64,000 bases of DNA, from positions 17,713 to 81,712 of the forward strand of contig JASAMV010005869.1 in NCBI GenBank assembly GCA_030248065.1, written 5' to 3'. The notes under the pieces are model-generated. The model made no database searches, was not told the DNA's origin, and saw only the letters and a program-made list of their open reading frames with translations. Positions 1-64,000 of this stretch are shown piece after piece. Origin of the DNA: Rhynchonema sp. JSB1_4. Taxonomy: Eukaryota > Nematoda > Chromadorea > Monhysterida > Xyalidae. Positions within the stretch are counted from its first letter, which is position 1. The number at the start of each line of letters is the position of its first letter. The translations under genes were made by a program, and so were the position numbers.

Positions 1-182
1 CGAGCAAGGAAGCTAGCTCGCTTTAGCGATAACCTATAACCCGACCTACTGTACCGGGGTGAAAATCGGGGGGGGGGATACCTACTGTGACATGCCAAAC
101 ATTGGGGGATACCTGCTGTACCAGGCGAGGGGATACCTACTGTACTGGGGGGCTACCCCCTAAACCCCCACCTCCAACACTG
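1..182. mobile_element. Truncated end of a hAT-like non-autonomous element, family A
   Basis: The right end reads into a terminal CCTCCAACACTG at 171-182, the inverse of CAGTGTTGGAGG at 2424. Inside it are several copies of a spaced motif (GGATACCTACTGTACC) with G or C runs, the same motif found in inverse orientation at 2460-2600. The left end lies outside the window, so the target duplication cannot be tested. Confidence 0.5.
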
Positions 183-265
183 ACACAGTGTGTTTTAAAA
201 GTATTTGGTGAAGAGAAGAATACGACGAAACTAGCCTTTCAGCGCAAACTTTAATTCAGTTTCAG

Positions 266-940
266 GTGCTTGTTCTCATTCGAGCTAAGGCCAGATTTGG
301 CGACTTGCACTCATCTGAAAACCGCCGGCGAAACATCAGCCTCCAAATCACACTATCACGTGATCGCCGATGACCCTCGCTCACCGACTGTTCGAATCGA
401 GCGCACGCCAATTCAGGTTGTGTTGCGTTCAGTTTATCTGTCGAATTTTATCCCACTGGTATGTAATGTTGATTGATGTCTGTTAATTTTTTGAAAGTGG
501 GCTATCATTCCAGCTGGAAGATAGAAAAAGGTGAAAATTTAGCTGCTGTTTGCCACTGAAATGCCAACTTACACGCCAGCTTTTTTGGCCTGGCCCGAGT
601 TCTAACACAGTGACACGGCAATGTGGTGAACCCACTCTCTAAGATGTTTATTGGTGTCCAGGTTGAAAACACGCCTTCGGACATGGGCTCGGCGACGTCG
701 AAAGGCTCGGAGTTAATGGGATCGACGCCCCGGTCACAGATCGATTCACCAACTAGCTCGATGGCACCGCTCGTCAGCAACAACACCGGCAGCAAGAGCC
801 AGGCCAACAAAAACAAGCACGACCTGCAACGTCGTATATTCAATCGGCATCCCCTAGCGCCGAAAAACTTGGGACAAAACATCGATTTTGCATTGAAGGA
901 AGACTTGACCAACACATGCACTGGCACGACCGAGAACTAA
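266..940 (+). CDS. CDCA3: CDCA3/TOME-1-like protein, 3' end (5' partial)
   Basis: Two exons are visible, about 266-416 and 662-940, joined in phase 0 (donor at 417, acceptor cag ending at 661). Across the junction the protein reads DPRSPT...ERTPIQ then VENTPSD. This matches the family motif DPRSPxxGIxRTPIQVE of CDCA3, an adaptor that brings mitotic targets to SCF ubiquitin ligase in vertebrates. The rest is Ser/Asn/Lys-rich and low in structure, and ends LTNTCTGTTEN. No in-frame Met is present in the first visible exon, so the start lies in an exon upstream, perhaps outside the window. The identity rests on one motif spanning the splice junction; the function in this animal is inferred. Confidence 0.55.
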
Positions 941-1800
941 CGTTCCTTTTACGACAACATATTCAATATAAATATCGACTGCTTGATCATGTTTATTAGA
1001 TGGTCTCAAAACTTGTTTGAAAGCCCATGCGAATCATTCCTAGTGTTTGGTATGGCTCTTGTGTCTGTGTAAAGGCAAACTATACCAACATGAGCTCGAT
1101 TTCGCAGCTGGCAGAAGGTGAAATATTCATACGCGGGTACTAATTTGGGAAATGTTATACGTTGAAGAATACAAAACGAAGCATGACGGTTTTCTCTTTC
1201 TATTTTTGTTTTGAATACACAACACCTTCGAAATCACCAGCTTTGCCTTTACCACGGCCACCTGAAATGCTCTGCCGAAATACTCTGCGAAACATTTTGT
1301 TCCCTTCTTTTCACAGACAATGTGCAAATGTCTGTCATTTATCGTCTTCCAGGTTCATAAACAACAACGTGTATAAACTTTGATAAACATAACAAGTTTC
1401 CTGCAAACAATATTCACGATGCAATCGTGAAGCGTTTAGCCTTCATGCCGCGCACTTCCTTAGCTTTCTTCTTTCTGCCCTTCATGATCTTGTGATAAAC
1501 CCTCGTGTTTCTTCGCCAACATCATTTCCTGCAATTTCCGTTTCTCACCCATTTCATTTGCGGCGTTTTGGGGGTGCATACGGTACACCTGACCAGCGCG
1601 CACTGCGTTGTCGTTGGACTGCCGTGGCTGGAATGAAACAACAGTGGGTGAGCTTTCGAAACCCTGTCACAGAACCGAGTCCAAAAACGGCTAAGAACCT
1701 CTTGCTTTTTTCGTTTCGTTTTTGAGGCCATGTCATCGGCGGACACATTCGTATCGTGGGCCATTAACTCGGTCACATCTATAAAGTGGATAGTATTCAG
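941..1800. other. Intergenic, no gene seen
   Basis: AT-rich 3' flank of the CDCA3-like gene. The only recognisable item is the repeat at 1070-1253. Short ORFs here overlap on both strands and have no protein-like features. Confidence 0.5.
1070..1253. repeat. Half copy of the foldback repeat found at 19458-19863
   Basis: The stretch beginning AAAGGCAAACTATACC and running through GAGCTCGATTTCGCAGC and TTGAAGAATACAAA is nearly the same as the right arm of the palindrome in the GPS2 intron (19663-19863). Only one arm is present here. Confidence 0.75.
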
Positions 1801-2246
1801 TAGGGTTAGAGAGATGTCGGGTGCCGAAAAAGTGTAGGTGTGGTGTCGGGAGCCTCCAGGTGTCGGCTGTCGGGTTTTTTGGGACCCGACACTTTCGGTT
1901 CAAAACATCAGTTTTGCCGAGAAAAGGATTTTGAAAGAAAATTTTCTTCGAAACAAATGTTTCTGAAGACGCAGAATGTGACATTTTACTGTTTATTTCG
2001 TGTGAAAATACTTGAATTCAGTCACTTGATCCAAAAAATTGCACTAAGAATGCGAAGAAGCAAAAATTTGACTGTTTTTGGTCCAGAAACAGGTGTCGGG
2101 TGTTTTCCAAAAACTAGATGTCGGGGGGTGTTTTCCAAAAACTAGATGTCGGGTGTCGGTTTTTTTGGAACTGTCGGGTGTCGGCTTTTCTTCTCAAATG
2201 TCGGGTGTCGGGTACCCCCCCCCCCCGTCCCCCCACCTCTAACCCC
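1801..2246. mobile_element. Non-autonomous TIR element, family C, with GGTGTCGG iterations
   Basis: Ends read TAGGGTTAGAG and CTCTAACCCC, flanked on both sides by AGTATTCAG (1792-1800 and 2247-2255), a duplicated target. The subterminal parts hold many copies of (G)GTGTCGGG in direct order, and a C run near the right end. No coding capacity is seen. Confidence 0.75.
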
Positions 2247-2423
2247 AGTATTCAGGTCACGTTGGGTTTGTGACTATAATCCGTGGCGAATAGTGGTTAG
2301 GTTGGGGGCGTTTTCAACCAGATAGCTAGATTCAGCCCCTTTTGGCAAAAGTATTGACCGTCACACCACCCACCTGCCCGATTCCCACCTCTGCACACAG
2401 CCACGGCGAAAAACGACTATCTG

Positions 2424-2640
2424 TCGCAGTGTTGGAGGTGGGTGGGGGGGGGGGGTTTGGGGGGGGTAGCCCCCCCAGTACAGTAGGTATCCCCCCCTCG
2501 CCTGGTACAGTAGGTATCCCCCCCCGATGTTTGGCATGGTACAGTAGGTATCCCCCCGATTTTCACCCCGGTACAGTAGGTATCCCCCCCGATTTTGCCT
2601 CAAAAGTGCCAATTTTTGACCAAAATGGCCAAAATTAGTG
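2424..2640. mobile_element. hAT-like element end, family A (inverse copy of 1-182)
   Basis: Starts CAGTGTTGGAGGTGGG, then a long G run, then repeated GGTACAGTAGGTATCCCC units. It matches positions 45-182 in reverse. The far end was not located, so the right limit given is only the end of the recognised motif block. Confidence 0.55.
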
Positions 2641-2739
2641 TAAAATCAGTGGTTTTTGCCTCAAATTACCCAAAATTCGCGCACGCGCGCAAATACTACG
2701 TTTTCACACGATTCCATACATAATAAACACATTAAAAAT

Positions 2740-2905
2740 TTTCACCCCAAAACCTAATACCAATACCTAAACCCAATACCAATACCCAATACCAATACCA
2801 GGCCAGCTTCAATACCAATACCCAATACCAGAATTAGACCCAATACCAATACCAAACACTGGTATTGGTATTGGGTGGTATTGGTATTGGGTATTGTGCC
2901 CACCC
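2740..2905. repeat. CCAATACC microsatellite forming a long hairpin
   Basis: The top strand changes from repeated ACCAATACC units (to about 2858) to repeated GGTATTGG units (2860-2897), so the tract is self-complementary and can fold back on itself. Confidence 0.8.
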
Positions 2906-3109
2906 ATAATGGTGACCTGAGCTGTGACATTCCAGGTCAAACTCCCTTTATTCTCTGGCATTGGTTTTGGCGGCAATTTGAATTCGGGTGGATTTTCCGT
3001 ATAACTAGTCGCTCGTAAATGAGCCCCTGTTTGAGAAATTCTCTCACACAGCTTTTCACACACAATCCGATCACGCAACAGAATATGAAGCACGGTGACC
3101 CGTCGCCTT

Positions 3110-3645
3110 CGCTCGTCTTATATCCTGTGGACCTCTACATTGTGAGTCCCTCTCTACATGGTGAACAAATGGTCAGTCCCCGAATTTCCATGGGTTGTAA
3201 ACCTCCACATAGTGAATAATTCTATATAGTGTGGTGAACACTTTTTTCGTTCTGAACAGAGACTTAACTACTGAAAGTGACCTGGTGAACAAACTTGGTT
3301 AGGCGGACGAAGTCAACCAAGCAGTATCAATGAACAGTTGTCTGCTGCAGTTGTTTACTGCAAGCTTCTGGATTGAAATGATGCCAAACACGTCATAAAC
3401 CCGATAAACCCGTGTGAAATTACCAGCGCACCCAATTTTGTAACTATTTGCCTTACGAATTCGCCGTACCGTTCACAATGACTAATTTATGCTTGGTTTT
3501 TGCTCTACAGGTCTACATAGCGAACGTTCTGTACAGCGAATGAGATGGTCGGGTTCCGCTCTGTTTATTATGTGGAGGTTTGACTGTATTGAGATCTATA
3601 TAGTCTTCATTATGTATTTTGGTTCGATCATGCACATCCACTGTA
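3110..3645. mobile_element. Remnant resembling a pogo/Tigger-type DNA transposon
   Basis: The left part holds AACCTCCACATAGTGAA and repeated ACATGGTGAAC-type units; the right part holds TACATAGCGAACG and, inverted, ATGTGGAGGTTTGACTGT. Such terminal repeats are known from pogo-like elements. No transposase reading frame is left. Confidence 0.4.
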
Positions 3646-3717
3646 TATCATAGGTGTGACTAACTCATCGTAGTTCTGTTCACCAGATGACGGCAGCGAC
3701 GTTAGCAGTAAATGGTG

Positions 3718-4243
3718 ATACTTTCGGAACGGTGTAAAGGTCAGTTGGGTGTAAACATCGATGGAAAGCTCGGTGTGAGAAAGTTCAGCATAAGCGTGAA
3801 ACAGCGCACACTGACCAAGCAGCAGACACGCGTTTGACAGCATTGTTTGCAATATTGTTCGTTTACGCTGGTTGCGTAAGCGTTTTTAAACGATATATAT
3901 GAATTTCGTAACCTTTTATGGAGTCATTTTGATTGCGATCAGTCAGCGACGTCAAGGTTTTTGGCACCGCCGTCAATGAATGTTATTTCTCAGCACAACG
4001 ACGAAAGGACGGTAACTTACAAATATTCCTTTAAAACGTTTGTGCAAACAGTTTAAATGAATCAGATTGCAAATAAGCGATTAACACACTGCACAGTAGA
4101 AAGGACCGTTCGTTTAGAAAACGCGTCTGCTGCTTGCTCAGTGTGCACTGCTTCAAGGTTACACCGAACTTTCTCACACCGACCTTGCTACCGACCTTTA
4201 CACCCAACTGACTTTTACACCGTTTCGAAAATACCACCAAAAG
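3718..4243. repeat. Inverted repeat, arms about 120 bp
   Basis: The left arm (about 3718-3838, with GGTGTAAAGGTCAGTTGGGTG and CAGCAGACACGCG near its ends) is repeated in reverse at 4120-4243 (CGCGTCTGCTGC ... CACCCAACTGAC). About 280 bases lie between the arms. It looks like a foldback element remnant. Confidence 0.7.
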
Positions 4244-4756
4244 GATTGTGCAAAAAAAAGAATTTTAACTTCCTAGCAACGTTGAAAAAATGGTACTATT
4301 CTTTCTTTTTTACAAAAAGTTTTTCGTTCTTGTTTAATGTCAACGAAGTATCGAAGGAAAAATGGAAGGAGGTGCCCCTTACACAACAACTTCACCAAAG
4401 GTGTTGGAATTGAGCCCAACTAGCAGGAAACGTGGTTATTTATATAAATTACTTTCGGGCGAGTTTTGCGCGTTTGGGTGACAATTGTGCAGAATTCGTG
4501 CATTCTGGGAACAAAAAGGTACAAAATATCCCATGCCCAATTTTTTGGTTTTTTTTTGCAAAAAAGGGTACCAACTGGTCGAGCTCACATGCGAAAACGC
4601 ACTCTTCCTCCACAAATTTTTCCGACGAATTGAAAGAGATTTGAAAAATTTGGATTTTGGAAGAAAAGATTGACGAAAAACGTTGCCTGCCATTCGGAAA
4701 ACAAAGCACTATGGTCTGTCTTCTTTCTGCTTCACATTCACATTAATTGCCTTCAG
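4244..4756. other. Intergenic 5' flank of the mL51 gene
   Basis: No gene or repeat recognised. The sequence just before the start codon, TTGCCTTCAG directly followed by ATG at 4757, looks like a splice acceptor and may be a trans-splice site or the end of a 5' UTR intron. Confidence 0.4.
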
Positions 4757-7700
4757 ATGTCTGTTTTGCGGCTTTCTCGCTGTTTGCATCAACTCTCGAC
4801 AAAATCTGTTTTCGTTCCGTGTTGCTCTGCTGCTGTTCTGCCGAGTTCATCAATTTCGATTGTTGTTTCGAGCGTCCGATCAATTTACAACGACAGCAAT
4901 GTTCCCCGTGTGATGCCCGACAGACGAAAACGCGTGGAACGCATTCAGGACATCGGATATTCGTTCAATTATTATGAACCAGGTTGACAGATACCGTAAA
5001 AACCTAAATAGAAGGGGCTCTGTTAACTCACTGACCCCATTTTGGGGGGGTATATTGCGGGGGGCTCTATTTCGGGGGACCTCTATTAATTCATTGACCC
5101 GAACATGAAAAATTGTTCCCAGAAATACCCCCCAAAAAACCCTAAAATGGGTTTGAAAGGATGTTTTTTCGCTTGTAATCGCATTTATTCGTGTCTATTC
5201 GTCAATTAGAGGCGTTATGTATGTGCTCTGATCTGAACGAACAACAAACGTGCATACCTAAATGTATCTGTGCACCACTACTAAGCCTTAATACACGACT
5301 GTATAGGGGATGTTACTTAGGGGGGGGGGGCTCTATTCCGGCGGTTGGCTGGCTCTATACATTCACTGACCCGGAGGTCGCAATCGGGCCGGCCCGCGAT
5401 TTTGGGCTTTTGACTCGGGCCGGGCCGGAGATTTGGAGGGCCGGGCCGGGCCGGGCTTGCTTCTGAAGTGACTAATGTTACTGAAAAAGTGGGGATTTCT
5501 TTTGTGAAAAAAACTAAAATTTCTGACGGATTCGGCAAGTAAGTGATCAGTTCACTGTAGTGGCTGGGGGGGGATGGGGGGGCTTCCCCCCCCCCTAAGG
5601 GGTATCTATCTCGAGTCAACCCTTAGGGGGGGATGGGGGGGAAGGGTATCTATCTCGAGCCGACCCCAAAGGGTATCTCGAGTAAGTAGATTTATGGTTT
5701 TCAAAGGCAAAAATAGGTGTTTTTCGACCTCGAGACCCCCAAAAATCGCGCGCTCCGCGCGCAAACACCCAAAAATGGTCATTTTAGGCCAATTTTCGGC
5801 AAAAATGTCAAAAAATACCCCTTTTTAGGTCCATTTTGCAGTAAAATTGCATGCAAAAAACGGCCTTTTTTCGCCTTTTGACGGACCATAGGGGTATCTT
5901 GGGTAGCCTCTGGGGGGTATCTCGAGTAAGTCCGAAACCTTCCCCCCCCTAGGGTATCTTGGGTCGATTGGCCTGCCACCACACTGATCAGTATTGCCTA
6001 TCTGACGACTTTTTCATGGAAAACAATGATTTTTCAGCCAAAAAATAGGTTCAAAATTCGCAAAAATTCTGACAAAAATTGGGTTAAAATTTGAGCCAAA
6101 AATTCGAGCCGGAGATTTGGGGGTTCGGGCCGGGCCGGAGATTTGGGGGCTCGGACCGGGCCGGGCCGTGCGACCTCTGCACTGACCCCTTTTTGGGGGG
6201 CTCTATCCCGGGGGGCTGTATTTAGGTTTTTACGGTTCTGCAGTCGAAGTGTGCGGCAGAGGTCGCAATCGGGCCGGGCCGGGTTCGGGCTCAATTTTTT
6301 GGGTCAGATTTCACCCGATTTTTGTCATAATTTTTTTTGCACTTCTTCTGAACTTATTTTTTGTGGAAAAATAATTGCTTTCAATGAAAAAGTTTTCAGA
6401 TAGATAAGTACTGTACTGGTCCAGATTTTCAGAGGTCGCAATCCGGCCGGGGTGCCCGGCAGGGTAGTACTTGGTTGGGGGCAGTGCTGTGGCTGGGGGG
6501 TGGGGGGTCCCCCCAATCAGTGTAGTTCCTGGGGGGGAGGGGGGGGTCCCCCCCCTAAGGTACACTAACCGCCGCGACCAAGGTACACTAGTACACTAAC
6601 CGCCGCGCCAGGTACACTAACCGCCTCAATTTTTGCCCAAAATATGCATTTTTAGGCCTAAAATGGACAATTTTAGGCCTAAAATGGGTGATTTTTAGGC
6701 CGATGTTGTCAAAAGTCGCCAGAATACCCTTTTTATGAAGAATTTTTTCCAAAAAGGGCCAAAAATCGGTCAAATTTTCGACCTCAAAAAGTGACTTTTT
6801 CGTGAATTTGGGTCTTCCCCCCCCCTTCCCCCCCAGGGAGGTACACTAACCGCCGCACGGAAAAAAGGGGTAGGTACACTAACCGCCGCGCCGGACCAGG
6901 AACTACACTGCCCCCAATGGTACCCTACCCGCCCCGGCCTGGTACGCTACCCCCTACCCGCCCCGCTCTTGTACCCTACCCCCTACCCGCCCCGATTTTT
7001 ACCCCAAAAATGCCCATTTTTCGGTAAAAAATGCCCAAATTTCGACCGAAAACCCTAAAAAGTGCAAAAAATCTCGCGCTGCGCGCGATATATGCACTTT
7101 TTAGTACATAAAAACAGGCACCCGAAAAAACTTGTGTTGTACCCTACCCGCCCCAAAAAATCTCCCCCCCCCCCAAACCGGATTTCCCCCCCCCCCCAAA
7201 TCCCAGGTACACTACCCCCCTACCCGCCCCGATTTTTTCCACCTTTGTACCCTACCCGCCCCGCAAAAGTAGCCACAGCACTGCTTGGGGGGAGTGGGTC
7301 CGCAACCAAAAGCCCAAAATCGTGGCCCGGCCCGGCTCGAAGCAACCTCTGGTGTGCGCCTGTTCGGTATGGTGACCAACTCAAAAAAACCGTTGTATTT
7401 CCGGGAAAAAAAACCAAAAAAGCGTTTTTTCCCGAACCCGGTAATTTTCGAAAATAAATTACCTCCCCGAAAACATTGCCGATAATTTGTTTTCCCGACA
7501 AATGTGTTTTTTTGGTCTGAAACGGCAAACAAATTTCTCGAGGGTTCGATCGAACCTGTGTCATAAAATCGGTACAAGAAGGTCTAAAACAGCTGAAAGC
7601 GACCCTTTTCGTGCCTGAAACACGCAGGTCGAAGGGGATTGAACAAACCACAAGTTTTGCAAAAATTGCTCAAAAAATGGGTGTTTTTGACTTCGGAATT

Positions 7701-8607
7701 CCTTAAGTGCTGGTATAAAGCGTTTTTTCCGAAAAAACCCCTTTTTTCCGAAAATATAAATAACCGTAATTTCAGTCACTGCGAAAAATATTAATATAGT
7801 CCTTCTTTTCTTAGTGTTCACGTTTTACTCAGGCGACCCTTTGCCGCGAGACAGCAAGACGAGGTGGCCAGCCAAAGTGATGCGGCCTGAATTTAAAATC
7901 AGAGACACTTGGGGACCAGAAAGGGCATTGTTTGGTCGAAACGATTATATTGGTCGGTTGTTTTTTCTTGCCGATATTTTGCGGGCCAGTAGTTGGTCGC
8001 TTGTTCAAGTAAGGCAAAATATAGTCTGAAATTGCTTCATGAGGAAAAATCGAGCTGGGAAAATTGACAAATAGCGTAAAAAGCGATATTTGAGAAAGGG
8101 ATTTCTCGACTACCGAAGTTTTTGGGGAGATTTGGAAACATTTCGGAATTTTTCCGATTATTTCGCAATGCCCGAAAAACAATCGTTTCGTTACTTTGGC
8201 CTGCTGTATAAAACGATAGTTCCGTTTTCGCGTGCAACTGTGTTTGACGTCAGTGTTTTTAATTTAAAAAGTGAGTTTTTCTTTCAGACATTCTCGGCGA
8301 CGGCAGCCTGCATCCCGCACAGCTGATGTACCATCAGCCGACGTGGCTGCGCGGGTTTCCCGGTCAGCACAAGGCCAACGAACTTTTGAAATTGTTGCAT
8401 TATCGGAATCTGTACAAAAATCGTCTACGACGTACCGCACCGCAGACTTATCACGAATTAGTGAAACGAATCAATTGGTTGTTGAAATATCACAATTATA
8501 AAAAGTCGGACGAAATGCACCCTGAACGCGACCTCGGACTTTGGGACGAAGAACCGGACTTTTTCTTCAAGGATAAGGGCCAAAGAGCGTATGATGATCT
8601 TCCTTGA
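4757..8607 (+). CDS. MRPL51: Mitochondrial large-subunit ribosomal protein mL51
   Basis: Two exons, 4757-4982 and 8288-8607, give a 181-residue protein (546 coding bases). The junction codon is split g|ac. Residues 1-50 are rich in Ser, Arg and Leu with few acids, as in a mitochondrial targeting sequence. The mature part holds DRRKRVERIQDIGYSF, then, in exon 2, PTWLRGFPG and a basic helix region ending INWLLKYHNYKK. This follows the mL51 pattern (a WLRGW-type motif, then paired basic helices close to the C-terminus). The protein is a structural part of the mitochondrial 39S subunit. The C-terminus is about 25 residues longer than in vertebrates and acidic-aromatic. The single intron of 3.3 kb is largely made of mobile elements. 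Confidence 0.85.
5372..6179. mobile_element. hAT-like element, family D (copy D2), nested in B
   Basis: Ends read CGGAGGTCGCAATCGGGCC and GCCGTGCGACCTCTG, flanked by an exact 8-bp duplication CACTGACC (5364-5371 and 6180-6187). Both subterminal parts hold repeated CGGGCCGGGCCGGAGATTTGG-type units. It contains element G. Confidence 0.8.
5552..5984. mobile_element. hAT-like element, family G, nested in D2
   Basis: Flanked by the exact 8-bp duplication TGATCAGT (5544-5551 and 5985-5992). Ends read TCACTGTAGTGGC and GCCACCACAC region. The subterminal motif is GGGTATCTCGAGT repeated next to G runs. It is related to element J at 54247-54676, which has the same end type but a different internal motif. 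Confidence 0.75.
6482..7283. mobile_element. hAT-like element, family E, nested in D1
   Basis: Inverted ends CAGTGCTGTGGCT and AGCCACAGCACTG. The flanks GTTGGGGG and CTTGGGGG match at 7 of 8 positions. The subterminal motif is GTACCCTACCCGCCCC, repeated many times between 6919 and 7265. Confidence 0.75.
6518..6910. mobile_element. hAT-like element, family F, nested in E
   Basis: Inverted ends CAGTGTAGTTCCTGG and CCAGGAACTACACTG with an exact 8-bp duplication CCCCCAAT (6510-6517 and 6911-6918). The internal motif GGTACACTAACCGCCGC occurs about five times. A short relative with the same ends lies at 9680-9914. Confidence 0.85.
7352..8287. other. Remainder of the mL51 intron
   Basis: AT-rich sequence without a gene or a repeat with recognisable ends. 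It closes with the acceptor CTTTCAG at 8281-8287. Confidence 0.5.
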
Positions 8608-8918
8608 GCACATTTGTTTATGTCGATGATTTGAGAATTTTTAGTCAATTTGTGTTCAGTCGTGATGAGAATAAAGTGTGACACTTGTTTGGAAAGATCT
8701 CCACGCGATTCTTGTTTCGAAACGGTCATTTTAATATCCGCTGCCTGGTTCTGTTGCGGGACCAGCATATTTGTGTTGTCTATCTTCAATTTAGGTTTAT
8801 TCATTCTGTTTTCAATTTGCAGAAAAGTTTTGGCCGTGTGCTATCCCCAAACGGAACGGGGTAAACGAGCAAAACGTTTCATAAATTTCTTTTGGATGCT
8901 CGAACAACCTCAAACAAC
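8608..8918. promoter_or_regulatory. Gap between mL51 and PLEKHM2 with a candidate trans-splice acceptor
   Basis: A strong acceptor TTTTCAATTTGCAG ends at 8821, about 100 bases before the PLEKHM2 start and 214 after the mL51 stop. No internal promoter is evident. In nematodes this layout is typical for downstream genes of operons, but no leader sequence can be seen in genomic DNA. Confidence 0.35.
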
Positions 8919-11900
8919 ATGATCTCGGTTCCACTTTGGTCCGCAAAACATGAAAAGAAGGGGCAAAGACAACGGGTCGCGCCGGGGCCAACGAAACAAC
9001 AATTGATTGACATGATTAATGGATTGGTCCAGCAAGTTGGTTTGGTTCAAGTTCAAGTTTTTTATTGCATCAGAAGCAACATGGTAACGTCAACAACACG
9101 CATAAGCTGGACAGTAACGACGAGACCATAAATAATTACAAGTGTTTAGTGGGCCAGTGGATAGTTACGGATCGAGAGATGTAGATGATGATAAGGAGCA
9201 GAAAACACAGAAACACAGCATGATCGGTCAATTACATTTCACACACGGACGGAATAAATTTCACTGGCAGCAATCGCAATTTGTACAACAATTCAACAAT
9301 CAAGCTTTGCGAACGAATGACTCCTTTGAATGTGCCCATTCGCAGGAAAACAGCAAAATCAGGTAAAGCATTGTAAAGATGGGACATGATAACAATAGCA
9401 CTGGTAGCGAGAATATGAGTTTTAGCACGTGGGATACAAATGGCACGAGAATGATTAAGACGAGAACTGGAGCGAGAATTGGAATCAGAAATGAACGAAA
9501 TAGAGTCAACAGGAGCAGCACGAATACCAAGAACATAAGAATGCATCAATCTCAGACGACGTTTCATGACAGTGACACCCACATAATCAACACCAAACGT
9601 TGAACACAACTGCGAATATGACACAGACCGATCATAATTGCCAGAGAACATGCGAATAATGGATTTTGATGGTGTTGAGCAGTGTAGTTCCTGGTCCGGA
9701 GGGGGAGATAGGGAACCCCCCGTTTTTTTCGGAGGGGGAGATAGTGTACCCCCCGAGGGGGGAAGACCCAAATTCAGGAAAAAAAGTATTTTTTGAGGTG
9801 GAAAATTTGACCGATTTTTTCCCCTTTTAAGGAAAGGGGAGATAGGGGATAGTGTACCGCCTGAAGGGGAGATAGCGTGTTCGAGGGGAACCCCTCCCCC
9901 CAGGAACCACACTGGTGTTGAGTAAATTCGTTGATTTTGTTTATAATTTCGTGTCGTTGGTAGAGTGAACATCATGATCATCTATCGATGAGTGAGGGAA
10001 GTCTGCTGCTATGGTTCTGCATGAAAACATTTACCTCCAATTTTCTTAAAATGTGTGTTATTTTTTGTTTTTGTTGTTTATTTGTTGCTTTCAATAAAAA
10101 CTAAACGTGCCATGCTAAAACACGCATACAACAATCAAATTCGGAAGAGAGACCTGAACATGTTTTGCAGTTGCTAAACGCGAGCGCATGCAGTTCGAGT
10201 TGCGAAGCAAAGGTGTTCACTCGTGAAGATAATGAGGATGTTCGGGAGCTGTGCCGTGTGCTCGATCGCTTGCTACGTTTAGAGTAGGTGACGTTGCTTA
10301 TTGTTAATTATACCTGAAGGTTTGGGTAAATTAGTTTTATGCAACAATTTTCAAACTCGAAAAGGGAAATCAAAGGTCCAAGAACTTTCAGACTGCTCAA
10401 GACTGAAGCTGGTTATTGGCCAGTGGTGAGGCAGTTCATGTCACGTGATCAAATCGAACAATTGTTGACTAAATGGAAGCCAATGTCCGATCGGGCATAC
10501 AGTTGGTTCATTTATTTGTTTTATTTTGTTGTTTATTTTGTTTACTTTGATTGCCATTTGATCTCTGTCGACGAAGCGCTGCATCAACAGCCTTGTGTAT
10601 TTAAAGGCATCGCTCGAAACATTTCATTGTATTCGGTTCCAAGTTTCTTGCAGGCCTCTGCTGGCTGTATCAGTCGCTGAACGATAACCTGATGGAATTC
10701 AACATGCGTTGTTTTGCCCAGCATTCACAACTAATACGGCCTTATTATGGACGGCAAGCGTTTATGCTAGATCAAAAGGTGTGTTTTGAGCTTCATTTTA
10801 TGTGAAAGACTATCGCAGAAAAATGTTGACCTTGAGCGTTTCTTTCAGAACCTGCTTCAAGTGGCTGACTTCCTGCAATATATTGATGGTGCTTGCTTCG
10901 ATATCACTCCGCCGGTTTGTTATTTGTTCGAACAACTGCACAAAAATATGTGAAAACCGAAAAAGACTGTAATTAATTTTCAGGGTCCATCCTCATTCCA
11001 AGCGCGTTCGTCATCGTCATCCTTTACTGTGTCTCAATCGCAGCAGTCACGCGATCAAAGATCAACTTCACGTAAAAAGTCCGAAACCGCGATGCACAAC
11101 GGTGTTATTTCTTCTTCACGTGGATCGGGAGCTGAAATTGGCGGAAAATCAAAGGTGCCGGTGGCGGCCGCAAGTCATGACGCCAAATGTTTGGAGGTTC
11201 CTGAATTTTGAGTTTGCGTTATTCTATGTGCTTTGTATGACCACTTTGCTCTTACTTGGACTCACCTTTATATTTCAGGCATCGGTGCACGACGACCGTC
11301 ACGACCCGTTGGTGACTTTGTTGCGTCGTGCGGTGCCCATTGAGGATGTTGACCATTGTGACGATGCTTTGAGCTATGAACAACAGTTTCATATGGTTGG
11401 TTGTCGTTTTGGATTTCGTTTTTCTATTGTCCTCAACCTTATTCTGTAGTGCCTTGCCCCAACAGGTGATCAGCTCGAACGCACGAAGTGCGAACCCGGC
11501 GACGGTGAGAAAGACAGCAGCGACAATGCAGCAGTTCAGGAGACGCGGCGGGTCGAAAGGTGAGTTTTTTTATGTTTTTTTTTCGAGTTGGTCAACACGA
11601 TCAGACAGAAGCGGTGTTACGCAACAATCCCATGGACATTTATGGCTGTAGCAAAACATTTCTGATTCTCGATCATTTTCCAAACCTTGTCCGTGTGGTA
11701 AAACTTTATGTTAATTTGAAATTTGCAGTTGTTGTTTGATCTTCGCTTACGGTGTCAGAGTTTTCCACGTGATTCGCTGTGTTGCTCGTTTTGTACCGGA
11801 ATTTTCCACTTAAAGCCCCCCCGAATAGAGCCCTCGGGGGCTCTAAGTGGAGAATTTTCCACTTAAAGCCCCCGGGTGCTCTACTTAGATTTATTTTTTT

Positions 11901-14900
11901 ACGGACCATTGATTTTACATCGAACAGTAAACTTGCCAAAATAGTTCAAACTAGTGTAAGAATGACCAAAATACCGCACTTTTCTGTTGTTTTACCAACG
12001 TTTTGCCACGTTTAGATGAAGATCCTCACAATCAGGTTGAAATATGGTATCAGAATGTCAAAATGCTGGCCTAAAGTGTCCCTACTGGCAACGATGAAAA
12101 CACCCAGTTTTCCGCTTAAAGCCTCCGAGGGCTGTAAGTGGAAAGGTTTCCACTTAAAGCCCCCGGGGGCTCTAATTGGATTTTTTCTTTCTGGTCGGAG
12201 GGTCCATTTTCCACCAATTTCCGCATAGAGCCCCCGAGGCTTTAAGTGGAAAACTCCGGTAGTTCTTGCGCTCTGTTTGTCTTCGATTTCGGGTGGACCA
12301 TCGCCTTTCTTTTGTAGCGGATTGACATACAGATTGCCCAGCATCCCCAAATGTCAATAATCACTGTCTGAATTTCCAATTGATCGATTTGATTTTGGAC
12401 CGCAGCACATCAGCGTGTGAACACATTCGCAATGCAATCAAATCAAATGTGCCCATCCGCACACATCAGCAGGCAGCAGTACACAAACGCGCGAGCCAAT
12501 CAAGACGCGTAGTGGCGGTGACCGAGTGTGCACGCCTACGAATCAGCAACAAATGACGCCACCTCGTGATACGTCAACACCGAACCATGTGAGAAGGGAT
12601 GATGGAAGACAAGCAGGTCACATGTTGGATGACGATCAGATGTTCAGGGAGGTGTTGTCTTCGGCGTCCTACACCAGGAGTGGACGGTTCGAGACCGAGG
12701 TTGGGGATTTGGGGGCAATTATGCCTGTAAATTGAGAAACCTTGCTGACTTCGGTGCGGGGATATTGCGTTGAAGTGGATTGGGTGGGTCAAAACCAAAA
12801 GATTAGGTAGTTAATCTTACACAAGTGAGTGAGTCGCACAAGTGCGCAGTGCTCTGCTCAGATGTGCAGGTTGTCCTACGTGATCATGCTCTTGATTCAC
12901 CATCACGATGCTGTCAACTGATTTCACAGCTGTAGATCTAAAGTAGATAAAGCACAATCAATCAATACACAATATCAACCTTGTAATCCAGGCCGAAGTG
13001 CATTCATCACAAAACAGTGGCACACATCATCATGCCCGACCACCTGCCCAACGTTCGAATGCAATGATGGATCCGAAAGCAGCCAAATGGATTGTTGATC
13101 AACAATTGTGGAAGGAGCGGAATGAACGGGAACAAGTTGGTAGTTTCTGACGATTACGTTTTCTGTTTTTGTTTCTTTTTTAACATCTAGATCAGTGTTT
13201 TTGCCGTAGAATCCACAATACAGAGAATGGTGAAGTACAATGTGGTAACGTCGCCAACCCGAATCATACTGAAATCATAAAACCTTGCATGAGTCAGTAT
13301 TCGACAAAATGTGTTTCGCGTCACACATGAAGGGAAGCCGTGTGACGACACAAATGTTCTCCAGTAACTCTTGGAGGAACGAGGTTGAGGAATTAAATGG
13401 CGAAGGCAAAAAATAAATCAGTTCCAAAAATAAGACATCGTCCAAGTGTATTGCAGGCCTACGACGTGACAATGTCGTCACTTGCGAGCCCGTCCCACCA
13501 CAATGCTGGCGACAACAGCACCACAAACAACAACAACAACAACAACGTGACTTATCAGGATCAACTGCTGATGAGATTGCCAATGGCAAAGGCTGTGAAT
13601 GACAAACGGAATAGAGGAAGCGGCGATGCTAAGGTTGACTCCGTTTTGGTTTCGGACCTGTTGGAAAAAATGTTTTTTTACTTTTGGTTTCAAAAATGTT
13701 CTCTGTGTCCTCCAGCCCGATTCGTCACCCAATCACAAAGAGAACACATCGACCGTGAGTGGTGATACACCGGAAGACCCCGAGCAAAGCACCAACTACG
13801 TCAGTGCACTCAGTCCCGGACACCTCGACGTGAATACGGCATCGTGGCAGACGCCTGAATGTCAGGGCGGAGAGATCAGGTATACCATGCTCTGACAAGG
13901 ATTTGGTTGTGAAAAGTTGGATGTTTAGAGGCCTTGTAGTTTTACATTGCAATGGTTTGCAGACTCGAGAGTGGCGAAATTGTAGAACTGGCACTGCAAC
14001 TGTTTGAAGATGACAGCGAGAAATGCTGCAAGGTATGCGTCATATGTATTTAATTTTGGCTGTTGTTCTCTAATTGCTGCGCTGATGTTTTACTGCCTAT
14101 AGTGTAAGATGAAGTTATGCTAGTTTGCTGCTAGATCTCGTAATTAATCGACGAAAAAATTTGCCCAAGTTGAAAAAGAGGCAATATAAGCATGACTCCT
14201 AAGCTGTCACAAATTTATCCTAGATTCACAGATTCCTAAGAATCCTTCAATCGCAGATGTACCGCGTGTTCACCAGCTTTGCGTCCGGTGACGTGCGCAC
14301 GCGTTGGCTGGTGGTCACCAATCGGTCGTTGTATGTCGTCACACGCACAAGATGCAGTGATTCGTTGTTGATTAATGGTGCGTGCTGGTTTGAATGTGGG
14401 GTAGATTGGTAAGGTAGAACGCTGTTTCTGTCGGTCTTGATCGTAAATACCGACATTATTGAACAGAGAAGTTGGTTACTCGTGTGTTTTTGCGAAGTCC
14501 TGTTGCTAACCGAAAGACTGTTCGACTGTTTCACGTGGGAATATCCTCAGAACATCTGGTCGTTATTTTTGGCGTAGTCATGCAGGCAAAATTTATAATA
14601 ATCAAAATTGAATGCCTCAATTATCTACGTTGGCATTTATTGCCGTAACACCTACCTGTCCGTTGAAAGTAATTAAAATTTTGTTCAGGCAACGACAGCG
14701 CCGAATCGAATCTGTACTCCCCGACCAAACCGACGAATGGACACGAACGCACCAGTGTGACGTACAAAGTGGAGACGCAGGTGGCACTCGCTGATTTGGA
14801 CTCGATTGTGGTCGGTTGTGGCTGATATGTTTGCCATGTGGCGTTATCTGTTTTGCGATATGTTTGTAAACAAACGCGTGAATTCTGAACGCAGGTATCG

Positions 14901-17890
14901 CTCAATTACCAATCCATGACGCTGCAACGACGAAGCCAGCCAGGCGTGATCGAAATTGATACTGGCACCGAACTGCAATCGAGGTTATTTTTGGGTGTAT
15001 TTGTGTTGTTTTTTTCGTTTGGGTTTGATTAATGGACATGTCTTCCGCCTGAATCAATATTGCTGGGTTGCCGTTGAAGGTTGTTCTTGTGTGAAACATC
15101 AGTTAATTTTTGGCGAGCTTGAACCGAAAGCTTATTATAATTGTCGTGACAGATGTGTATCAGACACAGCTGCCAATGTGTAAGTTCTACAAAGTGCCAC
15201 CTCGCACAATAATCCAACAACGTTTCAAGGTCGATTCTGTGCGCCATTGAAACATCAGCGAGTGAGTGTGACAGCGTGCCGTGCGTGATTGAGGATCCGG
15301 CGGCACAAATTGATATGTTGCAGAAATGGATTGGCGCTGAACTGGCATTGAGCTCAATGGTCAGTATTTTTCATTTTGTTTTGTTTTTTTTGTTGTGATG
15401 TTTTCGACAACAGTCGCTGAGCAATGCAACTGTAACTCGGAGGATAGTCGTGCTGAAGTGAAACATCGGCACTCAGTTGTGTGCGCTGGTGTGTGACGCA
15501 CCTGATCCAATGATAAACGTGCACACGATCAACTATGTAGACTGATGAAGAAATACTTTTTGAGGTTTCTTTTTTGTTGGCGTTTATCAGAAAAATGCTT
15601 GCAACAATTACCGTTGTCTACCTGTTAGTTGAGAGCCGGGCTCTACACGGAAACGGTTCTTGGTAACTTGCATCTGGATTCAGTCTGTGGTCAGGAGATG
15701 TTTTCTCGCTGGTTCATGGCGATCAGGAAGATTTGTTACTGTGTAAGATACTCGTTTGGGCACTAGCGGATCCAGGGGGCCAGGGGCACCATTTCGGAGA
15801 AAAGAAGGAAAAAGGACCCCTAAATAGCAGGATTTTTAATCTAATACACTTCAAAAGTCCAAAAATCACGCGTTTCGCGTGTCAGATACACCCATATCAT
15901 TGAAAATTGGCCGTCGCGCGTGCAAAAAGCGCAAAAATTTCGCGCGCCGCGCGCGCTTGCTCATATATAGTATGGTATTTAGCTTGAAATCGCCCAATTA
16001 TAAATAAGCAAGGATAAAAACGATTTTTGAAAAATCAAACATGCACTAGATAAAAATGACTTTTGGGATTTGCCCCCCCCCCGCTTGACCGAAACCTGGA
16101 TCCGCCACTGCGTTTGGGGCTTTTCCAACGCGAGGTCAGTTTTATTGATGAACACCAACTGTTGGCGATGGTCGTCCTTGTGCGAGGCATCAAGAGGCCG
16201 CTAATTTATTTCCAATTGAAAAATGTTTTGTGATTTATTTCAGACACGCACTCCAATCCACCTATATTCGCTGGTCTATTGGCACGTTCAGGATCAGGAC
16301 ATGAACTGTGGACCGACAGATGTTTCACCATCGAAAGCACAGACTCGAAATGGTTATCTGTATACAAGGGAATGCTGGCCGAGTGCTTGGTATTACAAGA
16401 CGGGCGAATGGATTAATCGATGGTTTATGTTGAGGCAAGTTTGATTATTGGGTACGAGTGTTGTTTTTTGTGATTGCACTAATAGAGATTGTTTGTTTTG
16501 AAGGACGCGAAAACTGTACGAATTCACGGACTCCAGTTGTCGCGAAGGCGTGAGCTTGTTAGATTTGAGGTTTGTTTTGTTGGGCGGTTTTTCGTTTGTT
16601 ATAACCAAACCCCCACGACCCAAACCAAAAACCCCCCCCAAAAGGACACCTGTCCACCAATCAAGACCATAATCCCATTCCACTCCTATGTGTATCCTTT
16701 CAACGAAACATTTCCGCTCCCACCACAGGACGCAAGTGTCCGGTGCGCGTCTGTCCACGTGCGACGACTACCAATTCTGCATTGATCTGTTGTTGACCGA
16801 TGACACAACCAAATACATCCAGTTGGCCTGTCAGACAAAGCAAGAGGCCTCGCAATGGTTGAATGCAATTATGACCAGCCTGTCGTTGGCGGTGGGTTAG
16901 CCTGGGAAACGGGTTGAATTGTCTTTTTTTTCAAAAAAATGTTTGTCTGCTGGGTTAATACGGCAGAAGTAACACACCGATTTCCACTTTGTTAATCTGG
17001 AATTGTGCATTTTCTCTGTGCCAGCTGACTTTTGTATAAGATTCGAACGTAATTCTGAAAGCAACTGAGCAATTTGCCGTTTTATTGCTTCGAGCGGCGT
17101 GATTGATATTTCATGCGGGAAAGTTGCCAGGCATGTTGTTGTGAGGTGATTCGCCAGTTGAACTTAAATCATCATTCTGAGTAAGCAACAATTCTTCATT
17201 CAGGACGACACCACGCCGGCGCCCGAATTATCCGCAAGTTCGTGTTGTCTTGTGTTAGCCAGCGATCATCTACTTTTGGGTCAAGAGAATAAAAACTACG
17301 GTTTCGTCCGCACATTGGCTGTGTTGCCACTGGCGCAGTTGAGCTCGGTCAAGGCCGTCCGGACGTCGAATAAATATGCGTTGCTTATGGTTAGTTGGGG
17401 TTCGATGAGTTTTGCTGTCGTTTTTTTTTTAATTTTCTGTCCTATTCTGACCGGTCTCGCATAACGTGCCAAGCGAAGCTATTCTGGCGGCGAAACATTT
17501 TGGCCCATTTCAGTTTTCGTTGTGTTCCGGTGAGTTATTGAAGTTAGTAACGTTACATTGTCAAATCTCGAACTACCCTCAAGGAGGACCGGACCGATCA
17601 GCAGGTTTTTTGCGTCTCTTGTTTGATCTCCACTCTGTGCTTTCTTTTTCGGGTACAAATGCAACTAAAAATAAAATAATTTTTTGACCTTTTATTCACA
17701 GGGCACCCGCGACAGCGCATCAAGTGTGGCCATTGGTGAATTGTGGTGGGTGTGCTTTCGAAATCGTCACGAATTCGACAAGGCCGTGCTGCAGCTGTCG
17801 AATAAGGTGGGCGGATTCGACGATGTTTCACGAGTGAATGACCAGCACCTGTTGTGCAGTGTTTTCCATGTTCCGTCGAGCATGACATGA
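8919..17890 (+). CDS. PLEKHM2: PLEKHM2/SKIP-like protein (RUN and PH domains)
   Basis: Exon model: 8919-9035, 10171-10283, 10335-10494, 10644-10778, 10849-10914, 10984-11196, 11279-11395, 11466-11559, 12473-12588, 12992-13135, 13457-13633, 13716-13879, 13963-14032, 14257-14377, 14689-14810, 14895-14983, 15230-15359, 15629-15742, 16244-16434, 16504-16569, 16729-16891, 17204-17389, 17702-17890, about 1018 residues, close to the vertebrate length. The N-terminal RUN domain shows GYWPVV and CWLYQSLNDNL. A Ser/Gln/Asn-rich middle follows. A PH domain runs from about residue 795 (NGYLYTRECW ... ASQWLNAIM), and a PH-like part after it holds CCLVLASDHLLLGQ. Human PLEKHM2 links Arl8-lysosomes to kinesin-1. 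The intron after 16434 uses a GC donor (GCAAGT). The junction 10494/10644 also needs a GC donor and is the least certain. A hAT element sits in the first intron. Confidence 0.82.
9680..9914. mobile_element. Short hAT-like element in PLEKHM2 intron 1 (relative of F)
   Basis: Ends CAGTGTAGTTCCTGG and CCAGGAACCACACTG, flanked by the exact 8-bp duplication GTGTTGAG (9672-9679 and 9915-9922). The internal motif is GGGGAGATAG(G/T)G(A/T)ACC next to G runs. Confidence 0.85.
11794..12261. mobile_element. Palindrome-rich TIR element in a PLEKHM2 intron
   Basis: Ends read TACCGGAATTTTCCACTT and AAGTGGAAAACTCCGGTA. Near each end are two or three copies of a near-palindrome, CCACTTAAAGCCCCCGGGGG followed by its inverse. 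A TA flank suggests a Tc1/mariner-type insertion, but two bases are too few to be sure. Confidence 0.6.
15761..16110. mobile_element. hAT-like MITE in a PLEKHM2 intron
   Basis: Starts CACTAGCGGATCCAGG and ends CCTGGATCCGCCACTG, flanked by the exact 8-bp duplication CGTTTGGG (15753-15760 and 16111-16118). The ends are of the CAGTGGCGGATCCAG type known from many animal hAT elements. It is 350 bp long with no coding capacity. Confidence 0.88.
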
Positions 17891-18850
17891 ACGGATCTAA
17901 ATTAGAAACATATCTAATAAATACTTATGAACAATATCTCAAAAAGCACTGTGCGACTGTTAAGTAACTTATGGACAATTTTCCCGGAACCAAATAAAGA
18001 TTTTCCTTTCCTAATAAACTGCCGTTCATTGGTGGTGCTGCAAAATTGTTCTGTTTACATCACAGCATCCACGACCAAGTAAACGAGGTACCAATCTCAC
18101 GCAATATGTGTTATTCAAAATTTCAGCTATCAATCGAGTACGTATCATCGGAAGAATTGATGCAAGAAAGTCTGGATGGTTTGTCAGATGGACAAAATGA
18201 CGTGGATGCTAAATGTCATCAGCAACACGTGGCACTCGTCGAACAATTCGAGCAAATGCACGACTTTTGGAGAGAGATTCGGCAGTGAATTGGATTATTA
18301 ATTCGAATATTGATTTTAATTCTTCATTTCTGTGCTTCACGAGGTGTTGTATCGTACAACCATATTTATTCTCCTCTCAATCTTTTGCGTGTCTTTTTCT
18401 GTGTTTTCCATTCCTTTTCTAACTCCTATCACGAGTGAGCTATCTGTCATATTAAAGGCATTGTGTAGATTTAGAAGTGCACACGGGTGTGGAGATTAGG
18501 CTGTTTGAAGCATATTTCGGCAAAATGGGTGTGAATCTTTTGGTTTATTTTTTGTTTTCCAACTTTCATCTACCTTAGGTAGTCTTCTAACCGTTTCATG
18601 CAGGTTGAAATTGTTGTACATAGTTTACGGTGCTTAATGTTTTCTTTTGTATCAAGAATCTTTTTTCCTCACTCTTGATGGAATAGTCGTTAATAAAATT
18701 ATAATCCTTTGGGTGCTTTCTTTTAGTTCTTCTTCCAAATGTGTTGGATAATGTGACCATCACAAAATGCTCGCGTTTCGCGAGCTTATCTTCAAGCTTC
18801 TTAAAATTTCAATGAGTTTCTGATATTTTGTGATTCAGAGACCTTGCATC
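17891..18850. other. Gap between PLEKHM2 and GPS2 with one possible extra exon
   Basis: Three AATAAA-type signals lie between 17916 and 18016, fitting 3' ends of PLEKHM2. At 18127-18288 an open frame follows a TTTCAG acceptor (LSIEYVSSEELMQESLDGLS and on to a stop). It is in phase with a cryptic donor after 17811 and could be an alternative last exon of PLEKHM2, or the end of a separate transcript. The rest is AT-rich with no gene seen. Confidence 0.35.
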
Positions 18851-21800
18851 ATGTCGACCATGCCCTGGGGTCCACCGCTAAGTCCATCGCCGGCGCTGAA
18901 GGCGTACTTGGTGAAACACGTGGTCAATGAACGGCACAAGAAAAAGACTGGTTGGTTATTGAATGAAAATTGAATGATGCCATTTTTTGCGATCGCTTTT
19001 GCTCGTTTTCCACGCCGACAGTTGTGTGATCATTTTTTGATGTGCTATGCTCACTATACATATATGCTGACTTAACTGGTTTTAAAAAGGTGATCTTGGG
19101 GGAGGTCATGTCTTGCTAAAAACATCTATTCACTGATTTATTTTTCTATATCTAGTTCCTGTATCTCTATTTGCTGACGCAATTTGGTGACAATTTATCC
19201 CAATATAATTTGACAAGTCGAATGTAAAATTCCAAAACAAATAGAACTAGAATCAATAAAATAATACGAGATTATTGTTCAGAAGCGGAGCAGACAGCCG
19301 CGCTGCACCAGGAGCGTTTGGAGCGCGAAGAGAAGAAGAAACGGGCGCGCGCGAATTTGGATAAAGTCAAATCTGAGGTCGGTTTGGTGTGATTCGGTAT
19401 TGAAGTGAAATGTTTCCACAATGACGGATTTCAGAGGGTATTACTGAATGAGAACAATTAAAGACAAACTACGCCAACACGAGCCCGATTTCGAATGTGA
19501 CGTTTATTCAAAACGAATAGCAAGAGAAAATCATCATGCCCCATTTTTATTCTTCAACGTGTAACATTTCCCAAATCAGCAGCCACGTCTGAATGTTTCA
19601 CCATTCTGCCAGCTGCGAAATCGAGCTCATGTTGGCGTAGTTTGCCTTTACTTTATGCCTGTGGAATGTAAAGGCAAACTACACCAACATGAGCTCGATT
19701 TCGCAGCTGGCAGAATAGTAAAACATTCTGACGTGGCTGCTGATTTGGGAAATGTTACACGTTGAAGAATACAAAGTGGAGCATGAGGATTTTCTCTTTC
19801 TATTCGTTTTAAATGCACACCACCTTCGAAATCGGGCTCGTGTTGATGTAGTTTGCCTTTATAAACTCACAGAAGTAACACAAAGTTGCTGGCCAAAAAA
19901 TCAACCAGTTGGGAAAAGGAGCACAGTGAGCTGAGTCAGTTTATAAGAGTTCAAGTCAGACGACGACTATTTTCCGTGTCCATGTCCGTAAACTCCACAC
20001 CCGGTCTTGGAATTATGCTTCTTCCACTTAACGTTCTTATCTATGTCTTATTAATGGTGCTGGTTAACGACCCTTCGACCGCGCTCGATCTGGGGGGGGT
20101 AGCATATATAAACAAAGTTTGGACATCGTGTTTCTCGACCCTAATCTGGCGAGCCGATTGGTTGCTTCCTGATGTTTCACGGCCACGTTGAAGTTTGCCC
20201 CTGGTGAAAAAAAACCGAAAAAAATTGAAACGCTGCTGTGACACGAATAGGCTGTTTCAAAGTCTGATACTGGAGTGACAGCAACCTCCAACATTGTGGC
20301 AAAAACCGCAATGCACAATAGCTATTGAAACGCCGGCATTGTTGAATAAAAAAATAAAAGGTTTCAGAAACCTAGTCATTTTTGTACTTTGTACTTTTTG
20401 TAATTTTAGGCATCTGTGGTGAATGAAATAAGTTGTCAATTACAAATAAAAATCCTCTAATTATCAAGTCCCTTGTTTGTGCTTCCCAGTTTTCAAAACC
20501 CTACACAGCTCACACAATGTTTACCACAACATGCGCAAGGCAGCCTTTCCAATGCGCACACACACAAAGCTTGCCAGCTGTGAAACATTGCTGTGTTGTC
20601 GCTGTGCCGGCTGTGTGTTGTCGTTGTGTGTGCGCTGTGAGAATGGCTGCCTTGCGCATGTTGTGGTAGATATTGTGTGAGCTGTGTATGGTTTTGAAAA
20701 CTGGGAAGCACAAACAAGGGACTTGATAATTAGAGGATTTTATTTGTAATTGACAACTTATTTCATTTACCACAGATGCTTAAAATTACACGAGTACAAA
20801 ATCCTAGCAAAAAATGACCAGGTTTCTGAAATCTTTTATTTTTTATTCAACAATGCGGTCGTTTCAATAGCTATTGTGCATTGCGGTTTTTGCCACAATG
20901 GCGGAGGTTGCTGTCACTCCAGTATCAAACTTTGAAACAGCCTATTTGTGTCACAGCAGCGTTTCAAATTTTTTCGGTTTTTTTCCCAGGGGCAAATTTG
21001 AACGTGGCCGTGAAACATCAGGAAGCAACCAATCGGCTCGCCAGATTAGGGTCGAGTAACACGATGTCCAAACCTTGCTTATATATTCTACCCCCTAGAT
21101 CAAGCGCGGTCGAAGGGTTGTTAACCAGCAGCTTTAAGTTGGTGCCGACGCAATAAACTAACTAACGACTATTTTCCGATACCAACTGACAGACGAAGAT
21201 CAATGAAAACTAGAATTTTTATGAATATTTCCATCGCAGTTGACCGATTGTCGGGCGCAGTTGAGCGATCTGAGCAAACAACGTCACGATCTGTTCGCTC
21301 AGCTGAAGAAAGTCTTGGGGGAGGAAGAGGAAGCGAGGAAGAAACGCGAAAGTCTTCAGCAACAACGCGCCAGGGATGTGCAGTGAGTCAAGGGGGTGTT
21401 GGGGGAACGGGTTTTTAGTCCCAATTTATGAGATTTCGACGAACAACGAGATTTCGACTAACAACGAAATGCGAGTCATTTTCTGCTTGCATACTCGTGA
21501 ATTCACTTTCTGTCACGGAAATCTCTTCCCAATTCATAGTATGTGTTCAAAAGAAATCAATCAGACGTCAAAAATTTTGTCAGGCCTGAGTAGCCAGTTT
21601 ATCGTGCTATCAGCGAGCAAACAACAAATTATTCTTTTGCTTATGTTTCACGCGTGAATGGCTCCTTGCACAAAGTTTACAAGTGCTCGTGGGCAATCTT
21701 TTTTCAATTTCAAAGCCGAAACAAGAGTTGCCTACCCGAAAACGTGCAAAACGCGCTGTTATCACATTATACCCTTGTTTCTACCTTTGTTGACGGTGAC

Positions 21801-24126
21801 ATCGGCGCATGTCTTCACACGATATAAATTGCAGAGAAGTGCTATCGAAGATCGGCCCCGCGCCGAGCTCGTTACGTCTGCCTTCGCACAGCAGCAGCAG
21901 CAACACAACAATAACGGCAGGCACATTGAACCCGCCTCCACCACCGCCGAAATCGATGGCCATGACATCAACGTCCGGACAAGCCATACAACAAAGGGTC
22001 CAGCTCGGGGTGTGTTTTGATGGTAGTTTTTGGAGTTTTCGTGGTTCAAGAACCATTTTGTTCCGCGGTCTGCATTATAAGTATCGAGCTTGAAACATAG
22101 GCTGTCTAATGTGTCAACCAAAAGATGAACAAATGAAAATGTTTCGGGGCGAACAGAAGTACATATGGCTGCTTGTGAAGAAATAGTTGATACATCGTTG
22201 CCAGAAAAGTGGGAACCGGCAAAACAATATAACTAAAACTGAAATCTAAAAAAACCCGTTTTCTTGAACACAATGATTCAGAATTTTTTCTTCAATATGC
22301 CAGAAACGCGACCATTCCCCGATCACCCGTACGGGCGTGCCTGGTGCTGCACAGTCACTGTTCTATCCGTCGCCAAACAAAATGGCACACGCGACCGCTG
22401 CTGCCTCACTCTCACCGTATACGCGTGAGTTGAATGATAGTCGTTTGATTGAATCAGCTGCTAAAGTGACCACAAGCACAATGTTGGGGACTGATTTCAA
22501 AATTCTGTATGGTTAGGATAATCGCTGACGTTTCAGAGGACATGAAGATCTGTCGTGCTTGAAAGATGTTTGTTGAGAATTCACTCGCTGTGTTGGGTTT
22601 GAAACCTACAAAATAAAGCATTATAGCGAACCGAAAACTGCTGATTATTCGCCCGTGATTACCGTTTGTGAGAATGTTGATCGCATCACTACACCGTCCC
22701 TGATTCTGCAGGTTCACCAGCATACCTGCAATCTCCATCTTCATCGGCGTCTGGTTCGAATGTTGGCGACAGTCCCATCCCCCTGGTCACGAGCAGCAGC
22801 GCCAGTGGTTCGGCCATCCTGCCCCCGCCCCCTCCGCCACCGAAGATGACCGCGCAAACACCGATGATGCCGGGCACCGTCCAGGCACAACACGCTGCCA
22901 TGTACAAGGTAGATTGCGTCGGTTACTACTGTGTATGGGGGATGGTTTTTGTTGTGGTGAGGGTGGCTGTTTTCGTCGGGCTGGAGCTTCGTTTCTGTTT
23001 TTGGTTTGCTTGCACCGCACTTCCACTTCTGCACTCACCTACTGGATAATGGCTATTGGTCACTTGTTGCACTTGTGTGGCTGTCTTTATTTACTGAAGT
23101 TGTAGTTTATGTTGTGGTTTTGCCCTTTGGTGTGTTCTTTCTTTCTATTTTAACGTACCTGTTAGCCTAACACCTGTTTCATCACATATCTCTCCCTCTT
23201 TTTTCGGTTTTTCCCCTGTTTGGTTGTTCATTCGCTTGTCTCACTTTACATTCGCTTGCACTTTTTCATTGGACGTGCTTTAGTTGTTTGCTATTGTCTA
23301 ATCGAACTGTGATTGATTGTTTGCTGTGTTGCGTTTCGTCGTTCGTTGCTTGGATCCGGAATTATTTCAGTGTATTTTATGTTTTTGTTTCTTGTTTTAA
23401 TAAAGCTACTACCAATTTCAAGTCCAAAACAAATCCTAATCTAATTATCGAATTTTTCTCAATCGCAGGCGACCACAGCGACAGCCAGTCAGCTGGCAGC
23501 CATGCAACATCAGCAGCGCGCCGCAGCAGGCAGCAGTGCGAGTGCTGCAGCGGTGAAAGCGATGTACACGGGCACCACGGCACCACACACACCCACATCG
23601 ACGCAGCAACATGCTGGCGTGCAACAGCAGGCTGCTGCGACGTTGCAACATCAACTCGCTGGCATACAACAAGCGCTGCACGTGCGTTTGACTTTGATTT
23701 TATGGTCAGAAAGATAAAGATGGATGAAAGATAAAGATGGATTTGATACCTGCGATGGGCATGATAACAACTGAGTTTGACTGTCTCTAGGCGTCATCAT
23801 TTTGGCTTATGGATCTCGATTGTTGTGTGAAACATCAGATGCAGCGTTTCTGCTCTGTGTTGACGGATGGGGCTTCTCAGCTGTGGGATACCAGAACATT
23901 CATTGGCGGCAAGCCCGAACTCAAAATTGACATCATCCGGGCGACGCTATCGACATGCTTTCCGTTATTTGTTGTCATCAATCAATTCCACAAATTCTCT
24001 TTGCAGCCCTCTGCAGCGGCCTATTTACAACAACACGCAGCAGCTGTGGCCGCGGCCGCTGTGGCACAACAACAAAAGCAACAACAACAGCAACACCAAG
24101 GCTATCCGCAGAATCGATTTTTCTGA
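18851..24126 (+). CDS. GPS2: G protein pathway suppressor 2
   Basis: Eight exons, 18851-18950, 19283-19377, 21240-21382, 21835-22009, 22304-22424, 22712-22908, 23469-23681 and 24007-24126, join with matching phases to 387 residues (vertebrate GPS2: 327). The N-terminal part is a charged helix. Residues about 66-113 form the coiled coil, with HDLFAQLKKVLGEEEEARKK, very close to the vertebrate QLFLQLKKVLHEEE motif. The C-terminal two thirds are Pro/Gln/Ala-rich (PPPPPPK twice, long poly-Gln-Ala) and end YPQNRFF, like the vertebrate NPRFYHK end. GPS2 is a core subunit of the NCoR/SMRT-HDAC3 corepressor and acts in the nucleus. The 1.9-kb third gap contains two large palindromes. Confidence 0.88.
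19458..19863. repeat. Foldback palindrome, arms about 190 bp
   Basis: The left arm begins AAGACAAACTACGCCAACAC and the right arm ends with its inverse, GTTGATGTAGTTTGCCTTTA. The centre is near 19660 with only about 20 unpaired bases. A one-arm copy lies at 1070-1253, so this is a dispersed family. Confidence 0.85.
20058..21130. repeat. 1.07-kb palindrome, arms about 500 bp
   Basis: Outer ends TGCTGGTTAACGACCCTTCG and CGAAGGGTTGTTAACCAGCA are inverse. Inner blocks such as CAAGTCCCTTGTTTGTGCTT at 20467 recur inverted at 20709. The centre is near 20594. The arms differ by scattered changes but pair along their full length. There is no coding capacity, so it is probably a foldback transposon. 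Confidence 0.85.
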
Positions 24127-24678
24127 TCTGGTTTTTCTGAAAGTCAAAATTAATTACGGCATTAAACTGTATCAGTTATTTTGTACATGCGAATCAATTT
24201 GTATTTTTGCACAGTGTCTGATTAATTTATTGCATAATTTTCAATTGTTGCTAAGTATTGTTTCCCGTCTATCAGTTATTCTTTTATTATGTGCAAGTGC
24301 ATTGGTGTTACACAAGATCGTACACGTAGATGTGAGTGTGAGTGTCAGATGTGCAAGTGCGTACAAAGATAAATGCGTAATGAACAAATCCTGCTCCGGT
24401 TCGAAATTTTCAACAAAAATGTGTTTGATTGCTTCACTGCTGCTTGCTGAATAGCAGTTTATCTGCCTTTTTCGTAAACATGGGTAATGCTTCAAAACGT
24501 TCACTTTTTGCAGCCCGATTTCTCATACTACCGTCGGACGTTATGCGATGCTGTCACTCGAATTCTCGGTGTTTCCAGCAGCGCGAGCAGCTGCAGTTTG
24601 AATTCCCGCCATAACAACAATGACGATGATGATAATGTTTCAAATGCTTGTCCCCCATTGCCAAAATTAATTACAATA
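24127..24678. promoter_or_regulatory. GPS2-PHRF1 gap with candidate trans-splice acceptor
   Basis: TTCACTTTTTGCAG ends at 24515, about 390 bases after the GPS2 stop, and would start a 5' UTR of about 160 bases before the PHRF1 ATG. The reading frame stays open upstream of that ATG to the acceptor, so a longer N-terminus from an earlier exon is possible. Two short upstream ORFs start at 24540 and 24620. Confidence 0.35.
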
Positions 24679-27600
24679 ATGGCAGATGACACAACATGTG
24701 CAATATGCTTGAATCCGTTTGAGGGCGAGATTGGACAGCCGGAGTCCTGTGAACATTGCTATTGTCTGATATGTCTGCAGGAATGGGCCAGGGTGAGTGG
24801 GGCTTCTATTGGAGCTCAGATTGGAAATTTGTTTCTGTGTTGACAAGAAGGTACTAACAATATTATCAAGCATGAGTTTGTTTTCGGAGGTCATTCTCGC
24901 GTGAAGCATCAGCTGACAACTTTAACATTTTGTCCACGAAAATGCTGTGATCTGTCGAGGCGGTGCATGAGGTCAATGTAAATTTATCACGTGAAATTAT
25001 TGTCGTCATTCGACGTGAAAGATTATCTCCATAGTAACACCAACTTTTCTGCTAGAAAATACTTTGCAATATTTTTTTGCAAATTCTGTTGCAGGTGACG
25101 AACACGTGCCCGATAGATCGTCGTGTGTTCCAGCTGATTCTGGTCAGGAATGACGTGAACGGACCGATTGTGTTGCGAGTGAGTGCATTTCGGAGATGAT
25201 TTTTATTATTATGATTCTCGCACCAAAAGCCCCATCGAAATTGCTACCACTGGTTCATAGCCGGCATCAAGCTTGCTTTATGATCGGTCGGAGTGTGAAA
25301 TTGTTATCATCAGTGTTTGGTAATGTTCTTTTCACCGCAGCCACGAGACAGTGTCATACAAAGCCGACCGCTAGCCTTGCATCCATTCCACCAAATAACA
25401 TCCCAAGATGCACACTTCTTCCTCCGTCCACATATGCAGGTGCCCCGTCCCGACCGTACGGACCCGTTGACGGATGATGATGAAGAATTAGAAGATGAAG
25501 AAGACGATGATCGTACGTATTGCGAAGTGTGCAATCAGGCGGACAGAGAGGACAGAATGTTGTTGTGCGATGGATGTGATGGGGGGTTGGTGGTGGTGGT
25601 GATTTTTGCGTTTTGTTCGCTTTCCACTTGATCGTGGATACCAATAGTACAACCATCATTTTGTAAAAACGATTAATGTTTCATACTGCAGATTCCATCT
25701 GGAATGTCTGAACCCGCCGCTCGATTCCGTGCCCGACGTTGCGCAATGGTTCTGTCCCGAATGTGCGCCAATGCAACGTGAGTTTGTCAGGTTTTGTTTC
25801 ACTACAACTCTGTGTTCAAACATCAGCTGGGCATTGTCATTCTCGCGTGAAACGTCAGCAGTCAGTTCTCTCTCGAATGACTTGCTCGCATGTCATGATT
25901 GTTATCGCAATAACAATAAATCTGGTGCAATACAACACGATACAAGTTCGCGATACAACGCGATGAATTTTTTGTTTGCGAAACAGAAGCCAACGATCTT
26001 GCGATAGTATGGCATGGCGCTGTGGCACAGAGTATCGAGTTAACAGCATTTTGATTAGCAATATGCAGCTGTATGCAAGCAAACATGTATGAACACCAAT
26101 ACTACCACATGAAAAATCAGCGTTTGAGTTGTGGCCGGGTTAGTCTGTTGGGTGAAACAAAAACTTCAGCTTTATCGTATGTGCCGGACAATATCTGCAC
26201 TGCATTGTAATCCTTGACAAAGATAGAACTTCAACAAACAGTACCCAGAAGTATATATGGTCGAACTGCCCAAAAAACACCACACATAGACACAATTACC
26301 AACCACTTGGTGCTATTCCAGAGCCATCCACGTCAACGGAGCCCACCGTCACCGACCGCGGTCGTCGTTACATTGCACGCACCGAGGTAGCCGAACGCGT
26401 TCGTGAGAGGGTGGCGAGGAGACTGGCTGGTGATGAGGATGATGATGACAGTAGTAGTGAGGTAGGTTGGAGTCCGTTTGGAATTGGTTTGTTTGGATTG
26501 ATAAGGTTTTGTCGTTCCATTGAAGTAGGGGATGGTGACATAGACTGCAACCACTCGTTTCAGTGTCTATAAATCGTCGTGTAACATCAGCCAACTCACT
26601 TCAGTCGACCAACTAAGCTTTTGGGTGACAACTGACATTTTTTACCTTGATGTCCACAATGTTGTTGAGAAACAAGTGGCCGGTCGTAAACTGTTTTGTC
26701 TGAGCTTTTTCGTTTGGAATATTGGGCTGTGGTGTTGTTCGTTGTAAAAATTGCAGACGGTGATTCTGTTTACGTTTAGTAGTCGCCGTGAAACAACAAG
26801 CATTGCTCGACCAACCGGAACTTTCAGTTGCGCTTCCGTTTTTTACCCTTCATACTGTTACTGAACGGTTATACAAAAATTGTAGCTGGCTGGGGTGAAG
26901 CATTCCCGACTATGTTCATATTCATCTTCATTTCACACAGAAATGACAGCAAATAAGTTTACTTCACTTCTCCAGGACGAGGACGAAGAAGAAACTGAAG
27001 AACAGGAGGAAGAAACAGTGCAAGAATCCGACAAGGAGGACAACACCAACAACGACAACATGAGTGACTTTGAGAGTGCGAATGAAGAGGAAGAGGAAAG
27101 TGGTGGTGAAACATCAGCCAAGCAGGCCGACAGTTCGGTGCCGTTGAAGAAACGTCAGGTGATAATGATGGACACGACTCCGAGACGAAGGCGCACTGGT
27201 GACGCTAATGAAGCATCAAGTTTTAAAGCTGCCGCTCCGAAACGTCAGTTTGGTGCTTGGATTGTTTGCTAATTTCTTGGCATTGGTGATGTTCAGAACA
27301 AACCTCCAAGGAAGCAAGTGGGGCAGGTCATTCAAGCTTGGAACATCAGCACACACAACTAGTTAATGATCAGGCTCACGTCCACCATGATTTACTGAGC
27401 TGTTTTGTATGCGGAGCAGGAACATGAGGAAGAACTGATGTGACGAAGCTGAGAACTTCGATAAAACTTCCAGCTGCATAATTCGGCATGCCAGACTGGA
27501 TTATGCTGGGGCTGGATTTCTATTCGTTGTCCAGCGTCGCATGCCTGGATGCGGGAAGACCTGTTCATACGAAGGAAACATCAATAAAAAACACATGCTC

Positions 27601-30600
27601 AGGCTTTATTTCAGGCTCAGGCTTAGGCTTAGGCTGCCAGCCAGGAAGACATGACCGAACGAGAATTTCAATATCTTGAGCCCCAACTGATCCATTGCCC
27701 AAATTATGGACTCCAACTACATGAATACCCCTTTCTGCACCTTAAACTTTGTATTTTTCCTCAATTTCATTTTTCGGGATTTTTGCTTTTCGGGATTTTT
27801 TTTTTCGGGAATTTTATTTTTCGGGATTTTTTTCGGGATTTTTTTTTCGGGATTTTCGACCCCACCCGGCTGTTAATCGCAACATGACCAACAGCCTGAG
27901 AAGTTCATCTCGGGTGAAGCATTAGCAAAAATAATCCACTTACACACTTTCAGGCACAACAACAGCGACTCGTAAACCCAGCACGGCCAAGAAAACGCCG
28001 CCCAAGCGTCGTGTGGTTCGTCGAAAGCGCAGACGCACGACGAAACGACGCAGCACAACTGGTAAGCCTTATTCGTCAAACTTTGACATTCCTTTTTCTT
28101 TTGTTCCACATTATTTCATGTAAATTTAGTTAAGTTTTCCAGGAAAACGCAAGGCACCCAGAAGACGCCGCCGTCGGCGCAGACGTCGCAAGGGTAAGGG
28201 TTCGAGAAAGATTGTCGTTAAGGTTCGTTGTTTTTTTTGGATAATTTGGGACAACTCTGGTTCGATTGTACGACCTGGGCTTATGCAGCGTGTTTTTCAA
28301 ACCAAACCGACCTTTCCAGCGTGAGACCAGCGTTAAAGAGCGTCTGGCCGCCCAGTTGGGCGTTCGAGCACCAGAGGCTGGCCATTTCCTGCCACGATTG
28401 GCCTCCGGCAGCACTACAGATGCACACAAATCCACTGGCCATTATCAGGCAGCGAGTTCTGGTGCGGCCACGGCTGGCAATACATTGAATCCGCTGTACT
28501 TGTTTGGCAACGACAAGGCACTGCATCACTTTGATGATCAATCGGATAGCGAGTGGGTGTTTGGGGGCTTGTTTTAGTCGTCTTTTTACTCATTTTTGAC
28601 CTAATATATGTAGCTTGTTTCACAAGCAACATCCATCAAATCTCCTATCACACCAGGATTGGCTGACTGTTTCAGCCAATCAAAAATGTTTCGTTATCAA
28701 AAAGTAACCGCACCAAATACGTGAAATCAGCTAGTTTTCTAAACATCCACTTACGTTTCTTCGCAGACGGTGGGGCAGTAGGGCTAGGGCATCGTTAGCG
28801 CGAATGCACCAGATGGCCATCGCAGCGACGCCACGATATTTCCATTCTGCTTTGCTCAAATATTTAGCTTTTCTTTCAATTTCAGCTCCGACGACACTGG
28901 GCCGCTGTCGCGCAACGCACTCAGTTTCAATCAGCCGATTCGGAGAAAGTTTGTTTGTCTGAATTTTTCAAATGTTTGACAAAATTTCTGGTCATCATTT
29001 TCAGTATGTATTTTACAGGCCTCGCACCAGCGCCAAGTCATCTACAGCCGGTGTTGGTGTCCCGAATGGCAGTAGTGCCCTGGCTGCTGCCCCACCTCCG
29101 GCCAGTACGAACGTTTTGGATCAGATCCTCAACGATCAGACCACCTTGCACACGCCGAGTAAATATGTGAGTATTGAACGTGATGGGCGGCTGAAGGTGA
29201 CCGTCAATGTCAACAAGGCTAGACAGGTGCGTTTCTTGGCCGTTTTCTCTTTGTTTTTATTTTATCAAATGCAATTTTTTCTCAATAATTTCAGCAATTT
29301 ATTGATGGATTCTACAAGTTTATCTATCACATGCTCTGCGGGGCTGCCTTGTCGTGTCAAACGGGAGTTTGACTAACTGGGCACCCTTCTATCCTTTGCC
29401 TTTCCACGCATTGTGCAACCCAACCACTGAAATGTGTTCTTCTCTGAAGTAACATTTTATTCTGTGTCTTTGTGAAAAAATATAGCCCCTTTGAACAAAA
29501 AGGGTTTTGTTTGACGTTATGTGCTGGTTGGCTCAGGCAGGTTGAGTTGCACGTGACTGGCAACTAATGAGGTAGAGTGTGGTAGCGCGTTAATGTTGAT
29601 TACCAGGTTTGAACGATCAAAACTCACTGCTGTTACATTATTGGATTGTGTGTCGTGTTGATTTTCGATGATCAAACCTATTATTTTGCGCATGCGGGCA
29701 AGCCCATCAAACGAAAGTGAGCTGCTTTTTTGTTGAGCTTCCGATCGGATCACAGTCAGGACACTATTCTGGTAGCTGTTACCAAGAGACCAAGAGTGAT
29801 CTAAAAAGTGTGAATTGCATAAATGAGCACACTTAACAATTGATCCGCGTGAAAATTTCGATTTCCTCAATCTGTGTCCGGTGATACGTCACTATTGGTA
29901 GTGTTGGTATTGGTGGTGTCCAGTAATTCGTGTTGTGTGACCATGTTGAAATGTGTGGTCTCGTTATGAGGAGATGTACTGCTCGCGTTTACTTCGTTGC
30001 GCACGTACCTTGCTGCAACTTGTTTGCGATCGCCTATTTCTTCGCTGGCTTCTTCACGTAATAGTGCTGAGAGTTCGATGTGTTTGTAGTCAGGTCGACA
30101 AAATTGTTGTTCGATTTTGCACACCTTCGAATTAATGGCGTTTTGTCAAACCATGTGCTCCAGCTCCAGCGCTTTTGAAAGACAATATATTGCAGATGAG
30201 TGACCAGACCAGTGATAGTGAACGTCTTTGAAAAGAAGTGCGCACTTTCCGTCCGTGTGCGTCAGTAGCAGCTGGCTGAGCCTGTGTTTATGTGAAGGTC
30301 ACATCAAGTGACTGACTGACTGATAACAAACAAGGCACGCACGTAATTGTCTAAGTGACTGGTAATTAGACATGTGAGTGACGGATAATTACTGTGCAGT
30401 TTCTGTAGTTTGAGCTGCTGTTTCCTGAGAAGTTTCGTGTCCATATACGCATGGCTTTCATGCCGATCTGTTTATTTGTCATTTTCGTCGTTCGGCGCTC
30501 GTTTTGTCGGCAGTTCACCTGTTTATTGAGAGTTCATTTGTTGTTTCGCGATAATATTCGTCCGATTTTTTAACTTTCCCTGTTTTCCTTGTTCCTAAAT

Positions 30601-33600
30601 TCCTCTCCCAAACAGGATCGCGACGCCCAGCGTCGTGCGAAACAGCGCAAAAACAGTGAAACCACCAAATCACCCGTGCACACCACCAATAATGCCATAG
30701 ACAAAACACCGGACTCCAATAGTATTTCGAAAGACAATTCACCGAAATCTGCCAAAGACACTCCAAAATCCGAAAATCCTATATCGCCAACTGAAACATC
30801 AACCAAGCGTGACTTCCAATCGTCACCGCCTGCCACTACGATGTCGTTCTGGCAGTTGCCGCGTTCTAGACTCCCACCCGTGACTACTGTCGCTAGTGCT
30901 TCACGCACTGAGCAGTCTACGACCACAACTGCTTCCGGCAAAGGCACAGATGGTTTGTGGAGTTTTGGAGTTGAAATTAGGTCGCGGTTGGTCGAGTTTA
31001 GCTGCCCCTCCCACCCCAGCACAGCAAATCGTACCAATTGTGCGATTCTTCCAAGCATTATGTAACTGCGCGTCTTTTTTATGCTGACCTTTGTCGATTT
31101 CTCAATAAAAGATCCAACTTTATAACTGGTTGTTGTTTGATTTCACAATCTTAGTTGCGCCCATGACGTTTCAGAGATCGAGCGTGCTCCGAGTCCATTC
31201 ATCCATGAACCTGTGTTGAAACCGGCGGTGACGAAACCTACTGTTCCATCAACAACGGCCAAAGCTACCGCTGTTACTAGCCGAGTGGAGTTACCGCAAC
31301 CACAGAGTTTATCAACCGTCGTCAACACTGTTTCAACCGGGCCGCCGGTGTCACTGGTCAGCTCCGAATACGAGGCCGAAGACTCGCATGATGAGGCTCA
31401 TTCCACGGCCACGACGCCGGCGCCGGTTGATACGCCCACCTCTACGGCCACTGACCCTCTTCATTCCGAGGACAGACCCACAGCGCCATCGCCAGACCCG
31501 GTACCATCCGATCTCGGACGTGTTGTCGAAGCACCTAGCTCTGATTCTGATCAACTTTCCCAATCAAAAGAAATGAACACAACGCAGACCACTGTTCCGT
31601 GCCTCGACCACTCTTCCTCAACAGCTGCTCCCCAGACTTCTGGCACCATTAACCAGCTACGTGATGGCAAAGGACTGAAGCCGGCGCCGATCGTGCAGCC
31701 CAGACCGACGCCTCGCGCAAAGAAGCAGCTGCCAAAGCCGACCCGTAACCGAAATGTTGCACGCAAAGAACTGAAACGGCCAATAAACATCAGCGACATC
31801 GAATATGATTCTGACGTCAGCTCCGTATCCGCTCATTCCGAGACCGTCCTCACTCCAACTAGCTCAGTTCCCGAGTCCGAGCCCTCCCCGTCGCCTATCG
31901 AGCCTCAAGTAGATGCACCAATCGATCAGCCTACGGAACGTTCAACCCCTGAAAAGCCTCATGTCGATGATGCACTTTCTGTGCAGTCCATTGAAGCGCT
32001 GCAACCAACGCGACCTGCTGAACCTGTCGAACCGGAGGTTGTCGCAGCGCAGCCTGATGCCCCTATCGAACCTCCACAACCCGATGAACCAATTGAGCAT
32101 GCAGTGGTTGAACAGCCTGCCGAAGAACGTGCCGTGACCGAACCTGTTGAGCAGCCCGAAGAACGTGCCGTGACCGAACCTGTTGAGCAGCACGATGAAC
32201 CTGCAAACTCTGAGCAGCACGAAGAATCCATCGAAACTGTGGTCGCTTCGCAACCAGAACAACAAGTCGAACCAACGAGCAAGCCAACAACGCCAACGTG
32301 TACCTCATCACAGTCCCGAATGGCTGTCGTGTCTCCATTCAATTGTACGAGTGCTATGAGCACCACTAATGGCGCCACGCCCGATGTGATTCCTGTCCCT
32401 GACACGTTAACTGCAACACCTGACCACGCCATTACACCGGCGCCTGTTGTGGAGACGCAACCGCCAATAATCGTTGAACAACCCCAAGAGCCAGATCGCA
32501 CCGACAACAAACGATCGACTGATAATGTGACCGTCAGCGACTCATCGACACCGAAACGATCAAAAGACTCCGACCCATTTTCGGTTGTATCGATCGGAAA
32601 TGCAATGTTGGGCTCCACATGGTCAAAAAAAGACACGCTGGCGCTGGTCAGTGCTCCATCGACGTCAAGACAACCGGTGCCACGCGAGTCTGTCCGACCA
32701 CAAATCCGTCCGCCTGATGCATTCACTGAGCCAGCAGTAACCGAGCCACAGTCGTTGACGCCCGTTGTCACTACTACACCAGCCTCTGATCCTTCTCCAA
32801 CCACAGTGCGAAGTCAAGAAGTTCCTCTATCTCGATGCAGTACGATTACGTCAGCGGTTACTCCGGTGTCTCTGAATCTTGCGCAATTTTCAGTCATGCC
32901 TCCGGAGCAGTTCCGCGATATGTGGATGGGTTTTATGGAACAGTGGCAACAACAAATGGTCGATTACATGACAGTATCTGGTGAACCAATCGATGACCAA
33001 CAAAGTGTTTACCTACATGCGTCAGACCGACCCACTGATCATTCGAGCAGGCATGACCGATCCCGCAGACATGATCGTTCCCATCGTCGTCGTGAGGAGA
33101 ATGACAGAAAACGCTCGCACAAAGGTCGCCCAACCATTGGTAGGGCACATCAGAGTGTATCATCGAAGATGAGCGATACGCCTGAATCGGCTGCTTCGCA
33201 CAATGAAGAGCATGAGAGACGACGAGAGTCCCCCAAAAAGTGTCGCCAAGAGTCGCCAGAAACACATAACCTGTCACCCGAAAAGCTTACTATTGAGTCA
33301 CCCGAAAAGCGTCCTAATCAGCCACTTGAGAAATGCAACGAATCACCCAAAAAGCAGGAAGAGAAGTCACATCAAAGCAATCGCAACGAATTCTCTGATG
33401 CTAGTCGCAGCAAAGCACTTGACAAACGTCGCAACGGGTCACCAATAGGAGATCCCAAGGAATTACAAGCAGAAAGGTCCAAGGAACTGCCAACAGATAG
33501 TCGTGGAGAACTACGAGAAGAATTTCACAAGAAACCGCCAGCTCATGGTTCTCTTGAAAAGCGCCGCAGTCGTTCGCCGGAAAAGCGCTTGGATGATTCG

Positions 33601-36600
33601 ATCGAAAAACGCGATGTTTCATCTGAGAAACGTCAGATCGACCCCCCAAAACAGCGGCAGCAATTGCCACATGCTGAGCCCGTCAAATCTGACGCCAACC
33701 ATGCTGCTCACAGAGATATGAAGGAAGAGGCAAAGAAGGAACATACAAAAGACGATTCACGCAAAAGAAGGCTTGATAAAATCAAAAAAAGTTTGCTACT
33801 GCCGTTGCCCGGTCACGTTACAGCCAAGCTGAAGAAATTAGAAGGCAAGACTGAAAGGTCGCAAATCGTCGAGAAGAAAGTCGGCATTCCTGAAAAATTG
33901 TCGATCGGTCCAGAAGAACAGGAGCGGCTTGTGCTTGCTACTGAGACCCCACTACCGCCTAAGATACTTGAATCGAACATTCACAAAGTAGCGGAACAGA
34001 AGGTAGCAGGAATTATTTCGAAAATTGACAAGGATGTGGTGCAGTCGTGCAAGAGCGCATTCGAAAATGCCTTGCGAGAAGTGTCACTGAAAACGCCAAT
34101 GCCGCCACCAAGCAAAATTCCTGAAAGTCGGGGAAGAAAAGGAGATTCCGGTCTTCAGGGAGCGGAACATATCATTCGTACGCCTTCAAACAAAAGTGAT
34201 ATGGTTTCTAAGGCTCAAGTCCAAGACTCCGAGCATGTAGAAAGCAAAGAGAAAGACGGCGCAGCTTTCGACAGACCAAGACCCGTCAGTCGAATGGGTG
34301 TAAGCATGACGATCGGCAAAATGCCAGGAATGAAACCAAAACCAAAGACTGGCCTTGACACGTTCAAAGCTCATAATATTCCGTTGCCATCGGAACCGCA
34401 TCCATCCAAATCTGAAAAGAAAAAGCGGAAAGAAGAAGGAAAGCATTCAAATGATTCCGATAAACGCGCTTACTTGACGAAGGAGCAAGCTTCGACGAAA
34501 CATCAGTCCACCATTGTTACGAGCACAGCAGCAACTTCAACTGTCGCGTACGGTCCTTCATGGCCAACAACGACCGAGAGCACTTATGTGAACTTGCCTG
34601 CTCCGTCGGCGACAAGCGCAGCTGCTCCAACAGTCACAGTGACCCAACAACAGCTTTATCCGATTGTGTCACTACCCCCACCTCCACCTCCTGCAACTGA
34701 AACGGTTCAGCCACAGATTAGTGCTGCACCGCAGATGTACACTCAAGCTACTGGTGGCTATACGCAACAGCAGTGTGAAGCTGCGTGGTCGCAGTATTAT
34801 GCAATGTGTCAACAGTCAGGCTATCAATATCAATACGGACAACAAGGGCATGGTGACACTGGCAGTTACAGCGCTTGGCAGCGCCCTTACGATTCCGCAT
34901 ACGAAAACACGTATAACAGTGCAATGATGCAAACTGGAGAAACGCAGACTGCTAATCGGGTTCCTTCGCCGCAGAAGACACCGCACTGGTCACATCAGCA
35001 AAATATTCATGCACAACCCTCACAAACTGGCCCTCAAGGTCCGCTGATGCAAGATGGCCCGCGTGGTCCACCTCCACACGGTGGTCCACGCGGACTTCCC
35101 ACACACGATGGTCCTCGGGGCCCTACGATGCAAGATTGTCCACGTGGTCCACCTCCACAGGGTGGTCCACACGGACTTCCCGCGCACGATGGTCCCCGAG
35201 GTCCTCCAACATACGATGGCCCGCGTGGTCCTCCACATGGCGGTGTACGAGGTCCCCCAGCACACGATAGTCCGCGTGGTCCTCCTCCACGCGGCGGTCC
35301 ACGGGGTCCCCCTGCACACGACAGTCCACGTGGTCCTCCTCCATGCGGTGGACCACGAGGTCCTCCTTTATACGGTGCTCCGCGTGGTCCTCCCATACAC
35401 GACGAGCCACGAGCACCACCACATGATGGCCAGCAAGGTTCTCGTGCATACGATGGTTCCCCACAAGGTCCTCCTGCACACGATGGACCACCACGAGGTC
35501 CTCCTGCATATGATAGTCCACGAGGTCTTCCTCCACGCGGTAGTCCACGTAATCCTCCCCCACGCGGTCCTCCACGCGGTCCTCCTCCACGCGGTCCTCC
35601 ACCACGCGGTCCTCCTCCACGTGGTGGACCACGCGGTCCCTCTCCACATAGTGGTCCACGTGGTCCTCCGCACAATGGTCCACGAGGTCCCTTTCCAATC
35701 CAGGATCATCCACGCGGTCCTTATCCATATAACGGCCCACGAGGTCCGCCATCATACAGTGGGTCACAAGCTTATCCTGTGCACGATGATCGAGGTGACT
35801 TTACACCTGAAGATTCCCCTCATGACTTCTCTTCCAGCAATGGTGTTCCAAGTTCACAGCCATGGGATGAAGATTCAAGTGATCAAACGACGTACAGCGA
35901 ACAAGATATGAATTCACCGATGAGTCAGGATTCGCAACTGTATACGAGTTTCACTCCCAAGTCACCTTCGTGGCCACAACCGCGTGTTCCTCGTTTTCCA
36001 GGTCCGTCACATCCACGAATGTATGGTCCACCAAGACCACAACATCCCAGATTTCAGCCACCGTCACCGGTTTCACTCTTGGACCTGAGATTCCCAACTA
36101 GCGAGGTCGCTGACAGTGACAACCAACACGAAGTGCAACCGCAAGAAGAAAAACCAATGGATCGTCATCAAGAACATGTATCTGAATGCGATGACTACTT
36201 TGTGCCGTCAGGAAACAGTAGTGCTTTTGCGCCAACACTACCACCGCAATTGCTTCCAAAGAAGCAGCCAAGTAACAACAGAAAAGAGCAAGATGAAACA
36301 CCACAAGAAGTAGAAGTCCAGAAACCGGCAGAAGAAAAAGAAGCAGCGCCTGCACCAATTTCTGATATTCCAAAGGTTCCAAGTAAGCCGCGTTCGTTTG
36401 ACAGTCCGCCAGTGAAAAAGACAGCCAATGATCTGAGCAAATCGGAAGCGCCAGCTCCTGTTGTGAGCAAGCCACAAAAACCGCAGGTCTCAACACCCAG
36501 CAGCGAAAGCGACATGTCCATATCCACTGCTATAACTACTTCCCATGATACCCCACCGGAGCGAAACATAAATGCTATAGAGAAAGCATTGTTGCAACGT

Positions 36601-39600
36601 GCTAGAGAACTATCCGCCGAAGCTGCCCAACAGTCTCGAGGTCAGCTCAATAACCGTTCGACCACTGAGGCCCTGCAACGTGCCCGCCAATTGGCACAAG
36701 GTAGCGATCGTCCAACCGAGCAGTTTGACACCAATCCCAGGCCACCTTCGGATTACGATTCACCTTTTCGGCAGCCAGACTCTCCAAATAGATTTCAATC
36801 ACCGAGTACAGAACGAAATTCGCCATTCTCTGGGTCTACTCGTGGACAGAGAGGTTTCAGTCCAAGAGGAACAAGACCGCCCAGAGGGTTCAGTCCAAGA
36901 GGGCCTGGTCCAAGAGGTTTCGAGCCAAGAGGAGTCGGACCGAGAGCGCCCCGAATATTTGGACCACTAGACAGCTCTCGGGGGCCCAGTCCAAGTAGCT
37001 TCAGTCCGCGTGGATCTGGTCCCAGAGGATATAGCCCCAGGGGTCCCGGTCCCAGAGGTTTTACCCCCAGGGGTGCTGGCCCAAGAGAATTCTACCAAGG
37101 AGGTCCTAATCCAAGAGCGTCCACCCCAAGGCAACCTGGTCCAACCGACTACAGTCCGAGAAACTTCAGCCCCATGGATCCCAGTACAAGCGACTCTGGT
37201 TCAGAAAGTGCTGGCTCCAGACGTTCTGATTTTGGGCCACAATCGACTATGGGGCGCCCAGAATTTCAAACTCCTATTGATGACTGCAGATCCCCGTTTC
37301 GGTACGATACAGCCGATGCGCCACTTCAAATGCCTGCCACACGGCCGAAATTCGATCCGCCAAGTAGTGATTGGCAACCTATCTTTGCGGATGGCCGTCC
37401 TCCGCAAATGGCCCCGCCAGTCTCTCGACCGGTGCATCAGTCAAGTAATGTAGCGCTGTTACCACCGCCCACCGCTGCACCCATGAGCAAAACGGTAGAC
37501 AGTGATGCGGACATTGACATCGACTTCAATCAGCCGGTATACCCAGGTGCAAGAGCTATGGGACAGTCACAATCGCTTGGCCCCAATGCAAGCAGGCAAA
37601 TAGGGCAGTCTCAGCCGATCGGATCCAATCGAACCAAGCACATTGGTCAATCACAACCAACTGGACCAAGTACAAGTACGCGGGATCGATACGTAGATAA
37701 TCCAAATGTGCCGAGTTTTCCGCCGAATATGAGAATGTGGAACCAGCCTGCCGCACCCAGGTACGACCGACCGCCACCTCAGATTGACATGCGCGAGCAA
37801 AGCATTCCGCCGATCGACATGAGAGTAAAGGAGCCGACAGCAACAGCTCCATTCGAGCACCATTGGCCGAGTCTGCGCGAAGCAATCGCAACGATCACTG
37901 GCGGTATGATGCGATCATCGGATACTGTCGCTTCAAAGGATACTGTTGAGGGTGAGTGCATGCGGACCGTCCTAGTCGGTTGCGTACATGGGCACTGTAT
38001 GTCAACGAACGACCTTCAGTGAACTTTTCTACTTTAGGTCGCGACGCACCCAAACGCACTACTTGATGTTTCATTCGACAACAGGTGCCCATGTATGGCT
38101 TTCGATTGACTTTCATTCACATCATTAACCGTTCTTCTTACCAATGTACGTCGGTTTCAATCGTGTAGCGTGGAACGGTTCCGGTTACTCACAAAAACCC
38201 TGTCTCTTACTTCAAAGGCAAATGCCCAAATTTACAGCCCATTGAATTATTATCGACCTTGGACGGACTCCGGTTATAATTAGTCCGTGATTAAAATTTC
38301 GTTTTTATGTCTGCTAAACAGCACAGCATCGCTTTAAAAGTCGTTATATCTTGTATTGTGTAAAAGGTTCGTTGTAACAACTGGAAGCGATGCTGTGCTA
38401 CTTGTGAAATTTTTGATCGTCACTGATCGGACAATTTATTCTGCACTTACCGCCTTGGACAATTGGTTTACTGTGATGTATGGAAACGCAATTACCATTT
38501 GGAAAATTGGTAAAATCACTTCGGGATTTCGACGCAGAAAGGGAAGTTGCAATACAAGAAAGATCAATTTAAAACAAGCATTCGAAATAAAGATGCCTTG
38601 GCGGCAATGAATTGTAACACAGATGAAGTGAACGAAATGGAGCACACGCTCGTATGATGAACATAAACTGCGTTGTCCATCAAATACCCGTGTTGGGAAT
38701 TATGTGCTGATAAGACGGTATGACGAGAATGCTAAGTGGTCCATCCAAGCCAATTTAATGCAGCCTTCAAGACAAAAAGTGGTCTTTGTCCACACGGATG
38801 CTTCAGTTTATCTCAGTCGGTACCTGACCACTTACCATTCTCCACCTTTGCTTTTTATTTTATGCGCGATTCCCCCTTTAAAAGTGCGCAATTGGTACGA
38901 TTTCCTGTCCCAAATATGACTTAGTGGACAGTTACCTGAACTCGACCAGCAAAGGAGTGTCGCAAAAAAGAAAACCAAGGTTTTCCTTCGGGTATCATTT
39001 TTGCACAGGGGGTGCTTTTCTCGTGATGTTTAGCTGTCAGACCACAGATTAACGGTTAAAGCTTCTTTGTGTGGAACCTGTGACGTGATGGTGTCCAGGT
39101 TCACTTCGCCTGCTGCGACAATGGGCCGGCAGGCATCTTTTATATTCCGTATGGGTTGATTGCCTGGTTTTTCTGTTGTCCGGACGGCGCCAAAGAAAGT
39201 CGTGCCGGTTTCCTGTGGTCAGATGGCCAACTCACATGAACAGCGTCACAGTACACAATAATGCCCGAAAGAAAGTGTTGATTTTGCGTTTGGGTCACCC
39301 TTCGTGACGTGGCCAGACATGGTGCCTACCTAGTATTGTATTCTGATCGTAATGATGGCTACCAAAGATCGTTTGTTTCATTCAGTAATCTGTTACGAAT
39401 TATCGTTTTTGCCTTAATATGCTTGGAAACGATCCAATCAATGCTCCCAGCACACGCTAAGTATCTCAGTCTGACATGTAACCGATATGACGATGTTTCA
39501 GTGCCGATCACACTGTTCCTGAAGCCGACCGATCCGCCAACGACAACAAATAGAGTCGTGACCACCGAGGTCATCCAACAACAGCAACCGGTGTATCCGC

Positions 39601-42600
39601 GTGCGCCCGCGTATGAACCGATCGAACCGCGGTCATCATCGCCCTATGAAGCGGACACCGAGTCACCCAAGGACACCAACACTCGCAAGGATGCGGACAG
39701 TCATGATGATGAACACAATCAACGGCATCGGAAGCATAGAAAGAGTCATTCTCGATCGAAATCCGGCTCGCGCAACTCGTCGCGGCACGGACATCATAGA
39801 CATCACAGGAAACACAAACGCTCGAAATCGAGGGACGAGGATGGAGGTGGATATATGATTGATTTTTTTGTTTTGACACCACGGTTTGGATTTGATGAAT
39901 GCAGACCACATTTTCCAAGATAGTGTTGCCCATGTCAGCACATCATGACTATCATGCAAGCATTTGAAACATTAGGATGTATCACGCTGTAACGATCCAA
40001 CAGGAAAAAACGCTATTCTAGTTTCGTGTAACGCATCAATCATCCTCACTAATGTTTATGACGAAATACGTGACGCTCCCGACCATATTTCATGAGGACC
40101 CGGATGCATTGTGACATATATAGTCTCCTGAGAGGGTCCGAAACTATATATGCAGCTTTATACTACTCTATTATTATAAAAATTGCTAACATTTATAAAA
40201 CACTAAATAAAACACTGCTATACACTCCTTTCAGACGGTCAGCATCATGGACATCATCATCATCATCGAAAACACCACAAAAAACGTAGCAAACACAAGC
40301 GATCGAAACGAAGTGAGAGTGACGGCGAGACACAGGCGCACAGACAAGACCGGGTGCCGAAGGCCGAACTTTATGATCCGTTCAGTGTTGTGCAAAATGG
40401 GGGTGAACACTCCAGCTCGTCACAGCAGAAAGGTGGTCAGCGGTTTTTGTTATTGAAGTTTTTCTGTCTTATTTCCTTTTGGGATGTAGATAGCCCATTA
40501 CCAGGGGTATATTATATGCCCCTAACATGCTCACAACAACTGAACTACCACAATTGTTCGTGTTCGCAACTTTTTTCCCATACCAACGCCAAACTTTGCT
40601 TCAGACACCCACGAAGTCGAACACCAGCTGCCAACCACCAGCCAAACGCATGCGAATGTGCACGAGTCTGCTGGCAAATCTAGTCATGTGGAACGGCCTG
40701 GTCCGATCCCGTTGCATTTGTTGGACCATGACACTCAGAGGAGGAACGATTGTGCGACGAAAAGTGGGTTGAATGACAATAAAAGTGTGACATTTTGCAT
40801 TTTGGTTTGGTTCCTTAGTGAATTCAGGGTGTTGGTACCGCACTGGTGAGCACAACATACGTTTTGTATCCGAAACAAACAAACGGTCATTTCTTCATGT
40901 ATATTTGCTAATCATGAAGGCTACACCACATCCACACCTACATAAACGACAGCCTTGTTGCATAACTGATAGATTCGAGATGATCAGGTGATTCATTTGA
41001 TAGATGGTACCCAATAGCGTTCGCTCGCATCATTCCAGTCACCACGCACACGGGGGCGCACACAATCGCGCGATCAATGTCGTTGGGCAGTAAGTTCAAC
41101 TCGCCGCATTCACCGTGCACTTCGGCACCGATACCGGACACCCCGGCACCGACAATGTTGCCGCATCGCACCACACACATACACAAACGGTACAGGCACC
41201 ACAGACACCAGCACCTGGCGACCATGGGCGAGGAAGGTGAGTGATGACACGTTGGAGCAGCAGATGTGTGCTCAAAATATTGACAGCCTATGGAGTTCAC
41301 AAACAGGCCAATGGGCTGCAAAAGCTGTTCAGGGAGTCTAGGTATCGGAAATCTCGAAATTTAGATTTTTCATGCTTCACTGCTGTTCTGCTGTCTCAAG
41401 CGCGATTGATATTTGGCGTCTGGGGACTTTGCCTGGTCCAATATGTTTCACTGTCTGCATAACACAGATTTAAAATGGAATGAATAAACTAATTGTGCGC
41501 CACTTGATTGTAGATAGATGAAAGCAGGTGTCAACAACGAAGTAGATGGAAAACATCTGCCACTTTTGCGACACGCTGTACTTTGGGTTCCAAAATACCG
41601 TCAGATCATGTGGCAGCCATTTCAGAGGATTCCCATGCTGATACCAGTCCAGTCGCGCCACCACCGGTGCAGCCGGTTGCCGTCAGAAACAAACAGGCGA
41701 ACACTCCCGGGTAACGGATCCTTAATTTCACACTTGAGAGCAATAATCATTTCACAAAGACATGGGTGCAAAAGTTCCATCTTTCGACTCAGGTACGACC
41801 TGGTGAGCAATGCGGACTCGATATTTGCCAGACACCCGTTCCCGGATGATAATCCGTTCAAGCCGATTGCTGACAACAGCGATGCGAAACGAACGAAGGT
41901 CGACAATAAGGGGTTGGTGGTATTTGTAGCGTAGTATGGAATTGTGGCTTTTGGTCCCTACACGCAAGTCTCAACTCGAAACACCGCCCGGCATCAGTTA
42001 CACCTATTGTATATCGTAATTCGTTTCGAAAGAAACTGTTGCCCTGACCGAGGCTCTGTTTTATGCGTTCCTTAACTTTCCACACATAGCCCCTTCATCA
42101 CAACACAACCGATCAACACCACTCGCCACAACACCACTCAGCAATACTCGCAAGCTTTAATGGCCGTGTCGTCGTCGCGTCAGCCGCCAACAACAAATGT
42201 GGCAGCCAAACCGGATAAACCAAAGGTATGGGTTGGGTTGGGTGGCTGATGTTTCACACATGGGGTGGGGGTTGTCAGAAGAGCTATCATAGCTCCGGGC
42301 TGTCTTGTGGGCCTATTTTTGAAAAACAAACAAAATGGTAGTCATAAAAAGATGATTCCGACTTCGGTGGCAAAAAGAGTCGAATTCGGCTGGTTTCTAA
42401 ACCGGTGAAAAGTTTTTCAAAAAAATCTTCCACATGGCACTGCTTATGTATGTATGTTTCACGCGAGGATGACTTTCAATTGTCATGATGCCAGCTGTAC
42501 TTTGTTACAGTCTGGAAACTTTAAACACACAAAGATCGTGCTAAAAATGGGTGACCCCAATCGTCGTTCAAAATGTCGAAAGTTGAAGAAAAACACAGAA

Positions 42601-43448
42601 AGTCAAAAGACACAAATAACAGGTGCAACGTGCGGAAGCGCAAACCACGACCATATCGTTGGATCCGAAAGAGCAACTTCGACGTCAGCTGAAGATACAA
42701 CGAATGATGCAAACGGCCACCGCTGCCAGCGACCCACAGAAGAAACAAGTGGTTAGTTGTGGCTTGTTAGCCTTGATGAATCAGGCAGTAGTTTTGATAT
42801 GTGTTGGTGGCTTTGTGGCGATGTTTTTAATGTAGGTGTCACTGCCAAGCAACACGGTCAACTCATGCGAAAGAACAATGAGGAAAAAATTCCAAGCAGA
42901 AGTGTTGCTGTTGTTTCACGGCGGAATGACTTTGAGTTATTTTCCATTCCAACGTCAATTTCGATCGTTTTCTTAACGTGTTTAGTTACTGGACAAAATC
43001 GAGCACAAACTCAACGTTGAATCTGCCGTGAAGGATGTTCTCAAGCCGTACTTCTCGAAGAAACAGATCGACAAGGAACAATACAAGGACATATTGAGGG
43101 AGACGGTGCCAAAGGTTTGCACATTGTTGTGACTGGCGTGCGTGCGGTGTGATTTTGCCGGTGAAACAAGGTAAAAATTGGTAGCCAAGACCGAATTGGT
43201 CCAATTTGTTTTGGAATGATAACAAAGTGCAGCGCATGTCCAGTTCTGTTCATTAATGGCAAATTCATGAAAAGTTGTATCTAAAAGATCGTCTCTTTGC
43301 AACTCATTCAATAAATATTTCAGATTCATTTACAAGGTTGTCATTTTGTTTCCAGATCAGTTCTCGCAGTGCGCATATCAATATGGACAAAATCAAGAGC
43401 TACGTCGAAAAATGTATTGAACGCACGTTGTCTAAACGAAAAAGATAG
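24679..43448 (+). CDS. PHRF1: PHRF1 (PHD and RING finger protein with SRI-like end)
   Basis: Twenty-three exons join in phase to 3410 residues, about twice the vertebrate size: 24679-24792, 25095-25178, 25440-25585, 25692-25777, 26322-26461, 26976-27243, 27954-28061, 28143-28222, 28320-28552, 28886-28948, 29019-29226, 30616-30952, 31175-37951, 39502-39846, 40235-40432, 40605-40763, 41039-41236, 41626-41710, 41793-41912, 42090-42225, 42623-42748, 42986-43114, 43356-43448. A RING finger lies at residues 5-45 (CAICLNPF ... CEHCYCLICL ... CPID). A PHD finger lies at about 93-143 (CEVCNQ ... LLCDGCDGGFHLECLNPPL ... WFCPEC). A very basic block is at 280-340 (RRRRRRRRRR). The end holds YFSKKQIDKEQYKDILRE, the conserved PHRF1 C-terminus that resembles the SRI domain binding the RNA polymerase II tail. 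It is a nuclear E3 ligase candidate. The start is the first Met before the RING. Confidence 0.88.
27601..27637. repeat. Short TTAGGC telomere-like run in a PHRF1 intron
   Basis: Reads AGGCT...CAGGCTCAGGCTTAGGCTTAGGCTG, i.e. degenerate then exact TTAGGC units. The same CTCAGGCTTAGGC mix occurs at 52720-52813. Confidence 0.7.
27770..27860. repeat. TTTTTCGGGA minisatellite in a PHRF1 intron
   Basis: Seven or so tandem units of TTTTTCGGGA with variable T-run length lie just before GATTTTCGACCCC. Confidence 0.8.
31175..37951 (+). other. PHRF1: Giant PHRF1 exon coding for repeats and disordered sequence
   Basis: One open exon of 6777 bases codes for residues about 623-2881. It starts with a Pro/Glu/Thr-rich part, then a basic S/K/R part with repeated ESPEK/SPEKR units (33230-33640). 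From 35030 to 35770 (residues about 1909-2154) it has a 15-residue period of the type GPRGPPAHDSPRGPP, and from 36850 to 37140 GPRGFSPRG units. The donor at the end is GTGAGT at 37952. Confidence 0.85.
38023..39501. other. PHRF1 intron with a 14-bp inverted repeat
   Basis: AGCACAGCATCGCT near 38320 recurs inverted as AGCGATGCTGTGCT near 38386, a possible hairpin or transposon relic. The remaining ~1.4 kb show nothing recognisable. The acceptor for the next exon is at 39501. Confidence 0.4.
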
Positions 43449-44460
43449 CAGTAGAACTTGAGTTTTATACTCTTTATTCGTAGATTTAGCTTTTCTTTTT
43501 AGTTTTACAATGATCATTATTGTTGTTTATTTATAATGATGTGAAGAACACTAGTAACAACTGACAGACTTGATGTTTTCCGTGCTTGTGTTCGGGTTTG
43601 TTTTTGTTGTGTTGTTGTTTTATTGTTCATTTTTTACCCTAATGATTTTTGTGCTGCTTTTGTTGTAGTTAGCATAACATAACAGATCTGGTCATCAATT
43701 TTTGTGTTTATCATTTTGTCGTTGCATAACTAGTGATGTATTTTATTTTTCTATTGTTCATTGAAATCTAGATCACTTCACACAAAATTTCAATGCAATA
43801 AACAGCACCCGGCATTTTGTACCTATCAGGTGCTTGGTTATTATTTTGACTCTGAAATATTTCTCCCCAGTGTCAATTTATGTTTTTGTAAACAATCTGC
43901 CCGTTCCAGAAATAATTTAGAGGCAAAATCGAACCCAACCAACCACCGTGTTTGATACCGTCTGGCGCTTCTTGTTGATTTTATCGAGCTTTCCTCTTCA
44001 CGTGCATGCCATCAAGATTCAAACAAAGAAAATTCAATCACTCCGCAAAAATCTGTTGGTTCTACTGAATTGTTATACTGTGCATATGCAATGGTAAACA
44101 ACTCAATGGCTCAAGAACTGCTATTAATCAAAATGCAAGTCTGGTAAAATGGTGAAAACGGCTATTGGCCCAAATTCTCGAAAGCGCCACCGGGGGCGGT
44201 GGCTCAACAGTGTATTTGATACATCTTACGCTCTACACCTCGGTGCGTAGATTCTTGAGGTCAGCCAGCTTTGAAGCTGTCATCATCGTGGTGCAGTGGC
44301 CGTTTTTATAGAAGATGTTTCACACGGCGTGCACGTTTCGAGCGCAACGCATGGCGGCAATTACCGAAGTCATTGAGCACACGGACTATGTGTATGGGTA
44401 ACGCACGAGTGTTTGCGTGTGAGAACAAAATAGCTGCAGACCACGCATTCGAACAAAAAT
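43449..44460. other. 3' flank of PHRF1, no gene seen
   Basis: T-rich 3' UTR-like sequence to about 43,800 with AATAAA at 43797-43802, then mixed sequence. A tRNA A-box-like TGGCTCAACAG near 44200 lacks a matching B box. No protein-like frame was found. Confidence 0.45.
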
Positions 44461-44465
44461 GATAC

Positions 44466-44850
44466 CCAATGTCTGGGTTGCCTTGAGGGCTGCATCGATG
44501 CAATGTTATTGGTCAGACGGTAAGGTGCTTTGAGGGCACGCCTTTGCGCAAGACCAGTGACACGTTGCTGTTTCGGCCCGTAACGCCTGACAGCTTAGGT
44601 GATCCGGGCCAGTCGTCAGAGACGAAATCACCGGGTGTACACCCCAAAATGCCACATGCTCCAAGAGACTAAATAGTCCCATTGAAACATAAGGCAAATA
44701 ACGTGCACTGGTCATTTTTGCATTCAATGTCTGGGTTGCCTTGAGGGCTGCATTGAAGCAAGAAATACCAATGTTATTGGTCAGACGGTAAGGTGCTTTG
44801 AGGGCACGCCTTTGCGCAAGACCAGTGACACGTTGCTGTTTCCACAACGT
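44466..44850. repeat. Two direct copies of an about 110-bp unit
   Basis: TGTCTGGGTTGCCTTGAGGG at 44470 recurs at 44729, and the following GGTCAGACGGTAAGGTGCTT at 44513 recurs at 44782 and runs on to CAGTGACACGTTGCTGTTTC in both. The period is about 262-269 bases. Function is not known. Confidence 0.75.
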
Positions 44851-45159
44851 TGCTGTTTCCACAACAAAAATGATACCACAATGTGGAAGCAAAACAGCAC
44901 GGGACAAGGACGCGTCAAGCAAAGGAACTGAAGTCGTATCCAGAAACGCACCTTTCATCGTGATCATGGATTGGTTCTGGATCAATTGGTCGAATTATTG
45001 ATTGATTGTAAATTGCATGTGTTGATTTGACGATGGAATGAACGAAACGGGTATGCACCCACGCAAGTGTCGGGGTCTGGAAAGGTACAACATAGGTACT
45101 TAGCCCCGATCACGATTTGATTGCAAATGTGAGGGTCACATTACTTGGATGTCTATTTT

Positions 45160-45297
45160 TTGCTTGGGGCCCAAGGTGTGCATTTATGTTGAGCAAACTG
45201 CACACTATTACCACAGGTGGACAGTGCTCGCGGTCCACGATGGCCACAGTGACTGCAGTCGCAGTTACACTCATTAGTCTGGGTGGCTCGGTGGTCA
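45160..45297 (-). pseudogene. Decayed copy of a TSP1 exon
   Basis: Read on the minus strand, AGTGTAACTGCGACTGCAGT ... CACCTGTGGTAATAGTGTG lines up with the end of exon 5 of the PLAT/TSP1 gene (48223-48378) but has lost the Trp codons and spacing of a TSP1 repeat. It looks like a relic of a duplicated gene or exon. It ends just where element O is inserted. Confidence 0.5.
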
Positions 45298-45708
45298 CTG
45301 TTGACCAGTGGTTGATAAAAAAATTTTTTTATTCAAACCCCATTTTTAAAAAAAAAAATTTTTTTTTAATTTAAAAATTTTTTTTTATTCCAGCCAAAAA
45401 CTGCCAGAAACAAAAAAAAATGAGCGCTAAAGCAAAAAATAGTGGCATTTTTCTTCCATAACGTGTGGTAAGTGCATATAAAGCACTGACGACACGAAAA
45501 CAATACTAAACAATGGTCAATGAGTACCAACAGTAGTCAGGTACACACCCGTACACTTCCCCCACGTGGTGTGGGTGCCTTCGTGTGGCTTTGTGACACC
45601 CAAGACGGCAAATTTGGGTGAAACTATTGCCTCTTGGTACACGACCAATGCAAATATGTGACAAACAGTGTGAATATAGTGTTATAGTAATATTATATCG
45701 TAATATAG

Positions 45709-45988
45709 TAACTTGTGTAGTAAACACCAGGTTTCATGTGTAATTTGTACTAGGTGAATCACCATGTTCTGACTGCTGTAGTGTAGCAGAATTTCTCTTT
45801 TTTTGGGGCATTCGCTCGTCAGCCCGAGCGGTGCTAGGTTGGATGATATGTATGCTTACATGTATTCTTTAGTATGTACGATAAACCTATCATAATGTAA
45901 CCTTGTGCTTTGCTTTCCTAGAGGGGCTAGCCCTCAATTCTTTAGTAATAGCTGAGGTATGACACGGTAACTAAGAACCCTTATAACA
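45709..45988. repeat. Left LTR
   Basis: 280 bp, starts TAACTTGTGTAG and ends CTTATAACA. It is nearly identical to 46705-46984. Confidence 0.85.
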
Positions 45989-45992
45989 TTAA

Positions 45993-46018
45993 TGGAGGCC
46001 GCGGAGGGGATCGAACCC
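45993..46018. other. tRNA primer-binding site of the LTR element
   Basis: Begins TGG, four bases after the left LTR, and continues as the complement of a tRNA 3' end: CCA, discriminator, a seven-base acceptor strand, a five-base T stem and a TTCGATC loop, 26 bases in all. The match stops inside the T stem, so it is not a tRNA gene. Confidence 0.75.
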
Positions 46019-46704
46019 GGTTTCGGGTTTTGTATGTTTGTAACTAAGTTTTATTTTCGTAAAACTGTTCTTGTAAATCATTATCTTGCGTGTATTTTGA
46101 AAGTTTGGAAACTGTTCTTGTAAATCATTATCTTGCGTGTATTTTGAAAGTTTGGCTTTAGGGCATTACCATTTTGGCACAATAACCAAAAATTACCAAA
46201 AACTACCAGGCTGTCCAATGCCGGTGTATACTATGTATATGGCCGATGCCGCTATGTATTATTCTATTATTCAAATTACAGGCACACTATCCAGTCTATC
46301 CAGTCTATGTGATCTACCCACTCGTCCAAATCGAAACCGGGAGGTCGTGCCTGTTACCTGTCGGTTATGGCAAAGCTCATGGGGTGGGCTCCCCAACTCT
46401 CCGGTGGCCTGCAACAGTCAACCAGCAGCCACTTCGAGTCGGCAGCAGTCTAAACCCGCCGACTCCATACGGACAACAGCCAACAAGTCCATGAGGATCG
46501 AGGAGCCACGCCTACCAGGGTATACGGGCCTGTCCACTCGTATTTCGGAAAAGAAATTGAAAAGAATGACTTTGGACAGATAAATAACTGTGGGATTATA
46601 AAGTGATTTACAGATAGTGCCTTAATTTTGATTCTGATTAAATTTGTGCTAATTTTTGTGTTGACACCCGAGTGTCAACTCATGTAGTTGATAGATATTA
46701 CTAG

Positions 46705-46984
46705 TAACTTGTGTAGTAAACACCAGGTTTCATGTGTAATTTGTACTAGGTGAATCACCATGTTTTGACTGCTGTAGTGTAGCAGAATTTCTCTTTTTTT
46801 GGGGCATTCGCTCGTCAGCCCGAGCGGTGCTAGGTTGGATGATATGTATGCTTACATGTATTCTTTAGTATGTACGATAAACCTATCATAATGTAACCTT
46901 GTGCTTTGCTTTCCTAGAGGGGCTAGCCCTCAATTCTTTAGTAATAGCTGAGGTATGACACGGTAACTAAGAACCCTTATAACA
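46705..46984. repeat. Right LTR
   Basis: 280 bp, nearly identical to 45709-45988. The few differences indicate a recent insertion. Confidence 0.85.
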
Positions 46985-47332
46985 ATAGGGTGAATATCAC
47001 ACCGAATCACTGCTTTCGGGTCTGTTGCATGGATAAATGCATGCCCACCTAGTCACATGTACATGTGTAATTATATGAGAGGCCATGTGAGTGTGTGCAT
47101 TATGTCTAGATGCCACAAAACAACGATTATGGCACCCAATACACCCATGGTTGGGTCGGGTGATGTCAACAGTAGCAATTTTTATGCAAAAATAGCACTT
47201 TTAGAGCAAAAAAATAGAGAAATTTTCGAATTTTGAAATAATAAAAAAAAATTTTTTTAACTTTTGGAACGAATTTTTTTTTAATTTTTTTTAATAAAAA
47301 AAAATTTTTTTTTTAAAACCACTGCTGTTGAC

Positions 47333-47828
47333 TATTGATTTATCTGTGTGTCAGTCACCGCGTGTCAAAAACGTTTTCTTTCATTTTAGCACTCGGTTTT
47401 ATTCTGATCCATGGAAGAGCAAAACTGTCACGCAATTTTGTGAGTCGGACGAAGAGAAGAAATCATGATTTTCAATTAGTGATTCATCATCTCGGAAAAA
47501 TTTTGTATTCTACACTTGGGATCGCAAAAGAGACTACTCAATGATGTGGCATTTTTTGGCAAAGAGGCGACGTTTAATGACCGCAAACATCCACATAGCG
47601 GTGATCTTGACACATGTCCTTGACTTTAGAGGTGGGCACAACGTTATTACCTGTCTAGGCCACCTAGATGGCTTTGCTCATCCATATCGGTTACTTATTG
47701 GTGATTCCAAATGTGCTCGGAGATCACACCACAAGGCGACATCAAGAACATTGTCAACGACATGCGTCACGGTTTTGAATTTTTGAAAGGGGTCATAGCA
47801 CGTCAAACTATTATAAGCATCGATCAAT
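47333..47828. other. 3' flank of the PLAT/TSP1 gene
   Basis: No second gene or repeat recognised between element O and the stop codon at 47829. Confidence 0.5.
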
Positions 47829-50800
47829 TTAAATGCACGGATCGGCACAGATTGTCTTGTCGGCCAGGCTTTCTTTACATTCGACCCCTTCCGGCTGATG
47901 CAGAATGTCCCGCTCACGTGTGCTGATGCCTGCAATCAATTCGTATATGCCGGTGTTGATTCATATGCCAACGTCATCGTTGATGTGATGGTGTGACACG
48001 AAACAATGAGGCTCACATACTACACATATGTATATTAATGTCGTCAACTCTGCCCTAATGCCATTGTCTCGCCCTCATCCCAGTTGAGTTGACGACCAAA
48101 CAACCAGCCAACAATGAGCGTCATTGTTGCGGCCACATTCAACAAGACTCAGCAATATACGAGTTGTACAACTGAGAATAGCATACTGCAGCTCAGTTGT
48201 ACCCAATGGAGAAAGGACACACCATTGCCGCATGTGACCGTGCACGGAGTCCACGACGACCACTGGCTGTAGTCGCAGTCACACTTTTCGTCCGCCGCAC
48301 AGTCCTTGGTCTCGATCGTCAGCTGGTCGCATTGGTCGCCCGACTTGACCATGATCAGGCGGTCACGCGACTTGGTCCCTGCAGATCATGTGCGGGCAAA
48401 ATGCAACGCGGCGGGCGTGGGTCTCACGTGCAGGGTTGGATTTAAAAAAAAATAAAACTTATTTTGCAAAAAATGCTTTTTAAACTTGGCTACTTTTTTT
48501 CTAAAAATTTTTTTTAAAAGTAAGTCCACTTTTTTCACTTTTTTTTGTTATTTGCTGACTTTTTAAGGTAAAAAGGCATGTTTTCATGTGTTTTATTGCT
48601 CATGATTCTCAAAAAATTGCCTGCGGCGCTTACATTTCAGTTCGAAATGGTGTTGTGATGGAGTCTTACAGTTCTCAGACATCCCAACAACCCCCATGTA
48701 TAATATAGGACAGCCCATACCGTATAGTACAGTAGTTGAGCGTGTCGACAAACTCCACGTTGCTCGCCTGTTTGCAGTTATGTGGATTAGTAATTTGTTG
48801 CTTTTGTGACACAAAATGAGTGTGGTGTAAGTCTTTATCTCTCTTCAAATTTATCCCCAAATTCACAAACAGAAGGTTGGTCTTCCTTTGTCATACATAC
48901 CCTCAGAGTTAGTTACCTTCGAGGTTCTCAAAGTCATGACCACAGGGATTAGATCGCAGGTGATATGACCAGGGTTGGGCAAAAAACGTTTTTTTCCAAA
49001 AAATCGTTTTTTTTAAAAAAAACGTTTTTTTTTAAAAAAAACGTTTTTTTTAAAACGCCCAGATGACCAAAATATGCCCCCAAAAAAATTGGAAAACGCT
49101 CATGTTGGGAAGAAAACGTGGTTAAATGAAGTAATTCTATGTGTTCTGAGGCAAAATAAACGGGTTTCAACCCTTTTCTAGCGAGTTGTTAAGATCCCAT
49201 ATCAGACCCGCATCATGGGACCAACTTTGGCCGGGGTCATCATTGACAGTCAAACGCCGTATATCGACGTATCTCGACAAAGTAAAAATTGGTCGAAAGT
49301 TTTTTGAAAAAAATGGGACAAAAAATTGATTTTCCTTGATAATCAGGGTACTTTCCCTGAAAAATCAGGGAAAATGAAGGAAATTCAGGATTTAAAAAAA
49401 ACGAAAAACGACCCAGGCGTTTTTTTTTAAAAAAAACGTCGTTTTTTTAAGAAAAAACGCCGTCGTTTTTTTTTGCCCAACCCTGGATATGACGTGAACA
49501 TCCAAGTCAGTGGAGAAGTTCTCTTTAGTGTCCCTCAAAACATAGTTAACTGACATGATTTCAGAAATTTCATTCTTCAAGAACCCAATTTTTTGGGGGT
49601 CCGGAATAAAAAAAGCGATTTTTAAAAAAAATTTAAAAAGTTTTTTTTAAAAAAAAGTTCGATAATAAAAGAACTTTTTTATCCAACCCTGCTCACGTGG
49701 AATGTATGTACAGTTCCGGGTGCAATTCTAGGCCGAAAAAGTTGAAGTCGCGTGCACGGCACTTCCTATCCTGGTGCTAAAACTAGGTACATATAGCGCA
49801 CACCAAGCGCACGCGCAGAACTTCGACTTTTGCTATGCTTTGCACTGTTTCGCACGCGCGTGCACAGAACTTCCACTCTCAGCCTAGAATTGAATCCCGC
49901 GCCGCATAAAATTTACATTGCTGCGTGCTTAACTCAACGACCAGCCACGTCATTATTTATTCATGTGTTTCACCATTTACAGTGTTGCTATGATCTTCCC
50001 TCTGTTTGCCATACCTTCTCCACACGTGGCACTGCAGGAACCCCACGGACTCCACGTTTCCACGACACAGGCAGATGGTGCGCTGGTCACTTCCTTCTTG
50101 TCCCCGAGCCAGCTGGAAAGCAAAGCAAGCCGCGTTGGAAACTACAATATCGTTCACGGTTTTTTTTCAAATCAATGGATCGCCCCCTCACATGTCATTG
50201 AATTCAAAAACGGCCACGGGCGCCGGGATTCTACGGTCGTCAGGATCGATCAGTTTCACTGATATGTAGCTCAGACACCAGCCAGCTGTACATAAGTGTA
50301 AAATGACGTATCAGGTGTGTTCAACATCCTGATGTCAATGGTGATCACATTGTAACCAACAGCTTATGCCTGCCGGTTTTATCTCAACGCGCAGCCCCGT
50401 GATCGGGCCCCAGCTCTTGCGCCACAGCCAGCGGACGCCGTGGGCCGGTTTCGTGTAGACGTTCGTTTGTCCTCGCTCAAAGTCGTTCCCATTGCTGTCA
50501 AGCTCGTATGTAGCCGAGTCAGATTTTGAGCCTTTAATTTGCACGTACACGTAACTGTCCGTGCCGGCAAGGTGTTTGTCCGCAGTTTTCACCGTGATGA
50601 TCAGATCGTACTCAACGTCTGAAAAACTAAGAGTATGTGCTGCTATCAGCGGCTCAAATTGAAATATACACTAGGTGCAAAACTAAATTACAGTCTGATT
50701 GGTGTGATTCTCCATTCTATTGAAATTCTTAAGATATCGCTAACAAGATTCATTTACTTCGCAGCTTTTTTGGGACAAAAGCAGTTAAATTTTAACTGTG

Positions 50801-50899
50801 CTTCACAAATCAATATGCAGCCGACCAACCAGCATCGACGTGTCGCGCTGCCAACACGACGACGGACAGCAACAGAATCGTCGGCATCGACGAGAACAT
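47829..50899 (-). CDS. Secreted PLAT and thrombospondin type-1 repeat protein
   Basis: Six exons on the minus strand, 50899-50830, 50618-50361, 50285-50192, 50112-50015, 48378-48223 and 47929-47829, join in phase to 258 residues ending in TAA. Residues 1-23 are a signal peptide (MFSSMPTILLLSVVVLAA...). Residues about 24-141 form a PLAT/LH2 domain: YDLIITVKTADKHLAGTDSY, NDFERGQTN and GWCLSYISVKLIDP match its beta-strand pattern. Two TSP1 repeats follow, WSPWGSCSATCGEG and WSSWTPCTVTCGNG, each with the six expected cysteines; the last ends CADPC. It should be an extracellular or membrane-associated protein. The exact family is not recognised. The 1.6-kb fourth intron is filled by a nested pair of transposons. 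Confidence 0.85.
48431..49691. mobile_element. hAT-like element P in the PLAT/TSP1 intron, with nested Q1
   Basis: Ends CAGGGTTGGAT and ATCCAACCCTG with the exact 8-bp duplication CTCACGTG (48423-48430 and 49692-49699). It begins 53 bases from the splice acceptor of exon 5. Subterminal runs of A and T resemble those of element O. Confidence 0.88.
48970..49485. mobile_element. hAT-like MITE Q1, nested in P
   Basis: Ends CAGGGTTGGGCAAAAAA and TTTTTTGCCCAACCCTG, exact 8-bp duplication GATATGAC (48962-48969 and 49486-49493). Near-identical to Q2 in the opposite orientation. Confidence 0.92.
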
Positions 50900-51533
50900 C
50901 ACGTCGATCTGACTTGGTCGTTGTGCTGTGAAAGTAAAGCTGGAAATCTGTGCAAGGAAAAAGGGAAAATAATGCAAGCAAAATCAACCTCGCCGTCTGC
51001 TGTGTGTGTGTCTTTGTGGGCGTACCGGAGAAGGCCAAACACAATCATCCACATGGGATTTGTGATTTCAGAAAAAACCTTGATATGCACATGAATTATC
51101 GCTGAAAAAGACCATGGATGGGGTCTATTTGGATATACTGTATTCCGGATTTCCCCCAAATGGGAACTTATAGGAATTTGACTTTCTCCGTACCGTTTGT
51201 AAACTGTCTATGCAAAATGAGCGAAATCCATTTTTTATTTTGTCAAAAGCATATTTTGCGATTCTTATGAGCCCGCGCTCTTAAAAAAACAACTCGGACC
51301 TCGCAAACATTGCTTGTGCGTCACCTAAGGTGCACGTGCAGTCGTGATTCAGCTGAGTGATCACGCGTGTGTGTGTGACGACTGGTTGCGATTCTGACAC
51401 TCGGTTGGTTAGTCAAATTGCTATGAAAAGCAGCCGTTGATGAACAAAAATGTCTTTTGAAAGTCGTCTGTAAGTTTTTTTTGACCGAAGTGGACCGAGT
51501 TTGCCATACCCGGAGGTTTCCGGTTACTGCCAC
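50900..51533. other. 5' flank of the PLAT/TSP1 gene
   Basis: No second gene or repeat recognised. The promoter of the minus-strand gene should lie here; no TATA box is obvious. Confidence 0.4.
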
Positions 51534-52034
51534 CAGGGTTGGGCAAAAAAAAAAACGACGGCGTTTTTTCTTAAAAAAAACGACGTTTTTTTTTAAAAAA
51601 AACGCCTGGGTCGTTTTTCGTTTTTTTTTAAATCCTGAATTTCCTTGATTTTCCCTGATTTTTCCGGGAAAGTACTCTGATTATCAAGGAAAATCAATTT
51701 TTTGTCCCATTTTTTTCAAAAAATTTTCGACCAATTTTTACTTTGTCGAGATACGTCGATATATGGAGTTTGACTTTCAGTGATGACCCCGGCCAAAGTT
51801 GGTCCCACGATGCGGGTCTGATATGGGATCTTAGCAACTCGCTAGAAAAGGGTTGAAACCCGTTTATTTTGCCTCAGAACACATAGAACTACTTCATTTA
51901 ACCACGTTTTCTTCCCAACATGAGCGTTTTCCAATTTTTTTGGGGGCATATTTTGGTCATCTGGGCGTTTTAAAAAACGTTTTTTTAAAAAAAAACGATT
52001 TTTTGAAAAAAAAAACGTTTTTTGCCCAACCCTG
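51534..52034. mobile_element. hAT-like MITE Q2
   Basis: Same ends as Q1, inverted relative to it, with the exact 8-bp duplication ACTGCCAC (51526-51533 and 52035-52042). The shared inner part (e.g. ATGACCCCGGCCAAAGTTGG) differs from Q1 at few positions, so both moved recently. Confidence 0.92.
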
Positions 52035-52042
52035 ACTGCCAC

Positions 52043-52509
52043 ACCAGGGCTCTCTTCGTCAAATGTTCCAAGCGATTTTCTTCGTTCTGGTACCCAGTTT
52101 ATTATCTAAATTTATTCTATAAAAAAGGAACAAAACCAGCTATTTTACATGATAACCTACACAATTCGCACCTATTTGGTCAAAATTTTTGTATTTCTTG
52201 CCTATATAACCAAAATACAGTCCATGCTAAGTATCTAAACGGACACAAAACGTGTGGCAATCAGGTATGAAGGAACCATATTCTGAAATTACAAATGTTT
52301 TTCCGTGGCGCTCCATTTGGAACATTGTTCGAATAAAGCATCATGGGGCTCCATTTTTGAATAAAAATAATTTTTAAAAACCCACCTACTGTGATCGTGG
52401 TCATCCGTTGACCTGTGCTACAGCCCGTGAAGTAGTGTGTGTTACACTGACTGAGGCTGTGTGTGTATACGGCTAATATTCTGGTTGTCTACGATGATTG
52501 TCTCCGATG
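52043..52509. other. Intergenic, no gene seen
   Basis: AT-rich sequence without recognisable genes or element ends. Confidence 0.5.
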
Positions 52510-53023
52510 GTGGTCTCCGCAACGTTAATTTTTTTCACGTGTATTATTTTTTTCGTGCCGGGAAGACTCATTATAAATAAAACGGATTAAACGGATTAAC
52601 CGGATTAAACGGATTTTTGCGTGCTGGGGGGAAGACTCATTATTTCTTTGAAAATAAAACGGATTAAACGGAATCCAGCTGGAACTTGGTCCTGAACCAA
52701 TGTTTGGGCTCAGGCTTGAGCTCAGGCTTAGGCTTAGGCTTACGCTCACGTTTAGGCATATATGTTGGCTTCAGTCTTGGCTCAGGCTTAAACTTAGGCT
52801 TAGGCTTAGGCTGAACACACGCCGGGCACATACAACATGCATAATGAGTCTTCCTGGGAAACGGCCCTGGGGGGAAAACTCATTACGGGGATTCCGTTTA
52901 ATCCGTTTTATTTTCAAAGAAATAATGAGTCTTCCCGCCAGAGCCTCTGCAGGATAAACTGATTACAATAGTAATGAGTCTTCCATCAACCATTTTTTTA
53001 CGTGTATTTGTTGCGGAGACCAC
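52510..53023. mobile_element. Inverted-repeat element with a TTAGGC core
   Basis: Ends GTGGTCTCCGCAAC and GTTGCGGAGACCAC are inverse. Further in, GGGAAGACTCATTA and AAAACGGATTAAACGG (52560-52680) recur inverted at 52845-52980. The centre (52700-52815) is made of degenerate and exact TTAGGC units, the nematode telomere repeat. No clear target duplication was found. Confidence 0.7.
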
Positions 53024-53413
53024 AAAACAAGAATGTTTCATGGGCGTGCGGAGGAGTGGTTGGCGAACTGGATCGTGCAAGAATGCGAACTTTACAATTC
53101 ATTTCAATTTTTTGAAGATTTTGAAGTCGGGTCGCAATCGGGCCGGGTTTGGCCGGCCCGGCCCGGTCCGAGTGCCAAATCTCCGGCCCGGCCCGACCCG
53201 TACCGTACCCCCAAATCTCCGACCCGGCCGGGCCCGAACACCCAAATCTCCGGCTCGGCCCGGCCCGAATTTTTGGCTCAGATCGTCCCCTCAGATCTTA
53301 ACCCAAATTTTGTCATAATTTTTGTGATTTTTGAATCTATTTTTTTGGTTGAAAATTCATTTTTTTTCATGAAAAAGTTGCCAGATAGACAATATCAATG
53401 GTGTGGCTGGGGG

Positions 53414-53839
53414 CAGTGTACCGTAAAAACCTAAATACAGCCCCCCGGAATAGAGCCCCCCCCGCAATACAGCCCCTCCAAAAAGGGGTCAGTGAATTAA
53501 TAGAGCCCCCCCCCCTTAAGTAACATCCCCTATACAGTAGTGTATTAAGGCTTGATAGTGGTGTACAGGTACATTTATGCACGTTTGTTGTTCGTTCAGA
53601 GCACATAATACGCCTCTTATTGACGAATAGACACGAATAAATGCGATTACAAGTGAAAAAAACATCCTTTCAAACCCCTTTTTAGAGGTTTTTGGGGGTA
53701 TTTTTGGGAACAATTTTTCAGGTTCGGGTCAGTGAATTAATAGAGGCCCCCCCGGAATAGAGCCCCCCCCGTAATAGAGCCCCCCCAAAATGGGGTCAGT
53801 GAGTTAATAGAGCCCCCCTTCTATTTAGGTTTTTACGGT
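53414..53839. mobile_element. TIR element, family B relative (I), nested in H
   Basis: Left end CAGTGTACCGTAAAAACCTA and right end TTAGGTTTTTACGGTA match family B at 4988-6240, as do the internal AATAGAGCCCCCCC units. The right limit is uncertain by a few bases. Confidence 0.65.
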
Positions 53840-54246
53840 AGTGGCAGCCCCATGTGTGGGAGCTGGGAGGTAAGTATGATGCGGGGTTGGGACCGGAAGC
53901 GTGAGAGGTATGATTTTGTCACCGAAAAAGGCGAAAAAACACCGCTTTTGTGATAGGCCAAAAATTGAGGTAAAAATAGTACTTTTTTAAAATTTTCGCC
54001 GAAAATCGCCTAAAAATAGGTATTATGGGTGGGTTTGCGCGCGGAGCGCGCGATTTTTGGGAAAATAAGGTCGAAAAACACCGATTTTTGCCTTAAAAAG
54101 GTATAAGATTGCTTGTGAGAGGTATGATTTGGAGTTGTGAGAGGTAAGTACTCAACCCCCCCCAACCCCCCTCGGGTTTTGTGGTATGTAAGTACTGAGA
54201 GGGGGGGCAACCCCCCCCAACCCTCCCCCCCAGCCACTACTATGGC

Positions 54247-54676
54247 CAGTGTAGTGGCTGGGGGGGATGGGGGGGATTCCCCCCCCCCTAAGGAGTAGGT
54301 ACCTTGCAACCACCCCTTGGGGGGAATGGGGGGGAAGGGTAGGTACCTTGCAACCACCCCGGAGGGTACCTTGCAACCATCAATTTATGGTTTTTATAGG
54401 CAAAAATGGGTGTTTTTCGACCTCAAAACCCCAAAAATCGCGCGATCCGCGCGCAAAGCTCCATATAATAGGTATTTTAGGCAAATTTTCGGCCAAAATG
54501 CAAAAAAGTACCAATTTTCGGCCAAATTTGCTGTATAATGCATGCAAAAAACACCCTTTTTTCGGACCCCAGGGGTACCTTGCAACCTTCTGGAGGCTGG
54601 GTAGGGGGTACCTTGCAACCATCTGGATCCATCCCCCCCAAGGGTACCTTGCAACCATCTGCCTGCCATAACACTG
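54247..54676. mobile_element. hAT-like element J, nested in H
   Basis: Ends CAGTGTAGTGGCTGG and TGCCATAACACTG, exact 8-bp duplication ACTATGGC (54239-54246 and 54677-54684). The subterminal motif GGTACCTTGCAACC is repeated about seven times. Confidence 0.88.
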
Positions 54677-55246
54677 ACTATGGCTGGGGGTGGGTGTCCC
54701 CCCTAGGTACAGTAGGTAGGTAAGGTAGATGACACGCTATCCTGGCACAGTGGGTAGGTCGCCGCCCCCCGGCTGGTACAGTAGGTTGATATTTTTGGCT
54801 CAAAATTGGTATAAAATCGATATTTTTTCACTGCGAATAATCGAAAAATCGCACGCTGGGCGCGAAATGAGGGTTTTAGGGCACATTTTCATCTAAATTT
54901 AGACATTAAAAATTTTGTTCCCCCCAAGCTCGGCCGGTACAGTAGGTAGGTAGGTTGATTGCAGGCCTTTCTGGTGGTACAGTAGGTTGAATGCACGCCT
55001 GGGTAGCCACACCATTGGACAATACTGATCACTTACTTGCTGAATCCGTCAGAAATTTTAGTATTTTTGACAAAAAAACCCTACTTTTTCAGTAAAATAA
55101 GCCAGTTCAGAAGCTTCGGGCCGGGGTGCCCGGCCCGGCCCGACCCTCCAAATCTCCGGCCCGGTCCGGCCCGAGCCAAAAGCCCAAAATCGCTGCCCGG
55201 CCCGGGCCCGGCACGAGCTCGGGCCGGGCAGCGATTGCGACCTCTG

Positions 55247-55569
55247 ATGGGTGGGGGTCAATTAATGGGGGGTTCTATTTTTGATTAAAATAGGCATTTT
55301 TAGGCATAAAATGAGTGATTTTTGGGTCAATGTCGTCAAAAATCGCCAAACTACCCTTTTTTGATATTTTTTTACTAAAAGGGGCAAAAATGACTCAAAT
55401 TATCGACCTCAAAAAATTTATTTTCTCCAAATTTGGGTCCGCCTATTCAAAAGTATAATATATCAATATAACAGAGACTGGGCTTGCGCACAAACATTCG
55501 ATCGGGTAAGACTGTCCGTCGCCGAATAATGGATTGCACTTTGGATAAAGCAGAGAGTTGCCCTGTATC
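55247..55569. other. Repeat-derived spacer, no gene seen
   Basis: GGGTTCTATTTTTG and ATTTTTAGGCATAAAATG resemble interior parts of the nearby G-run elements, so this is probably another broken copy. Confidence 0.4.
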
Positions 55570-55570
55570 C

Positions 55571-56414
55571 AGGCCCGAATCGAGCAACAGGACATCGAGA
55601 TCGAGGAAAAGTACCGCGAGCTGAAAGCGAAAGAAATAGGCCGGAGCAGCGGCATACGATCGCCACAACAGTTCTCATCACCCAAAGCGAACACGATGCC
55701 CGGACGCAGAACACTTAGCGATTAAGGAGCTGCCAGTCACCCGGTACAACCAGTGTTCCCCTTCCCCTCCAAAGACAAGGAGCCGACCGTACCGCCACCC
55801 CGATGAAATCCTCCTTTCCCCCCCCCGGCCCCCTCAGATCGGCCAACGTTGCAATTGTTCACATTTAGCTAAATCACAAGCTTTGCGCTTCAACCAGACT
55901 CTGAATTGCAATGAAAAATCAAACGATTCAATTATCGATGCAGGCCTCAGGAGGAGATAACAGGTATCCAAAAAAAAGAATTGTAGAGACAGCGAGCGAG
56001 CAATCGACCAGCGTTATCCAAACAAGTCAAATCGGATGAGTCCACTGACGCGCGACGCAGGACTGCCACTGAAATGACGTCATTCGATAGTCAGGAGGTG
56101 TGAATAATTTTTCCTTATTTTTTTTTTCCCCGGCATTTCTTGAGGAAAAACCCCGCCGGCGGCCCGGGGCGCATTTGAGAAATTGGCTGATGTTGCACAG
56201 CAGATTGTCTTGAACAAGAAAATAATTTTGAGTGAAACCGGGGCTTCAAATCAATCATTAACTTTTTAAAAAAAACACTTCGTTTCTGCAGGATGACACC
56301 GAAAACATGGGTCCACCACCCCCGATACCTGACTCCGTGCCCCCAGTCGCCTCACTGCAGCAATCGCCTCGAAGGTACTTGGTGAAAACCCCGAGCCTTG
56401 ACGATGTGTTGCGT
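55571..56414 (+). CDS. Exons of an unrecognised host-type gene (fragment)
   Basis: Several stretches on the + strand look coding and are bordered by splice-like sites. About 55571-55724, after TGTATCCAG, is Glu/Lys-rich (EIEEKYRELKAKE, coiled-coil-like) and runs to a TAA. About 55995-56095 reads SKQVKSDESTD...FDSQE before a GTGTGA donor. 56292-56414, after TTTCTGCAG, reads GPPPPIPDSVPPVASLQQSP and then YLVKTPSLDDVLR. Whether they form one gene is not certain, and both ends are missing. The helical part recalls bMERB/MICAL-type tails, but only weakly. The Polinton-like part begins right after, so the gene may have been split by that insertion. Confidence 0.35.
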
Positions 56415-56442
56415 GTAAGTAGTGTAGTATTGTATTCTGGGG

Positions 56443-56582
56443 GGTTGTCGTATACGACAACCAACCCCAGAAGTTAGTGGTGCGCTCACCGCTGTCTTGT
56501 ACGACACTACAGAATGATGTCTTGTACGACACTACATAACGGTGTCTTCCACGAGGGCCAAAGCTGTCATATACGACAACTG
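56443..56582. promoter_or_regulatory. GTCGT/ACGAC palindrome cluster 1
   Basis: A perfect 20-bp palindrome GGTTGTCGTATACGACAACC lies at 56443-56462. Further sites or half sites (TTGTACGACACTA twice, TGTCATATACGACA) follow up to about 56580. The cluster lies 115-255 bases upstream of the ORF at 56698. Confidence 0.75.
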
Positions 56583-56612
56583 TATAAGCGCGATGTAGGG
56601 CTTTCTGAAATA

Positions 56613-56625
56613 GAATATTCTGGAA
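56613..56625. promoter_or_regulatory. Heat-shock element (three units)
   Basis: GAATATTCTGGAA is a perfect GAAnnTTCnnGAA trimer, the binding site for heat-shock factor. It lies 20 bases before the TATA box of the next gene. Confidence 0.6.
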
Positions 56626-56644
56626 AATAAGGGGGGAAAATAAC

Positions 56645-56652
56645 TATATAAA
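56645..56652 (+). promoter_or_regulatory. TATA box
   Basis: TATATAAA, 46 bases before the ATG at 56698. Confidence 0.65.
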
Positions 56653-56697
56653 CGGGCATAATAGGCAATGTTGTTTCATTGTTGTCATTCAGTGAAA

Positions 56698-57123
56698 ATG
56701 AACTGCAAGCAACGAAAAGAACAGCATTGGCTAGATATGCTCTTTATTGAGCACGTGAGCAAAAAAGTTGCCGAAACCATTACCGACATGAGCTGGAAAC
56801 TGTGCCATGGATGTCAGAAGAGCCTGGGGCCCAGCAGTGAACATCACCTGTGCAGTTGTGCACCATCCATCTACCTTATACGCCACGCAATGGAAATCGG
56901 TGACGCCACAGACATCACGGTGGAGTGGGAGCAGTTCAGTCGTATCGCCTTGAAATCTGATGTTTCATCTGAAGGTCTGCATGCCTGGTTCGTGAACTAC
57001 ACGTCTCTGAGTGAATACCTGGCCAGAAAAGCAGTGAAATGTGGCCGGTATCTGAACGAATTCTACCCTGAATGTGTGATTGAACCCGATATCGACACTT
57101 TACCGGTCGACCTGCCGTATTAG
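56698..57123 (+). CDS. Unrecognised Polinton-associated protein, 141 aa
   Basis: A single open frame. The start is the first ATG after the TATA box (MNCKQRKEQHW); the frame is open a little upstream but without ATG. It contains CHGCQ and, 13 residues on, HHLCSC, a small Cys/His set that could bind zinc and recalls short Cys-His proteins seen in other Polinton-like elements. The rest is helical and charged. It has its own upstream control block (palindromes, heat-shock element, TATA) and a histone-type stem-loop 30 bases after the stop. The function is not known. Confidence 0.65.
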   Translation: MNCKQRKEQHWLDMLFIEHVSKKVAETITDMSWKLCHGCQKSLGPSSEHHLCSCAPSIYLIRHAMEIGDATDITVEWEQFSRIALKSDVSSEGLHAWFVNYTSLSEYLARKAVKCGRYLNEFYPECVIEPDIDTLPVDLPY

Positions 57124-57152
57124 CGACCTCGGTCGCCTTACTCAAACCCAAC

Positions 57153-57168
57153 GGCCCTCTTCAGGGCC
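57153..57168 (+). terminator. Histone-type mRNA 3' stem-loop
   Basis: GGCCCT-CTTC-AGGGCC followed by ACCACA and preceded by CCAAC: the six-pair stem, four-base loop and ACCA tail of replication-dependent histone mRNAs, with one loop base off the consensus. It lies 30 bases after the stop codon, the usual histone distance. A 30-base block around it is identical at 59597-59628. Confidence 0.85.
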
Positions 57169-57550
57169 ACCACATAAAAACCATGCTTTTTATTTATCTC
57201 AGAACACCGGGAAAACTGTACTAATAGAGCGAATCATCACCGGATTGTGACACAATACCTGGAATAATACACAGAAAACACGTCTTTTTTGTAATATCTA
57301 TAATTTTTTCTTTTTAATACAATAATTAGACAAGTAATCTAAATATTTATGTAACCCATTAAAATATCCTCATCATTAAAGCTTTAAATGTTCCTGAATT
57401 CATATCCCTGAGACTAAATGAGCAAAAAAATGAATAATCGGCAAAAATATCATCTAGACTGAAACATCACATCAAACAGTCAATAATACCCGAAAACAAT
57501 AAATTCCTGAGCAAACAATGCTCCATACAGGAGGAGAGGGAAAAACAAAA
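57169..57550. other. Spacer after the 141-aa gene
   Basis: AT-rich, no gene seen. The minus-strand gene ends at 57551. Confidence 0.5.
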
Positions 57551-58691
57551 CTACTTCTTATTGCCGCGTCGTTTCTTTGGACTAACTTTTGCGGCTTTCT
57601 TGGCCCTACGAGCGCGCGTGGACAGTTTATCAGTTTCTTGTCGCATCTTGCTGGCGATTATGAAATCGGCCCACAATCGTTCGGATTCCGAAATCAACGG
57701 CTCCAAATAATCCGCAAGTCCACGAATTGATTTGATTTGCTTGATCATTTCTATGGCACATTGCGATAGTTGCTTGCTGAAAAAATATTTATACTAAAAG
57801 AATGGGGCGGAACATGTGTCGCATACGACACTTTTAGCAGTATTACTCTGCCGTGCGTGAGAAACTGAGTCAAAACCTGTGTCGTACACGACATTTTTTT
57901 ACACCACTATTCTGCCGTGCATGAGAAACGTAGTCAAAACATGTGTCGTACACGACAAATTTTAACACAACTATTCTGTCGTGCGTGAGAAACGGAGCCA
58001 AAACCTGTGTCGTACACGACAAATTTTAGCACCACTATTCTGTCGTGCGTGAGAAACAGAGTCAAAGCTTCTGTCGTGTACGACACTGTATATAGCAGTA
58101 GAAAAAGCACCCACCTCACGGTCAGCAGATTAGTACTGGATTTCGAGCGTTTGATGGTCATCGGGGGTCGCTCGCCGCCGCACAACGCCGTGAATAGGTC
58201 GGTGTACGAGATGCCGCCAACATGTACGATTTCCTTGTTCGCGTTGCAAGCCCCTAACGCTAACAAGGTGGAGGCCGATCGATGCGGGAGCGCAAAATAT
58301 TGCTGAAGAAACGCGTTGGAAAGTATGATGGTAAACATAAACCAAACAAGGCAATTTTTACCGTGAAAGGCGGTGGCAGCAAGTCATGCGAGGCAAGCAT
58401 TCGGATTGTCTTGATTTCGGGCGATCCGGCTTGATTCAACTGAAAGTATCAAAAAACGTGTATATTCACACAAAATTACTGAACAACTGAAAATATCTCA
58501 CCGTCATGGCACTGATTTCGCCAACACCATGAGTGTATTGCACATGGATTTGAGCCCATCCGTCCGGGAACGGTACTTTACCTTTCGAGATCGCTTTGTA
58601 CCTGAAGAAAAAAGAAACGTTAGTTTTTAAGCGATATAATTAATATCTTCCCACCCATAAAATTTGCTGCTACGGGTATCTGTCTGTCGTG
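57551..58691 (-). CDS. Unrecognised spliced gene in the Polinton-like region
   Basis: On the minus strand, five segments join in phase: from an undetermined start to 58644 (ends SSKFYG), 58601-58502, 58439-58362, 58302-58115 and 57776-57551. The introns are 40-63 bases except the last, of 338 bases, which carries the palindrome cluster 57815-58090. The protein has about 220 residues: WAQIHVQYTHGVGEISAMT, then IRMLASHDLLPPPF, then HVGGISYTDLFTALCGGE, a helical stretch, and a lysine-rich tail (KKAAKVSPKKRRGNKK) that fits a nuclear protein. The first exon runs into the 58684-58950 palindromes and no start codon is certain. I do not recognise the family. It could be a captured host gene or the element's own regulator. 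Confidence 0.6.
57815..58090. promoter_or_regulatory. GTCGT/ACGAC palindrome cluster 2 (tandem, in an intron)
   Basis: Five palindromes, TGTCGCATACGACA then TGTCGTACACGACA (three times) and TGTCGTGTACGACA, sit in about 64-base tandem units that also share CTATTCTG(C/T)CGTGCGTGAGAAAC. They lie in the last intron of the minus-strand gene. Confidence 0.8.
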
Positions 58692-58955
58692 TACGACTTT
58701 CGCCGTTGGGCGAATCGTGTCGCAAACGACATTTCTGTCGTGTACGACTTTCGCAATTGGGTGAATCACGTCGCAAACGAAATTTCTGTCGTGTACGACC
58801 TTCGCAGCTGGGAGAATCGTGTCGTAAACGACAGATATGTCGTGTACGACTTTCATAGTTGGGAGAATCGTGTTGTACTCAACAGAAATGTCGTGTACGA
58901 CTTTCATAGTCGGGGAAATCGTGTCGTATACGGCACAATCGTGTCGTAGACGACT
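58684..58955. promoter_or_regulatory. GTCGT/ACGAC palindrome cluster 3 (divergent promoter)
   Basis: About eleven sites. The main one, TGTCGTGTACGAC(T/C)TT, recurs every 51 bases, alternating with a second type, GTCGNAAACGACA. Tandem units are about 51 bases. The cluster separates the minus-strand spliced gene from the TATA box of the + strand gene at 59015. Confidence 0.82.
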
Positions 58956-58971
58956 TTATGCTAAAAACAAG

Positions 58972-58979
58972 TATAAAAG
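58972..58979 (+). promoter_or_regulatory. TATA box
   Basis: TATAAAAG in the context AAGTATAAAAGGAGC, 43 bases before the ATG at 59015. The ORF is open further upstream, but that part overlaps this box and cannot be translated from this promoter. Confidence 0.8.
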
Positions 58980-59014
58980 GAGCTAGTTTTTTCGGGGAAA
59001 ATCATATCGTCGAC

Positions 59015-59572
59015 ATGTCTGCCTCCGACGTCATTCGAAAGTTCAAGACCAAGTACAACACCTACGTGAGCCTGTTCCGAGGAGAACCTGGCGGAACTCG
59101 AGGATGGAGACATGTGAAGAAAAACCACTGGCCAGACACAAAAACGAACCACCGGTGCACTTTCAAAGCAGGAATTGACACTTTAAGTCTCGTTGAAATC
59201 GCAGTGCAAGCTGGTGTAATGGGCACTGACGTGAGGCAGCAAACAATACGTTTGGTCTGTCATTTCCCGTTTGTGGTTGGCTTTGATCACATGCGTAAGA
59301 AGGCCTGTCACTGTGTTGTTGTCGTTATTTCGTTCAAAACGCAGGAGGTTATTACCTTCTACCCTGAGCCATGTGGTGTTGGCAGGGAAACGAAACGATG
59401 CAAATACAGTGCATTTTTTACGCATGGCCACTACGAGAACGTGTCACTAAAGTGCCTGAAATATCATCTTGTGATCGGTTCCGGATTGAAAAAGTGTCGT
59501 GAATGCAACTGTAAGTGCTTCAGGTTTACACCGGCAGCAGTCACCAGTGCGGAGAAGGCGTTCTTACGCTGA
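59015..59572 (+). CDS. Unrecognised Polinton-associated protein, 185 aa
   Basis: A single open frame with the start set by the TATA box (MSASDVIRKFKTKY). It has a basic N-terminal part, a hydrophobic strand region (CHCVVVVISF), and a Cys-rich end, KKCRECNCKCF, that may bind metal. It is not similar to any Polinton core protein I know. The palindrome cluster lies directly upstream and a histone-type stem-loop follows 35 bases after the stop, as for the gene at 56698, so both genes seem to be under the same control. Confidence 0.65.
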   Translation: MSASDVIRKFKTKYNTYVSLFRGEPGGTRGWRHVKKNHWPDTKTNHRCTFKAGIDTLSLVEIAVQAGVMGTDVRQQTIRLVCHFPFVVGFDHMRKKACHCVVVVISFKTQEVITFYPEPCGVGRETKRCKYSAFFTHGHYENVSLKCLKYHLVIGSGLKKCRECNCKCFRFTPAAVTSAEKAFLR

Positions 59573-59606
59573 AACCTGGTCTGCGGACCACTTACCCTAA
59601 CCCAAC

Positions 59607-59622
59607 GGCCCTCTTCAGGGCC
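59607..59622 (+). terminator. Histone-type mRNA 3' stem-loop
   Basis: Same GGCCCT-CTTC-AGGGCC stem-loop with ACCACA tail as at 57153, 35 bases after the stop. The bases after it, AGAAAACCATGG, also match the first copy (TAAAAACCATGC), and may be a downstream processing element. Confidence 0.85.
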
Positions 59623-59662
59623 ACCACAAGAAAACCATGGCAACAACAAATTGAGTAATACT

Positions 59663-60073
59663 TTATTTATTATCCGACACACAAACGTTACGGTTTCCAC
59701 AAGATGTGCAATAGTTCACAGTTAGAGACACTTGAGGTACTAACAATAAAGTACAATCATCAGGCTTATCACTCAAATTTTTGTCCTTGCTTTTAATCAC
59801 TTTCTCCTCTTCTTTCGTCTTCTTTGCAGCTGGAAATTCTGCACCAATCTCAGTATTCGAGCGTTTCTTCGTATTCGGGCCAGACGGAGGGATTGTGACT
59901 GTGACTTTCTTGACCTTTTTCGGGTTTTTCGACTCCTTGGCATCTTGCGGTGGACCATTTTTGGTCTCTGGAGTTATCAGAAGAGCTTCTTGCCGTCTGC
60001 AAACGGGCGGTGGACGGTTATCTGGCTCCTGGTTTCCAGTTAGCGAGTCCAGAAAAGCGTCAAAGTCAGTCAT
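59663..60073 (-). CDS. Unrecognised lysine-rich protein, 136 aa
   Basis: Starts MTDFDAFLDSL, an acidic-hydrophobic helix. It then has a long Pro/Lys-rich disordered part with nuclear-signal-like KNPKKVKKV and AKKTKEEEK, and ends with CTSCGNRNVC, a possible zinc knuckle. A TATA box (TATAAATA on the minus strand, 60108-60115) lies 35 bases before the ATG. It shares the heat-shock promoter with the gene at 60241. The function is not known; a small regulator or DNA-binding protein would fit. Confidence 0.6.
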   Translation of the reverse strand: MTDFDAFLDSLTGNQEPDNRPPPVCRRQEALLITPETKNGPPQDAKESKNPKKVKKVTVTIPPSGPNTKKRSNTEIGAEFPAAKKTKEEEKVIKSKDKNLSDKPDDCTLLLVPQVSLTVNYCTSCGNRNVCVSDNK

Positions 60074-60107
60074 AATGAAGAATGAGCATCAAAGCAATGG
60101 GGGGCGA

Positions 60108-60115
60108 TATTTATA
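60108..60115 (-). promoter_or_regulatory. TATA box of the 136-aa gene
   Basis: TATAAATA on the minus strand, 35 bases before the ATG at 60073. Confidence 0.65.
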
Positions 60116-60132
60116 CTATCAGACAGTTAATC

Positions 60133-60185
60133 TTCCAGAAAGTTCCGTAACGCAGCGGAACATTCCAGAACATTCTGGAAACTTC
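60133..60185. promoter_or_regulatory. Heat-shock element array in a divergent promoter
   Basis: 60158-60185 has six perfect alternating units, GAA/TTC every five bases (60158, 60163, 60168, 60173, 60178, 60183). 60133-60145 adds TTCCAGAAAGTTC, three more. This is a strong heat-shock factor site, placed between the genes at 60073 (minus) and 60241 (plus). Confidence 0.85.
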
Positions 60186-60240
60186 TAGGCTGTGATACAT
60201 TCTGTTTGAGAGCTCACTTTTGTTTTTTTTATAATTCATT

Positions 60241-60900
60241 ATGAAATTTAATCCTGACGACCTTCTTTCAAATGTTGGATTTCCCTTGATCAAACGACGG
60301 TATTACAATCGCAACCTTCCACCTACAAAGTACCCACACGCACTCGGTGTTCTGTGGAACGAACTTGTCAAGATGGTCAGTAACTGTCTCGATTGCCGCC
60401 TCCGATACACGAAAGAAGACAAGCAGGAACTCATCCGAAGATGTTTTCTGGAAGCCTACAGACGAGATCTGTCCGCATTCATGGAAGCATACATCACAAC
60501 AATGGTTAAGGAATGCAAACCACATCACAACTACTTGAATCCGGCAACACAAAAGTTCGAATATCGTAACGATTTGGACGGAGCCAACAATTTCCGTGGG
60601 ATAACGGCTTACGAATACATCGCACGTGATCTCTGCCAAAAGCACACCGAGAAAGAATACTACTACATATCGCCTGACTTTGCCGGCTTGTTCTGGGCCA
60701 AATGTCCGCTTCGTGACAGAGGCATCAAGCTCAACCGTATTTTAACCTATTTATCTGAGGAACTTAATTTAAAGTACTGTCACGTGAACATAACGGGAAA
60801 TGATATACTCGATTTTATGACAAGACGTGATCCATTTGAGGCTATCTGGAACGAATGGCATGACGAGTTCAAAACAACATTGTTTGAGCACGAGTATTAA
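60241..60900 (+). CDS. Unrecognised Polinton-associated protein, 219 aa
   Basis: A single open frame from ATG at 60241 (MKFNPDDLLSNVGFP). It is soluble-looking and rich in aromatic and basic residues (LIKRRYYNRNLPPTKYP; CLDCRLRY; YYYISPDFAGLFWAKCP). No membrane segment or known motif is seen. Its stop overlaps the stop of the protease gene, which runs the other way, by three bases. The upstream heat-shock array suggests stress-linked expression. Confidence 0.65.
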   Translation: MKFNPDDLLSNVGFPLIKRRYYNRNLPPTKYPHALGVLWNELVKMVSNCLDCRLRYTKEDKQELIRRCFLEAYRRDLSAFMEAYITTMVKECKPHHNYLNPATQKFEYRNDLDGANNFRGITAYEYIARDLCQKHTEKEYYYISPDFAGLFWAKCPLRDRGIKLNRILTYLSEELNLKYCHVNITGNDILDFMTRRDPFEAIWNEWHDEFKTTLFEHEY

Positions 60901-61388
60901 CCTATTTGCCTTATCATTTCGATGTCTATTATTTGCGTGTCCTCGTTGTATAATCCGTTTATCATTGCTGTCACAATCCTGTCATTCTCGTGCGTGTTTT
61001 CCGTGAATAAATTGAGGAAGTGATGAAACGGTAGTCCTTGAGCTCTTGCGTGCAAAAAGAACACAGTGTACTGACCACAAGTGGTTGCCACTGTACCCTG
61101 CAATCGTTTTTGCGAGCAATTCCACGAGATACTGTTCTTGTTCAGATACGTTTTGAAGACACCACTCGGTGTCCTGCCGTACGAACAGAAGTAGTCAGCG
61201 TAACCCTCCTTGTTGATAAAAATAGCGATCCAGTGTTCACCTGGATGATCGTGCGGCTTTGTATTGGCGATCAAACAGCAAGGCCACTTTTCGATCTGTG
61301 GTAGTTTATTGCACGGAAACACACCCAAAAACACTTTTTTGATCACAGGGTCACTGAAACATATATTGGATAACTGATTGGAATCCAT
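60897..61388 (-). CDS. Adenain-type cysteine protease (Polinton PRO)
   Basis: 163 residues. The catalytic set of the C5/Ulp1-like fold is present in order: His52 in GEHWIAIF, Asp65 in ADYFCSYG, Gln97 in RLQG and Cys104 in TTCGQY, with the Gln-Cys spacing of seven seen in adenovirus protease. In Polintons and adenoviruses this enzyme cuts capsid precursors during maturation. The ATG overlaps the stop of the capsid gene (TGATG), so both are probably on one transcript. No break is seen in the frame, and the gene looks intact. Confidence 0.85.
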   Translation of the reverse strand: MDSNQLSNICFSDPVIKKVFLGVFPCNKLPQIEKWPCCLIANTKPHDHPGEHWIAIFINKEGYADYFCSYGRTPSGVFKTYLNKNSISWNCSQKRLQGTVATTCGQYTVFFLHARAQGLPFHHFLNLFTENTHENDRIVTAMINGLYNEDTQIIDIEMIRQIG

Positions 61389-62713
61389 CAAACACTGTAG
61401 TCAAAGTATACAGTTCTATTACGATCAATCATAACAAGGTTGTCAAATTCAGCATAAACAATCATTTCAAGACCTGGCTCTTTTATAGCCTCACTGAACT
61501 CACAATGAATGGTTGTGGAACCCTCTTTCAAAAGTTCCCAGTGTGAACCTTCGGACTGTTCGGCGGTAAGGTCAAAAGCAAACAGACAGGAACAGTTGAG
61601 AAAATCTTCATAATCAAGCCAGTTACCATTATTTTTTTCAGTCATGCCTAATGTTTCACACAATTGTACATACGGCCGAACAGCCAATTTTTTTGAGAAA
61701 TCCATTTTCAACGGTTCTCTTGGGAATATTTGCCCTCCTGCATGAATGGAAATTTCAGACACGTTGTTGGGCTTGAAGTAAAAAGGAGATTTTTTCAAAG
61801 ATCCAAAGAAATTATCACTTTGAACGAAGCCTACGATCAAACGACGAGGAATTTGTCCATCAAAAACTGGTGTAGTTGGTGTATTTTTTCTCCCAGGACT
61901 GATATGCATGTTTCTCATGGCAACTCGGCGTATAGGGTATTTGGCTGGTGCCCTTTGCAGTGCGGCCTCTATGCCTAGGTGGACGGTATTGAGAAGTTGC
62001 ATCTTCTTAACATACCAAACCATGTCTAACACCTCAATTTTGTAAGGCAGAGCATTATCTTTGAAGCACATTAGACAGTATTCATCAGAATTCCTGTGTA
62101 GTTCAAGATGAATGGGACAATTGCTGAGTAGAACTTTATCAGACATGAATAGATCAACGTGCAACGGAGCCATTATCTCAACGACTGCACTGCCCTTAAA
62201 CGGTTTTGATCTGTGTATAAATCCAATGTTAACGTCAGACTCAATCATGTGAGCGGGTGTATCTTTATTGTACAAAGAACTTTCCAATATCGTGTTCTTG
62301 GCTTCCCATCCGTAGTTCAATTCGGTTTCCATCATTGCTCTGTAAGCGTATAGAGGTCCACTGTCAAAAGCAAGTTTTCCGTTCAGACCGACTTTCACTT
62401 GCTTGAAAAATGTTTTACCAATCATGTTTATCGGACCAACCAACGGGTCGGTATCGTCACCTTCGGTAACCAGCGGGGTGCCATCTTTATGAACAATTCT
62501 TATCTTCATGTACACATAATTGCATGCCATATGAACGTAGTCCGGACCTGCTGGAATGGTGAATTGATAAGGTCCATTTGATGTGATGCTGTTAACGGCA
62601 TGAGCCGTATACCAGTAACTTGATTCCACAGCTGCTTGGGTTGGAGGTACAGAGAACAGGTCCAGGATGGAATCTGATGCGGGAGCACTGTTTTTATCGA
62701 TCAATTGAGCCAT
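61388..62713 (-). CDS. Polinton/adintovirus major capsid protein
   Basis: 441 residues in one open frame. The N-terminal LDLFSVPPTQAAVESSYW is the typical start of the double jelly-roll capsid proteins of Polintons, and residues around MIGKTFFKQVKVGLNGKLA fit their first barrel. It forms the hexon-like shell of the particle. It lies between the pX-like and protease genes with one-base overlaps on both sides (TAATG and TGATG). The frame is complete, which suggests recent activity. The assignment comes from family features, not a search. Confidence 0.85.
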   Translation of the reverse strand: MAQLIDKNSAPASDSILDLFSVPPTQAAVESSYWYTAHAVNSITSNGPYQFTIPAGPDYVHMACNYVYMKIRIVHKDGTPLVTEGDDTDPLVGPINMIGKTFFKQVKVGLNGKLAFDSGPLYAYRAMMETELNYGWEAKNTILESSLYNKDTPAHMIESDVNIGFIHRSKPFKGSAVVEIMAPLHVDLFMSDKVLLSNCPIHLELHRNSDEYCLMCFKDNALPYKIEVLDMVWYVKKMQLLNTVHLGIEAALQRAPAKYPIRRVAMRNMHISPGRKNTPTTPVFDGQIPRRLIVGFVQSDNFFGSLKKSPFYFKPNNVSEISIHAGGQIFPREPLKMDFSKKLAVRPYVQLCETLGMTEKNNGNWLDYEDFLNCSCLFAFDLTAEQSEGSHWELLKEGSTTIHCEFSEAIKEPGLEMIVYAEFDNLVMIDRNRTVYFDYSV

Positions 62714-63171
62714 TATTTGAAGTAGACACCCAGTTGATCCTGTAGCCGTCGACGTTTGGCACCTCTGAATGATTTACGTTTGCCTCGACGTCCTTTTATA
62801 CTCCCTCGTTTCTTGGCCCGTTGACCCGTCGTTGTTCTTTTACCCAGTCGTCCACCAGCCTGTAGTTTTTGTGATGCTGCTGTGAGCAGTGCTGCAGCTC
62901 CTTTTCGTCCCCGTGACTTTGCAGATTCAGACAGAGCTTTCCCAGCCACAAGATCCGATGCAATTTCAGCCCCAGTTTTTAATGCTTGTTTGCCAACGGA
63001 ACGTCCTGCTGACTTAGCAATTGGTAACAGAGCACGAAATATACTTCTGAAAATATTTCCCAAACCAGAACCTCGTTGATAAGGAAGGCCATAGAAACCA
63101 AAACCATGCTGTTGCTGTTGAAAGTACTGAGCCCAGTAACGTTCAGAGTCCGGAATAAACAAGACCCTCAT
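62713..63171 (-). CDS. Basic pX-like core/minor virion protein
   Basis: 152 residues. The N-terminal part is Gln/aromatic-rich, then comes a GSGLGNIFRSIFRALLPIAK helix, which is typical of adenovirus pX/pVI-related proteins of Polintons. A long Arg/Lys-rich tail (GQRAKKRGSIKGRRGKRKS) would bind DNA. Its start overlaps the end of the minor capsid gene by 29 bases in another frame. Confidence 0.75.
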   Translation of the reverse strand: MRVLFIPDSERYWAQYFQQQQHGFGFYGLPYQRGSGLGNIFRSIFRALLPIAKSAGRSVGKQALKTGAEIASDLVAGKALSESAKSRGRKGAAALLTAASQKLQAGGRLGKRTTTGQRAKKRGSIKGRRGKRKSFRGAKRRRLQDQLGVYFK

Positions 63172-63970
63172 TTTTACGTCTAAAATGCAATTTCAGTATG
63201 GTTTTACCATAGGCGAATGCTATTGGCTTATCTTGATCTGTTTTCAAAATGATTCGAACCGATGAAAATTCTTTCTTAAGTACTCCCACGTAGTGGGGGG
63301 CAATGAAGGTCCGTTCAACTATCTGACCGTAATTACCTGACACAGGAACGGTGCGGAGTAAGGGTACAGAAGTATCTCCAACGATCTGAGGTTCACAAAG
63401 GTCACAGTAGATATAAATGCTTTCCAAACCACCTCGTAAATCAGGAGGGTAGCGTGCAATAACTGAATCTTGAAACATACGGTCTTGAAACCCCATTATA
63501 TACTGTAGTTGAGGTGATAGAACAACACCAAGTTTATGTGTGTTATCAATATCAATTCCAAACTTGTTCCTGATCCTACCATAGTGAAATGTTACAGCTT
63601 GCTTTACAATCTGTCGTTCTCTAGGTTTCAACTTATCAATAGCTAGGATCAATGAACGATAAAGCTCATCTGCACTTTGGTAGTACCCAGGGTCAAGTCG
63701 AATAACGTACGTTGGAGGCGTTATGTTTTTCGTTCGAGGATGTTTGTAATCAATGACCAGGATTTCATTATTGTGCATATTATTCCACTCCACTTCTGAG
63801 TTCAGATTATTCCAACTGAAGGGGTACAAAATCTCAACGAGAGCAACGTCCCATTCACCGTTTAGGCGAATACTCTGGGGCAAATGCACAAGAAATTCAG
63901 ATGAAGTGTTATCCTTGGAATCTCGGCTCCTGGTGTTCGACGGTAAGGTGATGTAGAAGTCACTTTTCAT
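63143..63970 (-). CDS. Polinton minor capsid (penton-type) protein
   Basis: 275 residues. It starts MKSDFYITLPSNTRSRDSKD and continues through GEWDVALVEILYPFSW, the hallmark opening of the minor capsid protein found next to the major capsid gene in Polintons. It is the first gene of the four-gene minus-strand block. Its promoter must lie in the last 30 bases or beyond the window. The frame is complete. Confidence 0.75.
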   Translation of the reverse strand: MKSDFYITLPSNTRSRDSKDNTSSEFLVHLPQSIRLNGEWDVALVEILYPFSWNNLNSEVEWNNMHNNEILVIDYKHPRTKNITPPTYVIRLDPGYYQSADELYRSLILAIDKLKPRERQIVKQAVTFHYGRIRNKFGIDIDNTHKLGVVLSPQLQYIMGFQDRMFQDSVIARYPPDLRGGLESIYIYCDLCEPQIVGDTSVPLLRTVPVSGNYGQIVERTFIAPHYVGVLKKEFSSVRIILKTDQDKPIAFAYGKTILKLHFRRKNEGLVYSGL

Positions 63971-64000
63971 GGCGACGTTTTAAAGTAGGATTCGGCAATA

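Follow-up and report, generated by a model that had tools for sequence, protein, structure and literature searches.

The closest described counterpart of the gene ends reported here is the 3′ end of replication-dependent histone genes (RF00032). In C. elegans, according to the accessible part of one study (PMC1924863), histone mRNAs have loops that start with C and end 3-6 nt past the hairpin, mostly without poly(A), even though the genes have an AATAAA just downstream. The same part of that study described replication-dependent histone genes, in 2007, as the sole animal genes known for hairpin-ended mRNAs lacking poly(A). In the literature searched, which includes sources available in part (among them PMC11071308), we found no published case of histone-type ends on Polinton genes. 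A Histone3 match given in the accessible part of a coronavirus paper (PMC7786107) was not counted as a precedent, as it scores 14.7 bits and lies within a coding region.

A Polinton-type element and its genes

The window, by which we mean the whole 64,000-nucleotide stretch of DNA that was analysed, contains the left part of an element that, judged by its genes, is of the Polinton type. Its main features are as follows.

56417..64000, no strand: Polinton-type element; left end at ~56417, running to the contig end, with the right end beyond the contig
56447..58955, no strand: palindrome clusters GTCGTNNACGAC, 12 sites in tandem units of ~64 and ~51 nt, between the left end and gene 2 (repeats D1, D2, D5, D6)
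56698..57123, plus strand: gene 1, 141 aa, with 51 matches in its own genome
59015..59572, plus strand: gene 2, 185 aa, Cys-rich, with 45 matches in its own genome
60897..61388, minus strand: adenovirus-type cysteine protease (PF00770, 22.7 bits, cut-off 21.3)
61388..62713, minus strand: probable double-jelly-roll major capsid protein, 441 aa, with 250 database homologues and no stem-loop behind the gene
62713..63171, minus strand: small basic virion-like protein, 152 aa, with an Arg/Lys-rich C-terminus; its counterpart adjoins the capsid gene on contig C3049
63143..63970, minus strand: conserved element protein, 275 aa, 84% identical to a counterpart that adjoins the integrase gene on C3049

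The left end was placed by comparison with copies of the element on contigs C5431 and C5071 (the latter with two arms), whose similarity to the window begins at 56415-56417. All 12 GTCGTNNACGAC sites of the 64-kb window fall within the palindrome region listed. The original prediction of a Polinton-like carrier is borne out by the protease in the window and, on C3049, by the integrase of a relative (rve, 51.1 bits); no integrase was found in the window copy, which the contig end cuts off. On C3049, a polymerase-like piece was also noticed by eye in comparison with protein-primed DNA polymerase B, and it gave no Pfam match. The capsid protein of the window itself matches no family, and the relative P0026 reaches 25.5 bits against PF21738, under the cut-off of 27. 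Going by gene order, the 275-aa protein is presumably a minor capsid or penton protein. The protease, the capsid gene with its probable double-jelly-roll relative and the integrase on C3049 liken the element to Polinton/Maverick elements and adintoviruses, whereas the accessory genes with histone-type ends set it apart. No such stem-loop was found behind the capsid-side genes of the window.

Genes 1 and 2 matched no Pfam family at an E-value of 0.1 and are not histone genes. Gene 1 belongs to a diverse family defined, in a family alignment, by the patterns CxxC...HxC and W...F...RR...WF, and is present in both inverted arms of the short copy on C5071. For neither gene did we find a homologue in the protein database or a relative beyond its own genome, and the gene-1 family gave no Pfam match that convinced. 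In IMG/VR we found no relatives, and none of 7 stem-loop pattern matches there lies behind a histone or gene-1-like frame, the longest upstream frame being examined in each case; PHROGs gave no useful match. LxCxE-type motifs in the proteins of stem-loop genes were considered and discarded, with only 2 loose matches among the proteins scanned.

Histone-type 3′ ends behind genes 1 and 2

The sequence GGCCCT-CTTC-AGGGCC-ACCACA occurs twice in the window, on the plus strand at 57153-57174 and 59607-59628, behind gene 1 and gene 2 respectively. These stem-loops and the conserved parts around them are listed below.

57123..57136, plus strand: upstream hairpin GCGAC-CTCG-GTCGC, site 1 (fold z -5.2 for the 55-nt end; covariation)
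57137..57152, plus strand: spacer CTTACTCAAACCCAAC, site 1, its AACCCAAC portion common to histone genes
57153..57168, plus strand: histone-type 3′ stem-loop, site 1 (RF00032 34.3 bits, just above the gathering score of 34 bits; E 3.7e-6 over the window)
57180..57185, plus strand: ACCATG downstream element, site 1, 11 nt past the stem-loop
59577..59590, plus strand: upstream hairpin TGGTC-TGCG-GACCA, site 2 (fold z -2.9 for the 55-nt end)
59591..59606, plus strand: spacer CTTACCCTAACCCAAC, site 2
59607..59622, plus strand: histone-type 3′ stem-loop, site 2 (RF00032 28.5 bits, under the gathering score; E 1.2e-4 in 14 kb)
59634..59639, plus strand: ACCATG downstream element, site 2

The 30-base block that the original prediction described as common to both sites is indeed identical (57145-57174 and 59599-59628), and its spacings of 30 and 35 bases between stop codon and stem come close to the actual 29 (gene 1) and 34 (gene 2). 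The last base of the gene 1 stop codon is the first G of the upstream hairpin (57123). With up to 3 mismatches allowed, the stem-loop 16-mer was observed 2 times in the window, both being the sites described, against 0.20 expected; on this ground, and because a reversed-pattern control for the genome-wide 19-mer count given below had 0 occurrences, we reject chance as an explanation. The claim of a histone-type signal behind both genes is upheld by the score of site 1 and by the host's core histone genes, which end alike; the RF00032 model on its own accepts site 1 and leaves site 2 short.

In the same genome, the H2A, H2B, H3 and H4 genes end AACCCAAC-GGCCCTCTTCAGGGCC-ACC and share the 16-mer of site 1, so that the comparison with host histone genes favours the original prediction. 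A stem-loop follows 39 of the 55 PF00125 matches, the remaining 16 being partial, exon-like matches, and lies 47-59 nt past the stop codon. The prediction had also noted one loop base that differs from the usual signal. The difference is real, but because the host core histone genes carry the same stem-loop, the seemingly odd base is the host histones' own form. Two candidates for an H1 gene end were rejected: the histone on contig C2436 proved to be H2B-like, and at C1192:16769 no histone frame precedes the stem-loop. Thus, we encountered no H1 gene that carries it. The host has an SLBP domain, in partial form (positions 30-69 of 70; 50.3 bits, cut-off 27). A search with the Rfam U7 model found no U7 snRNA, and the same search was silent on its controls too.

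The element gene ends resemble replication-dependent histone 3′ ends in their 6-bp GG...CC stem, their 4-base loop with U in the third place, their AAC and ACC flanks, their conserved element 11 nt downstream and their agreement with the host core-histone sequence, as well as in the position of the stem 28-51 nt past the stop. They differ in that they belong to non-histone genes of a virus-like element, and in having an extra, covarying upstream hairpin and, in some elements, tandem stem-loops with changed stems (C3049) or the loop CATC (C2581, C4342). Compared with C. elegans histone 3′ ends, which are associated with CDL-1, they share the initial C of the loop, a long conserved hairpin block and a short downstream element; in the accessible part of the study, however, the C. 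elegans loops are CTTT or CTTA with AATCC downstream, as opposed to CTTC and ACCATG here (PMC1924863).

The signal that elements and histones have in common consists of three parts: a hairpin upstream, the stem-loop itself and, ~11 nt downstream, ACCATG. All 20 distinct histone sites (all 18 when grouped more coarsely) have ACCATG, at an offset of 11-15, and among the 38 distinct Polinton-gene sites that lie behind open frames it follows 27, at an offset of 9-12; two gene-1 subfamilies have kept the stem-loop and lost both ACCATG and the ACC tail. We propose that ACCATG stands in place of the histone downstream element. The extra hairpin, which occurs at host histone ends and covaries among element copies, may likewise be part of the processing signal.

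Conservation and distribution of the signal

In seven comparisons (six of gene 1 and one of gene 2), the 27-nt core of the signal is 89-100% identical, versus 30-48% for third codon positions and 26-43% for the 100 nt beyond the core. Gene-1 subfamilies that are only 38-56% identical still keep it. In a stem alignment of 11 distinct rows, chosen to include variants, 3 of the 6 pairs are changed on both sides with all cells paired, and 0 of 500 shuffles score as high in pairing and covariation; changed stems seen in elements are GGTCCT, GGTCTT and GGCCCA. The upstream hairpin has compensatory changes in 5 of its 5 pairs. A measure that counts further pair types did not rise above shuffles for the two hairpins (399 of 500 and 454 of 500 as high). 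The third loop base, U, is constant in 15 aligned variants. Since the core is kept while third codon positions diverge, and since stem changes are compensatory, the histone-type 3′-end signal on these Polinton genes is a selected one, in agreement with the original view that it is kept on purpose.

As a feature of the element family, the signal holds better for one gene than for the other. The stem-loop is present in 36 of 51 gene-1 homologues (14 of 51 are without it and one further has a degenerate loop, CGTC), but in only 6 of 45 gene-2 homologues, so the idea that both genes carry it does not extend to all copies. Reading of the 3′ ends of 18 gene-2 homologues showed that they lack it.

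Genome-wide, the 19-mer GGCCCTCTTCAGGGCCACC occurs 133 times in 203.9 Mb, and 27 of 70 RF00032 matches reach the gathering score. Among 131 sites listed, 26 are in repeats classed as MITE-like, of which two may be transposase gene ends instead, and 6 are elsewhere without a long frame, so that about a quarter of the sites listed fall outside clear genes. To that extent the block is scattered, which the original prediction had named as counting against it; the gene-linked sites, however, are constant in place and orientation, and we reject the reading of a mere scattered repeat. Polinton sites lie 28-51 nt past the stop on the sense strand of 38 distinct open frames, and for the 51 gene-1 and 45 gene-2 matches, none of the sites listed lies within 200 nt antisense of a 3′ end or upstream of a start.

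The signal is not exclusive to Polintons either. Genes encoding PF12762 (ISXO2-like transposase), which in this genome we take to be those of Merlin transposons, a class unrelated to Polintons, have the signal in full 46-47 nt past the stop (C1224, C5304); more than one class of mobile DNA therefore uses it.

Proposed function and alternative explanations

We consider it likely, on the sequence evidence above, that the Polinton genes 1 and 2 end with a working copy of the host histone 3′-end signal, which would be processed with SLBP and might be put to use in S phase. The upstream hairpin, SLBP-type stem-loop and downstream ACCATG correspond to the host's replication-dependent histone 3′ end, and the host's stem-loop binding protein, together with cleavage machinery of the histone type, would form ends a few bases past the stem-loop. 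As a product of this cleavage, the mRNAs of genes 1 and 2 would lack poly(A). The transcripts might then accumulate and be translated mainly in cells that are copying their DNA, and the element would obtain the gene-1 and gene-2 proteins while replication machinery and nucleotides are available; the original prediction supposed the two genes to be early ones. These similarities suggest that the elements borrow a route of gene expression normally tied to DNA copying. For the wider proposal that Polintons and the unrelated Merlin transposons both took over the histone 3′-end code, with poly(A)-less mRNAs that SLBP maintains and that are restricted to S phase, and with the elements' replication and movement timed to host DNA replication, we see roughly even chances.

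Ordinary polyadenylation is possible for both genes, since AATAAA follows the gene 2 stem-loop at 123 nt (59745), and ATTAAA and AATAAA follow that of gene 1 at 190 and 330 nt. An AATAAA within 200 nt is found at 1 of 19 element sites versus 4 of 15 histone sites; as it is rare at histone sites also, its rarity at element sites says little.

The host might also process the signal to a different benefit, in which the element gains a gene end that is compact and needs no poly(A), or an escape from silencing directed at poly(A) RNA, rather than S-phase timing. We regard this as possible, yet somewhat unlikely. Gene 2 ends less than 100 nt from a convergent gene (59663-60073) whose minus-strand AATAAA overlaps its own stop codon, and the presence of the signal on some genes and not others is what a local gene-end device would produce; gene 1, however, is not part of a tight convergent pair, and 15 gene-2 homologues that were read have a similar convergent arrangement without the signal.

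That the block is a feature of the DNA, such as a protein-binding dyad or a recombination or replication site, and resembles the histone signal by accident, is very improbable. Because both hairpins are palindromic, their covariation would equally fit DNA dyads, and MITE-like repeats do carry the block without a long gene. Such a feature would not account for the constant sense orientation 28-51 nt past stops described above, for a match to host histone ends that covers the unpaired flanks (AACCCAAC and ACC) and the ACCATG spacing, or for the invariant third loop base. That recombination or gene conversion recently brought histone gene ends into the elements, to be left unused there, is scarcely credible: histones and most of the element genes read have the same 27-nt core, and the hairpin TGGTC/GACCA is found in both, but the likeness ends at the signal boundary, the stop-to-stem distances differ (28-51 versus 47-59 nt), the changed stems and several upstream hairpins (among them GCGAC, CGTCAC and GATTAGA) are absent from the histone genes read, and divergent gene-1 subfamilies retain the signal.

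If host processing of the kind we favour is confirmed, mobile DNA would have a new means of coupling its expression to host DNA replication. The element genes would then supply SLBP substrates of natural origin whose stems and loops are altered, and would make it possible to test directly if the signal is by itself enough to give non-histone genes S-phase control.

With regard to the host, a search for the exact nematode SL1 found none. The loop base C is a nematode-like trait, and so, presumably, is a Cys in the H4 of this genome; each is a hint only.

A Polinton-type element with histone-type gene ends

In the window, which lies at the end of its contig (C3594) in a 203.9-Mb genome, both stem-loops claimed in the original prediction are present as described, within an element with the following features.

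56415-56417, left end of the element; the copies on contigs C5431 and C5071 match only from there on
56698-57123, gene 1
57153-57168, + strand, stem-loop site 1
59015-59572, gene 2
59607-59622, + strand, stem-loop site 2
right of genes 1 and 2, adenovirus-type protease
capsid-like protein, 441 aa, with 250 database homologues
capsid side, small basic protein
capsid side, 275-aa protein

The 16-mer stem-loop, searched with up to three mismatches, was found twice in the window against 0.20 expected, with no third copy and none on the capsid-side genes. Folding of the two gene ends beats shuffles (z -5.2 and -2.9). When checked with the Rfam histone 3′ stem-loop model (RF00032), as had been proposed, site 1 scores 34.3 bits against a gathering score of 34, but site 2 falls below it (28.5 bits, E 1.2e-4 in the 14 kb scanned).

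Judged by its genes, membership of the element in the Polinton/Maverick class is well supported, because it encodes the protease and the capsid-like protein and because on contig C3049 an rve integrase (51.1 bits) adjoins counterparts of the capsid-side genes. P0026, one of the homologues of the capsid-like protein, gives a sub-threshold match to PF21738 (double jelly roll). A polymerase-like piece on C3049, picked out by eye, has no Pfam match, and of the element's two termini the left one is located, the right one falling past the contig end. Genes 1 and 2 of C3049 both have the signal. The element holds 12 copies of the palindrome GTCGTNNACGAC (window 56447-58955), which precede gene 1 or fall between the two genes and form tandem repeats with units of roughly 64 and 51 nt; a regulator encoded by the element or the host could bind them. 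The element copy on C5071 is short, about 6 kb, and has gene 1 in each of its inverted arms (L041, L042). Elsewhere in the window, an open frame of 2149 codons (31573-38022) has a low-complexity start and no Pfam family at E 0.1.

Host histone genes carry the same signal

The 19-base core GGCCCTCTTCAGGGCCACC has 133 copies genome-wide, and the reversed pattern has none. The ends of host H2A, H2B, H3 and H4 genes read AACCCAAC-GGCCCT-CTTC-AGGGCC-ACC, 47-59 nt past the stop (18 distinct sites). The original prediction of a histone signal with one odd loop base was thus right as to type but not as to the base, since the host's core histones have the identical loop and CTTC is therefore the host's own form. 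Loops of C. elegans histone genes also begin with C, but are CTTT or CTTA, and the majority of the mRNAs have no poly(A), terminating 3-6 nt past the hairpin (PMC1924863). An exact site follows 39 of 55 core histone (PF00125) matches; the other 16 are partial matches, the pattern expected from intron-bearing variant histones. None of the host genes seen with the signal encodes H1. RF00032 gave 70 matches there, 27 above cut-off, while among 14 control genomes only Lactococcus gave a match, below cut-off. Part of one RNA-binding domain of the stem-loop binding protein (SLBP) was detected in the genome; an Rfam search for U7 snRNA gave no match in it, and the controls were silent as well. One histone-type 3′ end in a histone cluster (L149, C1192:16710-17500) has no histone frame before it, and CGTACCC replaces CTTACCC.

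Shared architecture and covariation

A typical host histone end consists of TGGAC-UUCG-GUCCA, CUUACCCUAACCCAAC, the stem-loop, ACC, and ACCATG at offset 11-15, the last being found at 20/20 distinct histone sites (18/18 on coarser grouping). At six such ends (L002, L012, L027, L029, L115, L116) the extra UNCG-type hairpin lies 16 nt upstream of the stem-loop. This hairpin and ACCATG may belong to the histone processing signal while lying outside what RF00032 describes. The element genes share the architecture but differ in hairpin sequence: GCGAC-CTCG-GTCGC in gene 1, TGGTC-TGCG-GACCA in gene 2, and longer, unrelated hairpins at L087, L090, L015 and L036. Open frames account for 38 distinct element sites, and ACCATG comes after 27 of these.

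In an alignment of the upstream hairpin (62 chosen rows, 51 distinct), all five pairs show two-sided changes, and 78.4% of cells pair, with bulged and longer hairpins scored as misses. In the stem-loop alignment (15 chosen variants, 11 of the rows distinct), two-sided changes affect 3 of the 6 stem pairs and every cell is paired (100%), falling to 59% or less when the partner is slid by 1-3 columns. The changed stems include GGTCCT/AGGACC and, on a C3049 tandem pair, GGTCTT/AAGACC and GGCCCA/TGGGCC. Upstream-hairpin covariation lies above all 500 shuffles. Evidence on the other side is that the measure of further pair types does not rise above shuffles in either alignment (399 of 500 as high for the hairpin, 454 for the stem-loop) and that kinship among sequences inflates shuffle counts of this kind. 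Tandem double stem-loop signals occur at L138 (C3049:20610-20980), L086 (C3049:5730-6543), L053 and L057; the two copies at L138 differ by compensatory stem changes.

Retention of the signal

A search of the host genome gave 51 gene-1 matches. The stem-loop comes after 36: as the exact 19-mer in 19 cases, with tail ACA in eight, with a GGTCCT stem in seven, and once each on C4847 and C3049. One further copy (C5576) has a degenerate stem-loop with loop CGTC. The 14 lacking it are one subfamily (five copies), six distant homologues and three fragments, one tail being cut by the contig end. Gene 2 has 45 matches, and the stem-loop follows six (C3594, C5431, C3574, C3049, C2581, C4342). Together with broken pieces on C5071, these six rank as its nearest homologues, at 47-100% identity. 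The stem-loop is absent from 18 others whose tails were read; one more tail is too short, and the remaining 20, their tails unread, have no exact listed site within 200 nt.

Between the window copy and six gene-1 homologues, identity is 0.30-0.48 at third codon positions, 0.89-1.00 over the 27-nt core and 0.26-0.43 over the next 100 nt; the values for one gene-2 homologue are 0.43, 1.00 and 0.33. From these identities and the stem-loop counts, the signal is therefore an old, selected, yet not invariable feature of the gene-1 family and one gene-2 group. The claim that it is kept on purpose holds for diverged copies, but not for every homologue.

Expected transcript ends

The element genes bear a signal with the anatomy of host core-histone ends, identical to them, conserved and covarying. 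SLBP would be expected to bind the stem-loop of element transcripts, and cleavage after it would leave mRNAs without poly(A); a further step, beyond cleavage, could be S-phase-limited expression of element genes. Nothing in the analysis supports the original prediction in calling them early genes. Among element sites with sufficient sequence, 1 of 19 has an AATAAA no more than 200 nt away (window gene 2, 123 nt, at 59745), against 4 of 15 histone sites; these counts do not settle the type of mRNA end. C. elegans histone genes also have a downstream AATAAA that is as a rule unused (PMC1924863).

In the literature, with Polinton and adintovirus work covered in part, we found no histone-type mRNA end reported for any virus or transposon, apart from a 14.7-bit histone 3′-end match internal to a coronavirus coding region (PMC7786107), which we do not count; by term count, a preprint on double-jelly-roll viruses does not mention histones (PMC11071308).

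Genome-wide distribution of exact sites

The census covers 131 of the 133 exact sites, two being outside both listings (48 and 83). Histone clusters hold 52: 39 after a PF00125 match, eight read as H4, one without a histone frame and four unread. Another 44, all read, follow genes assigned to Polintons by gene-1/gene-2 homology (24), such a homologue on the same contig (13) or protein resemblance (7). Among the sites read, mostly with 650 bases upstream, none was evidently attached to a cellular gene other than a histone gene.

A Merlin-type group accounts for 18, assigned by PF12762 at 58.5 and 52.4 bits, an ISXO2-like transposase group that we take to be Merlin: three follow transposase frames (one truncated) and 15 lie in derived repeats, two of which (C2971, C3429) have transposase-like ends in the 151 bases read. 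Three repeat copies seen in 3-kb context have terminal inverted repeats and measure about 550-680 bp. The ISXO2-like transposase genes L075 (C1224) and L108 (C5304) have the complete histone-type signal 46-47 nt past the stop. A second MITE-like family holds 11 sites, and six lie elsewhere. At the MITE-like loci L009, L010, L019-L026 and L028 the signal has loop TTTC, not CTTC; the one copy measured is about 580 bp with inverted ends.
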